From Bacteroidales bacterium (GTDB lineage: Bacteria > Bacteroidota > Bacteroidia > Bacteroidales > UBA3824), in NCBI GenBank assembly GCA_017394445.1, contig JAFPYT010000258.1:1-42401 (forward strand): a stretch of 42,401 nt of DNA. The letters run 5' to 3'. Below the pieces are notes generated by a model that did no database searches, had not been told where the DNA came from, and saw nothing but the letters and a program-made list of their open reading frames with translations. Every line of letters begins with the position of its first letter. The stretch's first letter is position 1. A program made the translations under genes and the position numbers. Shown here one piece after another: positions 1 through 42,401 of this stretch.

Positions 1-126
1 TACAACATCGGCAAAGAAATCGTGGACGAAATTTACAACCGCTTTAAAACTCGCGGCTTAGAACTTGGTGAGCACGGCATTGTTACTCCCGAAAAGGCAA
101 GGGCTATACTTGAAGACCGCTTGTAA
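1..126 (+). CDS. C-terminal fragment of an unidentified protein
   Basis: An open frame runs in from the left edge and ends in TAA at 124-126, giving the last 41 residues of a protein. The tail is helical and charged, with segments such as KEIVDEIYNRFKTRG and a final TPEKARAILEDRL. It has the look of the closing helices of a soluble enzyme, but I do not recognise the family and assign no function. A strong bidirectional hairpin terminator follows within about 35 bases, so this gene ends its transcription unit and faces the STAS gene convergently. Confidence 0.6.
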   Translation, partial: YNIGKEIVDEIYNRFKTRGLELGEHGIVTPEKARAILEDRL

Positions 127-156
127 CAAGTTGGTTTCCGTTAGCCAATATATAAA

Positions 157-190
157 AAAACCGTGGGTCAAACGACTCACGGTTTCTTTT
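157..190. terminator. Bidirectional rho-independent terminator
   Basis: AAACCGTGGGT at 158-168 pairs with ACTCACGGTTT around a short loop, with one wobble position. It is followed by a T-run on the plus strand and preceded by an A-run that becomes a T-run on the minus strand. It separates the convergent gene fragment on the left from the STAS gene on the right and can serve both. Confidence 0.85.
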
Positions 191-207
191 TATAATAAAC
201 ATAACCT

Positions 208-564
208 TTAATTTGCCTTGGCAATTAATTCGATGGCTTTGTCAACGGTATCGGTGATATTCAGCACAGTGTCAAGTTGCGAGATTGAAATCAATCTTTC
301 AACAGCTGTTTGCAATCCTGTGAGAACAAAAGTTCCGTTGGCGTTTTTGCACAGCCTGTTGGCAACTAATATCGCGCTCAACCCTGAACTATCGCAGTAA
401 CGGGCTTTTTGCAAGTCGATAATGATGTTTTTTTCTCCGTTGCCGGCAATCAAAACGAGTTCTGATTTTACAGCCGGTGCAATGTGAGTGTCCAACTTTT
501 CAACCAATATGCTTATTACTGTGTAATTGTCGAATTTGGTTACTTCAAACTTTTTTTCGTCCAT
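208..564 (-). CDS. STAS-domain anti-sigma factor antagonist-like protein
   Basis: A 118-residue single-domain STAS protein of the SpoIIAA/RsbV type. Such proteins bind an anti-sigma kinase or other target when unphosphorylated and are released when a serine is phosphorylated. The diagnostic loop ARYCDSSGLSAIL lies at about 54-66; Asp58, Ser59 and Ser60 correspond to the DSSG phosphorylation site of SpoIIAA. The length is normal for a free-standing STAS protein. It lies 47 bases downstream of rpsA on the same strand with no terminator between, so it is probably cotranscribed with S1. No dedicated RsbW-type kinase gene is adjacent. Several SpoIIE phosphatases, the usual dephosphorylating partners of STAS proteins, lie 14-23 kb away. 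A link to them is inferred. Confidence 0.9.
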   Translation of the reverse strand: MDEKKFEVTKFDNYTVISILVEKLDTHIAPAVKSELVLIAGNGEKNIIIDLQKARYCDSSGLSAILVANRLCKNANGTFVLTGLQTAVERLISISQLDTVLNITDTVDKAIELIAKAN

Positions 565-611
565 AAGGTCTTCCTTTTATTAGTATTAAACAAAGCCGTC
601 GGGGGCGTTAA

Positions 612-2519
612 TTATTCAGCAGATTCGTTGTTCTGCTGTTCGATTTGGCTCTTGAGAGCATCACCGAAGAGGTCGCCGAGAGTGGTGGTAGCCTTTTCAA
701 TTTTGGGCTGCTCTTCTTTCTCTTTCTTCTTGCTTGTAGCGGGTTTCTTCTCTTTCTCAGGTTTGTTAGCGTCTTCCCAAACTTTGGTGTGCGAAAGGAT
801 GATGCGTTTAGCAGCTTTAGAGAATTCGATAACTTTGAAAGGAAGTTTCTCGTCTACTTTGCACTGTGAACCGTCTTCTTTAACGAGAGCGCGGAGGTTA
901 GCGAATCCTTCAACACCATATTGGAGAGCGATGATAGCGCCTTTGTCGAAGATGTTAACGATAGTGCCTTCGTGTACGGTGTCAACGCCGAAGATAGTTT
1001 CAAATGTATCCCAAGGATTTTCTTCGAGCTGTTTGTGACCGAGGCTGAGACGACGGTTTTCTTTGTCGATGTCGAGAACAACCACATCGATGTCGTCGCC
1101 GATAGCGGTAAATTCGCCGGGGTGTTTGATTTTCTTTGTCCAAGAGAGGTCAGAGATGTGGATAAGTCCGTCTACGCCCTCTTCGATTTCAACAAATACG
1201 CCGAAGTTGGTAAAGTTGCGAACCTTAGCGGTGTGTTTGCTACCAATTTTGTATTTTTCTTCGATGTTAGCCCATGGATCGGGTTTGAGCTGTTTGATAC
1301 CGAGCGACATTTTGCGTTCTTCGCGGTCGAGAGTAAGGATAACAGCTTCGATTTCTTCGCCCACTTTGAGGAATTCCTGAGCAGAGCGGAGATGCTGGCT
1401 CCACGACATTTCTGAAACGTGGATAAGACCCTCAACGCCAGGAGCGATTTCAACAAATGCACCGTAATCGGCAATAACAACTACTTTGCCTTTTACTTTG
1501 TCGCCTACTTTGAGGTTTGGGTCGAGCGAATCCCAAGGATGAGGAGTCAACTGTTTGAGACCAAGAGCGATACGTTTCTTGTCGTCGTCGAAGTCGAGGA
1601 TAACCACGTTGAGTTTCTGGTCGAGGTGAACAACTTCTTCGGGATGAGAAACGCGTCCCCAAGAGAGGTCGGTGATGTGGATAAGACCGTCTACGCCGCC
1701 AAGGTCGATGAATACGCCGTAAGTGGTGATATTCTTAACAGTACCTTCGAGAATCTGGCCTTTTTCGAGTTTGCCGATGATTTCTTTCTTCTGCTGTTCG
1801 AGTTCGGCTTCGATAAGAGCTTTGTGCGAAACAACCACGTTTTTGAATTCTGAGTTGATTTTAACAACTTTGAATTCCATAGTTTTTCCAACGTAGATGT
1901 CGTAGTCGCGGATGGGTTTAACATCGATTTGCGATCCGGGAAGGAATGCTTCGATACCAAATACGTCTACAATCATGCCGCCTTTTGTACGGCATTTGAT
2001 GTAACCTTTGATAATTTCGTCGTTGTTGAGAGCTTCGTTGACACGATCCCAGCTGCGGAGTGCGCGTGCTTTTTTGTGCGAAAGAACGAGCTGACCGTTC
2101 TTATCTTCTTGGTTCTCAACGTAAACTTCTACTTTGTCGCCAACTTTGAGTTCGGGGTTGTAACGGAACTCGTTGAGGCTTACGATGCCTTCCGATTTGT
2201 AGCCAATGTTGATAACTACTTCACGGTTGGTGATGGCTATAACTGTTCCGTCAATTACTTGATTTTCAGTAATTGACGATAATGTTTTGTCATACTCTGA
2301 TTCAAGTTCTTTGCGTTTTTCGGCTGAATAGCCTGTGCCTTTGTTAGAAACGCTGTCCCAGTCAAAATCCATAGTTGAAGCGTTGTTTTTGTAGCTGCTT
2401 CTGGGCTTTACAATTACTTCTTCTTCAGCATCCTGAATTTCAGTTTCTGCTTTTGCCTGTTTTAGGTCGTCATTTTCGATTTCGGCATCGAAATCATTGT
2501 TGTTTTTTTTGGGTGTCAT
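612..2519 (-). CDS. rpsA: 30S ribosomal protein S1
   Basis: A 635-residue S1 protein, which binds mRNA on the small ribosomal subunit and promotes initiation. Six S1 OB-fold repeats are visible at roughly 83-155, 170-235, 250-325, 335-410, 420-500 and 508-580. Repeats three to five carry the typical GVFIDLGGVDGLIH / GAFVEIAPGVEGLIH pattern and are linked by KQL..PW segments. Before the first repeat is an acidic leader of about 80 residues rich in Asp and Glu, and after the last a Lys/Glu-rich tail. Both are common in Bacteroidota S1. The ATG at 2519 sits 73 bases from a good -7 box, leaving a 5' leader where autoregulation could act. The STAS gene follows on the same transcript. Confidence 0.97.
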   Translation of the reverse strand: MTPKKNNNDFDAEIENDDLKQAKAETEIQDAEEEVIVKPRSSYKNNASTMDFDWDSVSNKGTGYSAEKRKELESEYDKTLSSITENQVIDGTVIAITNREVVINIGYKSEGIVSLNEFRYNPELKVGDKVEVYVENQEDKNGQLVLSHKKARALRSWDRVNEALNNDEIIKGYIKCRTKGGMIVDVFGIEAFLPGSQIDVKPIRDYDIYVGKTMEFKVVKINSEFKNVVVSHKALIEAELEQQKKEIIGKLEKGQILEGTVKNITTYGVFIDLGGVDGLIHITDLSWGRVSHPEEVVHLDQKLNVVILDFDDDKKRIALGLKQLTPHPWDSLDPNLKVGDKVKGKVVVIADYGAFVEIAPGVEGLIHVSEMSWSQHLRSAQEFLKVGEEIEAVILTLDREERKMSLGIKQLKPDPWANIEEKYKIGSKHTAKVRNFTNFGVFVEIEEGVDGLIHISDLSWTKKIKHPGEFTAIGDDIDVVVLDIDKENRRLSLGHKQLEENPWDTFETIFGVDTVHEGTIVNIFDKGAIIALQYGVEGFANLRALVKEDGSQCKVDEKLPFKVIEFSKAAKRIILSHTKVWEDANKPEKEKKPATSKKKEKEEQPKIEKATTTLGDLFGDALKSQIEQQNNESAE

Positions 2520-2591
2520 TGAATAAAAATTAATTAAATAACTTATTGTGTTAGACTTTATTTATAGAGGTAATACCTAAATTACCGGCTG

Positions 2592-2622
2592 CAAAAGTAG
2601 TATTTATTTTTCAATAAGCAAG
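2592..2622 (-). promoter_or_regulatory. Bacteroidota-type promoter of rpsA
   Basis: On the minus strand TACTTTTG (2592-2599) matches the TAnnTTTG -7 consensus. CTTG (2619-2622) lies 19 bases upstream in the -33 position. Confidence 0.7.
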
Positions 2623-2642
2623 TTAATTTTGTTTTTTTTTTC

Positions 2643-2650
2643 TACTTTTG
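2643..2650 (+). promoter_or_regulatory. -7 box upstream of the decarboxylase operon
   Basis: TACTTTTG matches TAnnTTTG exactly. It overlaps the TTG codon at 2648, which argues against that codon as a translation start and supports the ATG at 2669. No clear -33 TTTG is seen at the expected spacing. Confidence 0.65.
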
Positions 2651-2668
2651 CAGAAATTTTTGCGAAAG

Positions 2669-3613
2669 ATGAAAAAAATTTTGGTAACCGGCGGTGCTGG
2701 ATTTATTGGCAGCCACCTTTGCGAACGACTATTAAACGATGGTAACGATGTTATCTGTTTGGATAATTTTTTTACTGGCAGCAAACAGAATATTCTGCAC
2801 TTGCTCGATAGCCGTTTTTTTGAACTTGTAAGGCACGATGTAATAGATCCTTACAAAGCTGAGGTAGACGAGATTTACAATCTTGCCTGTCCCGCTTCGC
2901 CCATACATTATCAATATAATGCCATCAAAACCGTAAAGACCTCGGTGATGGGTGCTATCAATATGCTTGGTCTTGCCAAACGCTTGAACGCCAAAATTTT
3001 ACAAGCATCCACAAGCGAAGTTTACGGCGACCCTTCTGTGCATCCTCAAGAAGAATCGTATTGGGGAAATGTTAATCCTATTGGCGAACGTGCCTGCTAC
3101 GATGAAGGGAAACGAATTGCCGAAACTCTGTTTATGAGTTACCATCGTCAAAACCACGTAAAAATCAAAATAATACGCATTTTTAACACCTACGGACCAC
3201 GTATGCAGCCCGATGATGGGAGAGTGGTGTCGAATTTTATAGTGCAGGCATTGAGTAATAAGCCTATAACTATTTATGGAGATGGCTCGCAAACACGTAG
3301 TTTCCAATACGTTGACGATTTAATTGAGGGTATGGTGCGCACAATGGCAACTCCCGATGATTTTACAGGTCCAGTTAATATTGGCAATCCGGGCGAGTTT
3401 ACTATCAAGCAGTTGGCCGAAAAAATTATCACCATGACAGGCTCTCGGTCTGAAATTATTTACAAGCCTCTGCCAAGCGACGACCCTGTGCGCCGCCGTC
3501 CCGACATATCTTTGGCTCAAAAAAATCTTAATTGGCAGCCTATGGTCAACTTAGAACAGGGTCTTGCCAAAACAATAGCATATTTTGAAGATTATTTAAA
3601 ACATAATAAATAA
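2669..3613 (+). CDS. NAD-dependent UDP-glucuronate decarboxylase-like epimerase
   Basis: A 314-residue extended short-chain dehydrogenase of the UDP-xylose synthase type, expected to convert UDP-glucuronate to UDP-xylose in the cytoplasm. The Rossmann motif GGAGFIG is at 8-14, STSEVYGDP supplies the catalytic serine/threonine region, and Tyr144 and Lys148 in YDEGK form the YxxxK dyad. [10 protein letters not shown] and the later [14 protein letters not shown] match UDP-glucuronate decarboxylases closely. A longer reading from TTG 2648 would overlap the -7 promoter box, so I use ATG 2669. purU starts 6 bases downstream and pbpC follows, so the three are probably one operon. Precise substrate specificity (UDP-glucuronate rather than another nucleotide sugar) is inferred from motif similarity. 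Confidence 0.9.
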
Positions 3614-3619
3614 GGTATC

Positions 3620-4474
3620 ATGAACACAGCAATACTTTTGTTGCACTGCCCCGACAAACCGGGATTAATTGCAGAACTTACTAATTTTGTTACCGTTAAC
3701 AACGGAAATATCGTATACTTAGACCAATATGTAGACCATACCGAAGGTATTTTCTTTATGCGTATGGAGTGGGATTTGGGTAAATTCCTTATTCCAACCG
3801 ACAAGATAGAAGACTATTTTACAACGCTTTACGCTCAAAAACATAATATGGATTTCCGTATTTATTTTTCGGACAAAAAACCCCGTATGGCAATTTTTGT
3901 TTCAAAAATGTCGCATTGCCTCTACGATATGCTTGCGCGTTACACTGCCGGAGAATGGAATGTGGATATTCCGCTCATTATCAGCAACCATCCCGACCTT
4001 AAACCCGCTGCCGACAGGTTTGGCATTCCTTACCACATTTTCCCCATCACCAAAGACAACAAGGCGGAACTCGAACCACAAGAGATGCAGTTGCTTAAAG
4101 ACAATGATATAGATTTTATCGTTCTTGCACGCTATATGCAGATTATTTCGCCCGAAATGATTGCCGCATATCCCAACAAGATTATCAATATTCACCATTC
4201 GTTTTTGCCTGCGTTTGTGGGTGCAAAGCCTTATCATGCAGCTTACACCCGTGGAGTAAAACTTATCGGTGCTACAAGCCACTATGTAACGCAAGATTTG
4301 GACGCAGGACCCATTATCGAACAGGACGTTACACGTATCACTCACAAAGATACAATCCAAGACCTTATCAACAAGGGCAAGGATTTAGAAAAAATTGTGC
4401 TATCGGTGGCTGTGCAAAAACACATAGAGCGCAAAATTCTTTCGTATAAAAACAAGACTGTGATATTCAACTGA
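3620..4474 (+). CDS. purU: Formyltetrahydrofolate deformylase
   Basis: A 284-residue PurU, which hydrolyses 10-formyl-tetrahydrofolate to formate and tetrahydrofolate and balances the one-carbon pool. Residues 1-80 form an ACT domain (LLLHCPDKPGLIAELTNFV), the usual regulatory part of PurU. Residues 85-284 are the formyltransferase fold. The catalytic triad is visible as Asn190 and His192 in NIHHSFLPAF and Asp228 in DLDAGPI. Length and domain order are normal. It is sandwiched between the nucleotide-sugar enzyme and pbpC, with gaps of 6 and 4 bases, so it is cotranscribed with envelope genes although its role is metabolic. Confidence 0.96.
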   Translation: MNTAILLLHCPDKPGLIAELTNFVTVNNGNIVYLDQYVDHTEGIFFMRMEWDLGKFLIPTDKIEDYFTTLYAQKHNMDFRIYFSDKKPRMAIFVSKMSHCLYDMLARYTAGEWNVDIPLIISNHPDLKPAADRFGIPYHIFPITKDNKAELEPQEMQLLKDNDIDFIVLARYMQIISPEMIAAYPNKIINIHHSFLPAFVGAKPYHAAYTRGVKLIGATSHYVTQDLDAGPIIEQDVTRITHKDTIQDLINKGKDLEKIVLSVAVQKHIERKILSYKNKTVIFN

Positions 4475-4478
4475 TACT

Positions 4479-6848
4479 GTGAAAGTTGAGCGGCGTTATA
4501 TTGTATTGTCGGCAGCCGTATTGGTGATAGCGGCATTGATGGTTTGGATTTTTACTTGTCCTAAAAATCCTTTTCAGGTGCCTTATTCTACGGTGGTTAC
4601 CGACAGCAGCGGAAAAATTCTTTCGGCACATATATCCGACGATGGTCAATGGCGTTTTCCACCTGCCGATTCGGTGCCGTACAAATTTGAACAATGCATT
4701 ATAACGTTTGAAGATTCAAGGTTTTATCATCATTTTGGTGTTGACCCTCTTGCATTGGCGAGGGCGGTGGTGAGCGATATTACAAGCGGACACATAGTGA
4801 GTGGCGCAAGCACTCTTACCATGCAGACAGTACGTTTGTGGAGGCGCGAAGAGCGAACTTTTGCCGAAAAATTTGTTGAGATGCTCCTTGCCATGCGGTT
4901 AGAAATGCGTCTTTCAAAAAAAGAGATTCTTTCGCTCTATGCCGCCCACGCACCGTTTGGAGGTAATACTGTGGGCTTGGAAACTGCCGCTACAAGGTAT
5001 TTTGGGCGGACGGCATCGAATCTTTCGTGGGCAGAGGCTGCAATGTTGGCGGTGCTACCAAATAGTCCTGCTCTTATCAATATGGGGCGCAACCGTCATC
5101 TGCTTTTAGAAAAACGCAACCGACTTTTGGATCGTCTATATAATAAAGGTGTGATAGATGCCGAAACTTGCGAACTTGCAAAAGAAGAACCACTTGTGGA
5201 TAGTCCGCAACCGTATGCAAACCTTGCGCCGCAACTTTTAGACCGTGTAAAATCAAGCGCAAAACTCGGTGCTGTGCGCACAACATTGGATTACACCCTT
5301 CAAAAACGTGCCGACGATGTGCTCAACCGCCATGTAAAAAAACTTCACGAATCGGGAATCAACAATGGTGCTGTGTTAGTGTTGGATATTGCCTCGGGCG
5401 ATGCACTTGCATACGTGGCTAATTCTCAAGAGTTTGACAACGAAGATAATGGCAACTATGTAGACTGCATAATCGCTCCACGAAGCACAGGAAGTATCTT
5501 AAAACCATTTCTTTACGCCGCTATGCTTACCGATGGACAGATTCTTCCTAACACGCTTATTGCTGATATTCCAACGCAGATTTCGGGCTATATGCCTCAA
5601 AATTACCGACATACCTACGATGGTGCAGTGCCTGCCGACCGTGCTTTGGCTCGTAGTCTAAATGTGCCGGCAGTTAAAATGCTGCAAAACTATGGCGGTG
5701 AAAAATTTATACCTTTTTTGCGCAAAGTGGGACTTACTACTGTTAATAAAAGTGCTGATTATTACGGACTTTCGCTGATACTTGGCGGTTGTGAGGCTAC
5801 TCTTTGGGATTTGAGCGGTGCGTATGCATCTATGGTGCGCTCTTTAAATGGTTATATATCAAACCAAAATACCTATAATTCAGCTGATTGGCATTCGCCT
5901 AACTTGTTTTACAATCGCTCAATTAAACATAAAACCATTGAACCCGACTTTCACAACGAAAGTTTCATGTCGGCATCAGCTATATATTTTACACTCAAAG
6001 CATTAACCCAAGTAGAAAAACCTGATGCAGAGTCGGGAGCCGAATTTTTTGAATCGAGCCAGCTGGTTGCATGGAAAACAGGCACAAGTTTCGGTTTTCG
6101 CGATGCATGGGCTATAGGAGCTACAACTCAATATGTAGTAGGTGTTTGGGTAGGCAATGCCGATGGAGAAGGCCGCCCGGGAATTGTGGGCATACAAGCA
6201 GCCGCGCCCATATTGTTTGATATTTTAAAACTTTTGCCCAAAAGCAGCGGAACGTTTCCTACTCCATACGAAGATCTCGCCACGGCAAATATCTGTGTAA
6301 AAAGTGGTTGTATTGCAGGAGAAAACTGCGAATTTGTAGAAGAACGCCAAATACCTGCCTCGGGTGTTGATTTCAAAACCTGTCTATACTGTCATTTGGA
6401 GCATTTAGATGCAAGTGGCAAATATCGCGTAACCACCGATTGCGAAAACTCTGCCAACATTATTCATCAAAAATGGTTTGTGCTTCCGCCTGCCATGGAG
6501 TATTATTACCGTATTAAAAATTCTGATTATAAGATACTTCCGCCAATGCGCAGCGACTGCCTTCAATATGCCGGCGGCGACAATCATACACCTTTTCAAA
6601 TAGTTTATCCCGAAAATTATGCCAAGGTGTTTATACCCAAAGGATTAGATGGTACTCCAGAAAAAATGGTGGTGGAGGTTTCGTGCCGCAATAGTGGCGA
6701 AACACTTTTTTGGCATTTAGATGGTAGTTTTATTGGCGAAACATCTGATATTCATAAACTTGCAATCTATGCTAACAAAGGTTCGCATACTCTTACCATA
6801 GTAGATAGGCACGGTAATTCGGTTCAGCGGATATTTGAGGTATTGTAA
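4479..6848 (+). CDS. pbpC: Penicillin-binding protein 1C (bifunctional peptidoglycan synthase)
   Basis: A 789-residue class A PBP of the PBP1C type, anchored in the inner membrane and acting on periplasmic peptidoglycan. A transmembrane segment lies at about 8-26. The glycosyltransferase domain (about 45-215) has the catalytic EDSRFYHHFGVDP at 78-90 and GASTLTMQ near 109. The transpeptidase domain has SxxK at Ser339-Lys342, SxN at Ser393-Asn395 and KTG at 533-535, so both activities look intact. The C-terminal about 100 residues resemble the PBP1C-specific C-terminal domain. It begins with GTG at 4479, only 4 bases after the purU stop, with no better start nearby. A hairpin follows its stop. 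Confidence 0.95.
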   Translation: MKVERRYIVLSAAVLVIAALMVWIFTCPKNPFQVPYSTVVTDSSGKILSAHISDDGQWRFPPADSVPYKFEQCIITFEDSRFYHHFGVDPLALARAVVSDITSGHIVSGASTLTMQTVRLWRREERTFAEKFVEMLLAMRLEMRLSKKEILSLYAAHAPFGGNTVGLETAATRYFGRTASNLSWAEAAMLAVLPNSPALINMGRNRHLLLEKRNRLLDRLYNKGVIDAETCELAKEEPLVDSPQPYANLAPQLLDRVKSSAKLGAVRTTLDYTLQKRADDVLNRHVKKLHESGINNGAVLVLDIASGDALAYVANSQEFDNEDNGNYVDCIIAPRSTGSILKPFLYAAMLTDGQILPNTLIADIPTQISGYMPQNYRHTYDGAVPADRALARSLNVPAVKMLQNYGGEKFIPFLRKVGLTTVNKSADYYGLSLILGGCEATLWDLSGAYASMVRSLNGYISNQNTYNSADWHSPNLFYNRSIKHKTIEPDFHNESFMSASAIYFTLKALTQVEKPDAESGAEFFESSQLVAWKTGTSFGFRDAWAIGATTQYVVGVWVGNADGEGRPGIVGIQAAAPILFDILKLLPKSSGTFPTPYEDLATANICVKSGCIAGENCEFVEERQIPASGVDFKTCLYCHLEHLDASGKYRVTTDCENSANIIHQKWFVLPPAMEYYYRIKNSDYKILPPMRSDCLQYAGGDNHTPFQIVYPENYAKVFIPKGLDGTPEKMVVEVSCRNSGETLFWHLDGSFIGETSDIHKLAIYANKGSHTLTIVDRHGNSVQRIFEVL

Positions 6849-6851
6849 AAA

Positions 6852-6885
6852 AAACACCGTGCCAAAATCCTTTGACACGGTGTTT
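6852..6885. terminator. Hairpin terminator between pbpC and the OmpA gene
   Basis: AAACACCGTG pairs with CACGGTGTTT, extended by CAAA/TTTG after a mismatch. The A-run on its left gives a good T-run for minus-strand transcripts from the OmpA gene. On the plus strand the T-run is short, so termination of pbpC may be weaker. Confidence 0.8.
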
Positions 6886-6912
6886 ATCAGCCCATGAAAA
6901 AAAATCTACTAT

Positions 6913-7725
6913 TTATTTTGTAGTGAGTTTATAAATTTCATCAAGATTGGGAGTTAATATAATTTCTGTGCGGCGGTTCATTGCACGACCAGCCTCAGTG
7001 TTGTTGCTTGCCACGGGAGCAAACTCTCCACGACCCGAAGCAGTGAGGCGTTTTTGCGGAAGTCCGTCGGCGCTCAAAAGACGTACAATATTGGTTGCAC
7101 GCGCTGCGCTAAGGTCCCAGTTGTCTTTGTACTGCGAAGTTTTGATAGGCAGATTGTCGGTGTGACCTTCCACCATAATTCCTATGTCAGGATTGTTGAG
7201 CAGCACCTTTGAAAGTTTCTTGATAGCGTTCTGACCCTTAGATTCCACCTCGGCGCTACCTGATTTAAAGAGCAGTTTGTCGAGCATAGTAACGTATACT
7301 TTGCCGTCGCGAACTTGCACTTTAAGTTCGTCGCTCTTGAATCCGTTCATTGCTCCGGTAACGAGTTTGTTGATAACTCTTACGAGTGAATCTTGGCGGG
7401 CAAGTTGCACACGCATACGCTCAATTTCGGCTTGCTTGTTCGATGAAGAATCTTTCAATCCTCCGATTTGGCTGTTGAGCGTGTTGTAACGTTTCTGAAG
7501 GTCGGCATAATTAGCCTCCATCGATTCGTTTTGCGATTTATACTTTGCGTATTCTTCAGCGGTTTGCTGATGTAAGTTATTAAGGTCTTTGTAACGTTTG
7601 TTGCTTCGGATTTTGTCCCAAATAAACAGCCCTGCGAGAATTAGCAGAGCGGCCGCCAAAATCCAGACCCAGAATTTCGACGAGCTTTTCCCTGTGGTGC
7701 TTGTTGTAGTTTCTTCTGTTGCCAT
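6913..7725 (-). CDS. OmpA-family peptidoglycan-binding protein with coiled coil
   Basis: A 270-residue envelope protein. After a short Thr/Ser-rich cytoplasmic tail there is one transmembrane segment (FWVWILAAALLILAGLFIW, about 18-36). A coiled coil of about 90 residues follows (NLHQQTAEEYAKYKSQ onward), then a C-terminal OmpA/MotB domain with VEGHTDNLPI and the LSAARA helix that binds peptidoglycan. This is a membrane-anchored cell wall tether, in architecture like MotB-type or YiaD-type proteins without a flagellar context. I chose the ATG at 7725 because a further TTG start at 7749 overlaps the -7 box at 7747-7754. It is monocistronic and bounded by a terminator. Confidence 0.9.
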   Translation of the reverse strand: MATEETTTSTTGKSSSKFWVWILAAALLILAGLFIWDKIRSNKRYKDLNNLHQQTAEEYAKYKSQNESMEANYADLQKRYNTLNSQIGGLKDSSSNKQAEIERMRVQLARQDSLVRVINKLVTGAMNGFKSDELKVQVRDGKVYVTMLDKLLFKSGSAEVESKGQNAIKKLSKVLLNNPDIGIMVEGHTDNLPIKTSQYKDNWDLSAARATNIVRLLSADGLPQKRLTASGRGEFAPVASNNTEAGRAMNRRTEIILTPNLDEIYKLTTK

Positions 7726-7746
7726 AAGTTTGAAAATTTGATTTAA

Positions 7747-7775
7747 CAAAAGTAAGGAATTATTGATAAATGCAA
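7747..7775 (-). promoter_or_regulatory. Promoter of the OmpA-family gene
   Basis: On the minus strand TACTTTTG (7747-7754) is an exact -7 box. TTG (7773-7775) lies 18 bases upstream of it. The predicted transcript would begin about 15 bases before the ATG at 7725. Confidence 0.65.
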
Positions 7776-7920
7776 CACTTTTTTTAAAAAAAAATAGGTA
7801 AAAGGTGATTTTTTTTGATGACGATGAATTTTTATTAGCGGAGATTGGAAAAAATCCACTTGGTAACCGACGAAGAAATAGGTTTTATAGAGGGGATGAT
7901 AAAGGTGATGGAGTAAAAAT

Positions 7921-7970
7921 TATGCAGTCTATACACTGCAAGTTTTTTTGAAATTATGCAGTGTATAGAC
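7921..7970. repeat. Left palindromic repeat pair beside the AAA ATPase gene
   Basis: Two related units start at 7924 and 7958. The first, GCAGTCTATACACTGC (7924-7939), is a near-palindrome. The second begins GCAGTGTATAGAC. Bases 7927-7940 and 7957-7970 form a perfect 14-base inverted repeat around a 16-base loop. It lies 29 bases past the ATPase stop codon, and on the minus strand it is followed by ATTTTT, so it may act as its terminator. The same motif with similar spacing recurs upstream of the ATPase gene at 9322-9380. Confidence 0.85.
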
Positions 7971-7998
7971 ATCAATATTAAGACGGAGAAACACCGTG

Positions 7999-9264
7999 TT
8001 ATGGTAAAGGTTGTGGAGAAAGCAACCATTTCCATATCGGTAATACCTCTATTTTACATGTTTCTCGTTCGATTGAGGTTTCTTCATCAAGTGTGATTAA
8101 AATATTGCGCTCAAACTTTTTGTACCCATTGAGCGAAACAAGTGCAGAAATCTCACGTTCAAATGTTTGTGGTTCAGATACTTTATAACAAACTTGAACG
8201 GCGGTGTTTGCATCAGGAATCACAAAGTCAACCTCAATGTTGCGGCGGTAAAAAAACAGCCTGTCGCCGTATGTTTCATAAAGTTTTATGGCTACAAGGT
8301 TTTCGAGTAACTTGGTTTCGGGCTGATACAAAAAAAGATTGAGGATGCCGTTGTCGTAAAAATATCGTTTTTTTGTACCCTCGCGCTCCCCGTCTTCATT
8401 TGTGAAGTTTGCAATATAAAATGTTACGTAGGCATCGTGCAGATAATCAAGAAAATCATCTACTTTTTCGCGTGTAATTTTCTGCCCTGCACCAGAAAGT
8501 ATGTTTTGCAAACGGTTTATGGAAGACGGTTGTAAAACACTGTCAGCCAAACGTTTTACAAGCAAATTCAAACTCCTTTCGTTGCGTATTCCGTTGCGTA
8601 CAACAATGTCTGACAGCAATATTTTCTGATACAGCCCCGTAAGGTAGTTGCGTTTGTCTTTTATCGAAAAAGATTCAGATAGCCCGCCATAATAAAAATA
8701 GGCATCGAACAATCGCCTTACATCGCCGCGTTGTTTGCCAAACTGCCAATTTTTAGAAAGTTTTAATCCGTTGTAATGCAAATATTCTGAGAATGAGAAC
8801 GGAAAAACCTCGCGCATGAGATAACGACCTCCGAGTGTGGAGGCGATGTCGCGGCTTAGCATGTGGGCGTTGCTGCCTGTAATATACACACGGTATTTTT
8901 CGTCGGCAAGTCTGCGGGCAAAATGTTCCCATCCGTCAATATTTTGCAATTCGTCAAGAAAAATTATAGGTTGCAGCCCGAACATATCTTGGTATGTTTC
9001 TAAAATCAGATGCAACTCACCAACGGTAATATTGTTGATTTGTTCGTCTTCAAAGTTAACAAACAGAATCTGTTCCTTTTTTACTCCCGAGTGCAAAAGA
9101 TGATGGATGTGTTGGTAAAGTAAGTAAGTTTTGCCAGCACGACGCAAACCTACCAAAACATAATTTGCGTTGTCTTCCAACTCGTATTCACGCTCTACGA
9201 AAGGTATTGTTGTTACAAGTTCCTGTTGTCTTATAATAATGTCTTTTATAATATTTTTGTCCAT
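7999..9264 (-). CDS. AAA family ATPase with DUF4143 domain
   Basis: A 421-residue protein of the widespread AAA_14/DUF4143 family. The Walker A motif GLRRAGKT is at 39-46 and Walker B IIFLDELQN at about 100-108. An ITGSNAHML sensor-like segment follows, and the C-terminal half (about 200-400) matches the DUF4143 layout, with a nuclease-fold-like stretch FFYRRNIEVDFVI near 330. The biological role of the family is not established. The gene stands alone, has its own promoter at 9286-9316, and is bracketed by related palindromic repeats (7921-7970 and 9322-9380). Such genes are often present in many scattered copies in Bacteroidota, which would fit transfer as a unit, but no transposase or integrase is visible. 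Confidence 0.9.
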   Translation of the reverse strand: MDKNIIKDIIIRQQELVTTIPFVEREYELEDNANYVLVGLRRAGKTYLLYQHIHHLLHSGVKKEQILFVNFEDEQINNITVGELHLILETYQDMFGLQPIIFLDELQNIDGWEHFARRLADEKYRVYITGSNAHMLSRDIASTLGGRYLMREVFPFSFSEYLHYNGLKLSKNWQFGKQRGDVRRLFDAYFYYGGLSESFSIKDKRNYLTGLYQKILLSDIVVRNGIRNERSLNLLVKRLADSVLQPSSINRLQNILSGAGQKITREKVDDFLDYLHDAYVTFYIANFTNEDGEREGTKKRYFYDNGILNLFLYQPETKLLENLVAIKLYETYGDRLFFYRRNIEVDFVIPDANTAVQVCYKVSEPQTFEREISALVSLNGYKKFERNILITLDEETSIERETCKIEVLPIWKWLLSPQPLP

Positions 9265-9285
9265 AATGCAGTTTTTTTATCGGCG

Positions 9286-9316
9286 CAAATATATAAACAA
9301 AATTTTAAATTGCAAA
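9286..9316 (-). promoter_or_regulatory. Promoter of the AAA ATPase gene
   Basis: On the minus strand TTTG (9313-9316), a 19-base spacer and TATATTTG (9286-9293) fit the Bacteroidota consensus at both elements. The right palindromic repeats begin about 8 bases upstream of the -33 element, a position suitable for an operator. Confidence 0.8.
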
Positions 9317-9321
9317 AATTT

Positions 9322-9380
9322 TTGCAGTCTATATACTGCAAGTTTTATTAAATTATGCAGTCTATATACTGCAAGTTTTC
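9322..9380. repeat. Right palindromic repeat pair upstream of the AAA ATPase gene
   Basis: Two copies of GCAGTCTATATACTGC (9324-9339 and 9357-9372), each followed by AAGTTTT, lie 33 bases apart. Each core is a near-palindrome with GCAGT/ACTGC arms. Aligned with the left pair at 7921-7970, about 48 bases match in direct orientation with few differences. It lies between the divergent promoters of the ATPase and the TPR gene. Confidence 0.88.
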
Positions 9381-9431
9381 GTATTTTTTCTTTTTTTTAC
9401 CCTCCGCCCTCCAAAATCCAAAACAAATTAC

Positions 9432-9439
9432 TATTTTTG
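9432..9439 (+). promoter_or_regulatory. -7 box upstream of the TPR gene
   Basis: TATTTTTG matches TAnnTTTG, 21 bases before the ATG at 9461. No good -33 element is seen. Confidence 0.55.
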
Positions 9440-9460
9440 CGGTATAATAATTATGCAAAA

Positions 9461-11578
9461 ATGAACAAATTTGAGATTTTCACTATACATGGTCAGGCTG
9501 TTTCGCACGTTATTAATAAGCGGATTTTCAATGCCATAGACCTTATTAAGCAGCTTGCAGAGCAGTCGGGTATTTCGGCTGCCAACAATGATATCACCAT
9601 TGCCGAGCAAACTTACCGCCTTATGCTCGACTACAATATGCACGGAGCCGCCGACCCAAACCGCGCTGCAATTCTTTGTCAATTGCAAATTTCGCTGTTG
9701 ATGATGGCTGATTCGTACAAAAACCGTTTCTTGCGCAAATACACATCTTCGCCTGTGTATTCGGGACGGCCTGTCTACCCTGATGCAAAACCCGACAAAA
9801 CCAATCTGCCTCAATGGTTTACATATTTATTGCAAGACGAAAACGCATCGGGTGACCTCTGCAACTCATTAGAAAGCTTTATCACCGACGACAAGATTAC
9901 TTGGTATTCAAAATCGCTGATTGTTAGTGCGTTGACAATGAGTCTGCTGCTCTTTTTCGACATTGCCAAAGTGCAGCTGCTTTATAAATTTTACGCCAAC
10001 AATCAGGAGCAGGTTTGGCAACGCGCCTTGGTGGGATTATTTGTGGTTTTTTATGTATATAACAGCAGAATAACACTTTACAAAGAAGTTAAAGAAATTC
10101 TCAGCCATCTAAAAGCCGACAAAAAGTTTACCGAGCGATACGAAACCATTATCATTCAGTTTATCCGCTCAATCAACACCGACAAAATAACGCAGCGCAT
10201 CAAAGACGAAATTATTCCCGAGGTTACCAAAATGATGCCCGGCATTCGCGACAAAATGAAAGCCGATTCGCTCAGCAACGACGACAAGGGTTTTGAAGAT
10301 AAAAATCCCGATTGGGGCGACTATTTTGCTAAAAATCAAAACCTTTTGAACAAATTGGAAGAGATTTCAAAACTTCAATTAGAAGGTGGCGATGTTTTTC
10401 TCAACTCGTTTGCAATGCTCAAAAACGACGACTTTTTTAAACCCTTGGTCAATTGGTTTGTGCCTTTTTATCGCAACAACTTAGCATTAGCTGGCTTGAG
10501 CACCAACGACGAAAAATTTAAAATCAAGCCGTTTGCCGCAGGTCTCGAAAACGCTCCGTTTATGTGCAATTCCGACAAATATTCGCTCTGCCTGAGCGTT
10601 AGCAAAATGCCCCAAGAACAGCTCAACCTTATGGGGAAATACTTTTTTGCCGAGGTGGACCAAATGAACGAAATTTCGCAAGAAGATATGCTGCTGCATA
10701 AGCCGGAGTATAGTTACAAAGCCATAACTCAGTATATTCAAGACCTTTATAGATTTTTTAAGATAAACGAAACTGGCAAAGATTTTCCCGAAGTGTTTGA
10801 AAAAGAGTTCTATCCTGCCGAAACGGTGATGTATGGTGCGGCTTTCCCTAACGCAGGCGAAATGCGCAAAGTGGCAGAGTTCTTTTTTGCCAACGAAAAT
10901 TACAATCAAGCAGCAGGCATATTTAAGAAAATGTCGCAAGAAGCTCCTGATTTTGAGGTATTTCAAAAAATTGGATATGCTTTGCAAAAAAACGGCGACA
11001 TCGAAGGTGCTCTCGAAAACTATCTTCACGCGCAACTCTTCAACGATTCGCAATTGTGGAACCTCAAAAAAATCGGTTGGTGCTATCGCCGCCTAAAACA
11101 ACCCGACAAGGCGTTGGAGTATTACCTAAAAGCCGAAACTCTCGACCCTGAAAACCTTTCAATTGCCATTGCCATAGGACGTTGCCACCTTGAATTAGAC
11201 AACTACGAGGAGGCTCTAAAATACTATTTCAAAGTAGAATATCTCGACCCGAAAAACGCCAAAGTGCTGCGTCCTATCTGTTGGTGCTGCTATATGACCG
11301 AGCGTTACGAACAAGCCGAAAAATACATCGCAAAATTGCTCAACACCGCTCCCGAGGCGGAAGATTACGTGCTTGCAGGCAATGTTGTGCGAAGTATGAA
11401 ACAATTAGATAAGGCGTTGGATTATTATGTCAAGGCGTTTAGTTTCAAAGGTTTTGATATGAAAAACTTGGAAGATTCGCTCAACAACGACTACCGCCCC
11501 TATGGTGAAGATGATGTTAAGGGCGACAATTACCTTATAATGGATTACATTAATTACAAACTGAAAGAAAATAATTGA
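9461..11578 (+). CDS. TPR-repeat protein of unknown function
   Basis: A 705-residue protein without signal peptide. The N-terminal about 480 residues are helical and unlike any family I can name, with one rather hydrophobic stretch (about 170-230) that may be buried helices rather than a membrane anchor. From about 486 to 670 there are five to six tetratricopeptide repeats, with typical segments such as GDIEGALENYLHAQ, QPDKALEYYLKAETLDP and NYEEALKYYFKVEYLDP. TPRs usually act as protein-binding scaffolds. An upstream extension of the frame to 9170 crosses the palindromic repeats and promoter and is not coding. The stop overlaps a TTG and rfbD begins 2 bases later, so the two are translationally coupled. 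A role in cell-surface sugar assembly is possible but unproven. Confidence 0.85.
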   Translation: MNKFEIFTIHGQAVSHVINKRIFNAIDLIKQLAEQSGISAANNDITIAEQTYRLMLDYNMHGAADPNRAAILCQLQISLLMMADSYKNRFLRKYTSSPVYSGRPVYPDAKPDKTNLPQWFTYLLQDENASGDLCNSLESFITDDKITWYSKSLIVSALTMSLLLFFDIAKVQLLYKFYANNQEQVWQRALVGLFVVFYVYNSRITLYKEVKEILSHLKADKKFTERYETIIIQFIRSINTDKITQRIKDEIIPEVTKMMPGIRDKMKADSLSNDDKGFEDKNPDWGDYFAKNQNLLNKLEEISKLQLEGGDVFLNSFAMLKNDDFFKPLVNWFVPFYRNNLALAGLSTNDEKFKIKPFAAGLENAPFMCNSDKYSLCLSVSKMPQEQLNLMGKYFFAEVDQMNEISQEDMLLHKPEYSYKAITQYIQDLYRFFKINETGKDFPEVFEKEFYPAETVMYGAAFPNAGEMRKVAEFFFANENYNQAAGIFKKMSQEAPDFEVFQKIGYALQKNGDIEGALENYLHAQLFNDSQLWNLKKIGWCYRRLKQPDKALEYYLKAETLDPENLSIAIAIGRCHLELDNYEEALKYYFKVEYLDPKNAKVLRPICWCCYMTERYEQAEKYIAKLLNTAPEAEDYVLAGNVVRSMKQLDKALDYYVKAFSFKGFDMKNLEDSLNNDYRPYGEDDVKGDNYLIMDYINYKLKENN

Positions 11579-11580
11579 AA

Positions 11581-12447
11581 ATGAATATTTTAGTAACTGG
11601 TTCTAACGGACAGTTGGGCAACGAAATGCGCGTTGCCTCTGCCAATCTCCCAAAACACACCTTTATATTTACTGATGTAGCCGAACTTGATATTACCAAC
11701 CAAGCTGCAGTAAATCAGTTTTTTAAGCAAAATAAAATTGATTTTGTGGTTAACTGCGCCGCTTATACCGATGTTAACCGCGCCGAATCTGATTTAGAAA
11801 AGGCAGAACTTATCAACGCCACCGCGCCTAAAATTTTGGCAGACTGCTGCAAAGAATTTGGAGCTAAATTTATACACGTTTCCACCGACTATGTTTTCGA
11901 CGGCACAGCCCATCTCCCTTATAAGGAAACCGATAAAGAAAATCCAGTATCTGCTTACGGCACAACCAAATATCACGGCGAACAAAATATTGTGGCTTCG
12001 GGTTGCGAATATGTAATTATCCGCACTTGTTGGCTCTACTCGTCGTTTGGCAAAAACTTTGTAAAAACTATGGCAACCCTCGGTGCCACAAAAAACGAGC
12101 TTGGAGTAGTTTTCGACCAAGTGGGCACCCCCACCTACGCCGCCGACCTCGCTAATGCCATTGCCACTATAATTGCCAAAACAGCCCAAGACCCCTCCGC
12201 TTTTGTAAATGGCATTTACCATTTTTCTAACGAGGGAGTATGTTCGTGGTACGATTTCACCGTTGCCATTATGGGTTTATACAATCTCAATTGTATCATC
12301 AAACCTCTCCACACCGACGAATATCCCACACCAGCCAACCGTCCAGCCTACAGCGTGTTGGATAAAACAAAAATCAAAACCACATTCGGAATTACTATTC
12401 CACATTGGTACGAGAGTTTGAAAGAGTGCGTGAAGAAATTGAAGTAG
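11581..12447 (+). CDS. rfbD: dTDP-4-dehydrorhamnose reductase
   Basis: A 288-residue RfbD/RmlD, which reduces dTDP-4-keto-L-rhamnose to dTDP-L-rhamnose for cell-surface polysaccharides. The NAD(P)-binding GSNGQLGNE is at 7-15, the segments DYVFDG and NCAAYTDV are typical, and the catalytic Tyr126 and Lys130 lie in YGTTK. The ATG at 11581 is 2 bases after the upstream TPR stop; an in-frame TTG at 11575 overlaps that stop and is less likely. The other rhamnose genes (rfbA, rfbB, rfbC) are not in this window, so the pathway is split across the genome or the substrate comes from elsewhere. Confidence 0.95.
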   Translation: MNILVTGSNGQLGNEMRVASANLPKHTFIFTDVAELDITNQAAVNQFFKQNKIDFVVNCAAYTDVNRAESDLEKAELINATAPKILADCCKEFGAKFIHVSTDYVFDGTAHLPYKETDKENPVSAYGTTKYHGEQNIVASGCEYVIIRTCWLYSSFGKNFVKTMATLGATKNELGVVFDQVGTPTYAADLANAIATIIAKTAQDPSAFVNGIYHFSNEGVCSWYDFTVAIMGLYNLNCIIKPLHTDEYPTPANRPAYSVLDKTKIKTTFGITIPHWYESLKECVKKLK

Positions 12448-12478
12448 TGATTAGTTTTAGTTTTTTAGAAAACTTTTG

Positions 12479-12486
12479 TATATTTG
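12479..12486 (+). promoter_or_regulatory. -7 box of the small two-gene unit
   Basis: TATATTTG matches TAnnTTTG, 17 bases before the ATG at 12504. It supports that start over an in-frame extension to 12405 inside rfbD. The -33 element is weak. Confidence 0.65.
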
Positions 12487-12503
12487 CAAAAAAAGTATGT
12501 ATA

Positions 12504-12956
12504 ATGGAAGCACCAAACATTAATTCACAGTTGTTTTACGAGTTGGGAGATATTGCCGACAATAGTGTGTATATGGCCAGGACACTTAGTTTTTTAAAAA
12601 ACATAAAAAATAGTCATGGATTCTATTATACACAATTGTTGGAAAAACTTTCTGATTATCAAGAATATGAATATGATTGGGACGGTGATGGTGCATTACC
12701 GTTGGATTCTCAGGCGGTAAAGAATTTTAAATCAGTTTTGAAACGTTGCGAAGACGATGCTCTTGAAAATTGGTCAATCTTTCCATCTGCTAACGGCACT
12801 ATTTTGTTTCAGTACGATAAGAAAAAGTGCGGCATCAACATAGGCAAAAATGATTTTTCGTATTATGTAATAGCAGACGGAACCGTCAAAGGCGAAAACT
12901 CTGTGCCGTTTTCATCAGAGATAGTTTTGGAATGTATGAAAAAACTTGCAGAATAA
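12504..12956 (+). CDS. Small protein of unknown function, first gene of a coupled pair
   Basis: A 150-residue soluble, acidic protein. I recognise the general pattern of an unnamed Bacteroidota family: a central YDWDGDGALPLDSQAVKNF segment (about 55-73), a WSIFPSANGTILFQY strand pair, then a short beta-rich end and a final helix. No catalytic motif is evident. The start at 12504 is set by the -7 box 17 bases upstream. The stop TAA shares its last A with the ATG of the next gene (TAATG at 12954-12958), which implies translational coupling and a matched pair. Promoter, two genes and terminator form a complete small unit inserted between rfbD and the flippase. Function unknown. Confidence 0.8.
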   Translation: MEAPNINSQLFYELGDIADNSVYMARTLSFLKNIKNSHGFYYTQLLEKLSDYQEYEYDWDGDGALPLDSQAVKNFKSVLKRCEDDALENWSIFPSANGTILFQYDKKKCGINIGKNDFSYYVIADGTVKGENSVPFSSEIVLECMKKLAE

Positions 12957-13399
12957 TGATAGACGGAAAAGAAAATGTTGCTCGTGCGTTGTTTTCTCCG
13001 CGAATGATTGTTGACGGAATTTTGCAACCCGAAGCCTTCAAATTACGCTCATCAATTTTGGAAGATTATTTATCGGTAATGCGGATGATTTTTCCAACTT
13101 GGATGGATGACATTAAATCAATTCCTCAACGCAAAAACCGCATATTGTATGGATATGCTAAACTTAATGTCCAAGAAATACGAGATATACAATTAAGCGG
13201 CGTTACATACGACGTAAAGAATTGTTCCAAAAATTCAACTCCATCTCATTCCGGTATTTTTATAACAGTTAACGGAGAAAAACTTGTGGGTGGCAAACCA
13301 TTAAAAGATGTGCCTGACGGATTTGCTCAGGATTATCTTTTACTTGCCATTCAAAGAGAATTAGTGGATATAGCCCAAAAGACAGTTTACAAGTTATAA
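12956..13399 (+). CDS. Small protein of unknown function, second gene of a coupled pair
   Basis: A 147-residue protein beginning at the ATG that overlaps the stop of the previous gene by one base. Visible features are FSPRMIVDGILQPEAFKLR near the start, SVMRMIFPTW, a strand-rich middle (NRILYGYAKLNV) and a C-terminal helix (DYLLLAIQRELVDIA). There is no signal peptide, membrane segment or nuclease motif that I can identify. A further ATG at 12932 is in frame but lies inside the previous gene and is less likely. A perfect hairpin terminator begins 3 bases after the stop. The compact coupled arrangement resembles toxin-antitoxin or small defence modules, but no sequence motif confirms that. Confidence 0.8.
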   Translation: MIDGKENVARALFSPRMIVDGILQPEAFKLRSSILEDYLSVMRMIFPTWMDDIKSIPQRKNRILYGYAKLNVQEIRDIQLSGVTYDVKNCSKNSTPSHSGIFITVNGEKLVGGKPLKDVPDGFAQDYLLLAIQRELVDIAQKTVYKL

Positions 13400-13401
13400 A
13401 A

Positions 13402-13436
13402 AAACAGCGATGTTTAAGAATTCACCATCGCTGTTT
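13402..13436 (+). terminator. Rho-independent terminator of the small two-gene unit
   Basis: AAACAGCGATG (13402-13412) and CATCGCTGTTT (13426-13436) form a perfect 11-base stem with a 13-base loop and a following T-run. The A-run to the left allows it to act also for the convergent flippase gene. Confidence 0.9.
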
Positions 13437-13460
13437 TTGTTCTTGTTAAATACTTGTTTA

Positions 13461-14840
13461 TCAAATATATTTGTTTGTTTCTTTGTTACCTGTGAGCAAA
13501 CTCTGCTTTTTCAGTCCATTCCACACCACAAACGATAATGCGCCTTGCAGCCACGATACTGCCACGTAGCCCCAGGCTAAGCCTTCGATAGAATTTGCCA
13601 TATAAAATGCTCCGACCAAACCGCCAAATGCCACACCTAATATAATAGTGTTGAACGGAAAAACCGATACGGCATCCACCGGGTTGCGATAGAGCAGATA
13701 GAGAGCCTGAGGAAGTATTGCAAGTATCATAATCTGCGTAATATGCTCAGCAGCAAGATATTCTTCGGTAAAGAGCAGTTTTATCATAAAGCTTGTGAGA
13801 AAATAGAAAACCGCCATTAACGCTAATGCGCTCAGCACATATATTATGGTAAAAATGTTAACCTTGCGCACGGCATCGTTGATTTTGCCGTTGGCGAGGC
13901 ATTTAGAAACGTAGGGGAGGAGTACATATCCAAGAAACGAATAAAACGCAGTGCCAAGAGTGATAATTGTAATGCCCACCGAATAATACGAAACCGACTT
14001 GTAATCAAAATGTTGGCTGATAAACACCAGCGGAAACGCCTGAAAAGCAAACAAGAAAAAATCGCCCCAAAGTCGCGGCAAGGCATATTTGGCAACGGTT
14101 TTATATTCAGCTTTTATGGCGGTTTTTGAAACGGGTTCTTTGCATTTTAATCCTCCGCGCATGGTTTCGCCAAGAGCAAAAAAAATGGTAATGGCAGCAG
14201 TGATAATAGTCCACCAGAAAAAGATGTTAAACGGATTGATACCGGGAATTATCAGTGCTGAAATGGGTAAAAGTAACTGTATCAGCACGTTTGAAATCGA
14301 AAACCGCTTAAAATCGTTTTTGCCACGAAAATAAACATACACAATAGTGGAGGCGGTGAGCACAGCAGAGTAGGCAAACGCAACGATATATAATGCAATG
14401 TCGTCGCATCCCGTTACCAAGGGATAAAGTTTTGATTTAAAGATAATTGCAACAATACAAACAACAACAGTGGCGGTGATAACAAACCAAATAGCCGCCC
14501 TTACAAACGCCTTGGCACGGGGCAGGTTGTTTTGTCCGATATAGATGGCAAGGTAGCGGGGGAGGGCAATTCCAGTGCCAGCGAGCATAACAAACGAAAC
14601 CACTGTAACACTGCGCTTTATAAGATTGTATTCGCCAAAAGTATCTACATCGAGCCTAACGCTCAGCACCTTGTTGAGCGCAAACGCCGCCAAAAGTACC
14701 AGCACCTGACCTACAAAAGTCCATATTACATCGCCAGCCATTTTGGAGCGGAGCTGGTTTTTTATCGTTAAAATAATTTCCTTGACCATTTCGGGTGCGA
14801 AAATACGTAATAATGTTTCAAAAAAATCAAGTTTTTGCAT
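13461..14840 (-). CDS. Polysaccharide flippase (Wzx/MATE superfamily)
   Basis: A 459-residue multi-spanning membrane protein with about 12 hydrophobic helices, in the pattern of O-antigen/lipid-linked oligosaccharide flippases. After KMAGDVIWTFVGQVLVLLAAF comes the characteristic LNKVLSVRLDVDTFGEYNLIKR loop, as in Wzx-like proteins where the second helix is followed by a G-Y-N motif. It would move undecaprenyl-linked sugars across the inner membrane. The start is uncertain: ATG 14840 gives the longest product, while ATG 14789 (MVKEIILTIK) would be preceded by TATTTTCG, a one-mismatch -7 box. It lies near rfbD, consistent with a role in cell-surface polysaccharide, but no glycosyltransferase cluster is present. 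Confidence 0.88.
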   Translation of the reverse strand: MQKLDFFETLLRIFAPEMVKEIILTIKNQLRSKMAGDVIWTFVGQVLVLLAAFALNKVLSVRLDVDTFGEYNLIKRSVTVVSFVMLAGTGIALPRYLAIYIGQNNLPRAKAFVRAAIWFVITATVVVCIVAIIFKSKLYPLVTGCDDIALYIVAFAYSAVLTASTIVYVYFRGKNDFKRFSISNVLIQLLLPISALIIPGINPFNIFFWWTIITAAITIFFALGETMRGGLKCKEPVSKTAIKAEYKTVAKYALPRLWGDFFLFAFQAFPLVFISQHFDYKSVSYYSVGITIITLGTAFYSFLGYVLLPYVSKCLANGKINDAVRKVNIFTIIYVLSALALMAVFYFLTSFMIKLLFTEEYLAAEHITQIMILAILPQALYLLYRNPVDAVSVFPFNTIILGVAFGGLVGAFYMANSIEGLAWGYVAVSWLQGALSFVVWNGLKKQSLLTGNKETNKYI

Positions 14841-14869
14841 AAACTCTGCAAAAAAATCGAAAATTTATC

Positions 14870-14877
14870 TATTTTTG
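14870..14877 (+). promoter_or_regulatory. -7 box upstream of the SpoIIE gene array
   Basis: TATTTTTG matches TAnnTTTG, 42 bases before the GTG at 14919. It would drive at least the first two SpoIIE genes. No consensus -33 is present. Confidence 0.55.
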
Positions 14878-14918
14878 TCAAAATTTTGTAATTAGTTAGG
14901 CATTGTATTCTTAAGTTT

Positions 14919-17168
14919 GTGCGTATTTTAAAAAACATATTAGTAGTATTGTTTACCACTGTATATCTGGGAGTTTCGGCTCAGAATGGAGATCAGAAAA
15001 ACACTTTGCTCGATAGTTTGGAAAACTTGCTGTCGACGGCGCAAGGTGATTCTGCCAAAATAGCAGTGTACAATTCTATTTACAATTATTTTGGCGATTT
15101 AGACGTTTCGATTCGTTATGCCCAAGAGTTTATGGAAAAAGCTATTAGGCTAAACGATACTGCTTTAATGATTAATTGCCAACTGTCGTCGGCATACGCT
15201 TATTTAAATAATAACCGATTTAAAGATGCTGAAAAACACTTAATTACAGTAGTCAATTTGGCAAATCAATCTAACAATAAGCAGGCATTGGCTAAGGCGT
15301 ATTATCTCTACTCGTTTTATTGCGAAGATGCCGACAATATTGCGGGCATGGTAGATTATGGCAACAAATCGCTCGAAATATATCGGCAACTGTGTGATAC
15401 TGTGCATATTTTGGATATATATATGATGTATGCCCAGTCGTGTGGTACTATGAATATGTTTAAAACCGCTTACGAATATCTTGTAAGGTCTATTTTGCTG
15501 AGCCACGTTTCGCAACATAGCACATATACAGCTGATGCCTTGGTGTTTTATGCCTCCACTATGTTGAGGCAATTCGACAACGTTTATTATTCGCCCGAAG
15601 TGCGTATTGGCAAATTTAAAAAGATTATAAATTATTGTAGCGCAGCCACTCGCGTCTACGATTCGGCAAAACGTAATACATATTTTGACCGACAAATGCT
15701 CTATCTTTCTCAAGTTACTAAAGCTCAGGCTTTTCTTAAATCTGCCGAAATCTTAAATTCAAAGCCTTTGGCAGATAGTTGTGCCGTTTATCTTAATAGA
15801 AACAAGAAAATTGATATTGATAATCAGACATTATTTTATCAAGGAGCATTGGTAGAGGGCGGATGGCTTATGTTTAATGGTCAATACCGCAAAGCTGTGG
15901 ATGTGCTTTTGAAAGTGGAGCAAACCGAAGTTTTGCACACTACGCATTTGCGCAAGCAGGCTTGTTCGTTGTTGTCGCAATGTTATTCAAAACTTGGCAA
16001 CTTGCCTAAAACATTGGAGTTTATCAACAAAGCCGGTTTTTACGAAAAACTTGACAATCGCGAAGCCGCGAGTAAACAATATGCTGACTTTAAAACCAAG
16101 ATGATTTCGCAAACACAAGTGGAATTAATTGAAACCGGCAAACGCAAAGACACCATTAAAAAAGAAGGTGAAATTAAGCGTCAAAATTATATCACTACAT
16201 TTCTTGTGTTGATTGTGCTGTTGGTTTTGGTGTTTGCTACATTGATTCTTAATACATTAAACAAGCGTCGCCGTACCAACTTGCAATTACGCCAAAAAAA
16301 CGACGAAATCACCAAACTCAACGGCAATATTATCAGTCAGAAAAAGGAGATTGCAAAACGTCGCGATACCATTACTATGCAGTTTGACATGGTGGAAAAT
16401 TTTAACGAAACCATTACGTCGAACATCAAGTATGCTGGCAAAATTCAACGTGCCGCCATTCCATCCGATAGCGATGTAAAACGCTTATTTAATGATAGTT
16501 TTGTGCTTTTCCGACCAAAAGATATTGTTAGCGGCGACTTTTACACCATCACCCAAAAAGGGGTTTTTAAAATATTTGTGGTGGCTGATTGCACAGGGCA
16601 CGGTGTTCCAGGAGGATTGCTTTCGATGCTTGGCATTTCGGCTCTGAATGATATTTTGCGTAATTTGCCCGATGATGATAGTTTTTCGCCAGCCAAGGTG
16701 CTCGACCGTATGCGCGACTTTATTATTAACGTGTTTGAAGGTAAAAGCGGTTTGGATATTTACGACGGCATGGATATGACAATCTGCGCTCTCGACACCC
16801 GCAACAATACATTGCATTTTGCTGCCGGCAACCAAAGCGTGTTTATCTATCATGATGGACAGCTCATCCGTTTAAAGGGCGACAAAATGCCTGTGGGACG
16901 ATATGTTAAGAATTTTGCACATTTTACCGATCAGATATTCAACCTTAATCATGGCGATATGGTGTATATGTTTTCTGACGGTATTCAGGATTTGCTCGGT
17001 GGTCCTTTGAATAAAAAATTGCTTATCAGAGGATTTGAAGCAATATTGGCAAAAATTGTAACTCAGACAGGACTTAGACAAAGAATAGAAATTGATACAG
17101 CAATAGACCTTTGGCGTGGTGATATGCCGCAAATCGACGACATCACCGTTGCCGGATTTAGAATTTGA
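14919..17168 (+). CDS. TPR sensor-SpoIIE/PP2C serine phosphatase (array member 1)
   Basis: A 749-residue membrane protein. A signal peptide (about 1-21, ending VSAQ) is followed by a helical TPR-like periplasmic region (about 25-400). A transmembrane segment lies at 424-447, a coiled coil at about 450-495, and a cytoplasmic SpoIIE-type PP2C domain at 505-749. The metal-binding set is complete: Asp540 in GDFY, Asp557 in ADCTGHGVPGG, DGMD at 616-619, Asp687 in SDGIQD and Asp740-Asp741. It should be an active Ser/Thr phosphatase, probably on a STAS or SiaC-type partner, with periplasmic input through the TPRs. It starts with GTG. The next gene begins 2 bases after its stop, so they are one operon. 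Confidence 0.92.
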   Translation: MRILKNILVVLFTTVYLGVSAQNGDQKNTLLDSLENLLSTAQGDSAKIAVYNSIYNYFGDLDVSIRYAQEFMEKAIRLNDTALMINCQLSSAYAYLNNNRFKDAEKHLITVVNLANQSNNKQALAKAYYLYSFYCEDADNIAGMVDYGNKSLEIYRQLCDTVHILDIYMMYAQSCGTMNMFKTAYEYLVRSILLSHVSQHSTYTADALVFYASTMLRQFDNVYYSPEVRIGKFKKIINYCSAATRVYDSAKRNTYFDRQMLYLSQVTKAQAFLKSAEILNSKPLADSCAVYLNRNKKIDIDNQTLFYQGALVEGGWLMFNGQYRKAVDVLLKVEQTEVLHTTHLRKQACSLLSQCYSKLGNLPKTLEFINKAGFYEKLDNREAASKQYADFKTKMISQTQVELIETGKRKDTIKKEGEIKRQNYITTFLVLIVLLVLVFATLILNTLNKRRRTNLQLRQKNDEITKLNGNIISQKKEIAKRRDTITMQFDMVENFNETITSNIKYAGKIQRAAIPSDSDVKRLFNDSFVLFRPKDIVSGDFYTITQKGVFKIFVVADCTGHGVPGGLLSMLGISALNDILRNLPDDDSFSPAKVLDRMRDFIINVFEGKSGLDIYDGMDMTICALDTRNNTLHFAAGNQSVFIYHDGQLIRLKGDKMPVGRYVKNFAHFTDQIFNLNHGDMVYMFSDGIQDLLGGPLNKKLLIRGFEAILAKIVTQTGLRQRIEIDTAIDLWRGDMPQIDDITVAGFRI

Positions 17169-17170
17169 TT

Positions 17171-19249
17171 ATGAGATATTTAATAACCATATTGATATTG
17201 TTGATGTGCGCTGCCGGTGTAGATGCTCAAACTGGTGCGGGCAAAATCAGTTTCGATGCCAATTATCAGGCTGCCTACCGCGATTATTACAGTGGTAATT
17301 TTGAAAGTGCTTACCGCCGCACACAAATTATGATTGAAGAGGCTAATCGCACAGGCGACCAACGGTATCTGGCTGCTGCTTACACATTTGCATCACTTTA
17401 TAGCGATCATACCGGGCGCGTTGACGAATCGCTCGAAAACCTTTATAAAGCCCTCAATATTTACAAAGAAATGGGCGATACGGTGCGCATTGCATCTACA
17501 TACCGCTACATTGGTGACGCTCTTGGCGAGCTTAGAATGTATCAAAATGCTACCGATTTATTTTACCGTTCGATAAAAATTGCTGGCGACTGTAACGACT
17601 TTTATGAAGAATCGCGGGGATATAACTCTCTGTGTAAATACACTTTGCGCGATTTAGAAACCGAATCTGATTCAACGTTTATCAGCAAAAAATTAAAAAA
17701 CGTTATCCAAAAGATGGAGTATTTTGGCAATGCAATTCTTGGCGACTCTATTGATCATTTGCACCGTCAAAATATCATCAATTGTTTTATGAATCTTGCT
17801 TCGGCTTATATTCTTAAAGCACGAATCGAAAACAACACCGTATATGCCGACAGCGCGCAAAAATATGTTGAGCGGATACGTAAAACTATGGGTTTTCAGG
17901 GTGTTACGCTTATGCGGTCGTATATTCTCGAAGCTGGTGTAATGATTGTGAAAAACAACGATCGTGATGCTTTATTTAGAATGAAAGAGATTGAAAAACT
18001 TACCTCTACGCTACCTCTTACACATTCTGACCTTGGCGATTTGTACAACAACCTTAGCATTGCATCGCAAAAACTTGGCAACCTTGCCGATGCTATTTTT
18101 TACAAACAAAAATCAATTGAGTATCAAAGTTATACTGTAAACGAATACAATGTTTTGGCTGGATTTGAATTTCAGGCAAAACTCATGTCGGACAACGAAA
18201 TTAGTATCCATCAACACGAAAAAGAACTTGTAGAATATGCCAACAACCAACGCCTGCTCAATGTTAGGTTGATATCATTTTGGGTGTTGATTGTTTTGCT
18301 TGTGCTTTTGGGTGCTTTGCCTGTTTTGTATTTGATTTTGCGCCACAACAAAACTCTCACCCGCAAACTCAATATTCTATACGGCAAACTCGAAAAACAC
18401 AACCGCAAACTGCTTGAACAGCAAAACGAATTGGCTGCTCAAAACGAAATGATTCAGCAGCAACGCGACAATGTTGACCGTATCAACAAAGAAATAATGT
18501 CGAGCATCACATACGCACAACGTATTCAAACTGCAGCTTATTCGCGCGATGAAGATATCCCGTCGGTTTTTCCAAGCTCGTTTCGCTTGATACGTTCCGA
18601 TTCGCTTGTATCGGGTTGTTTCCATCTTACCTATCAATACGCAGGTGTAAAGGTGCTTGCTGCTGCTACATGTTCGCGCAATGGAGTGCCGGGCAGCTTT
18701 TTTGCCATGCTTGGAGTGGCTACTCTTAAAGAGGTGCTTGTGCATTATCATCCCGAGGGATTGTTTTCGCCTGCCGACATACTTACTAATACCGAGTTTA
18801 ATCTTAATCAGACTCTAAGCAATATTAAAGGAACTGAATTAAAAGAAACTATTGATATTTCGATAGTTGCATTTGATACCGACAACAAAAAATTGATTTT
18901 TTCTACTGCAAATCAGTCGTTATACTTATTTGATGGCATTAATGTGAAGGGGTATTTTGGTAGTAAATTTAGTCTCGGCTACACTATCAATAATGTTTAC
19001 AACGATCAAACGCTAAATATTACTAACGGCACTATGATATACATTATTAATAATGGCATTCGTCAGCAAGTAGGAGTTAACGACGAATTGTTTGGCGATC
19101 AGCAAATTAGCTTAATGATTAAAACAGCCGGGAACTTACCTTGTTCGCAACAACAAAACGCCATCAATGAGTTTATCAACGAATGGCTTGGCGACAATAA
19201 TCAAGTTGGCGATATTGCTATTATTGGTGTCAGAAATACCTTTTGGTAA
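17171..19249 (+). CDS. TPR-SpoIIE-like pseudophosphatase (array member 2)
   Basis: A 692-residue paralogue of the preceding protein with the same layout: signal peptide (ending GVDAQ), TPR-like periplasmic region, transmembrane segment at about 370-392, coiled coil and SpoIIE-like domain from about 440. The catalytic residues are replaced: GDFY is GCFH (Cys483), ADCTGHG is ATCSRNG (Thr500), DGMD begins with Glu559, SDGIQD is NNGIRQ (Asn628), and of the final Asp pair only the second remains. The frame is intact and the fold-forming segments (NGVPGSFFAMLG, STANQSLYLFDG) persist. This points to a folded, non-catalytic protein under selection rather than decay. It could titrate substrate or regulate its neighbours. 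The start is ATG 17171. Confidence 0.9.
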   Translation: MRYLITILILLMCAAGVDAQTGAGKISFDANYQAAYRDYYSGNFESAYRRTQIMIEEANRTGDQRYLAAAYTFASLYSDHTGRVDESLENLYKALNIYKEMGDTVRIASTYRYIGDALGELRMYQNATDLFYRSIKIAGDCNDFYEESRGYNSLCKYTLRDLETESDSTFISKKLKNVIQKMEYFGNAILGDSIDHLHRQNIINCFMNLASAYILKARIENNTVYADSAQKYVERIRKTMGFQGVTLMRSYILEAGVMIVKNNDRDALFRMKEIEKLTSTLPLTHSDLGDLYNNLSIASQKLGNLADAIFYKQKSIEYQSYTVNEYNVLAGFEFQAKLMSDNEISIHQHEKELVEYANNQRLLNVRLISFWVLIVLLVLLGALPVLYLILRHNKTLTRKLNILYGKLEKHNRKLLEQQNELAAQNEMIQQQRDNVDRINKEIMSSITYAQRIQTAAYSRDEDIPSVFPSSFRLIRSDSLVSGCFHLTYQYAGVKVLAAATCSRNGVPGSFFAMLGVATLKEVLVHYHPEGLFSPADILTNTEFNLNQTLSNIKGTELKETIDISIVAFDTDNKKLIFSTANQSLYLFDGINVKGYFGSKFSLGYTINNVYNDQTLNITNGTMIYIINNGIRQQVGVNDELFGDQQISLMIKTAGNLPCSQQQNAINEFINEWLGDNNQVGDIAIIGVRNTFW

Positions 19250-19300
19250 GATTTTTGCTAATTATTAAACAAAAAATATAGTATATAACACATTATTTAT

Positions 19301-20302
19301 ATGACTTTAACTATACTAACTATACCGTTTGTTATCATAATAGCTTTGATTGCTATTGTGGCAATTGTATTATTGGTAATATTTTTAAATGGCAAAAAAT
19401 ACAAAGAAGAATGTATAGTTTTGCAAAAAGATGTTTCAAATCAAGAACAGCAACTGGCTGAATATCAAAATCTTTATTCGCAAAAACAAGAACAGCTCTC
19501 CAAAATATCTCAAGAATACGAGTCTGCCTCCAACGACCTTAAAGCAAGTATCCATTATGCCGAACGTATTCAACGTGCGGTAATTCCTCACGAAGAAGAG
19601 TTTAAAGCATTGTTTCCCGATTGTTTTATTTATTTTAGTCCTCGCGACATTGTTAGTGGCGATTTTTATACTTGCGCATCGTCGCCATATTTCAGAATAG
19701 CTGTTGTGGCAGATTGTACAGGGCACGGCGTTCCGGGAGGATTCCTTTCGATGCTTGGAATGTCGGCTCTAAAAGACCTTTTGTCGAAGCAAAATATTAC
19801 CAAAGATTTTAATCCTGGTGAGATACTCAACTCGCTAAGAACCTTTATTTTAACTTCGCTTGCCGAAGCTTCTGAAACCGATGAGGCAACTGTGAGTGAT
19901 GGTATGGATATTTCGCTTTGTGCTTTTAGCGACGATTTTACGCAGATACGCTACGCCACAGCGAATCACACTATTTATTTATGCCGCAATGGCGAAATCG
20001 AAAAACTCAAGGGCAACCGTATGCCTATTGGCCGTCATCCTAAACAAGACAATCCGTTTGAATCCTTTACTGTCAACCTTCAAAAAGGCGATATTGTTTA
20101 CCTTTGTAGCGATGGCATTCAAGACCAATTTGGAAGTCCCGCCGACATTAAATTTACCACCAAACGCCTTGCTGCCATGCTTTTAGAGCATAGTCACGAA
20201 GATACACAAACCCAACTTGCCGATATATCTAAAATAGTAAACGATTGGAAAGAAGGACATGATCAATTTGACGACCAAACATTAATTGGAATTAGAATTT
20301 AA
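19301..20302 (+). CDS. Membrane-anchored SpoIIE/PP2C phosphatase (array member 3)
   Basis: A 333-residue protein without TPRs: one N-terminal transmembrane helix (about 7-29), a coiled coil (about 35-80), then a SpoIIE domain preceded by the family's ASIHYAERIQRAVIP signature. Catalytic residues are complete: Asp121 (GDFY), Asp138 (ADCTGHGVPGG), Asp200 (SDGMD), Asp271 (SDGIQD) and Asp324-Asp325. It is predicted to be an active inner-membrane phosphatase facing the cytoplasm. The ATG at 19301 lies 51 bases after the pseudophosphatase stop, with no terminator between them. It lacks a sensor domain, so it may be constitutive or controlled through its coiled coil by a partner. Confidence 0.92.
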   Translation: MTLTILTIPFVIIIALIAIVAIVLLVIFLNGKKYKEECIVLQKDVSNQEQQLAEYQNLYSQKQEQLSKISQEYESASNDLKASIHYAERIQRAVIPHEEEFKALFPDCFIYFSPRDIVSGDFYTCASSPYFRIAVVADCTGHGVPGGFLSMLGMSALKDLLSKQNITKDFNPGEILNSLRTFILTSLAEASETDEATVSDGMDISLCAFSDDFTQIRYATANHTIYLCRNGEIEKLKGNRMPIGRHPKQDNPFESFTVNLQKGDIVYLCSDGIQDQFGSPADIKFTTKRLAAMLLEHSHEDTQTQLADISKIVNDWKEGHDQFDDQTLIGIRI

Positions 20303-20306
20303 CATT

Positions 20307-21218
20307 ATGAATATATTCGAATACCGCAAACAAGCCGCCAAGTTGAAGGCTGCTCGCGACGCTAATGCCAAGCGCATTGCCGAGTTGCAAAATCAACTTG
20401 CAGCCGCCGACGTTACCATTCAAAAAGAATCGGAACGTTGCGCCAAAGCCATTCACGAAAACACTTCGAGCATCCGTTACGCCAAACGCATACAAAGTGC
20501 GGCGTTTTCGCAAAAAGAAATTAGCGGTATTTTCTCTGATTACTTTATATTTACCAAACCTCACACTATTGTTACGGGCGATTTTTACAAAGCTGCCGAA
20601 ATAGAGCATTACAAAATTTTTGCTCTTGCCGACTGCTCTGGTCATGGCGTTCCTGGAGGTTTTCTCTCAATGCTTGGATTATCGGCATTAAAAGAATCGC
20701 TTGCAAAACATTTTTACGACGATAATATCGACCTTGCCGCTATCCTCGACGAATTACGTGAATTTGTAAAATCTTCGCTCCGCAGCGACAACGACAATCC
20801 CGATAATATCAGCGATGGTATGAACCTAACTCTCTGTGCGTTTGAGATTAAAGGTGGAGGAGTACGGTTTGCAGGAGCCAACCAAAATGTTTACCTCTAT
20901 TCTGATGGCAAACTCACCACTTATAATGGCGACCGTATGCCGATAGGATGGTCGTTTAAAGGTGATAGTCCTTTTTCTGAAACTTATATTCCTGTAAAAA
21001 AGGGAGATATGCTGTATCTCACCACCGATAGTTTGCAAAATCAGTTTGGCGGGCCCGACAACTCAAAATTTTCAACCAAACGCCTTGTTTCGATGTTTGA
21101 ACAAATTGGTTCAATGTCTACCGCCGAGCAAAAAGATACCGTGGCAGATATTGTAAACAAATGGGTAGAAGGCACGGTTCAAATCGATGACCTAACAGTG
21201 GCAGGAGTAAGGGTGTAA
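20307..21218 (+). CDS. Cytoplasmic SpoIIE/PP2C phosphatase with altered motif (array member 4)
   Basis: A 303-residue soluble protein: an N-terminal coiled coil (about 7-50, Ala/Lys/Gln-rich) followed directly by a SpoIIE domain. GDFY (Asp92), ADCSGHGVPGG (Asp109), SDG and the closing IDD are kept. DGMD is DGMN and SDGIQD is TDSLQN, so the aspartate of that motif remains but the glycine and last Asp do not. Activity is likely but may be changed. There is no membrane segment. I chose ATG 20307, 4 bases past the upstream stop; a TTG at 20286 lies inside the previous gene. The gene ends only 3 bases from the stop of the convergent fifth member. Confidence 0.88.
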   Translation: MNIFEYRKQAAKLKAARDANAKRIAELQNQLAAADVTIQKESERCAKAIHENTSSIRYAKRIQSAAFSQKEISGIFSDYFIFTKPHTIVTGDFYKAAEIEHYKIFALADCSGHGVPGGFLSMLGLSALKESLAKHFYDDNIDLAAILDELREFVKSSLRSDNDNPDNISDGMNLTLCAFEIKGGGVRFAGANQNVYLYSDGKLTTYNGDRMPIGWSFKGDSPFSETYIPVKKGDMLYLTTDSLQNQFGGPDNSKFSTKRLVSMFEQIGSMSTAEQKDTVADIVNKWVEGTVQIDDLTVAGVRV

Positions 21219-21221
21219 TTG

Positions 21222-23453
21222 CTACAAAATTCTTATACCGGCTAATGTCATGTCGTCTACCTGAATGGTGTTTTGCATCCAATCGTGCATAATGGTTTCA
21301 AAAGTTTCTTTTTGTTTTTCCACTGGAGAAGAGGCGTTTTCGGCAAAGAATTGCAACAGACGTTTGGTCATAAATTTAGTGCCCGATAGTCCGCCCATTT
21401 GCCCTTGGATACCGTCGGTCATTAAATAAAGCATATCGCCTTGTTTGAGCGTTTGCGAAATAGTGGTAAATGCACCGTCCTCTTTGATGTGCCGTCCTAT
21501 GGGCATGCGGTCGCCTTTCAATCGCGAAATTATGCCGTTGCTCCATACGTATGCGCTGTGGTAAGCTCCTGCATAACGCACTTCGCGAGTTTTTAAATTT
21601 ACGGCGCACACCGACATATCCATACCATCGGCGGTAGAAAACGTTTCGTCGCCCGATTCATCAATTTCGCTGTCGCCCGAGAAAGCCTCTTTAATAAAAT
21701 CTCTCATGCTGTCTAATATAGCACCTGGCATTACATTGTCGATAGGTCGGCTAAGAATTTCTTTTATGGCAGAAATGCCAAACATCGAAAGGAATCCGCC
21801 GGGCACGCCGTGTCCTGTGCAGTCGGCTATTACAATAATGCTAAAATTGCCACATCGCGTAACGTAGTAAAAATCACCGCTGACAATATCCTTGGGCATA
21901 TAACTTAAGAACGATTCGGGGAAAAGCATCTTAATATCTTCGGCATCGGGCAAAGCCATTCTTTGTATATGTCGGGCATAGCGAATGCTTTGGAGTATTG
22001 TAGAATTGTAGCGTTCTACCTTTTCTTTTTGCGATGTAATGATGCCTTGTTGTTGAATAATTTCTTCTTGTTTTTGGAGCAGGATTTGGTTCTTGGTTTT
22101 TAAAAGCTTGTTGATTCGGCGTTTGCGTACAACCGAAATGCATACCACAATTATGGCAAAAATACTTACACCCAAGGCTATAATAGCAAGAATAAGTTTG
22201 CTTTGTTTGTCGCTTACGCTTGTAGATAGTTCTTCGTTTTTGCGTTTTAGCAGTTTTTCGGCAGAATCAAATTCGTCCAACCGTTCGCTCAGCAACCTTT
22301 CCGACACTTGCGCGAGTTTGGTTTCTTCGGTTGTGAAATTCTGAAACTTGTTGAGAGTAGTTTGCCATTGAAAAGCCTCTTTGTAATGTCCGAGTTGAAA
22401 ATGCGAGTGCGACAGCAGGTCGTAAAGGTGTTCTTTGAGATATTTTGATGTAAAGGAAGATATTTTGTAATTGTTGGCAGCTTCAAGAGCCTTGGCATAG
22501 TTTTTTTGTGCAAACAACAGCCAGGCATGGCACAATTCCACTTCTGACAGCTGCACCGAATCTCCTGTAGAAGTGTACCATTTATCAGCCAAGTTAAGGT
22601 ATTTTTGTGCGCTGTCGGAGTTTTTTTTGTAATAACGGTCGTCGGCCATCGCAAGCAGTATGTAAGCCTTGCAACGTTCTAAATACGATTCGTTTAGCGC
22701 GGTCATACAGTCAAAATTGGTGCATTTGTTTTCGTAAATAATGCGGTCGATAGAATCGCAAGCCGACAAAGTGCGGTGCAAAATCCGTCGAAGACTATCG
22801 TGATGCTGCGATTCGGCTTTAAAAGTGTTCATCTGGGCGTACGAGATAAATGCGGTCAGTTTGTCGAGCGGATCATTAGAGGTTTGGCATATCTGATTCA
22901 TTTCGTCGCAGTATTTTTCGGCAATGATAAACATTTTGGCATTGGTGCAGATGTGGCAGAGCTGCCTATAAGCCCAAATTTCCCAAGCTTTGTTGTTTAT
23001 CTGCTTAAACATGTCGATGGCCAGCCTGATGTTTGCCATGGCCTCGGGTATTTCGTTGAGAGCCTCGAGAATGGTGCCGATATTGAGTGTTATAGTGGCC
23101 AATAGCATCGAGTCGTTGTTGTAACGCGCCATGGAAAGGGCGTGCTGATATAGTTGCAACGAATGTTGCCAATTGCCTTCGGTTGAAGCTGCGTATGCCA
23201 GATTGGATGTGGCTACTGCTTTGATGTCCATATTGTTGCCGCAATAATCTATGGAAAGATTAGAGTATTTTTTTAGAGTGTCAGAATTGGTTTCTTCGGC
23301 GGCTAATTTCCCGTATAATTTGGCGATAGTAATCGAATCAGTCTCTTTTGAAATCAGGTTGAGAATACTGTCGCGAAATGTTTGAGCGTGGGTATAAAGT
23401 CCTGATGCTAAAAATAATAAACAAATTGCGATATGTAATAGTTTGATTTTCAT
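21222..23453 (-). CDS. TPR sensor-SpoIIE/PP2C serine phosphatase (array member 5)
   Basis: A 743-residue protein with the same plan as member 1: signal peptide (MKIKLLHIAICLLFLASG... ending THAQ), TPR-like periplasmic region, transmembrane segment at about 415-437, coiled coil and SpoIIE domain. The catalytic set is complete: VSGDFYYV, IADCTGHGVPGGFLSM, ADGMDMS, TDGIQG and VDDMT. It is on the opposite strand from members 1-4. The ATG abuts the stop of the DUF4112 gene (TAAATG), so the two are an operon and their products may work together. A TPR motif is visible near EGNWQHSLQLYQHALSMA. It is probably a periplasmic-sensing serine phosphatase; the substrate is unknown. Confidence 0.92.
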   Translation of the reverse strand: MKIKLLHIAICLLFLASGLYTHAQTFRDSILNLISKETDSITIAKLYGKLAAEETNSDTLKKYSNLSIDYCGNNMDIKAVATSNLAYAASTEGNWQHSLQLYQHALSMARYNNDSMLLATITLNIGTILEALNEIPEAMANIRLAIDMFKQINNKAWEIWAYRQLCHICTNAKMFIIAEKYCDEMNQICQTSNDPLDKLTAFISYAQMNTFKAESQHHDSLRRILHRTLSACDSIDRIIYENKCTNFDCMTALNESYLERCKAYILLAMADDRYYKKNSDSAQKYLNLADKWYTSTGDSVQLSEVELCHAWLLFAQKNYAKALEAANNYKISSFTSKYLKEHLYDLLSHSHFQLGHYKEAFQWQTTLNKFQNFTTEETKLAQVSERLLSERLDEFDSAEKLLKRKNEELSTSVSDKQSKLILAIIALGVSIFAIIVVCISVVRKRRINKLLKTKNQILLQKQEEIIQQQGIITSQKEKVERYNSTILQSIRYARHIQRMALPDAEDIKMLFPESFLSYMPKDIVSGDFYYVTRCGNFSIIVIADCTGHGVPGGFLSMFGISAIKEILSRPIDNVMPGAILDSMRDFIKEAFSGDSEIDESGDETFSTADGMDMSVCAVNLKTREVRYAGAYHSAYVWSNGIISRLKGDRMPIGRHIKEDGAFTTISQTLKQGDMLYLMTDGIQGQMGGLSGTKFMTKRLLQFFAENASSPVEKQKETFETIMHDWMQNTIQVDDMTLAGIRIL

Positions 23454-23942
23454 TTAATTACTTGTTTGAAAAAAATCAAAAATATAACCCCACAGCATTT
23501 TTACGTAGTAAACCGAAAGGCAGATAAGCGCAATAAGTACTACAATCATAATGCCGAAATACAACGACTTACGTTTTACTTCGCTCATTATTTTCGGGTC
23601 TTTGGCGGCAAAACCTTCTACAAGTTTGCAATTTTTCTTAAATCCTCGGTGCAGAAAATCAAAAAAGTCGCCTGCTACGGGCACTGTTCCCCACAAGCAG
23701 TCCATTAATATATTGTAAATTATAGCCAATGTAAGCGGCAACGATTTTAGCGTAAAAACCGATGTTATTATGTAAGGAACTGTAAGAATTGTGGTTACCC
23801 AGTCGCCAAGACCAGGGGCTACAAGACCGAGTATTGGGTCTAAATGCAAATCGTCCATCAGTTTTCTGATGGTTTTGAGTGTGCCAAACGTGGTTTTAGG
23901 GGCGGGTTGTTCGGCTGGTGTAATTATTTCGGTTTGCTCCAT
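23454..23942 (-). CDS. DUF4112 family membrane protein
   Basis: A 162-residue protein matching the DUF4112 pattern: LDPILGLVAPGLGDWVTTI near residue 37, then a second related segment LWGTVPVAGDFFDFLHRG, and hydrophobic helices at about 60-80 and 128-152. The two P-G-x-GD motifs are the family signature. Function of DUF4112 is unknown; location is the inner membrane. It is the first gene of a two-gene operon with the fifth SpoIIE protein and directly abuts its start codon. A matching role as a membrane partner or input for that phosphatase is an inference from this coupling. No exact -7 box was found; TAGATTTTTG upstream is a near match. Confidence 0.85.
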   Translation of the reverse strand: MEQTEIITPAEQPAPKTTFGTLKTIRKLMDDLHLDPILGLVAPGLGDWVTTILTVPYIITSVFTLKSLPLTLAIIYNILMDCLWGTVPVAGDFFDFLHRGFKKNCKLVEGFAAKDPKIMSEVKRKSLYFGIMIVVLIALICLSVYYVKMLWGYIFDFFQTSN

Positions 23943-24057
23943 TTGCGTTATTTTTTCGGGTTTAAAGGTAAGGCTTTTTTTGATAATCCGCTAACAAAAA
24001 TCTATATTTAATCAAATATTAATATGTTGGTAATTTTAAGATATAAAACATAATGCT

Positions 24058-24065
24058 TATATTTG
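24058..24065 (+). promoter_or_regulatory. -7 box upstream of uvrB
   Basis: TATATTTG matches TAnnTTTG, 22 bases before the uvrB ATG at 24088. A weak TTTT lies near the -33 position. Confidence 0.6.
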
Positions 24066-24087
24066 CATTTCTAATGTAAGAGAAAAA

Positions 24088-26082
24088 ATGGATTTTAAAC
24101 TTGTTTCGCAATTTAAGCCCACGGGCGATCAACCCGATGCTATCAGGCAGCTCACCGAAGGCGTTGAGCGCAACGACCATTATCAAATATTAAAAGGTGT
24201 AACTGGTTCGGGAAAAACGTTTACTATTGCCAACGTTATTGCCAATTTAAACCGTCCCGTGTTGGTGCTTAGCCACAACAAGACCCTCGCTGCCCAACTC
24301 TACGGCGAGTTTAAGACATTCTTTCCAGAGAATGCAGTGGAATATTTTGTTTCGTATTACGATTATTATCAGCCCGAAGCGTTTATACCCACTACAAATA
24401 CCTATATCGAAAAAGACCTCTCTATCAACGATGATATCGAAAAACTCCGTCTGAGTGCCACCACAGCGTTGCTTTCGGGTAGGAGAGATATAATAATTGT
24501 AAGCTCGGTGTCGTGCCTCTATGGTATTGGCAACCCTGAAGATTTTCATGCCAACATATTGAAAATCAACAAAGGCGACCGTATCGAACGCAACGACCTT
24601 CTCCGTCAACTTTCCGACAGCCTTTATTCGCGTAATCAGGTAGAATTTAAGCACGGTACTTTCCGCGTTAATGGCGATACGGTTGATGTGTTTGTGGCTT
24701 ACGATGATTTTGCCTTCCGCATTGTGTTTTTCGACGATGAAATCGACGAAATATCCACTTTCGACCCTCTTACGGGTAAAACTTTTTCTAAAATCGACAC
24801 TGCTATTATCTATCCTGCCAATATTTTTATGACCTCGAAAGAACGTATGTTTGAGGCTATGAAAAATATTCGTATCGACCTCGGTTTGCAGTTACAACAA
24901 TTGCAAGACGCTGGCAAGTCGCTCGAAGCCAAACGATTGGAAGACCGCGTTAACAACGACCTCGAAATGATGCAAGAGCTCGGACATTGCTCTGGTATCG
25001 AAAACTATTCGCGATATTTTGATGGACGCAAGCCCGGAAGCCGCCCGTTCTGTCTTTTAGATTATTTTCCCGACGATTTTATAACTGTTATCGACGAAAG
25101 CCACGTTACTCTTGGGCAAATACATGCTATGTTTGGTGGCGACCGTTCGCGCAAGGTAAATCTGGTAGAATATGGCTTCCGCCTGCCCGCCGCGTTAGAC
25201 AACCGTCCGTTAAAATTCTCTGAATTTGAGCAACTTACCCATCAAACCATATACTTGAGTGCCACTCCTGCCGACTACGAACTCGAAAAATGCGGAGGCG
25301 TGATTGTAGAGCAGATGATTCGTCCCACAGGATTGTTAGACCCGCCAATCGATGTGCGCAAGTCAGAAAACCAGATCGACGACCTTATCAACGAAATTCA
25401 GCAGGTGGTAAAGCGCGACGAGCGTGTTCTCGTTACCACTCTTACCAAGCGTACCGCCGAAGAGCTCACCAAGTATCTTACTAAAATGGGAGTGCGCTCA
25501 GCCTATATCCACAGCGAGGTAGACACATTGGAACGCATCGAGATTATGGACGGACTGCGTAAAGGCATGTTCGACGTGCTTGTGGGCGTAAACCTCTTGC
25601 GCGAGGGTCTCGATTTGCCCGAAGTGTCGCTTGTGGCTATTTTGGATGCCGACAAGGAGGGATTCTTACGTTCGGCACGTTCGCTTACACAGACCGCAGG
25701 ACGTGCAGCGCGAAACGTCAACAGCAAGGTTATCATGTATGCCGACATAATCACCGATTCGATGCGTGCCACTATCGACGAAACCAATCGTCACCGCACT
25801 ATTCAAATACAGTACAACAAAGACCACAACATCACTCCCAAGCAGATACGCAAAGGCGACACGTTGCTGTTTCCAAAGAAAGATGCTCCCGAAAGCCGTC
25901 TTGCTCAAACCGAAATTACAGCTGTTGCTGCCGAATCAGCTTCGTCGTTTATGTCGAAAAAAGACATCGAGCGCGAAATTGCCAAAGCCAAAACCGAAAT
26001 GGAACGCGCTGCCAAAAAACTCGACTTTGTTAATGCCGCCAAATTCCGCGACATTATGTTTGAATTGCAGTCGAAACTCTAA
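24088..26082 (+). CDS. uvrB: Excinuclease ABC subunit B
   Basis: A 664-residue UvrB, the damage-verifying helicase of nucleotide excision repair; it is loaded by UvrA and recruits UvrC. Walker A GVTGSGKT lies at 37-44, the beta-hairpin region contains FVSYYDYYQPEAF, the DEAD-type box is DESH, and helicase motifs V/VI (GVNLLREGLDLPEVSL, QTAGRAARN) are intact. The C-terminal UVR domain that contacts UvrC is present (EIAKAKTEMERAAKKLDF). Length and order are normal. The gene has its own promoter and no operon partner; ftsK follows with its own -7 box. The opposite neighbour, DUF4112, is divergent. Confidence 0.98.
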   Translation: MDFKLVSQFKPTGDQPDAIRQLTEGVERNDHYQILKGVTGSGKTFTIANVIANLNRPVLVLSHNKTLAAQLYGEFKTFFPENAVEYFVSYYDYYQPEAFIPTTNTYIEKDLSINDDIEKLRLSATTALLSGRRDIIIVSSVSCLYGIGNPEDFHANILKINKGDRIERNDLLRQLSDSLYSRNQVEFKHGTFRVNGDTVDVFVAYDDFAFRIVFFDDEIDEISTFDPLTGKTFSKIDTAIIYPANIFMTSKERMFEAMKNIRIDLGLQLQQLQDAGKSLEAKRLEDRVNNDLEMMQELGHCSGIENYSRYFDGRKPGSRPFCLLDYFPDDFITVIDESHVTLGQIHAMFGGDRSRKVNLVEYGFRLPAALDNRPLKFSEFEQLTHQTIYLSATPADYELEKCGGVIVEQMIRPTGLLDPPIDVRKSENQIDDLINEIQQVVKRDERVLVTTLTKRTAEELTKYLTKMGVRSAYIHSEVDTLERIEIMDGLRKGMFDVLVGVNLLREGLDLPEVSLVAILDADKEGFLRSARSLTQTAGRAARNVNSKVIMYADIITDSMRATIDETNRHRTIQIQYNKDHNITPKQIRKGDTLLFPKKDAPESRLAQTEITAVAAESASSFMSKKDIEREIAKAKTEMERAAKKLDFVNAAKFRDIMFELQSKL

Positions 26083-26140
26083 AATCAAAAAAAATGTAAG
26101 ATTTTTTGGCTTAAATGCTTACTATTTGTCATTTAATTTT

Positions 26141-26148
26141 TACTTTTG
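26141..26148 (+). promoter_or_regulatory. -7 box upstream of ftsK
   Basis: TACTTTTG matches TAnnTTTG. The in-frame TTG at 26146 falls inside it, so the ATG at 26170 is the likely start of ftsK. Confidence 0.6.
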
Positions 26149-26169
26149 CAAAAATTACTCAAACGTACA

Positions 26170-28842
26170 ATGTCAAGAAGAAGAAATTCGGACTATCAGT
26201 CCCCAATAGATATTTTAAAAACTACGCTCACAAGCGACCGTGCAAAACTTATTTGGTTTTTGCTTTTTGTACTACTTACCGTGGTAGAATTGATTGGCTT
26301 TTTTTCGTATCTCGGCACATGGCGCGAAGATCAAAGCAAGTTTGAAATCGGTTGGCTAAAATTTCTGTTCGATTCTGAAATCGAAGTTTCCAACTGGTCG
26401 CACAAGCTTGGAGCTTTGATTGCACACATATTTATACATCATCTTTTTGGACTTCCGTCGTTTGTCTTTGTGCCGCTTACCCTGCTTTGCGGATTAAAAA
26501 TTGTGGCTATCGAGCCTGTTCCGCTGCGCACAACTGCAAAATGGTCGCTTCTTATAATGTTTTGGTGTTCAATAACATTGGGATTCTTTTTTGGCGATAA
26601 TTCCTTTTATTACGGAGGAATGGTAGGCTTTGAAGTGGCTTATTGGTTAGAATCGGTATTTGGCAAAGTGGGCACGGTGCTGTTGTTGCTATTTTTGGCT
26701 ACAATGCTCTTTGTATTTGCCAAAGAAAGCGCTATGGAATGGATTAAGATTTTCTTCGACGATTTTTCTAAGCGTAAAAATTTTAAACACGCTGTTCAAA
26801 CTGCCAGACAGTATACCAACGGCACATCGCAACAAGATATTATCAACCTTGCCAAAGCCAAAAATGCTGGCTCTGTTTCAACTCAACAGCGCGACCCAGA
26901 TTTTGACTATATCGACGAAGACGAGCAAGGAAACCAGCTAAACGCTCCTGTAAATCAGGCAAAATCGGACAGTGGTACATCTCCATTCAGCTTTATAAAA
27001 GAAAAGCTCTTCAAAAACAAAGACTACAAAGGTGAGGATCAGAAAATTGACTTTAACGAAAAAAACGAACCTTCCACCCAAGCCGCTACTACAGAAAACG
27101 AGCGTTACTATCTCGACGATAACGGCAACAAAGTGCAAGCCGACAATATTGGATTTGAGGTTGACGACACCACACAGAATACCGAAGAATCTATCAGCGG
27201 AATAGGTACCACCAATAATGATTCTGTTTCGCAGCAAAATCCCGACGCACCAGATTCAACTGATGGCACGATGCTCGAAGTGGAAACCAATCACGACATT
27301 ACAGCCGATGACATTAATCAGTTGCCACCTTACAATCCCACATTAGACCTCCCCAATTACAAGCTGCCCTCCATCGACTTGCTCGAAGACTACAAGTCGG
27401 ACGCTAAGCCAGTGGAGAATTCAGAACTTATGGAGAACAAAATTAAGATTGTGGAGGCACTCAAAAACTTCAAAATCAAGATCGAAAAGATTAAAGCAAC
27501 CATTGGACCCACGGTTACGCTCTACGAGATTGTTCCCGCAGCAGGTGTGCGTATTTCAAAAATTCAGAATCTTGAAGCTGATATAATGTTGAGCCTTAAA
27601 GCGTTGGGTATACGTATTATTGCTCCTATGCCCGGACGAGGCACTGTGGGTATTGAAGTGCCCAACAAGAATCCCGAGATAGTGTCGATGCGCTCGCTTG
27701 TGGCATCCACCAAGTTTCAAGAGAGTAAGTACGAACTGCCAATTGCCCTCGGAAAAGATATCAGCAACCAGTCGTACGTTATGGACTTGACAAAATGTCC
27801 TCACCTCTTGGTAGCAGGTGCTACTGGTCAGGGTAAATCTGTCGGCTTAAACACTATTGTGGCGTCAATACTTTACCGTAAGCATCCCGCGCAAGTGAAA
27901 TTCGTGCTGGTAGACCCCAAAAAGGTGGAGCTTACACTTTATAATAATATAGAAAAACACTATCTCGCAAAACTGCCCGACAGCGATGAGGCAATAATCA
28001 CCGATGTAGACAAGGTAAAAGAGACCCTCAACTCGCTCACCGTGGAAATGACCAACCGTTACGACCTGCTCAAAGAGGCTGGTGTGCGCAATATCAAAGA
28101 GTATAACGCAAAATTCATTGCCCGTCACCTCAATCCCGAAAAAGGTCATAAGTTCTTGCCTTACATTGTGTTAATCATCGACGAGTTTGCCGACCTTATT
28201 ATGACTGCCGGCAAAGAGATCGAAAAACCAATTGCCCGTATTGCGCAACTTGCCCGTGCTATTGGTATTCACATGATTGTTGCCACTCAGCGACCCACAA
28301 CCAATATTATTACTGGTCTTATCAAGGCAAACTTCCCAACCCGAATAGCGTTCAAAGTATCGTCGATGATGGAATCGCGAAATATTCTCGACTGCTCAGG
28401 CGCTCAGCACCTTATAGGTCGTGGTGATATGCTTATCTCTAATGGTAGCGACCTCACACGTTTGCAATGTGCATTTATCGATACTCCTGAACTTGAGCGC
28501 ATTACCAAGTTTATTGGCGACCAGCAGGGATACCCCAATACATTTGAACTTCCCGAACCCGATATCGAACCTTCAGAGGGCGGCGAGGCTGTTGACCTTA
28601 CCAAACGTGACCCAATGTTTGAAGAAGCTGCACGACTAATAGTTATAAGTCAGCAAGGTAGCACATCGCTCTTGCAACGTAAACTTGAAATTGGTTACAA
28701 CCGTGCGGGACGTATCATGGATCAGTTGGAAGCTGCTGGAATTGTTGGACCAAACGAAGGCAGCAAGGCGCGTAGCGTCAACTACACCAGCGAATACGAT
28801 TTGATGCAATTCCTCAATCGACTTTACGAGGAAAACCAATAG
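26170..28842 (+). CDS. ftsK: DNA translocase FtsK
   Basis: An 890-residue FtsK/SpoIIIE, which pumps chromosomal DNA through the closing septum and assists dimer resolution. About four N-terminal transmembrane helices lie between 20 and 195. A long polar, Asp/Asn/Gln-rich linker (about 215-415) follows. The translocase motor has Walker A GATGQGKS at 550-557 and Walker B IVLIIDEFADL near 670, followed by RPTTNIITG and a sensor region. The final about 70 residues form the winged-helix gamma domain that reads polar sequences (LLQRKLEIGYNRAGRIMDQLE). The start is ATG 26170 because the upstream TTG overlaps the promoter. lolA lies downstream. Confidence 0.97.
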   Translation: MSRRRNSDYQSPIDILKTTLTSDRAKLIWFLLFVLLTVVELIGFFSYLGTWREDQSKFEIGWLKFLFDSEIEVSNWSHKLGALIAHIFIHHLFGLPSFVFVPLTLLCGLKIVAIEPVPLRTTAKWSLLIMFWCSITLGFFFGDNSFYYGGMVGFEVAYWLESVFGKVGTVLLLLFLATMLFVFAKESAMEWIKIFFDDFSKRKNFKHAVQTARQYTNGTSQQDIINLAKAKNAGSVSTQQRDPDFDYIDEDEQGNQLNAPVNQAKSDSGTSPFSFIKEKLFKNKDYKGEDQKIDFNEKNEPSTQAATTENERYYLDDNGNKVQADNIGFEVDDTTQNTEESISGIGTTNNDSVSQQNPDAPDSTDGTMLEVETNHDITADDINQLPPYNPTLDLPNYKLPSIDLLEDYKSDAKPVENSELMENKIKIVEALKNFKIKIEKIKATIGPTVTLYEIVPAAGVRISKIQNLEADIMLSLKALGIRIIAPMPGRGTVGIEVPNKNPEIVSMRSLVASTKFQESKYELPIALGKDISNQSYVMDLTKCPHLLVAGATGQGKSVGLNTIVASILYRKHPAQVKFVLVDPKKVELTLYNNIEKHYLAKLPDSDEAIITDVDKVKETLNSLTVEMTNRYDLLKEAGVRNIKEYNAKFIARHLNPEKGHKFLPYIVLIIDEFADLIMTAGKEIEKPIARIAQLARAIGIHMIVATQRPTTNIITGLIKANFPTRIAFKVSSMMESRNILDCSGAQHLIGRGDMLISNGSDLTRLQCAFIDTPELERITKFIGDQQGYPNTFELPEPDIEPSEGGEAVDLTKRDPMFEEAARLIVISQQGSTSLLQRKLEIGYNRAGRIMDQLEAAGIVGPNEGSKARSVNYTSEYDLMQFLNRLYEENQ

Positions 28843-28862
28843 TCTGCATGCTTAAAAATTAT

Positions 28863-28870
28863 TAAATTTG
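28863..28870 (+). promoter_or_regulatory. Candidate -7 box upstream of lolA
   Basis: TAAATTTG matches TAnnTTTG and lies 21 bases after the ftsK stop, leaving a leader of about 80 bases before the lolA ATG. Confidence 0.5.
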
Positions 28871-28957
28871 ACTACTTGCAATAACAAAAACATTGCATCT
28901 GCGTTTATTCCTCAAAAAACAGAATACAAATTTTTAAAAACTAATACACCAACGAAG

Positions 28958-29662
28958 ATGAAAATTACACGTTTTTTAGCAGCATTAATGCTCATAACAG
29001 CTACTTCTACCGCACTTTATGCTCAAGACGAAACTCACGACCCCGCAGCCAAGAAAGTGCTCGACAAAGTGCTCGCCACCACCAAAGGTTATCAAACCCT
29101 CCGTGCTTCGTTTGACTGGGCTATGGAAAACAAGGTGGAAAAAACCAAAGATACCAAGAGCGGATTTATGTTTATCAAAGGTGATAAATACAAACTCGTA
29201 ATGTCTGGTACTGAAATCTTTACCGATGGAACAGCCCTCTGGCAGTATTCAAAAGATATCAACGAGGTAACTATCAACGAAGTGGAAGAAAATGCCGAAT
29301 CAATTGTAAGCAATCCCACCAAGATATTTGAACTTTACAAAAGCGGCTTTAAATACCGTTTGAAAGAGGAAATCTCTGCATCGGTAAAAACCAAAGTAGA
29401 CGGCAAAGTTACATCTACCAAAAAGCAATGCTATGTAATCGACCTCTATCCCGAAAAACCAGCTACCGTGGAGTATCACACAATCAGACTTGTAATCGAC
29501 AAGGCTAACACACAGATAGCCAGCTTGGATATTATGTTTAAAAATGGCACTGAGCAGATTATCGAAATTACCGAGTATAAACCCAACACACCTATGCCCG
29601 ATAATCTCTTTACATTTGATGCTTCAAAATATCCGGGCGTGGAAATCAACGATATGCGTTAA
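28958..29662 (+). CDS. lolA: LolA-like outer-membrane lipoprotein carrier protein
   Basis: A 234-residue periplasmic protein with a clear signal peptide (MKITRFLAALMLITATSTALYAQ, cleavage expected near residue 21-23). The mature part matches the LolA fold: repeated beta strands with SGFMFIKGDKYKLVMSGTEIFTDGTALWQYSKD. It ends in strands LDIMFKNGTEQIIEITEYKPN and FTFDASKYPGVEI. LolA receives lipoproteins from LolCDE and carries them across the periplasm. An in-frame extension to 28868 lacks signal-peptide logic, so I use ATG 28958. The position after ftsK is common in Bacteroidota. Confidence 0.9.
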   Translation: MKITRFLAALMLITATSTALYAQDETHDPAAKKVLDKVLATTKGYQTLRASFDWAMENKVEKTKDTKSGFMFIKGDKYKLVMSGTEIFTDGTALWQYSKDINEVTINEVEENAESIVSNPTKIFELYKSGFKYRLKEEISASVKTKVDGKVTSTKKQCYVIDLYPEKPATVEYHTIRLVIDKANTQIASLDIMFKNGTEQIIEITEYKPNTPMPDNLFTFDASKYPGVEINDMR

Positions 29663-29795
29663 TCGTATAGTAATAAGACGTTTATAAGGTATTGTTATAT
29701 AATAAGTTGCAACGATTAATATGTAATATTTCTCTGACAACCAAACATTAAGCCAAAAAAAAAAGCAAAAAAACAATAAAAAAAACGCCTTAAAA

Positions 29796-29827
29796 TTTGA
29801 TTATACGAATAAACGTCCTTATATTTG
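29796..29827 (+). promoter_or_regulatory. Promoter of the HU gene
   Basis: TTTG (29796-29799), a 20-base spacer and TATATTTG (29820-29827) give a near-perfect Bacteroidota promoter, about 50 bases before the ATG at 29877. The 130 bases before it, after lolA, are A-rich with no gene seen. Confidence 0.85.
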
Positions 29828-29876
29828 CACCACAAAAAAACTAATGTAATTTATTGAAAATTAAATATTTTTAGCA

Positions 29877-30158
29877 ATGACAAAAGCAGACATCGTAAAC
29901 GACATTTCCAAAAACACAGGAATTGAAAAAGTAACCGTACAGAAAGCCGTAGAAGCTTTCATGGACACTATCAAAGCTTCGTTAGTGGAGAACAAAAACG
30001 TTTATCTCCGTGGTTTCGGTAGCTTCGTTATCAAAACAAGAGCTAAAAAAACCGCTCGTAACATCTCTAAAAACACCACTATCGTTATCCCTGAGCACAA
30101 CATTCCCGCATTCAAACCCTCGAAACTTTTCGTAAGCGAAGTTAAAGGCGGCAAGTAA
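29877..30158 (+). CDS. HU-family DNA-binding protein
   Basis: A 93-residue HU/IHF-type nucleoid protein that bends and compacts DNA as a dimer. The N-terminal helical part is MTKADIVNDISKNTGIEKVT. GFGSFVIKTRAKKTARN marks the hinge and DNA-binding arm, and PAFKPSKLFVSEV forms the C-terminal end. The Pro normally found at the arm tip is replaced by a TTIVIPEHN stretch that retains a Pro. The start is the ATG 49 bases after the -7 box. Codon use is smooth and C-rich, as in highly expressed genes. The 29-residue COX24-like gene follows 48 bases later on the same transcript. Confidence 0.96.
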   Translation: MTKADIVNDISKNTGIEKVTVQKAVEAFMDTIKASLVENKNVYLRGFGSFVIKTRAKKTARNISKNTTIVIPEHNIPAFKPSKLFVSEVKGGK

Positions 30159-30206
30159 TTTGTGTGCACCAATTTTTTTTTATTAACTTTTTAAAACACA
30201 ACAGCT

Positions 30207-30296
30207 ATGCCAAGCGGAAAGAAAAGAAAACGTCATAAAATGGCTACGCACAAACGTAAAAAACGTTTGCGCAAAGACAGACACAAGAAAAAATAG
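30207..30296 (+). CDS. 29-residue basic COX24/mS38-like protein
   Basis: ATG at 30207 and TAG at 30294-30296 encode MPSGKKRKRHKMATHKRKKR followed by LRKDRHKKK. More than half of the residues are Lys, Arg or His. The pattern K-R-H-K-M-x-x-H-K-x-K-K-R is that of the AURKAIP1/COX24 (mitochondrial ribosomal mS38) family, which in Bacteroidota occurs as a free peptide of about this length. It is probably a small ribosome-associated protein. It sits between HU and a strong terminator. Confidence 0.88.
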   Translation: MPSGKKRKRHKMATHKRKKRLRKDRHKKK

Positions 30297-30311
30297 TGTC
30301 GTGAGCAAACT

Positions 30312-30352
30312 AAAAAATCAAAAAGCGGCGTGATGCCCCTTTTTGATTTTTT
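30312..30352 (+). terminator. Rho-independent terminator after the COX24-like gene
   Basis: Bases 30312-30325 and 30339-30352 form a perfect 14-base inverted repeat (AAAAAATCAAAAAG and its complement) with a 13-base loop and terminal T-run. It ends the HU transcription unit just before the RNase G gene. Confidence 0.9.
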
Positions 30353-30367
30353 CATTACTAACCCCCC

Positions 30368-31960
30368 GTGCTAAATGCAGCACAGGACAACATTCTTACA
30401 GTGAACAACGATTTAGTCATCAATGCTACTGAGTCGGAAATTGTAATTGCCTTGTTGGAAGACAGGCAATTAGTGGAAATACACAAAGAAAAGAGGAACC
30501 AGCGGTTTTCGGTTGGCGATATTTACCTCGGCAAGGTGAAAAAAATTATGCCAGGTCTCAACGCCGCCTTTGTAGACGTAGGATACGAAAAAGACGCTTT
30601 TCTGCACTATCAGGATCTTGGTCCGCAGTTCTCTACTCTGCATAAATATGTGCAGACTGCAATGGATAATCCCAAAAACTGCAAACCTCTTCAATACATC
30701 AATCTTATGCCCGAGATTAACAAAAAGGGCAAAATTACCGAACAAATTGCATCGGGTCAGCGTGTGCTGGTACAGATAAGCAAAGAACCAATTTCTACCA
30801 AAGGTCCGAGGCTTACTTCTGAAATTTCAATGGCAGGACGAAACCTCGTTTTGTTACCGTTCTCCGACAAGGTTTCTATTTCTCAAAAGATTAAAGGAAA
30901 AGAAGAAAGAGAACGTTTGAGACAATTAATTCTTGCCATTAAACCAAAAAATTTTGGAATAATTGTACGCACCGAAGCTAAAAACCGTCGTGTGGCGGTG
31001 CTCGATGCAGAAATTAAGTCGCTCGTTGAAAAATGGGAAAACGCTATATCGGTGCTCGGATCAGGCGTTATGCCGCCAAAACTGATAGCCGGAGAGATGG
31101 ATGCCACAAGCGCCATCTTGCGCGATACGCTGAGTAATTCGTTTAACAGTGTTATTACTAACGATCCGGCAATTTATCACGAGGCAAAAAACTTTGTTAG
31201 CAGCATTGCTCCCGACAAAGAAAAAATTGTAAAACTCGACACCGACAAAATTTCGCTTTTCGACCGCTATTTTAATATCGAAAAGCAAATTAAACTGCTG
31301 TTTGGCAAGACAGTAACTTTTAAAAACGGGGCTTACCTGATAATGGAGCACACTGAGGCTCTGTTTGTTATAGACGTTAACAGTGGCAACCGCGCCAACA
31401 ACGCCGATCAAGAAACCAACGCCCTCGAAGTTAACCTTGCCGCAGCCGATGAGATAGCGCGGCAGTTGCGGCTCCGCGATATTGGAGGTATTATTGTGGT
31501 TGATTTCATTGATATGCATCTCAACCAAAACAAAAAAGCCCTCCACGACAAAATGAAAGAGGCTATGGCCTCCGACAGAACCAAGCACAATATTCTGCCA
31601 CTGAGCAAGTTCGGACTCATGCAGATTACACGCCAAAGGGTACGTCCCGAGATGAATATGAACACTCAGGAGGTTTGCCCAACGTGCGGCGGCACAGGAG
31701 AAATCGGTTCTACCATACTCCTCGCCGACGAAATAGAGGAAGATTTGAAAACTATTGTTTCAGAAGGCTCTCACAAAAAGGTTACGCTTAAAGTTAACCC
31801 AATTATCGAAGCCTACCTAACCAAGGGTCTTTTCTCTATTCGCTTTAAATGGCAGTTGAAATACAAGGTCCGGATAAAAATTCAATCCGACTCTGAATAC
31901 GGACTTATAAAATTCGACTTCCTCGACAACGAAGGCAATGTGATTGAGTTCGAAAATTAA
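30368..31960 (+). CDS. rng: Ribonuclease E/G family endoribonuclease
   Basis: A 530-residue RNase G-type enzyme that cuts single-stranded RNA in rRNA maturation and mRNA decay. An S1-like RNA-binding segment (DIYLGKVKKIMPGLNAAFVDVGYEKDAFL read in part, about 45-130) precedes the catalytic part. The metal-binding aspartates are Asp336 in DVNSGN and Asp379/Asp382 in DFIDM, and Cys437 and Cys440 in CPTCGG form the zinc link of the dimer. The Arg-rich scaffold tail of RNase E is absent. The start is uncertain: GTG 30368 or GTG 30401 (VNNDLVINATESE), the latter aligning better with the usual N-terminus. No -7 box is seen before it. Confidence 0.95.
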   Translation: MLNAAQDNILTVNNDLVINATESEIVIALLEDRQLVEIHKEKRNQRFSVGDIYLGKVKKIMPGLNAAFVDVGYEKDAFLHYQDLGPQFSTLHKYVQTAMDNPKNCKPLQYINLMPEINKKGKITEQIASGQRVLVQISKEPISTKGPRLTSEISMAGRNLVLLPFSDKVSISQKIKGKEERERLRQLILAIKPKNFGIIVRTEAKNRRVAVLDAEIKSLVEKWENAISVLGSGVMPPKLIAGEMDATSAILRDTLSNSFNSVITNDPAIYHEAKNFVSSIAPDKEKIVKLDTDKISLFDRYFNIEKQIKLLFGKTVTFKNGAYLIMEHTEALFVIDVNSGNRANNADQETNALEVNLAAADEIARQLRLRDIGGIIVVDFIDMHLNQNKKALHDKMKEAMASDRTKHNILPLSKFGLMQITRQRVRPEMNMNTQEVCPTCGGTGEIGSTILLADEIEEDLKTIVSEGSHKKVTLKVNPIIEAYLTKGLFSIRFKWQLKYKVRIKIQSDSEYGLIKFDFLDNEGNVIEFEN

Positions 31961-31971
31961 AGAGATTCTAT

Positions 31972-32013
31972 AAAAAAACCGACTAACGGGTAATATCGTC
32001 AGTCGGTTTTTTT
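31972..32013. terminator. Bidirectional terminator between rng and guaA
   Basis: AAAAAAACCGACT (31972-31984) and AGTCGGTTTTTTT (32001-32013) form a perfect 13-base stem with an A-run before and T-run after. It serves both convergent genes. Confidence 0.92.
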
Positions 32014-32043
32014 ATTTTTTATGCATTATACATTATGCATTAA

Positions 32044-33585
32044 CTATTCCCATTCAATTGTTGCCGGTGGTTTTGAGCTGATGTCGTAAGCCACGCGGTT
32101 AACGCCTTTTACATTGCGGATAATGTCGTTGGAAACCTTTGCCAAAAATTCGTAGGGTAGGTGAGCCCAGTCGGCAGTCATAGCGTCGGCACTTGTAACG
32201 GCGCGGAGTGCAACTGCTTGTTCGTATGTGCGTTCGTCGCCCATAACGCCTACCGATTTGATAGGCAGAAGGATAACGCCAGCCTGCCATACTTGATCGT
32301 AGAGGGTTTCGCCGTTTTCGGTTTTCCACTCGCGAAGTCCGCGGATAAATATGTCGTCGGCATCTTGAAGAATGCGTACTTTTTCGGGAGTGATGTCGCC
32401 GAGGATTCTTACGCCAAGACCGGGACCAGGAAAGGGATGACGTTTGATAAGGTGCTCAGGCATACCAAGTTGACGGCCTACTCTACGAACTTCGTCTTTG
32501 AAAAGCCATTTCAAAGGTTCGCAAAGTTGAAGTTTCATATCTTTTGGCAATCCGCCTACGTTGTGGTGGCTCTTGATGGTGCGACCTGTAATGTTGAGAC
32601 TTTCGATACGGTCGGGATAGATTGTACCCTGACCAAGCCATTTAGCATCTTTAATCTTCTGAGCCTCAGCGTTAAACACGTCAACAAAGCCTTTGCCTAT
32701 AATTTTGCGTTTCTTTTCGGGTTCTTCTACGCCGGCAAGCTCGTCGTAGAATTTCTTGGATGCGTCAACGCCTATAACATTGAGTCCGAGGCATTCATAG
32801 TCGCGGAGCACATCTTCAAACTCGTTTTTGCGCAATAGACCGTTGTTTACAAATATACAGGTGAGGTTTTTGCCGATAGCCTTGTTGAGCAATACGGCTG
32901 CCACCGACGAGTCAACGCCACCCGAAAGACCGAGCACAACCTTGTCGTTGCCCACCTGCTGTTTGAGTTCCTGAACGGTGGTTTCGATAAACGATGCGGG
33001 CGACCAGTCTTGTTTGCCTCCGCAAATATCTACTACAAAGTTCTTTAACAATAATGTTCCTTGCAAAGAGTGGAACACCTCGGGGTGGAACTGTACGCCC
33101 CAAATTTTTTCGTCGTTAGCCTGATATGCGGCAAATTTTACCTTTTCGGTAGATGCTATGCATCTGAAACCCTGAGGAATAGCAGTGATAGTGTCGCCGT
33201 GGCTCATCCATACTTGCGAATCTTTGTCAAATCCCTTGAAAAGCGGGTTGCCATCCTCAATGAAGTTGAGGCTAGCACGACCGTATTCGCGAGTGCCGGC
33301 GGGTTCTACCTTTCCTCCCAATGTGTGCGAAATATACTGCGCTCCGTAGCAAATGCCCAAGATGGGGAGTTTGCCTCTAAACTGCTCTAAATCAACTTTG
33401 AATGCTTCGGGGTCGTAAACACTGTACGGCGAGCCGGAGAGAATTACGCCGATGATTGACGGGTCGTCTTTTGGAAACTTGTTGTAAGGCACAATTTCGC
33501 AAAAGGTGTCCAATTCGCGCACACGACGGCCGATAAGCTGTGTGGTTTGCGAACCGAAATCAAGAATTATTATTTTCTGCTGCAT
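32044..33585 (-). CDS. guaA: GMP synthase (glutamine-hydrolysing)
   Basis: A 513-residue GuaA, converting XMP to GMP with glutamine and ATP. The N-terminal class I glutaminase has nucleophile Cys79 in GICYGAQY and the His/Glu partners in [10 protein letters not shown] near 167-176. The ATP-pyrophosphatase domain has the PP-loop [10 protein letters not shown] near 220. The C-terminal dimerisation region ends with the conserved PPATIEWE. Length is normal. The stop of rnz is 23 bases upstream on the same strand, so rnz and guaA are probably cotranscribed from the promoter before rnz. Confidence 0.98.
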
Positions 33586-33608
33586 ATTGGTGTTTGTTTA
33601 ATTAATTG

Positions 33609-34532
33609 TCATACAGTAAATTCCATACCATCTTCGGCGGCGGTGGAATTCGGGAAAACCTCTTGAGTCTCTACTTCCAGCAGAGATTTAATTTGGTCGT
33701 TGCCATATCGGTGCGAATAATGACCGATAATGAGCCTTCCCACTCCGGCGTTTTTGGCTATTTGGGCAGCCTGAGCCGTGGTGGTGTGGTAGGTAAGTTT
33801 CGCACGGTCTGCCAACGTCTTGTCGTAAGTGGCCTCGTGGTAGAGTACATTGCATCCTTTGACAGCCTCCTCAACAGATTTAAGAGCAAGAGTATCAGTA
33901 ATAAAGGCATACGACTTGGGTGCTGGCGGCTCAATGGTGAGTTCTGAGTTCGGTATGGTTTCGCCGTTTTCGAGATGAAGGTCGGAGCCTTCTTTTATAG
34001 CCACTATTTCGGCAATTGTAAGGTTGTATTTCTCTATCATTTCGCGGCGGATATTATTTAAAGCAGGTTTTTCTTTGAAAATAAAGCCGCAAGTGGGTAC
34101 TCGGTGCTTTACGGGAACACTGTACACCTCAATAGCCTTGTCGTCGTAGATAAGTTCCACTTCGTTGTAATGCAGTGGCACAAAGATAGTTTTGAAACCA
34201 AGTTCGTTGAGTTTGATTGGCGAATACTCGCCTTCGAGCATCTTTTGAAGGTCGGGATGAGCGTGGATATAGAGGTCGTTGGTTCGTCCTAAAAGACCGT
34301 AAGAGCTTAACAGTCCGAACAATCCGTAAAAATGATCGCCGTGAAGATGTGATATAAAAATGTGCTTTATAGCCGCCGTGCGTATGCCGAAGCGGTTCAT
34401 CTGAATCTGTGTAGATTCAGCACAGTCCACAAGATAAGGGTGCGTATTGTGTATCACCACCTGGGCTGTGGCGTATCTGTGCTTCGACGGCAGTGCCGAT
34501 CCGCAACCGAGTATTTTTACTTGAAACGACAT
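33609..34532 (-). CDS. rnz: Ribonuclease Z (tRNA 3' processing endonuclease)
   Basis: A 307-residue metallo-beta-lactamase-fold RNase Z, which cleaves 3' trailers from tRNA precursors. The zinc motif HLHGDH is present in FISHLHGDHFYGL near 62, with further ligands Asp in FITDT, His in LYHEATY and His in IGHYSHRY. The insertion between about 160 and 200 matches the flexible arm that grips tRNA. Length fits the short form. The start is ATG 34532; a TTG two codons earlier is the alternative. It precedes guaA on one transcript. Confidence 0.95.
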   Translation of the reverse strand: MSFQVKILGCGSALPSKHRYATAQVVIHNTHPYLVDCAESTQIQMNRFGIRTAAIKHIFISHLHGDHFYGLFGLLSSYGLLGRTNDLYIHAHPDLQKMLEGEYSPIKLNELGFKTIFVPLHYNEVELIYDDKAIEVYSVPVKHRVPTCGFIFKEKPALNNIRREMIEKYNLTIAEIVAIKEGSDLHLENGETIPNSELTIEPPAPKSYAFITDTLALKSVEEAVKGCNVLYHEATYDKTLADRAKLTYHTTTAQAAQIAKNAGVGRLIIGHYSHRYGNDQIKSLLEVETQEVFPNSTAAEDGMEFTV

Positions 34533-34554
34533 TTGCAACTCTTTTTTTCGGGTG

Positions 34555-34562
34555 CAAATTTA
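34555..34562 (-). promoter_or_regulatory. -7 box upstream of rnz-guaA
   Basis: On the minus strand TAAATTTG matches TAnnTTTG, 22 bases before the ATG at 34532. Confidence 0.6.
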
Positions 34563-34613
34563 GGGTAAAAATGTGAAATATTGGTAAAAAAATGGGGAAA
34601 TCTAACAGTGATA

Positions 34614-36968
34614 TTACTCCAATTTCTTCAACAACTTTTCCAACTCATTAAGATTGCGGGCATCAATGTCTATGTTGAGCAAATTGCCGTCGCGGTCAAA
34701 GAGCTTGTAAGTTGGCCAAGAGTGTACATCGAGGTAACGCTCTATTGCCGCTTGTTGGTCGTCAGGCAGATTGTAATGCGCCACATTGTCGCCGCTCACG
34801 TTGTATTCCTTGATGACATTCTCCCAGGAATCCTGCGGACTATTATTGGCGAGATAGAGATATTCAATGTCAAAATCACTCAAACGCGAATATTCTTCGG
34901 TGGAGTGCGAAAGAGCCGCCTTGCAAGGGCCGCACCACGTTCCCCAAATGTCCAACAGCACAAATTTGCCTCTGTAAGGTTCGATGATTTTGTCGAGGAG
35001 AGCCTTGCCCTCGCTGATGCCTTGCAGATTGTCGGACGATTTGAGCACCAACTTATCGAAATCGCGGTTTTCGATGGCGATGTAGCGGTTGTTAAGATTC
35101 TCCACACTTTCGATGCATATCGGAGTGCTTACCCATGCTCTCAATGAGTCAAGGTATCTTTGACTTAGCGACGTGCGCTGATGGTCAATTCGGTTGTACA
35201 TCTCCTGTGAAATCATTATATCAAAGATAAGTGGATCCGAATTGAGCGAATCGAGCGCGTTCTTGGTGTCCTGCAACTCCAACCCCAAGAAATATTCACT
35301 AATTAATTTGTTGACTTTCGGGCTGTTGTAGAGTTTGTCCATTTTGTTGAGCAGATCTGCATTTTTCGCGCTGTCTGCCTGCCAAATCCGACGTTTTTCT
35401 TCTGGTGTTGCCGCCGCTTGAATGCGAGGCTCATAGTCCGCCATCCATTTTTTATATTGGCTGAGCGTCGCCGCCTCGTCGTCAGTCCATTCAATCTCGT
35501 CGATATGGTCGCAAATATTGAATGGCATGGATTTTCTGCCCTTGGCTTCGTCAATAAAATAGCGGATGAAAGTCCTCGTGTCGCGGTGCAGAGTGTACGG
35601 ATGTTCCAATTTAGCCCAGAATTGTTCTTTGGCATAGCATTTGGCATTTTCGGGCATTTTGAAGCCGGGGCAATAGAACTGCATTTGACCAACATAGTTT
35701 GCATATTGCCACCGCATATTGTCTTTCTTGTATTTCTCAAAACGTGTGGAGAGCGTGGGATGCTCCTTGCAAAGCTGGTCAATTTTTGCATTGTTGGCGA
35801 TGAGGGCGCTGTCAACAGAGGCAATGTATCGGTCGGGATCGGTGCCTCTCTCAAAATAATGGACCGACGGCCAGCCGAGAGGATATTTGAACAGTTCGTT
35901 TTGCAGGCGGCAATCATCGCCCATAAACATACGGCGACCCTCCTTGAAATCGTAGAGCATAAAATATGTCTTGCCCGGCTCCAACATCGTGCGGACAAAA
36001 CACTGATTCCAATCGCAGAAAAATTCGGAACTGTTGAGAATAGGAATCTTCACCGTAAAGCGTCCAAGCGCATCCAAATCGGCATAGACAGATTCTTGGT
36101 CGTCGGTAATGATATTATGATATGAAAAATCAAACGTCTTCATATTCATCCACTGCGGAATGTCCTTGATCCAGCCAACTACGGTGATTGTGTCGGTCTT
36201 GTAGCCGGTGTTCACAAAATCGGTGCGGGTGTCCTTGTTGGGATAGTCGGACAGAAAACGGCTTGTTATCATCTGATAGACAACACTTTTGCCATCAATC
36301 TGCATTGCGCGTCTGCCCTTTTGGTCTTTGCCGACAATGACCTTGATTTCTTGGTTGCCGTTGGTGAGAATGAAATCTGCCTCACCGGTCTTGGGGTTGA
36401 CGTTGCGTTGCTTGTAATCCCAAAACTTGCATTGATAGACGGCGCACTCGTCCATAAATGCAATCGCCCAATCGCCCGTCTTCTCGTCGCGCCAATAGGA
36501 CGGGAAAATCTGTTTCCAACGTTCCTCAACCGACTTGATGCCCTTGATTTGGAACGCACCTTCGATATCGCCCTCAATAAAGTCAAACGATTTGATGTTT
36601 TGCGGTAATGGCTTGAAATGAAACACCATATCAAGTTTGCCGTCCTTGGTGTTAATATGTTTGTTGAGTTCTAATCCATCGGCAGAAACAAGTGCATAGC
36701 GCGTATCGCCTACTTTTAAATAGGTGTCGCTCACAAATTGAAACCAATTATGGTCAGGATAGTCAGATCGCTTCAATGCTGTGATATACACCACAGTTTC
36801 ATCTTTTTTCAATTCTACCTTTGTTACATCAAGGACAATGCGAAAGAATCCATCTCCATATACGCCACTTTCTGTAGCGGGATTGTTCCACACAATAGTC
36901 TTGTCCTTTGCCTGAACCATACATGCTACGAGAACAAGCATTATGGTAAATAAGATTTTTTTATTCAT
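34614..36968 (-). CDS. Large secreted TlpA-like thioredoxin-fold protein
   Basis: A 784-residue exported protein with a signal peptide (MNKKILFTIMLVLVACMVQA). The Cys at residue 16 is not in a strict lipobox, so a periplasmic location is more likely than a lipoprotein anchor. The first about 640 residues are a large region of strands then helices that I cannot assign. The last about 130 residues form a thioredoxin domain with WGTWCGPCK (Cys at about 680 and 683) and a cis-Pro in SWPTY, like TlpA/ResA disulfide reductases. Such proteins in Bacteroidota keep exported cysteines reduced. It has no operon partner, and its predicted promoter box (CATATTTG near 37012-37019) has one mismatch. The substrate is unknown. 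Confidence 0.85.
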   Translation of the reverse strand: MNKKILFTIMLVLVACMVQAKDKTIVWNNPATESGVYGDGFFRIVLDVTKVELKKDETVVYITALKRSDYPDHNWFQFVSDTYLKVGDTRYALVSADGLELNKHINTKDGKLDMVFHFKPLPQNIKSFDFIEGDIEGAFQIKGIKSVEERWKQIFPSYWRDEKTGDWAIAFMDECAVYQCKFWDYKQRNVNPKTGEADFILTNGNQEIKVIVGKDQKGRRAMQIDGKSVVYQMITSRFLSDYPNKDTRTDFVNTGYKTDTITVVGWIKDIPQWMNMKTFDFSYHNIITDDQESVYADLDALGRFTVKIPILNSSEFFCDWNQCFVRTMLEPGKTYFMLYDFKEGRRMFMGDDCRLQNELFKYPLGWPSVHYFERGTDPDRYIASVDSALIANNAKIDQLCKEHPTLSTRFEKYKKDNMRWQYANYVGQMQFYCPGFKMPENAKCYAKEQFWAKLEHPYTLHRDTRTFIRYFIDEAKGRKSMPFNICDHIDEIEWTDDEAATLSQYKKWMADYEPRIQAAATPEEKRRIWQADSAKNADLLNKMDKLYNSPKVNKLISEYFLGLELQDTKNALDSLNSDPLIFDIMISQEMYNRIDHQRTSLSQRYLDSLRAWVSTPICIESVENLNNRYIAIENRDFDKLVLKSSDNLQGISEGKALLDKIIEPYRGKFVLLDIWGTWCGPCKAALSHSTEEYSRLSDFDIEYLYLANNSPQDSWENVIKEYNVSGDNVAHYNLPDDQQAAIERYLDVHSWPTYKLFDRDGNLLNIDIDARNLNELEKLLKKLE

Positions 36969-37107
36969 GCTAAATGTTTTTAAATAATTACTTTGTTTAG
37001 TTGTTAGATTGCAAATATGTTAAAATATTACAGTTAGGAATGGGTTTTAACGTTTTTTAACATTGAAACAGTTGACTTATAATCTATAAAAGAAATATAC
37101 TTTTTGT

Positions 37108-37115
37108 TATCTTTG
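37108..37115 (+). promoter_or_regulatory. -7 box upstream of the GH3 gene
   Basis: TATCTTTG matches TAnnTTTG, 26 bases before the ATG at 37142. No good -33 box at the expected spacing. Confidence 0.6.
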
Positions 37116-37141
37116 CCCAAAACAGCAATAAAACGTATACC

Positions 37142-39244
37142 ATGACAAAATTTGACCATCAGGCAGAAGCCATTATAGCCAAGATGACCTTGGACGAAAA
37201 AATATCACAGATGATGAATGCCACGCCGGGAATCCCGCGCCTCGGTATCGAACCTTACGACTATTGGAACGAGGGTTTGCACGGTGTAGGACGTAGCGGC
37301 AAGGCTACAGTTTTTCCCGAACCTATTGGTCTTGCGGCTACTTTTGATACCGACATCGTGGGCAAAATTGGCGATGCTATTGCCACCGAAAGCCGCGCTA
37401 AATATGTTGTGGCACGTAGCAACAATAATTTTGCCCGTTACACAGGACTTACTTTTTGGTCGCCAAATATCAATATTTTCCGCGATCCGCGATGGGGTAG
37501 AGGCATGGAAACATACGGCGAAGACCCTTTTTTAACCGGCACTCTGGCTACGGCTTTTGTAAAAGGTATGCAGGGCAACGACCCTGATTATCTGAAAGTT
37601 GCAGCATGTGGAAAACATTTTGCCGTACATTCGGGTCCTGAGGCTACACGACACACTGCCAATGTTACGCCATCGAAAAAAGACCTTTGGGAAACATATC
37701 TTCCGGCTTTTAAAATGCTTGTGCAAGATGCTGATGTTGAGATAATTATGGGAGCTTACAACCGTGTTTACGGCGAAAGTTGTTCGGGAAGCAAGTTTCT
37801 TTTGAGCGATATTTTGCGTCGTCAATGGGGTTTCAAAGGTCATATTGTGTCGGATTGCGATGCTGTTGCCGATATTTATCAAGGTCATGCAATTGTTAAA
37901 ACCGAGGCAGAAGCCGCTGCCACAGCCGTTAAAGCGGGATTGAATGTTGAATGTGGTTCTACTCTAAAAGGTCTCAAAGAGGCTGTGGCTCAAAACCTTA
38001 TCACCGAACAAGACTTAGACCGCGCATTAAAACCGCTTTTGGTAACGCGTCTTAAACTCGGTATTCTGCAAAAAGACGAAAACTGCCCTTACAACCATTT
38101 TTCGACAGATGTTATTGGCTGTGAAAAACATATTTCGCTTGCACGCAAAGCCGCTGTTGAGAGTATGGTTCTCCTTAAAAACAACGGAATTTTGCCCTTG
38201 AAAAAAGATATTCATACCCTTTTTGTAACGGGTGCAGGTGCGGCAGATGCGTTTTGGTTGATGGGCAATTATTATGGCATTTCTGACCGTTATTGCACTT
38301 ACTTACAGGGTATTGTGTCGAAAGTAAGCTTAGGTACGGCGGTTAATTTCCGTCCGGGAGTGTTAGAAAATTCGCCCACACGCAATTCTATCAATTGGGC
38401 TATCGACGATTCTATTGGTAGCGATTATGTGATTGTGGTAATGGGCAATAACAGCAATCTTGAAGGCGAAGAAGGCGAGGCTATTGATTCCGATACCCGT
38501 GGCGACCGTACTTCAATTCAACTGCCTGAATGTCAGATAAATTTCCTCCGTCAATTATACCAAAGCCGACCCAAAAACAACGATGGCAAAAGTGGTATAA
38601 TTGTAGTGCTTACCGGCGGAAGTCCGGTGGATATGCGCGAAATTACACAACTTGCCGATGCTGTGGTACTTGCTTGGTATCCAGGTCAAGAAGGTGGCTA
38701 TGCACTTGGCGATTTGATTTTTGGTGACGCTAATTTCTCAGGTCGTTTGCCAATCACTTTCCCCGAAGATGGTGCTAAATTGCCAGCCTTTGATGATTAC
38801 TCTATGCAAAACCGCACCTATAAATATATGTGTGATAATATTTTTTATCCGTTTGGATATGGATTGAGTTATGGCAAAGTAGATTATTCAAATCCTTCGG
38901 CAAAATTTAATAATGACCTTACCGTTGATGTAAAAGTCTCGGTAACAAATACTTCTGATATTACCACAGTAGAAACTGTTCAAGTTTACGTATCGGCTCC
39001 CGGTGCTGGCAAAGACGCTCCGTTGCAACAATTGGCTGCCTTTAAACGTGTTGAAATTCAGCCAAATGCAAGCGTTGATGTAACGTTTAAAATTGATGCC
39101 GACCGTTTAAAAACCGTTGAGGAAGATGGTTCGTCGAAACTACGCAAAGGTGTATACAAATTTTCTATTGGCGGTGCAGCACCATCAAATCGTACCAAAG
39201 AATTGGGTGTGAGTGTGGTAGAGAAAGAAGTTACGATAAAATAG
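37142..39244 (+). CDS. Glycoside hydrolase family 3 beta-glycosidase
   Basis: A 700-residue GH3 enzyme of the beta-glucosidase/beta-xylosidase group. The N-terminal barrel has YDYWNEGLHGVGR, the GR and KHF segments (CGKHFAVHSG), and nucleophile Asp238 in IVSDCDAV. The second alpha/beta domain (about 350-560) follows with an LEGEEGEAID loop that may supply the acid/base residue. A fibronectin III-like domain closes the protein. It resembles xylosidase-type members, in keeping with the EPYDYWNEGLHG segment. There is no signal peptide, so it acts in the cytoplasm on imported oligosaccharides. No SusC/SusD or transporter gene is adjacent. Its 3' end overlaps that of the convergent nhaC-like gene by 14 bases. 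Confidence 0.94.
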   Translation: MTKFDHQAEAIIAKMTLDEKISQMMNATPGIPRLGIEPYDYWNEGLHGVGRSGKATVFPEPIGLAATFDTDIVGKIGDAIATESRAKYVVARSNNNFARYTGLTFWSPNINIFRDPRWGRGMETYGEDPFLTGTLATAFVKGMQGNDPDYLKVAACGKHFAVHSGPEATRHTANVTPSKKDLWETYLPAFKMLVQDADVEIIMGAYNRVYGESCSGSKFLLSDILRRQWGFKGHIVSDCDAVADIYQGHAIVKTEAEAAATAVKAGLNVECGSTLKGLKEAVAQNLITEQDLDRALKPLLVTRLKLGILQKDENCPYNHFSTDVIGCEKHISLARKAAVESMVLLKNNGILPLKKDIHTLFVTGAGAADAFWLMGNYYGISDRYCTYLQGIVSKVSLGTAVNFRPGVLENSPTRNSINWAIDDSIGSDYVIVVMGNNSNLEGEEGEAIDSDTRGDRTSIQLPECQINFLRQLYQSRPKNNDGKSGIIVVLTGGSPVDMREITQLADAVVLAWYPGQEGGYALGDLIFGDANFSGRLPITFPEDGAKLPAFDDYSMQNRTYKYMCDNIFYPFGYGLSYGKVDYSNPSAKFNNDLTVDVKVSVTNTSDITTVETVQVYVSAPGAGKDAPLQQLAAFKRVEIQPNASVDVTFKIDADRLKTVEEDGSSKLRKGVYKFSIGGAAPSNRTKELGVSVVEKEVTIK

Positions 39245-40553
39245 GTTGTTTAACCTGTTTGCTTCCATACACTATAATTGCCACAATTGCAGCGGCACCA
39301 AGCAAAAATGGATAAAAGAGATACCCCGTTATTTCTGACGGGGCTATTTCGCATAACCCTGCGGCAAGCAACATTTGTGCGCCGTAGGGTATTATGCCTT
39401 GTGCAAAACACGAAAATGTATCTAAGATACTTGCAGCGCGTTTGGGCGAAATACCAAATTTTTGTGCTATGCGTTGCGCCGGATTGCCTACCGTAATAAT
39501 TGCCACAGTATTGTTTGCAGTGCAGATGTCGGCAAAAAATACCAGTGCTGCAATGCTAAAACCTGCCGAACGCGAACCTGTTATTTTTTTAGATAGTTTT
39601 TCTACAAGATAATCCATGCCGCCGTTGTAGCGGATTAGTTCTAACATTCCGCCGGCAAGCAGTGTTACTATAATCAATTCAGACATTGAAAGCATACCAG
39701 TGCTCATCTGCGAAAGCCATTCAAATATATCGTAAGAGTTTGTAAATATGCCTGTTAATCCAGCTAAAATTACGCCCGCCAATAGCACTATTAGCACATT
39801 TACACCAACTATCGCCAATATCAAAACTGCTATATAAGGAATTATTTTGATGAACTCAATATCAGTAGCAGGAGCTTCGATTGCATATCCGCGTCCAATA
39901 AAAAAGTATATTATTGCGGTAATAATTGCGGCAGGAAGAGCTATGCGGATGTTTTCGTGAAATTTATCTTTCATCATGCACCCTTGAGTTTTGGTGGCCA
40001 CAACGGTGGTGTCGGATATAAACGAAAGATTGTCGCCAAAGTATGCACCGCCCACAATTACGCCAGCCATTAGTGCAGTGGAGATTCCCGTTTGACTTGC
40101 CATTTGGGCAGCTACTGGCATTAATGCTGCAATTGTGCCCACCGAAGTGCCTATAGCCAACGAAATAAAGCACGCCGTGAGAAACATTCCGGGGAGAATA
40201 AAGTTTTGAGGAAGAATGGTAAGTGCCATATCTACAGCCGCTTGCACACCACCTATAGCTTTGGCGCTTTGGGCAAAAGCACCAGCAAACAAAAAAATCC
40301 AAATCATAAGCATAATGTTTTTGTTGCCCGCCCCACGGCTAAAACGTGTTATGCGCTGATTTATAGTAAGTTTTTTGGTAACGGCTACGGCGTAAATACT
40401 TGAAGCAATAAACGCCACAGTTATTGGAACTTTGTAAAAATCATTGAGAATGAGCGACGTAACTAAATATAGCACCAAGAAAACGAGCAAAGGCGAAAGA
40501 GCGAAAAAATTTGGTTTCCGCTGTGCTATATCGCGGATTTGATTTGTGCTCAT
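39231..40553 (-). CDS. NhaC-family Na+/H+ antiporter
   Basis: A 440-residue inner-membrane protein with about 11-12 hydrophobic helices, matching the NhaC family of sodium/proton antiporters. Typical segments are SLAIGTSVGTIAALMPVA, GGAYFGDNLSFISDTTVV (the family motif with the conserved GDNLSPISDT pattern) and ADICTANNTVAIITVG. Family members may also exchange malate/lactate or other organic ions, so the substrate is inferred. The start is ATG 40553, 7 bases after the stop of the broken siaC gene, and probably shares its transcript. The stop at 39231-39233 lies inside the last codons of the GH3 gene. Confidence 0.92.
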   Translation of the reverse strand: MSTNQIRDIAQRKPNFFALSPLLVFLVLYLVTSLILNDFYKVPITVAFIASSIYAVAVTKKLTINQRITRFSRGAGNKNIMLMIWIFLFAGAFAQSAKAIGGVQAAVDMALTILPQNFILPGMFLTACFISLAIGTSVGTIAALMPVAAQMASQTGISTALMAGVIVGGAYFGDNLSFISDTTVVATKTQGCMMKDKFHENIRIALPAAIITAIIYFFIGRGYAIEAPATDIEFIKIIPYIAVLILAIVGVNVLIVLLAGVILAGLTGIFTNSYDIFEWLSQMSTGMLSMSELIIVTLLAGGMLELIRYNGGMDYLVEKLSKKITGSRSAGFSIAALVFFADICTANNTVAIITVGNPAQRIAQKFGISPKRAASILDTFSCFAQGIIPYGAQMLLAAGLCEIAPSEITGYLFYPFLLGAAAIVAIIVYGSKQVKQPILS

Positions 40554-40560
40554 TGATTAT

Positions 40561-40944
40561 CTACGACTCAAGAACTCTCAACTCTATTGGAAAATTGATT
40601 GTGTATTGGAGGTCTTCTCCGTTTTCTTGCGAAGATTCATCCCCATCTTCGTAATACCAAATGATTTTAAGTGTGTTAGGTTCTTTTACGTTTTTTAAAA
40701 TCGACATAAGTTCAAGAACACAACGCAATGTAGCTGAGTTGTAGTATTCAAAGTTGAACACGAGTTCGGTATGCTCTTTAGGCGAAGCCGTGTATTATTC
40801 TAACCAAGAAAAAACCGGTGAGTAGAAAGCATCGCTATCTTCGGGCATAGAGCGTCCTGAAATCATTAATTTACCTTCGTCGGGCTCGAATACGATTCTC
40901 GGCGTAGTGCTTGTGGCTTCGATATATAGTTTCTGCATCTGCAT
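40561..40944 (-). pseudogene. siaC: SiaC family (DUF1987) regulatory phosphoprotein gene with in-frame stop
   Basis: Reading from ATG 40944 gives a full-length DUF1987 protein of about 127 codons, interrupted by TAA at 40795-40797 (codon 50). Before it lie QKLYIEATSTTPRIVFEPDEG read in part, and SGRSMPEDSDAFYSPVF. After it come YTASPKEHTELVFNFEYYN, SATLRCVLELMSILKNV, and IIWYYEDGDESSQENGED. The frame is otherwise clean on both sides, and a single base change (GAA to TAA) would explain the stop. The phosphorylatable Ser/Thr of the family (NSAT, about codon 69-72) lies past the stop. A -7 box precedes it. It lies directly downstream of a SiaB-family gene, its expected kinase. This could be a recent nonsense mutation, a sequencing error, or a restart at GTG 40761. 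Confidence 0.85.
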
Positions 40945-40958
40945 TTATTTTTTGCTTG

Positions 40959-40966
40959 CAAAAATA
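40959..40966 (-). promoter_or_regulatory. -7 box upstream of siaC
   Basis: On the minus strand TATTTTTG matches TAnnTTTG, 15 bases before the ATG at 40944. Confidence 0.55.
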
Positions 40967-41044
40967 ACAAAAAAATTTTAGATGATACTAATTAAATAAA
41001 AAAATTATATCAAGTAACTTTATTTTTCTGTTAGTGTTGTGGCG

Positions 41045-42127
41045 TTAAATGTTACATTCAATTGTTACTAAAGTATTTTCGTTGTCAAATTGACATCTAA
41101 TACCGTTTTTGCTTTCGCGGGCAATGTCGATAAGACCAAGTCCCGACGTAATATCAAGATTGTCGTGTCCATTGCGCAACACTTTTTTGTAATAGGCGTC
41201 AAGTTGTTCGGGTGTTTGTGCATTAAGATGGTCGATATAATCTTTTAAGCGGGTTGTGTATTTTGGGTCTATGTTGTTAGATGCTGTAATGGTGTATTTT
41301 GATTGATGTTTGCCGAGCGAAAATAATCCATCGTGGCTACCTGTATTTGCCGACGAAGCGTGTTTTGAAATGTTTTGGATCATTTCTACCATAATGTGAT
41401 ATACTTTTCGTTGGGTGGTAAGCTCAGAATCAAGTTCGGCAATGTTGTTTTCTGACATTATAAGTATTTGGTTTACAGTGTTTCGGTCAAAATCGCCTTT
41501 TACCGCCAAAAACTTATGATGCTGTTCCATAAGGTTTTTGAGATATTCGGTGCGGTCTACTGGCAAAGGTTCTGTATTGTCTTCGCTGATTTTGAGCCGC
41601 AATTGAAAATAGAAAAACGCGCGATTGTTGTCAACGGGAACAAATTTATAATCGAGTTTTTCTTTGGTTTTGCGTATCATTTCTACAAAACCGAGACCTG
41701 CGCCGCCTTCTTTTGACAATTGTTTGTTGGTGAGGGTTTCAACAAAAACTTGTTTTAATTCTTCGTTGGTCATAGTGTTAACGCGGTTGAGCTTGTTTTC
41801 AAGGATTTCAACCTTGGCATTATCGATAAAATTGCCCGAAGTTATGTAGTAGCTATTGCCTATGCGGCGAACAACAAATATTTCTCCTGAGGTTTCGTCA
41901 TCGTTTCTGCCCGAAAGACCGTAGCGGAGAATGTTTTGAAAGCTTTCGATCATCAAAAACGATAGCTTATTTTTTTGACCTTCGGTGTCGGAACTTTTAC
42001 CTAAATATCCTTTCCAAAGCTCAGTTACCATACCCAAAACTGTATTGTCGAATTTACCTAAGTATATGAAACTCAGATTGTCGTCTTTGAGTTCGTGGTA
42101 CAATGCATTGTTAATATTACTTTCCAT
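41045..42127 (-). CDS. siaB: Tandem SiaB-family (DUF6272) protein kinase-like protein
   Basis: A 360-residue protein made of two SiaB-like GHKL-fold domains. Domain 1 (about 8-178) has an N-box-like FLMIESFQNILRYG (Glu61, Asn65) and a Gly motif GAGLG at 142-146. Domain 2 (about 200-360) repeats the plan with IMVEMIQNISKHA (Glu248, Asn252) and SGLGLIDIA at 318-326. Single-domain SiaB in Pseudomonas phosphorylates SiaC, antagonised by the PP2C phosphatase SiaA. Here the siaC-family gene is immediately downstream, 100 bases away. The start is ATG 42127; a TTG at 42154 is an in-frame alternative. Family members of about 180 residues are usual, so the double domain is an internal fusion or duplication. 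Confidence 0.88.
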   Translation of the reverse strand: MESNINNALYHELKDDNLSFIYLGKFDNTVLGMVTELWKGYLGKSSDTEGQKNKLSFLMIESFQNILRYGLSGRNDDETSGEIFVVRRIGNSYYITSGNFIDNAKVEILENKLNRVNTMTNEELKQVFVETLTNKQLSKEGGAGLGFVEMIRKTKEKLDYKFVPVDNNRAFFYFQLRLKISEDNTEPLPVDRTEYLKNLMEQHHKFLAVKGDFDRNTVNQILIMSENNIAELDSELTTQRKVYHIMVEMIQNISKHASSANTGSHDGLFSLGKHQSKYTITASNNIDPKYTTRLKDYIDHLNAQTPEQLDAYYKKVLRNGHDNLDITSGLGLIDIARESKNGIRCQFDNENTLVTIECNI

Positions 42128-42193
42128 AATTAAGTTTATAATGTCTGACAACAAAAAAATCTAATTTCAGGCTATAAAAATAAAAAATCTATC

Positions 42194-42201
42194 TAAATTT
42201 G
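42194..42201 (+). promoter_or_regulatory. -7 box before the RimI-like fragment
   Basis: TAAATTTG matches TAnnTTTG on the plus strand. It lies divergent from the SiaB gene. Confidence 0.45.
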
Positions 42202-42215
42202 TACACTTTAAATAA

Positions 42216-42401
42216 GAATTTTTTTTAGAAAACGAATTTGATAACTTTTGGAATTATAATATTCTAAAACAAGAACTTCAAAATCCTTCTTGTATTTATC
42301 TATGTTGTAAAATAAATAACGAAATAGTCGGATTTGCAGGAATTACAATTGTTTTAGATACAGCAGAATTAAATAATATTGTTATAAAAAAATCTGAAAG
42401 A
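42216..42401 (+). CDS. RimI-like N-acetyltransferase fragment lacking a start codon
   Basis: An open frame from just after TAA (42213-42215) to the right edge reads like the N-terminal half of a RimI-type ribosomal-protein N-acetyltransferase: LENEFDNFWNYNILKQEL, then NNEIVGFAGI and an aspartate/Glu strand TAELNNIVIKK. The usual opening of about 12-15 residues is missing. There is no ATG, GTG or TTG in this frame, and the run of eight T at 42219-42226 is a likely spot for an indel. The segment is markedly more A/T-rich in codons than the genes before it. It could be a 5'-damaged gene, a frameshift, or an assembly join at a contig end. Confidence 0.6.

Follow-up and report, generated by a model that had tools for sequence, protein, structure and literature searches.

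The nearest solved structure to the proteins described here is that of SiaA from Pseudomonas aeruginosa (6K4E), an active Mg/Mn phosphatase combining a linker helix with a PPM fold. Its metal site comprises D457, D474, G477, D600, D604, D534 and D653, and N-terminal helices mediate the dimerisation of SiaA-PP2C (PMC7647112). SpoIIE and RsbU from Bacillus subtilis, PPM proteins with a dimerisation- or linker-controlled switch, are switched by dimerisation and, in the case of RsbU, also by linker coiled coils (PMC5468089, PMC12143880). In SpoIIE, RsbU and SiaA the dimer interface involves N-terminal helices, and dimerisation shifts the switch helices by which the metal site is completed (PMC5468089, PMC12143880, PMC7647112); SpoIIE and RsbU also have substrate-docking loops (PMC11418112). 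The PPM switch has been proposed to outlive catalysis in pseudoenzymes, with RssB of Escherichia coli as an example (PMC5468089): RssB is a PPM-fold pseudophosphatase that keeps the linker and switch for a non-catalytic role (PMC5468089, PMC12143880). TAB1 has been named a pseudo-PP2C (PMC5468089), and PHLPP2 is presented as a PPM fold without phosphatase activity (PMC12002173). Pseudo-PPM proteins—RssB, TAB1 and PHLPP2—are already known, and TAB1 and PHLPP2 resemble the protein reported below, whose inactivity is predicted, in having a PPM fold without phosphatase activity. Both are eukaryotic, and their domain architecture differs from that of the protein reported here. Neither is known to have an active paralogue encoded next to it.

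The window (the whole stretch of DNA analysed, 42,401 nucleotides) is one of the 388 contigs that make up a fragmented Bacteroidales genome of 3.9 Mb. It carries a head-to-tail array of four SpoIIE-domain genes (14919-21218) and a convergent fifth gene of this kind at 21222-23453 (Table 1). The second gene, member 2, extends on the plus strand from an ATG at 17171 to a TAA at 19249, encodes 692 amino acids and begins after a gap of 2 nt from the stop of member 1. Members 1 and 2 share one plan—putative signal peptide, TPR-type N-terminal part, TM helix, long helical linker and C-terminal PPM domain—the signal peptide and single TM helix of member 2 being called by hydropathy alone. The TPR_12 match in member 2 scores 36.5 against a Pfam cut-off of 30.1, and the Pfam SpoIIE profile reaches 19.6 bits, below the cut-off of 25, a shortfall that a degenerate copy would be expected to show; the cut-off of the NCBIfam SiaA equivalog NF038263 is not reached either (104.6 of 700 bits), the C-terminal part alone matching. 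RssB possesses a receiver domain, is truncated at its C-terminus and serves as a ClpXP adaptor, whereas member 2 has no receiver domain N-terminal to its PPM domain, a membrane-anchored TPR sensor being found there instead, and belongs to an operon-like array that also encodes active paralogues; its PPM domain is full-length, the last strand being present in the AlphaFold2 model. SpoIIE and RsbU differ from member 2 in being active enzymes with other sensory parts. From SiaA, member 2 is set apart by its TPR-type N-terminal part and by the missing equivalents of D457, D474, D600, D604 and D653, described below.

Table 1. Features of the SpoIIE array and of its surroundings in the window
Feature	Position	Strand	Basis
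Member 1: signal peptide, TPRs, one TM helix, linker, SiaA/SpoIIE-type PPM, all metal Asp	14919..17168	+	ORF list, Pfam, alignment, hydropathy
Member 2, predicted pseudophosphatase	17171..19249	+	ORF list, motif alignment, orthologue comparison
Putative signal peptide of member 2, MRYLITILILLMCAAGVDA	17171..17227	+	sequence, hydropathy
TPR_12 match in member 2, residues 68-138	17372..17584	+	Pfam profile
Single TM helix of member 2, residues 372-390	18284..18340	+	hydropathy
Coiled-coil linker of member 2, omega 0.035	18341..18487	+	model, codon and column conservation
Alpha-1 dimer/switch helix region of member 2, conservation equal to member 1	18488..18571	+	model, column conservation
Lost metal ligand 1 of member 2: SGCFHL (active SGDFYT; SiaA D457)	18611..18628	+	alignment
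Lost metal ligand 2 of member 2: ATCSRNG (active ADCTGHG; SiaA D474/G477)	18665..18685	+	alignment
Lost metal ligand 3 of member 2: INNGIRQ (active FSDGIQD; SiaA D600/D604)	19046..19066	+	alignment
Lost metal ligand 4 of member 2: QVGDIA (active QIDDIT; SiaA D653)	19202..19219	+	alignment
Member 3: TM + linker + PPM, all ligands present	19301..20302	+	ORF list, Pfam, alignment, hydropathy
Member 4: PPM domain without TM, M1/M2 ligands kept	20286..21218	+	ORF list, Pfam, tree, alignment
Member 5: convergent TPR/TM/PPM protein	21222..23453	-	ORF list, Pfam, tree
Stand-alone STAS protein, candidate substrate class	208..564	-	profile match
SiaC-family gene with in-frame TAA mid-gene, beside SiaB-like gene	40579..40944	-	profile match, reading
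Tandem SiaB-like protein, two DUF6272 domains	41045..42154	-	profile match

When member 2 is aligned by sequence with SiaA-PP2C and the active members, the positions of SiaA D457, D474, G477, D600, D604, D534 and D653 are taken by C, T, R, N, Q, D and G, respectively. All four catalytic aspartate positions are thereby replaced (C/T/N/G), and of the whole set only the D534 equivalent, an M3-shell aspartate, is left. The sequence-only reading, which had described a 692-codon open frame with signal peptide (here seen by hydropathy only), TPRs and SpoIIE fold segments, and had held that most metal ligands were lost, is upheld on each of these points and was, if anything, too cautious on the last: the motif changes are as it gave them, and a fourth motif absent from its list has changed from IDDIT to VGDIA. 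Member 2 is predicted to lack phosphatase activity. The linker and PPM part was modelled with AlphaFold2 at a pLDDT of 90.2 (member 2) and 90.7 (member 1). The two models agree in their elements and in the order of these, and SiaA-PP2C is the best match of both (member 2 to 6K4E: Z 31.9, 1.7 Å, 244 residues, 26% identity; member 1: Z 33.4, 1.8 Å, 243 residues). The alpha-beta-beta-alpha fold of the PPM family is present in the member 2 model without an intact metal site, and the domain is predicted to be well folded; since the alignment used by the predictor included active paralogues, the family in part dictated this result.

Of the 18 genomes in the genus, 7 (counting that of the window) have an orthologue of member 2, invariably between members 1 and 3 and without stop codons. 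The order m1-m2-m3-m4 is identical in all seven, and the gap between members 1 and 2 is 2 nt in six, the pair in G009 lacking the 2-nt ATG spacing. Identity to the window's member 2 is 95% in G017 (where the gene is split across two contigs with a 15-base overlap), 61-63% in G003, G005, G012 and G015, and 29% in G009. The presence of a syntenic, stop-free gene in seven genomes indicates that member 2 is no product of chance or of a sequencing slip. The remaining genomes of the genus gave no match at E 1e-70; in five of them the uvrB region was inspected and the array found to be absent there, as it is from the uvrB region of G009, where a different contig carries the array. Phylogenetic analysis places the PPM domain of member 2 among SpoIIE domains, unites all seven orthologues in one clade (support 99) and makes this clade the sister of member 4 (support 91), not of member 1. 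All seven orthologues lack the three core M1/M2 ligands (D1-D3), which members 1, 3, 4 and 5 retain. The sequence-only reading had assumed a simultaneous loss of the metal site. This does not hold: the most divergent orthologue, in G009, retains the D4 motif QIDDIT and has lost D1-D3 (GHFY, ANCSENG, PTNS), and ligand loss in member 2 was therefore stepwise.

The further assumption of that reading, that the pseudoenzyme is kept by selection, agrees with the ratio of non-synonymous to synonymous substitution (dN/dS, omega) as estimated by pairwise codon likelihood for three close orthologue pairs. Whole-gene omega is 0.101, 0.125 and 0.093 for member 2 and 0.104, 0.123 and 0.098 for member 1; for the SpoIIE domain the respective values are 0.119, 0.180 and 0.159, and 0.097, 0.110 and 0.089. 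An omega of 1 is rejected in each of the three pairs, with 2dlnL of 45-89 for the dead domain of member 2. As judged from these sequence comparisons, member 2 is a conserved, selected pseudophosphatase.

Within the array, members 1 and 3 carry the whole ligand set in seven orthologues. In member 4, Asn stands at the equivalents of D534 and D604, the M3-shell residues that support the third metal in SiaA, in each of the seven orthologues, and catalysis may be altered in this sister lineage of member 2. The D604 equivalent of member 5 is Gly (TDGIQG) in 6/6 orthologues compared, and the lineage most like member 5 also adjoins uvrB in array-less members of the genus. In a genome census of ~45 SpoIIE ORFs, only member 2 had lost all ligands. 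A partly degenerate PPM gene at C191 (5261-6124; L118:5096-6199) has lost GHG and two ligands (D2 and D4, both to Asn), keeps GDFY and TDG, and adjoins two apparently active SpoIIE genes. As in the SiaA system, SiaC and SiaB families are represented in this genome: there are 16 SiaC hits and 16 DUF6272 hits, but only two STAS hits over the cut-off, one of the latter being the stand-alone protein in Table 1 and the other lying inside a 556-aa frame. The ~45 SpoIIE, 16 SiaC and 16 DUF6272 matches in 3.9 Mb constitute, at the level of profile hits, a large SiaABC-like signalling expansion. The interrupted SiaC-family gene in the window is either a pseudogene or an assembly error, and the tandem DUF6272 layout found beside it is seen at four or more further sites in the genome.

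The distribution of constraint along member 2 bears on its role. Regional omega, computed with one set of times shared by all regions, is 0.035 for the linker, 0.087 for the half from alpha-1 to alpha-2, 0.090 for the TPR and TM part, and 0.182 for the C-terminal half; because the C-terminal half of member 1 is also less constrained than its switch half (0.119 vs 0.039), this gradient is partly general. Linker omega is 0.065 in member 1 and 0.26-0.30 in members 3 and 4. The fraction of invariant columns in members 2 and 1, respectively, is 0.63 and 0.62 in the linker, 0.64 and 0.61 in alpha-1, and 0.16 and 0.32 in the C-terminal helices. With constraint strongest on the linker and weakest in the C-terminal half that holds most of the docking loops, a dimerising, signal-transmitting pseudoenzyme is favoured over a substrate trap. 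We give about an even chance to the reading that member 2 is a metal-free transmembrane PPM protein acting through its dimer/switch face, with active member 1 as its simplest partner. The periplasmic TPR domain would sense a signal, which the TM helix and the coiled-coil linker would pass to the folded, metal-free PPM domain; this domain would act through its alpha-1/alpha-2 dimer/switch face and not by hydrolysis. In a mixed dimer of members 1 and 2, with one catalytic and one dead subunit, the latter would set the switch, and hence the metal affinity, of live member 1, so that the removal of phosphate from a SiaC- or STAS-type substrate would come under a second sensory input; the SiaC proteins and the stand-alone STAS protein are candidates for this substrate. 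We infer the dimerisation of member 2, its partner, the direction of its effect and its substrate. Two features make member 1 the simplest partner: its gene ends 2 nt ahead of member 2 in six of the seven genomes, and its linker is the only other strongly constrained one among members 1-4. Gene coupling and the constraint on both linkers also make an allosteric partner of member 1 the best fit among the roles that the sequence-only reading had proposed. Since the PPM domain of member 2 is sister to that of member 4, the partner might instead be member 4 or a second copy of member 2.

Self-pairing is central to the alternative that survives best, in which member 2 would be a homodimeric, RssB-like adaptor whose switch binds a partner outside the array, member 1 not being regulated. 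RssB provides the precedent of a PPM-fold adaptor using linker and switch; the linker and switch half are kept in member 2, and the closest paralogue of member 1 is not member 2. The strict synteny with member 1 in all seven genomes, with its 2-nt gap in six, speaks against it, and we regard the adaptor as unlikely, though not far-fetched. More improbable is a substrate trap or decoy, as suggested by the sequence-only reading, in which the dead domain would hold the phosphorylated SiaC or STAS substrate of the active members. The fold is kept, SiaC is abundant in the genome, and the Arg that replaces Gly in the D2 loop of six orthologues could contact phosphate. A trap would be expected to keep its docking loops and phosphate site, and the constraint pattern therefore discriminates against it: member 2 has no ligands for the metals with which PPM enzymes hold phosphate, and the invariant fraction in most docking-loop parts is low (0.10 vs 0.80 in member 1 for the alpha3-beta4 loop, 0.21 vs 0.36 for the flap), the switch loop alone (0.56) being as conserved as in member 1. 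Slightly less credible still is the view that member 2 serves through its TPR sensor and membrane anchor alone, with the dead domain a leftover in slow decay. The SpoIIE-domain omega of member 2, at 1.2-1.8 times that of member 1, and the value of 0.18 in the C-terminal half would agree with this; the rejection of neutrality for the domain in three pairs, the near invariance of ATCSRNGVPGSF.AMLG in six orthologues and the lack of truncated orthologues do not. Metal-independent chemistry newly evolved at the old active site, which the invariance of the ligand 2 loop ATCSRNG in six orthologues might recall, is highly improbable and was rejected, since the D1 position varies among C, H and S in the orthologues, unlike a catalytic residue. 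A decaying pseudogene or assembly artefact, conceivable in a fragmented assembly of 388 contigs, was rejected as next to impossible in view of seven stop-free genomes and an omega of ~0.1.

A limited literature search found no paper on a SpoIIE-type pseudophosphatase in Bacteroidota, nor the combination of a full-length dead PPM domain, a membrane TPR sensor and a coupled active paralogue. A search of 393 Bacteroidales genomes for the degenerate loop C..NGVPG gave in-frame SpoIIE matches in this genus only, the others being due to chance, and no GHGVPG site whose D2 codon begins with a base other than G turned up in 148 genomes; both patterns are narrow and may have missed other pseudo-SpoIIE proteins. 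In a bolder form, which we consider less likely than not, members 1 and 2 would constitute an obligate asymmetric transmembrane phosphatase dimer, with a live and a dead subunit bearing different sensor domains, in which a bacterial PPM enzyme is gated allosterically by a pseudophosphatase; member 4 would perhaps represent a half-way state in the same lineage. Member 2 offers a natural case for the idea that the PPM switch can outlive catalysis (PMC5468089): a predicted dead, full-length PPM domain with a strongly selected linker and switch half, beside active paralogues. The array as a whole reads as a graded series, in which members 1 and 3 are complete, members 5 and 4 have an altered M3 shell and member 2 appears dead, with the G009 orthologue as an intermediate that retains one of the four aspartates.
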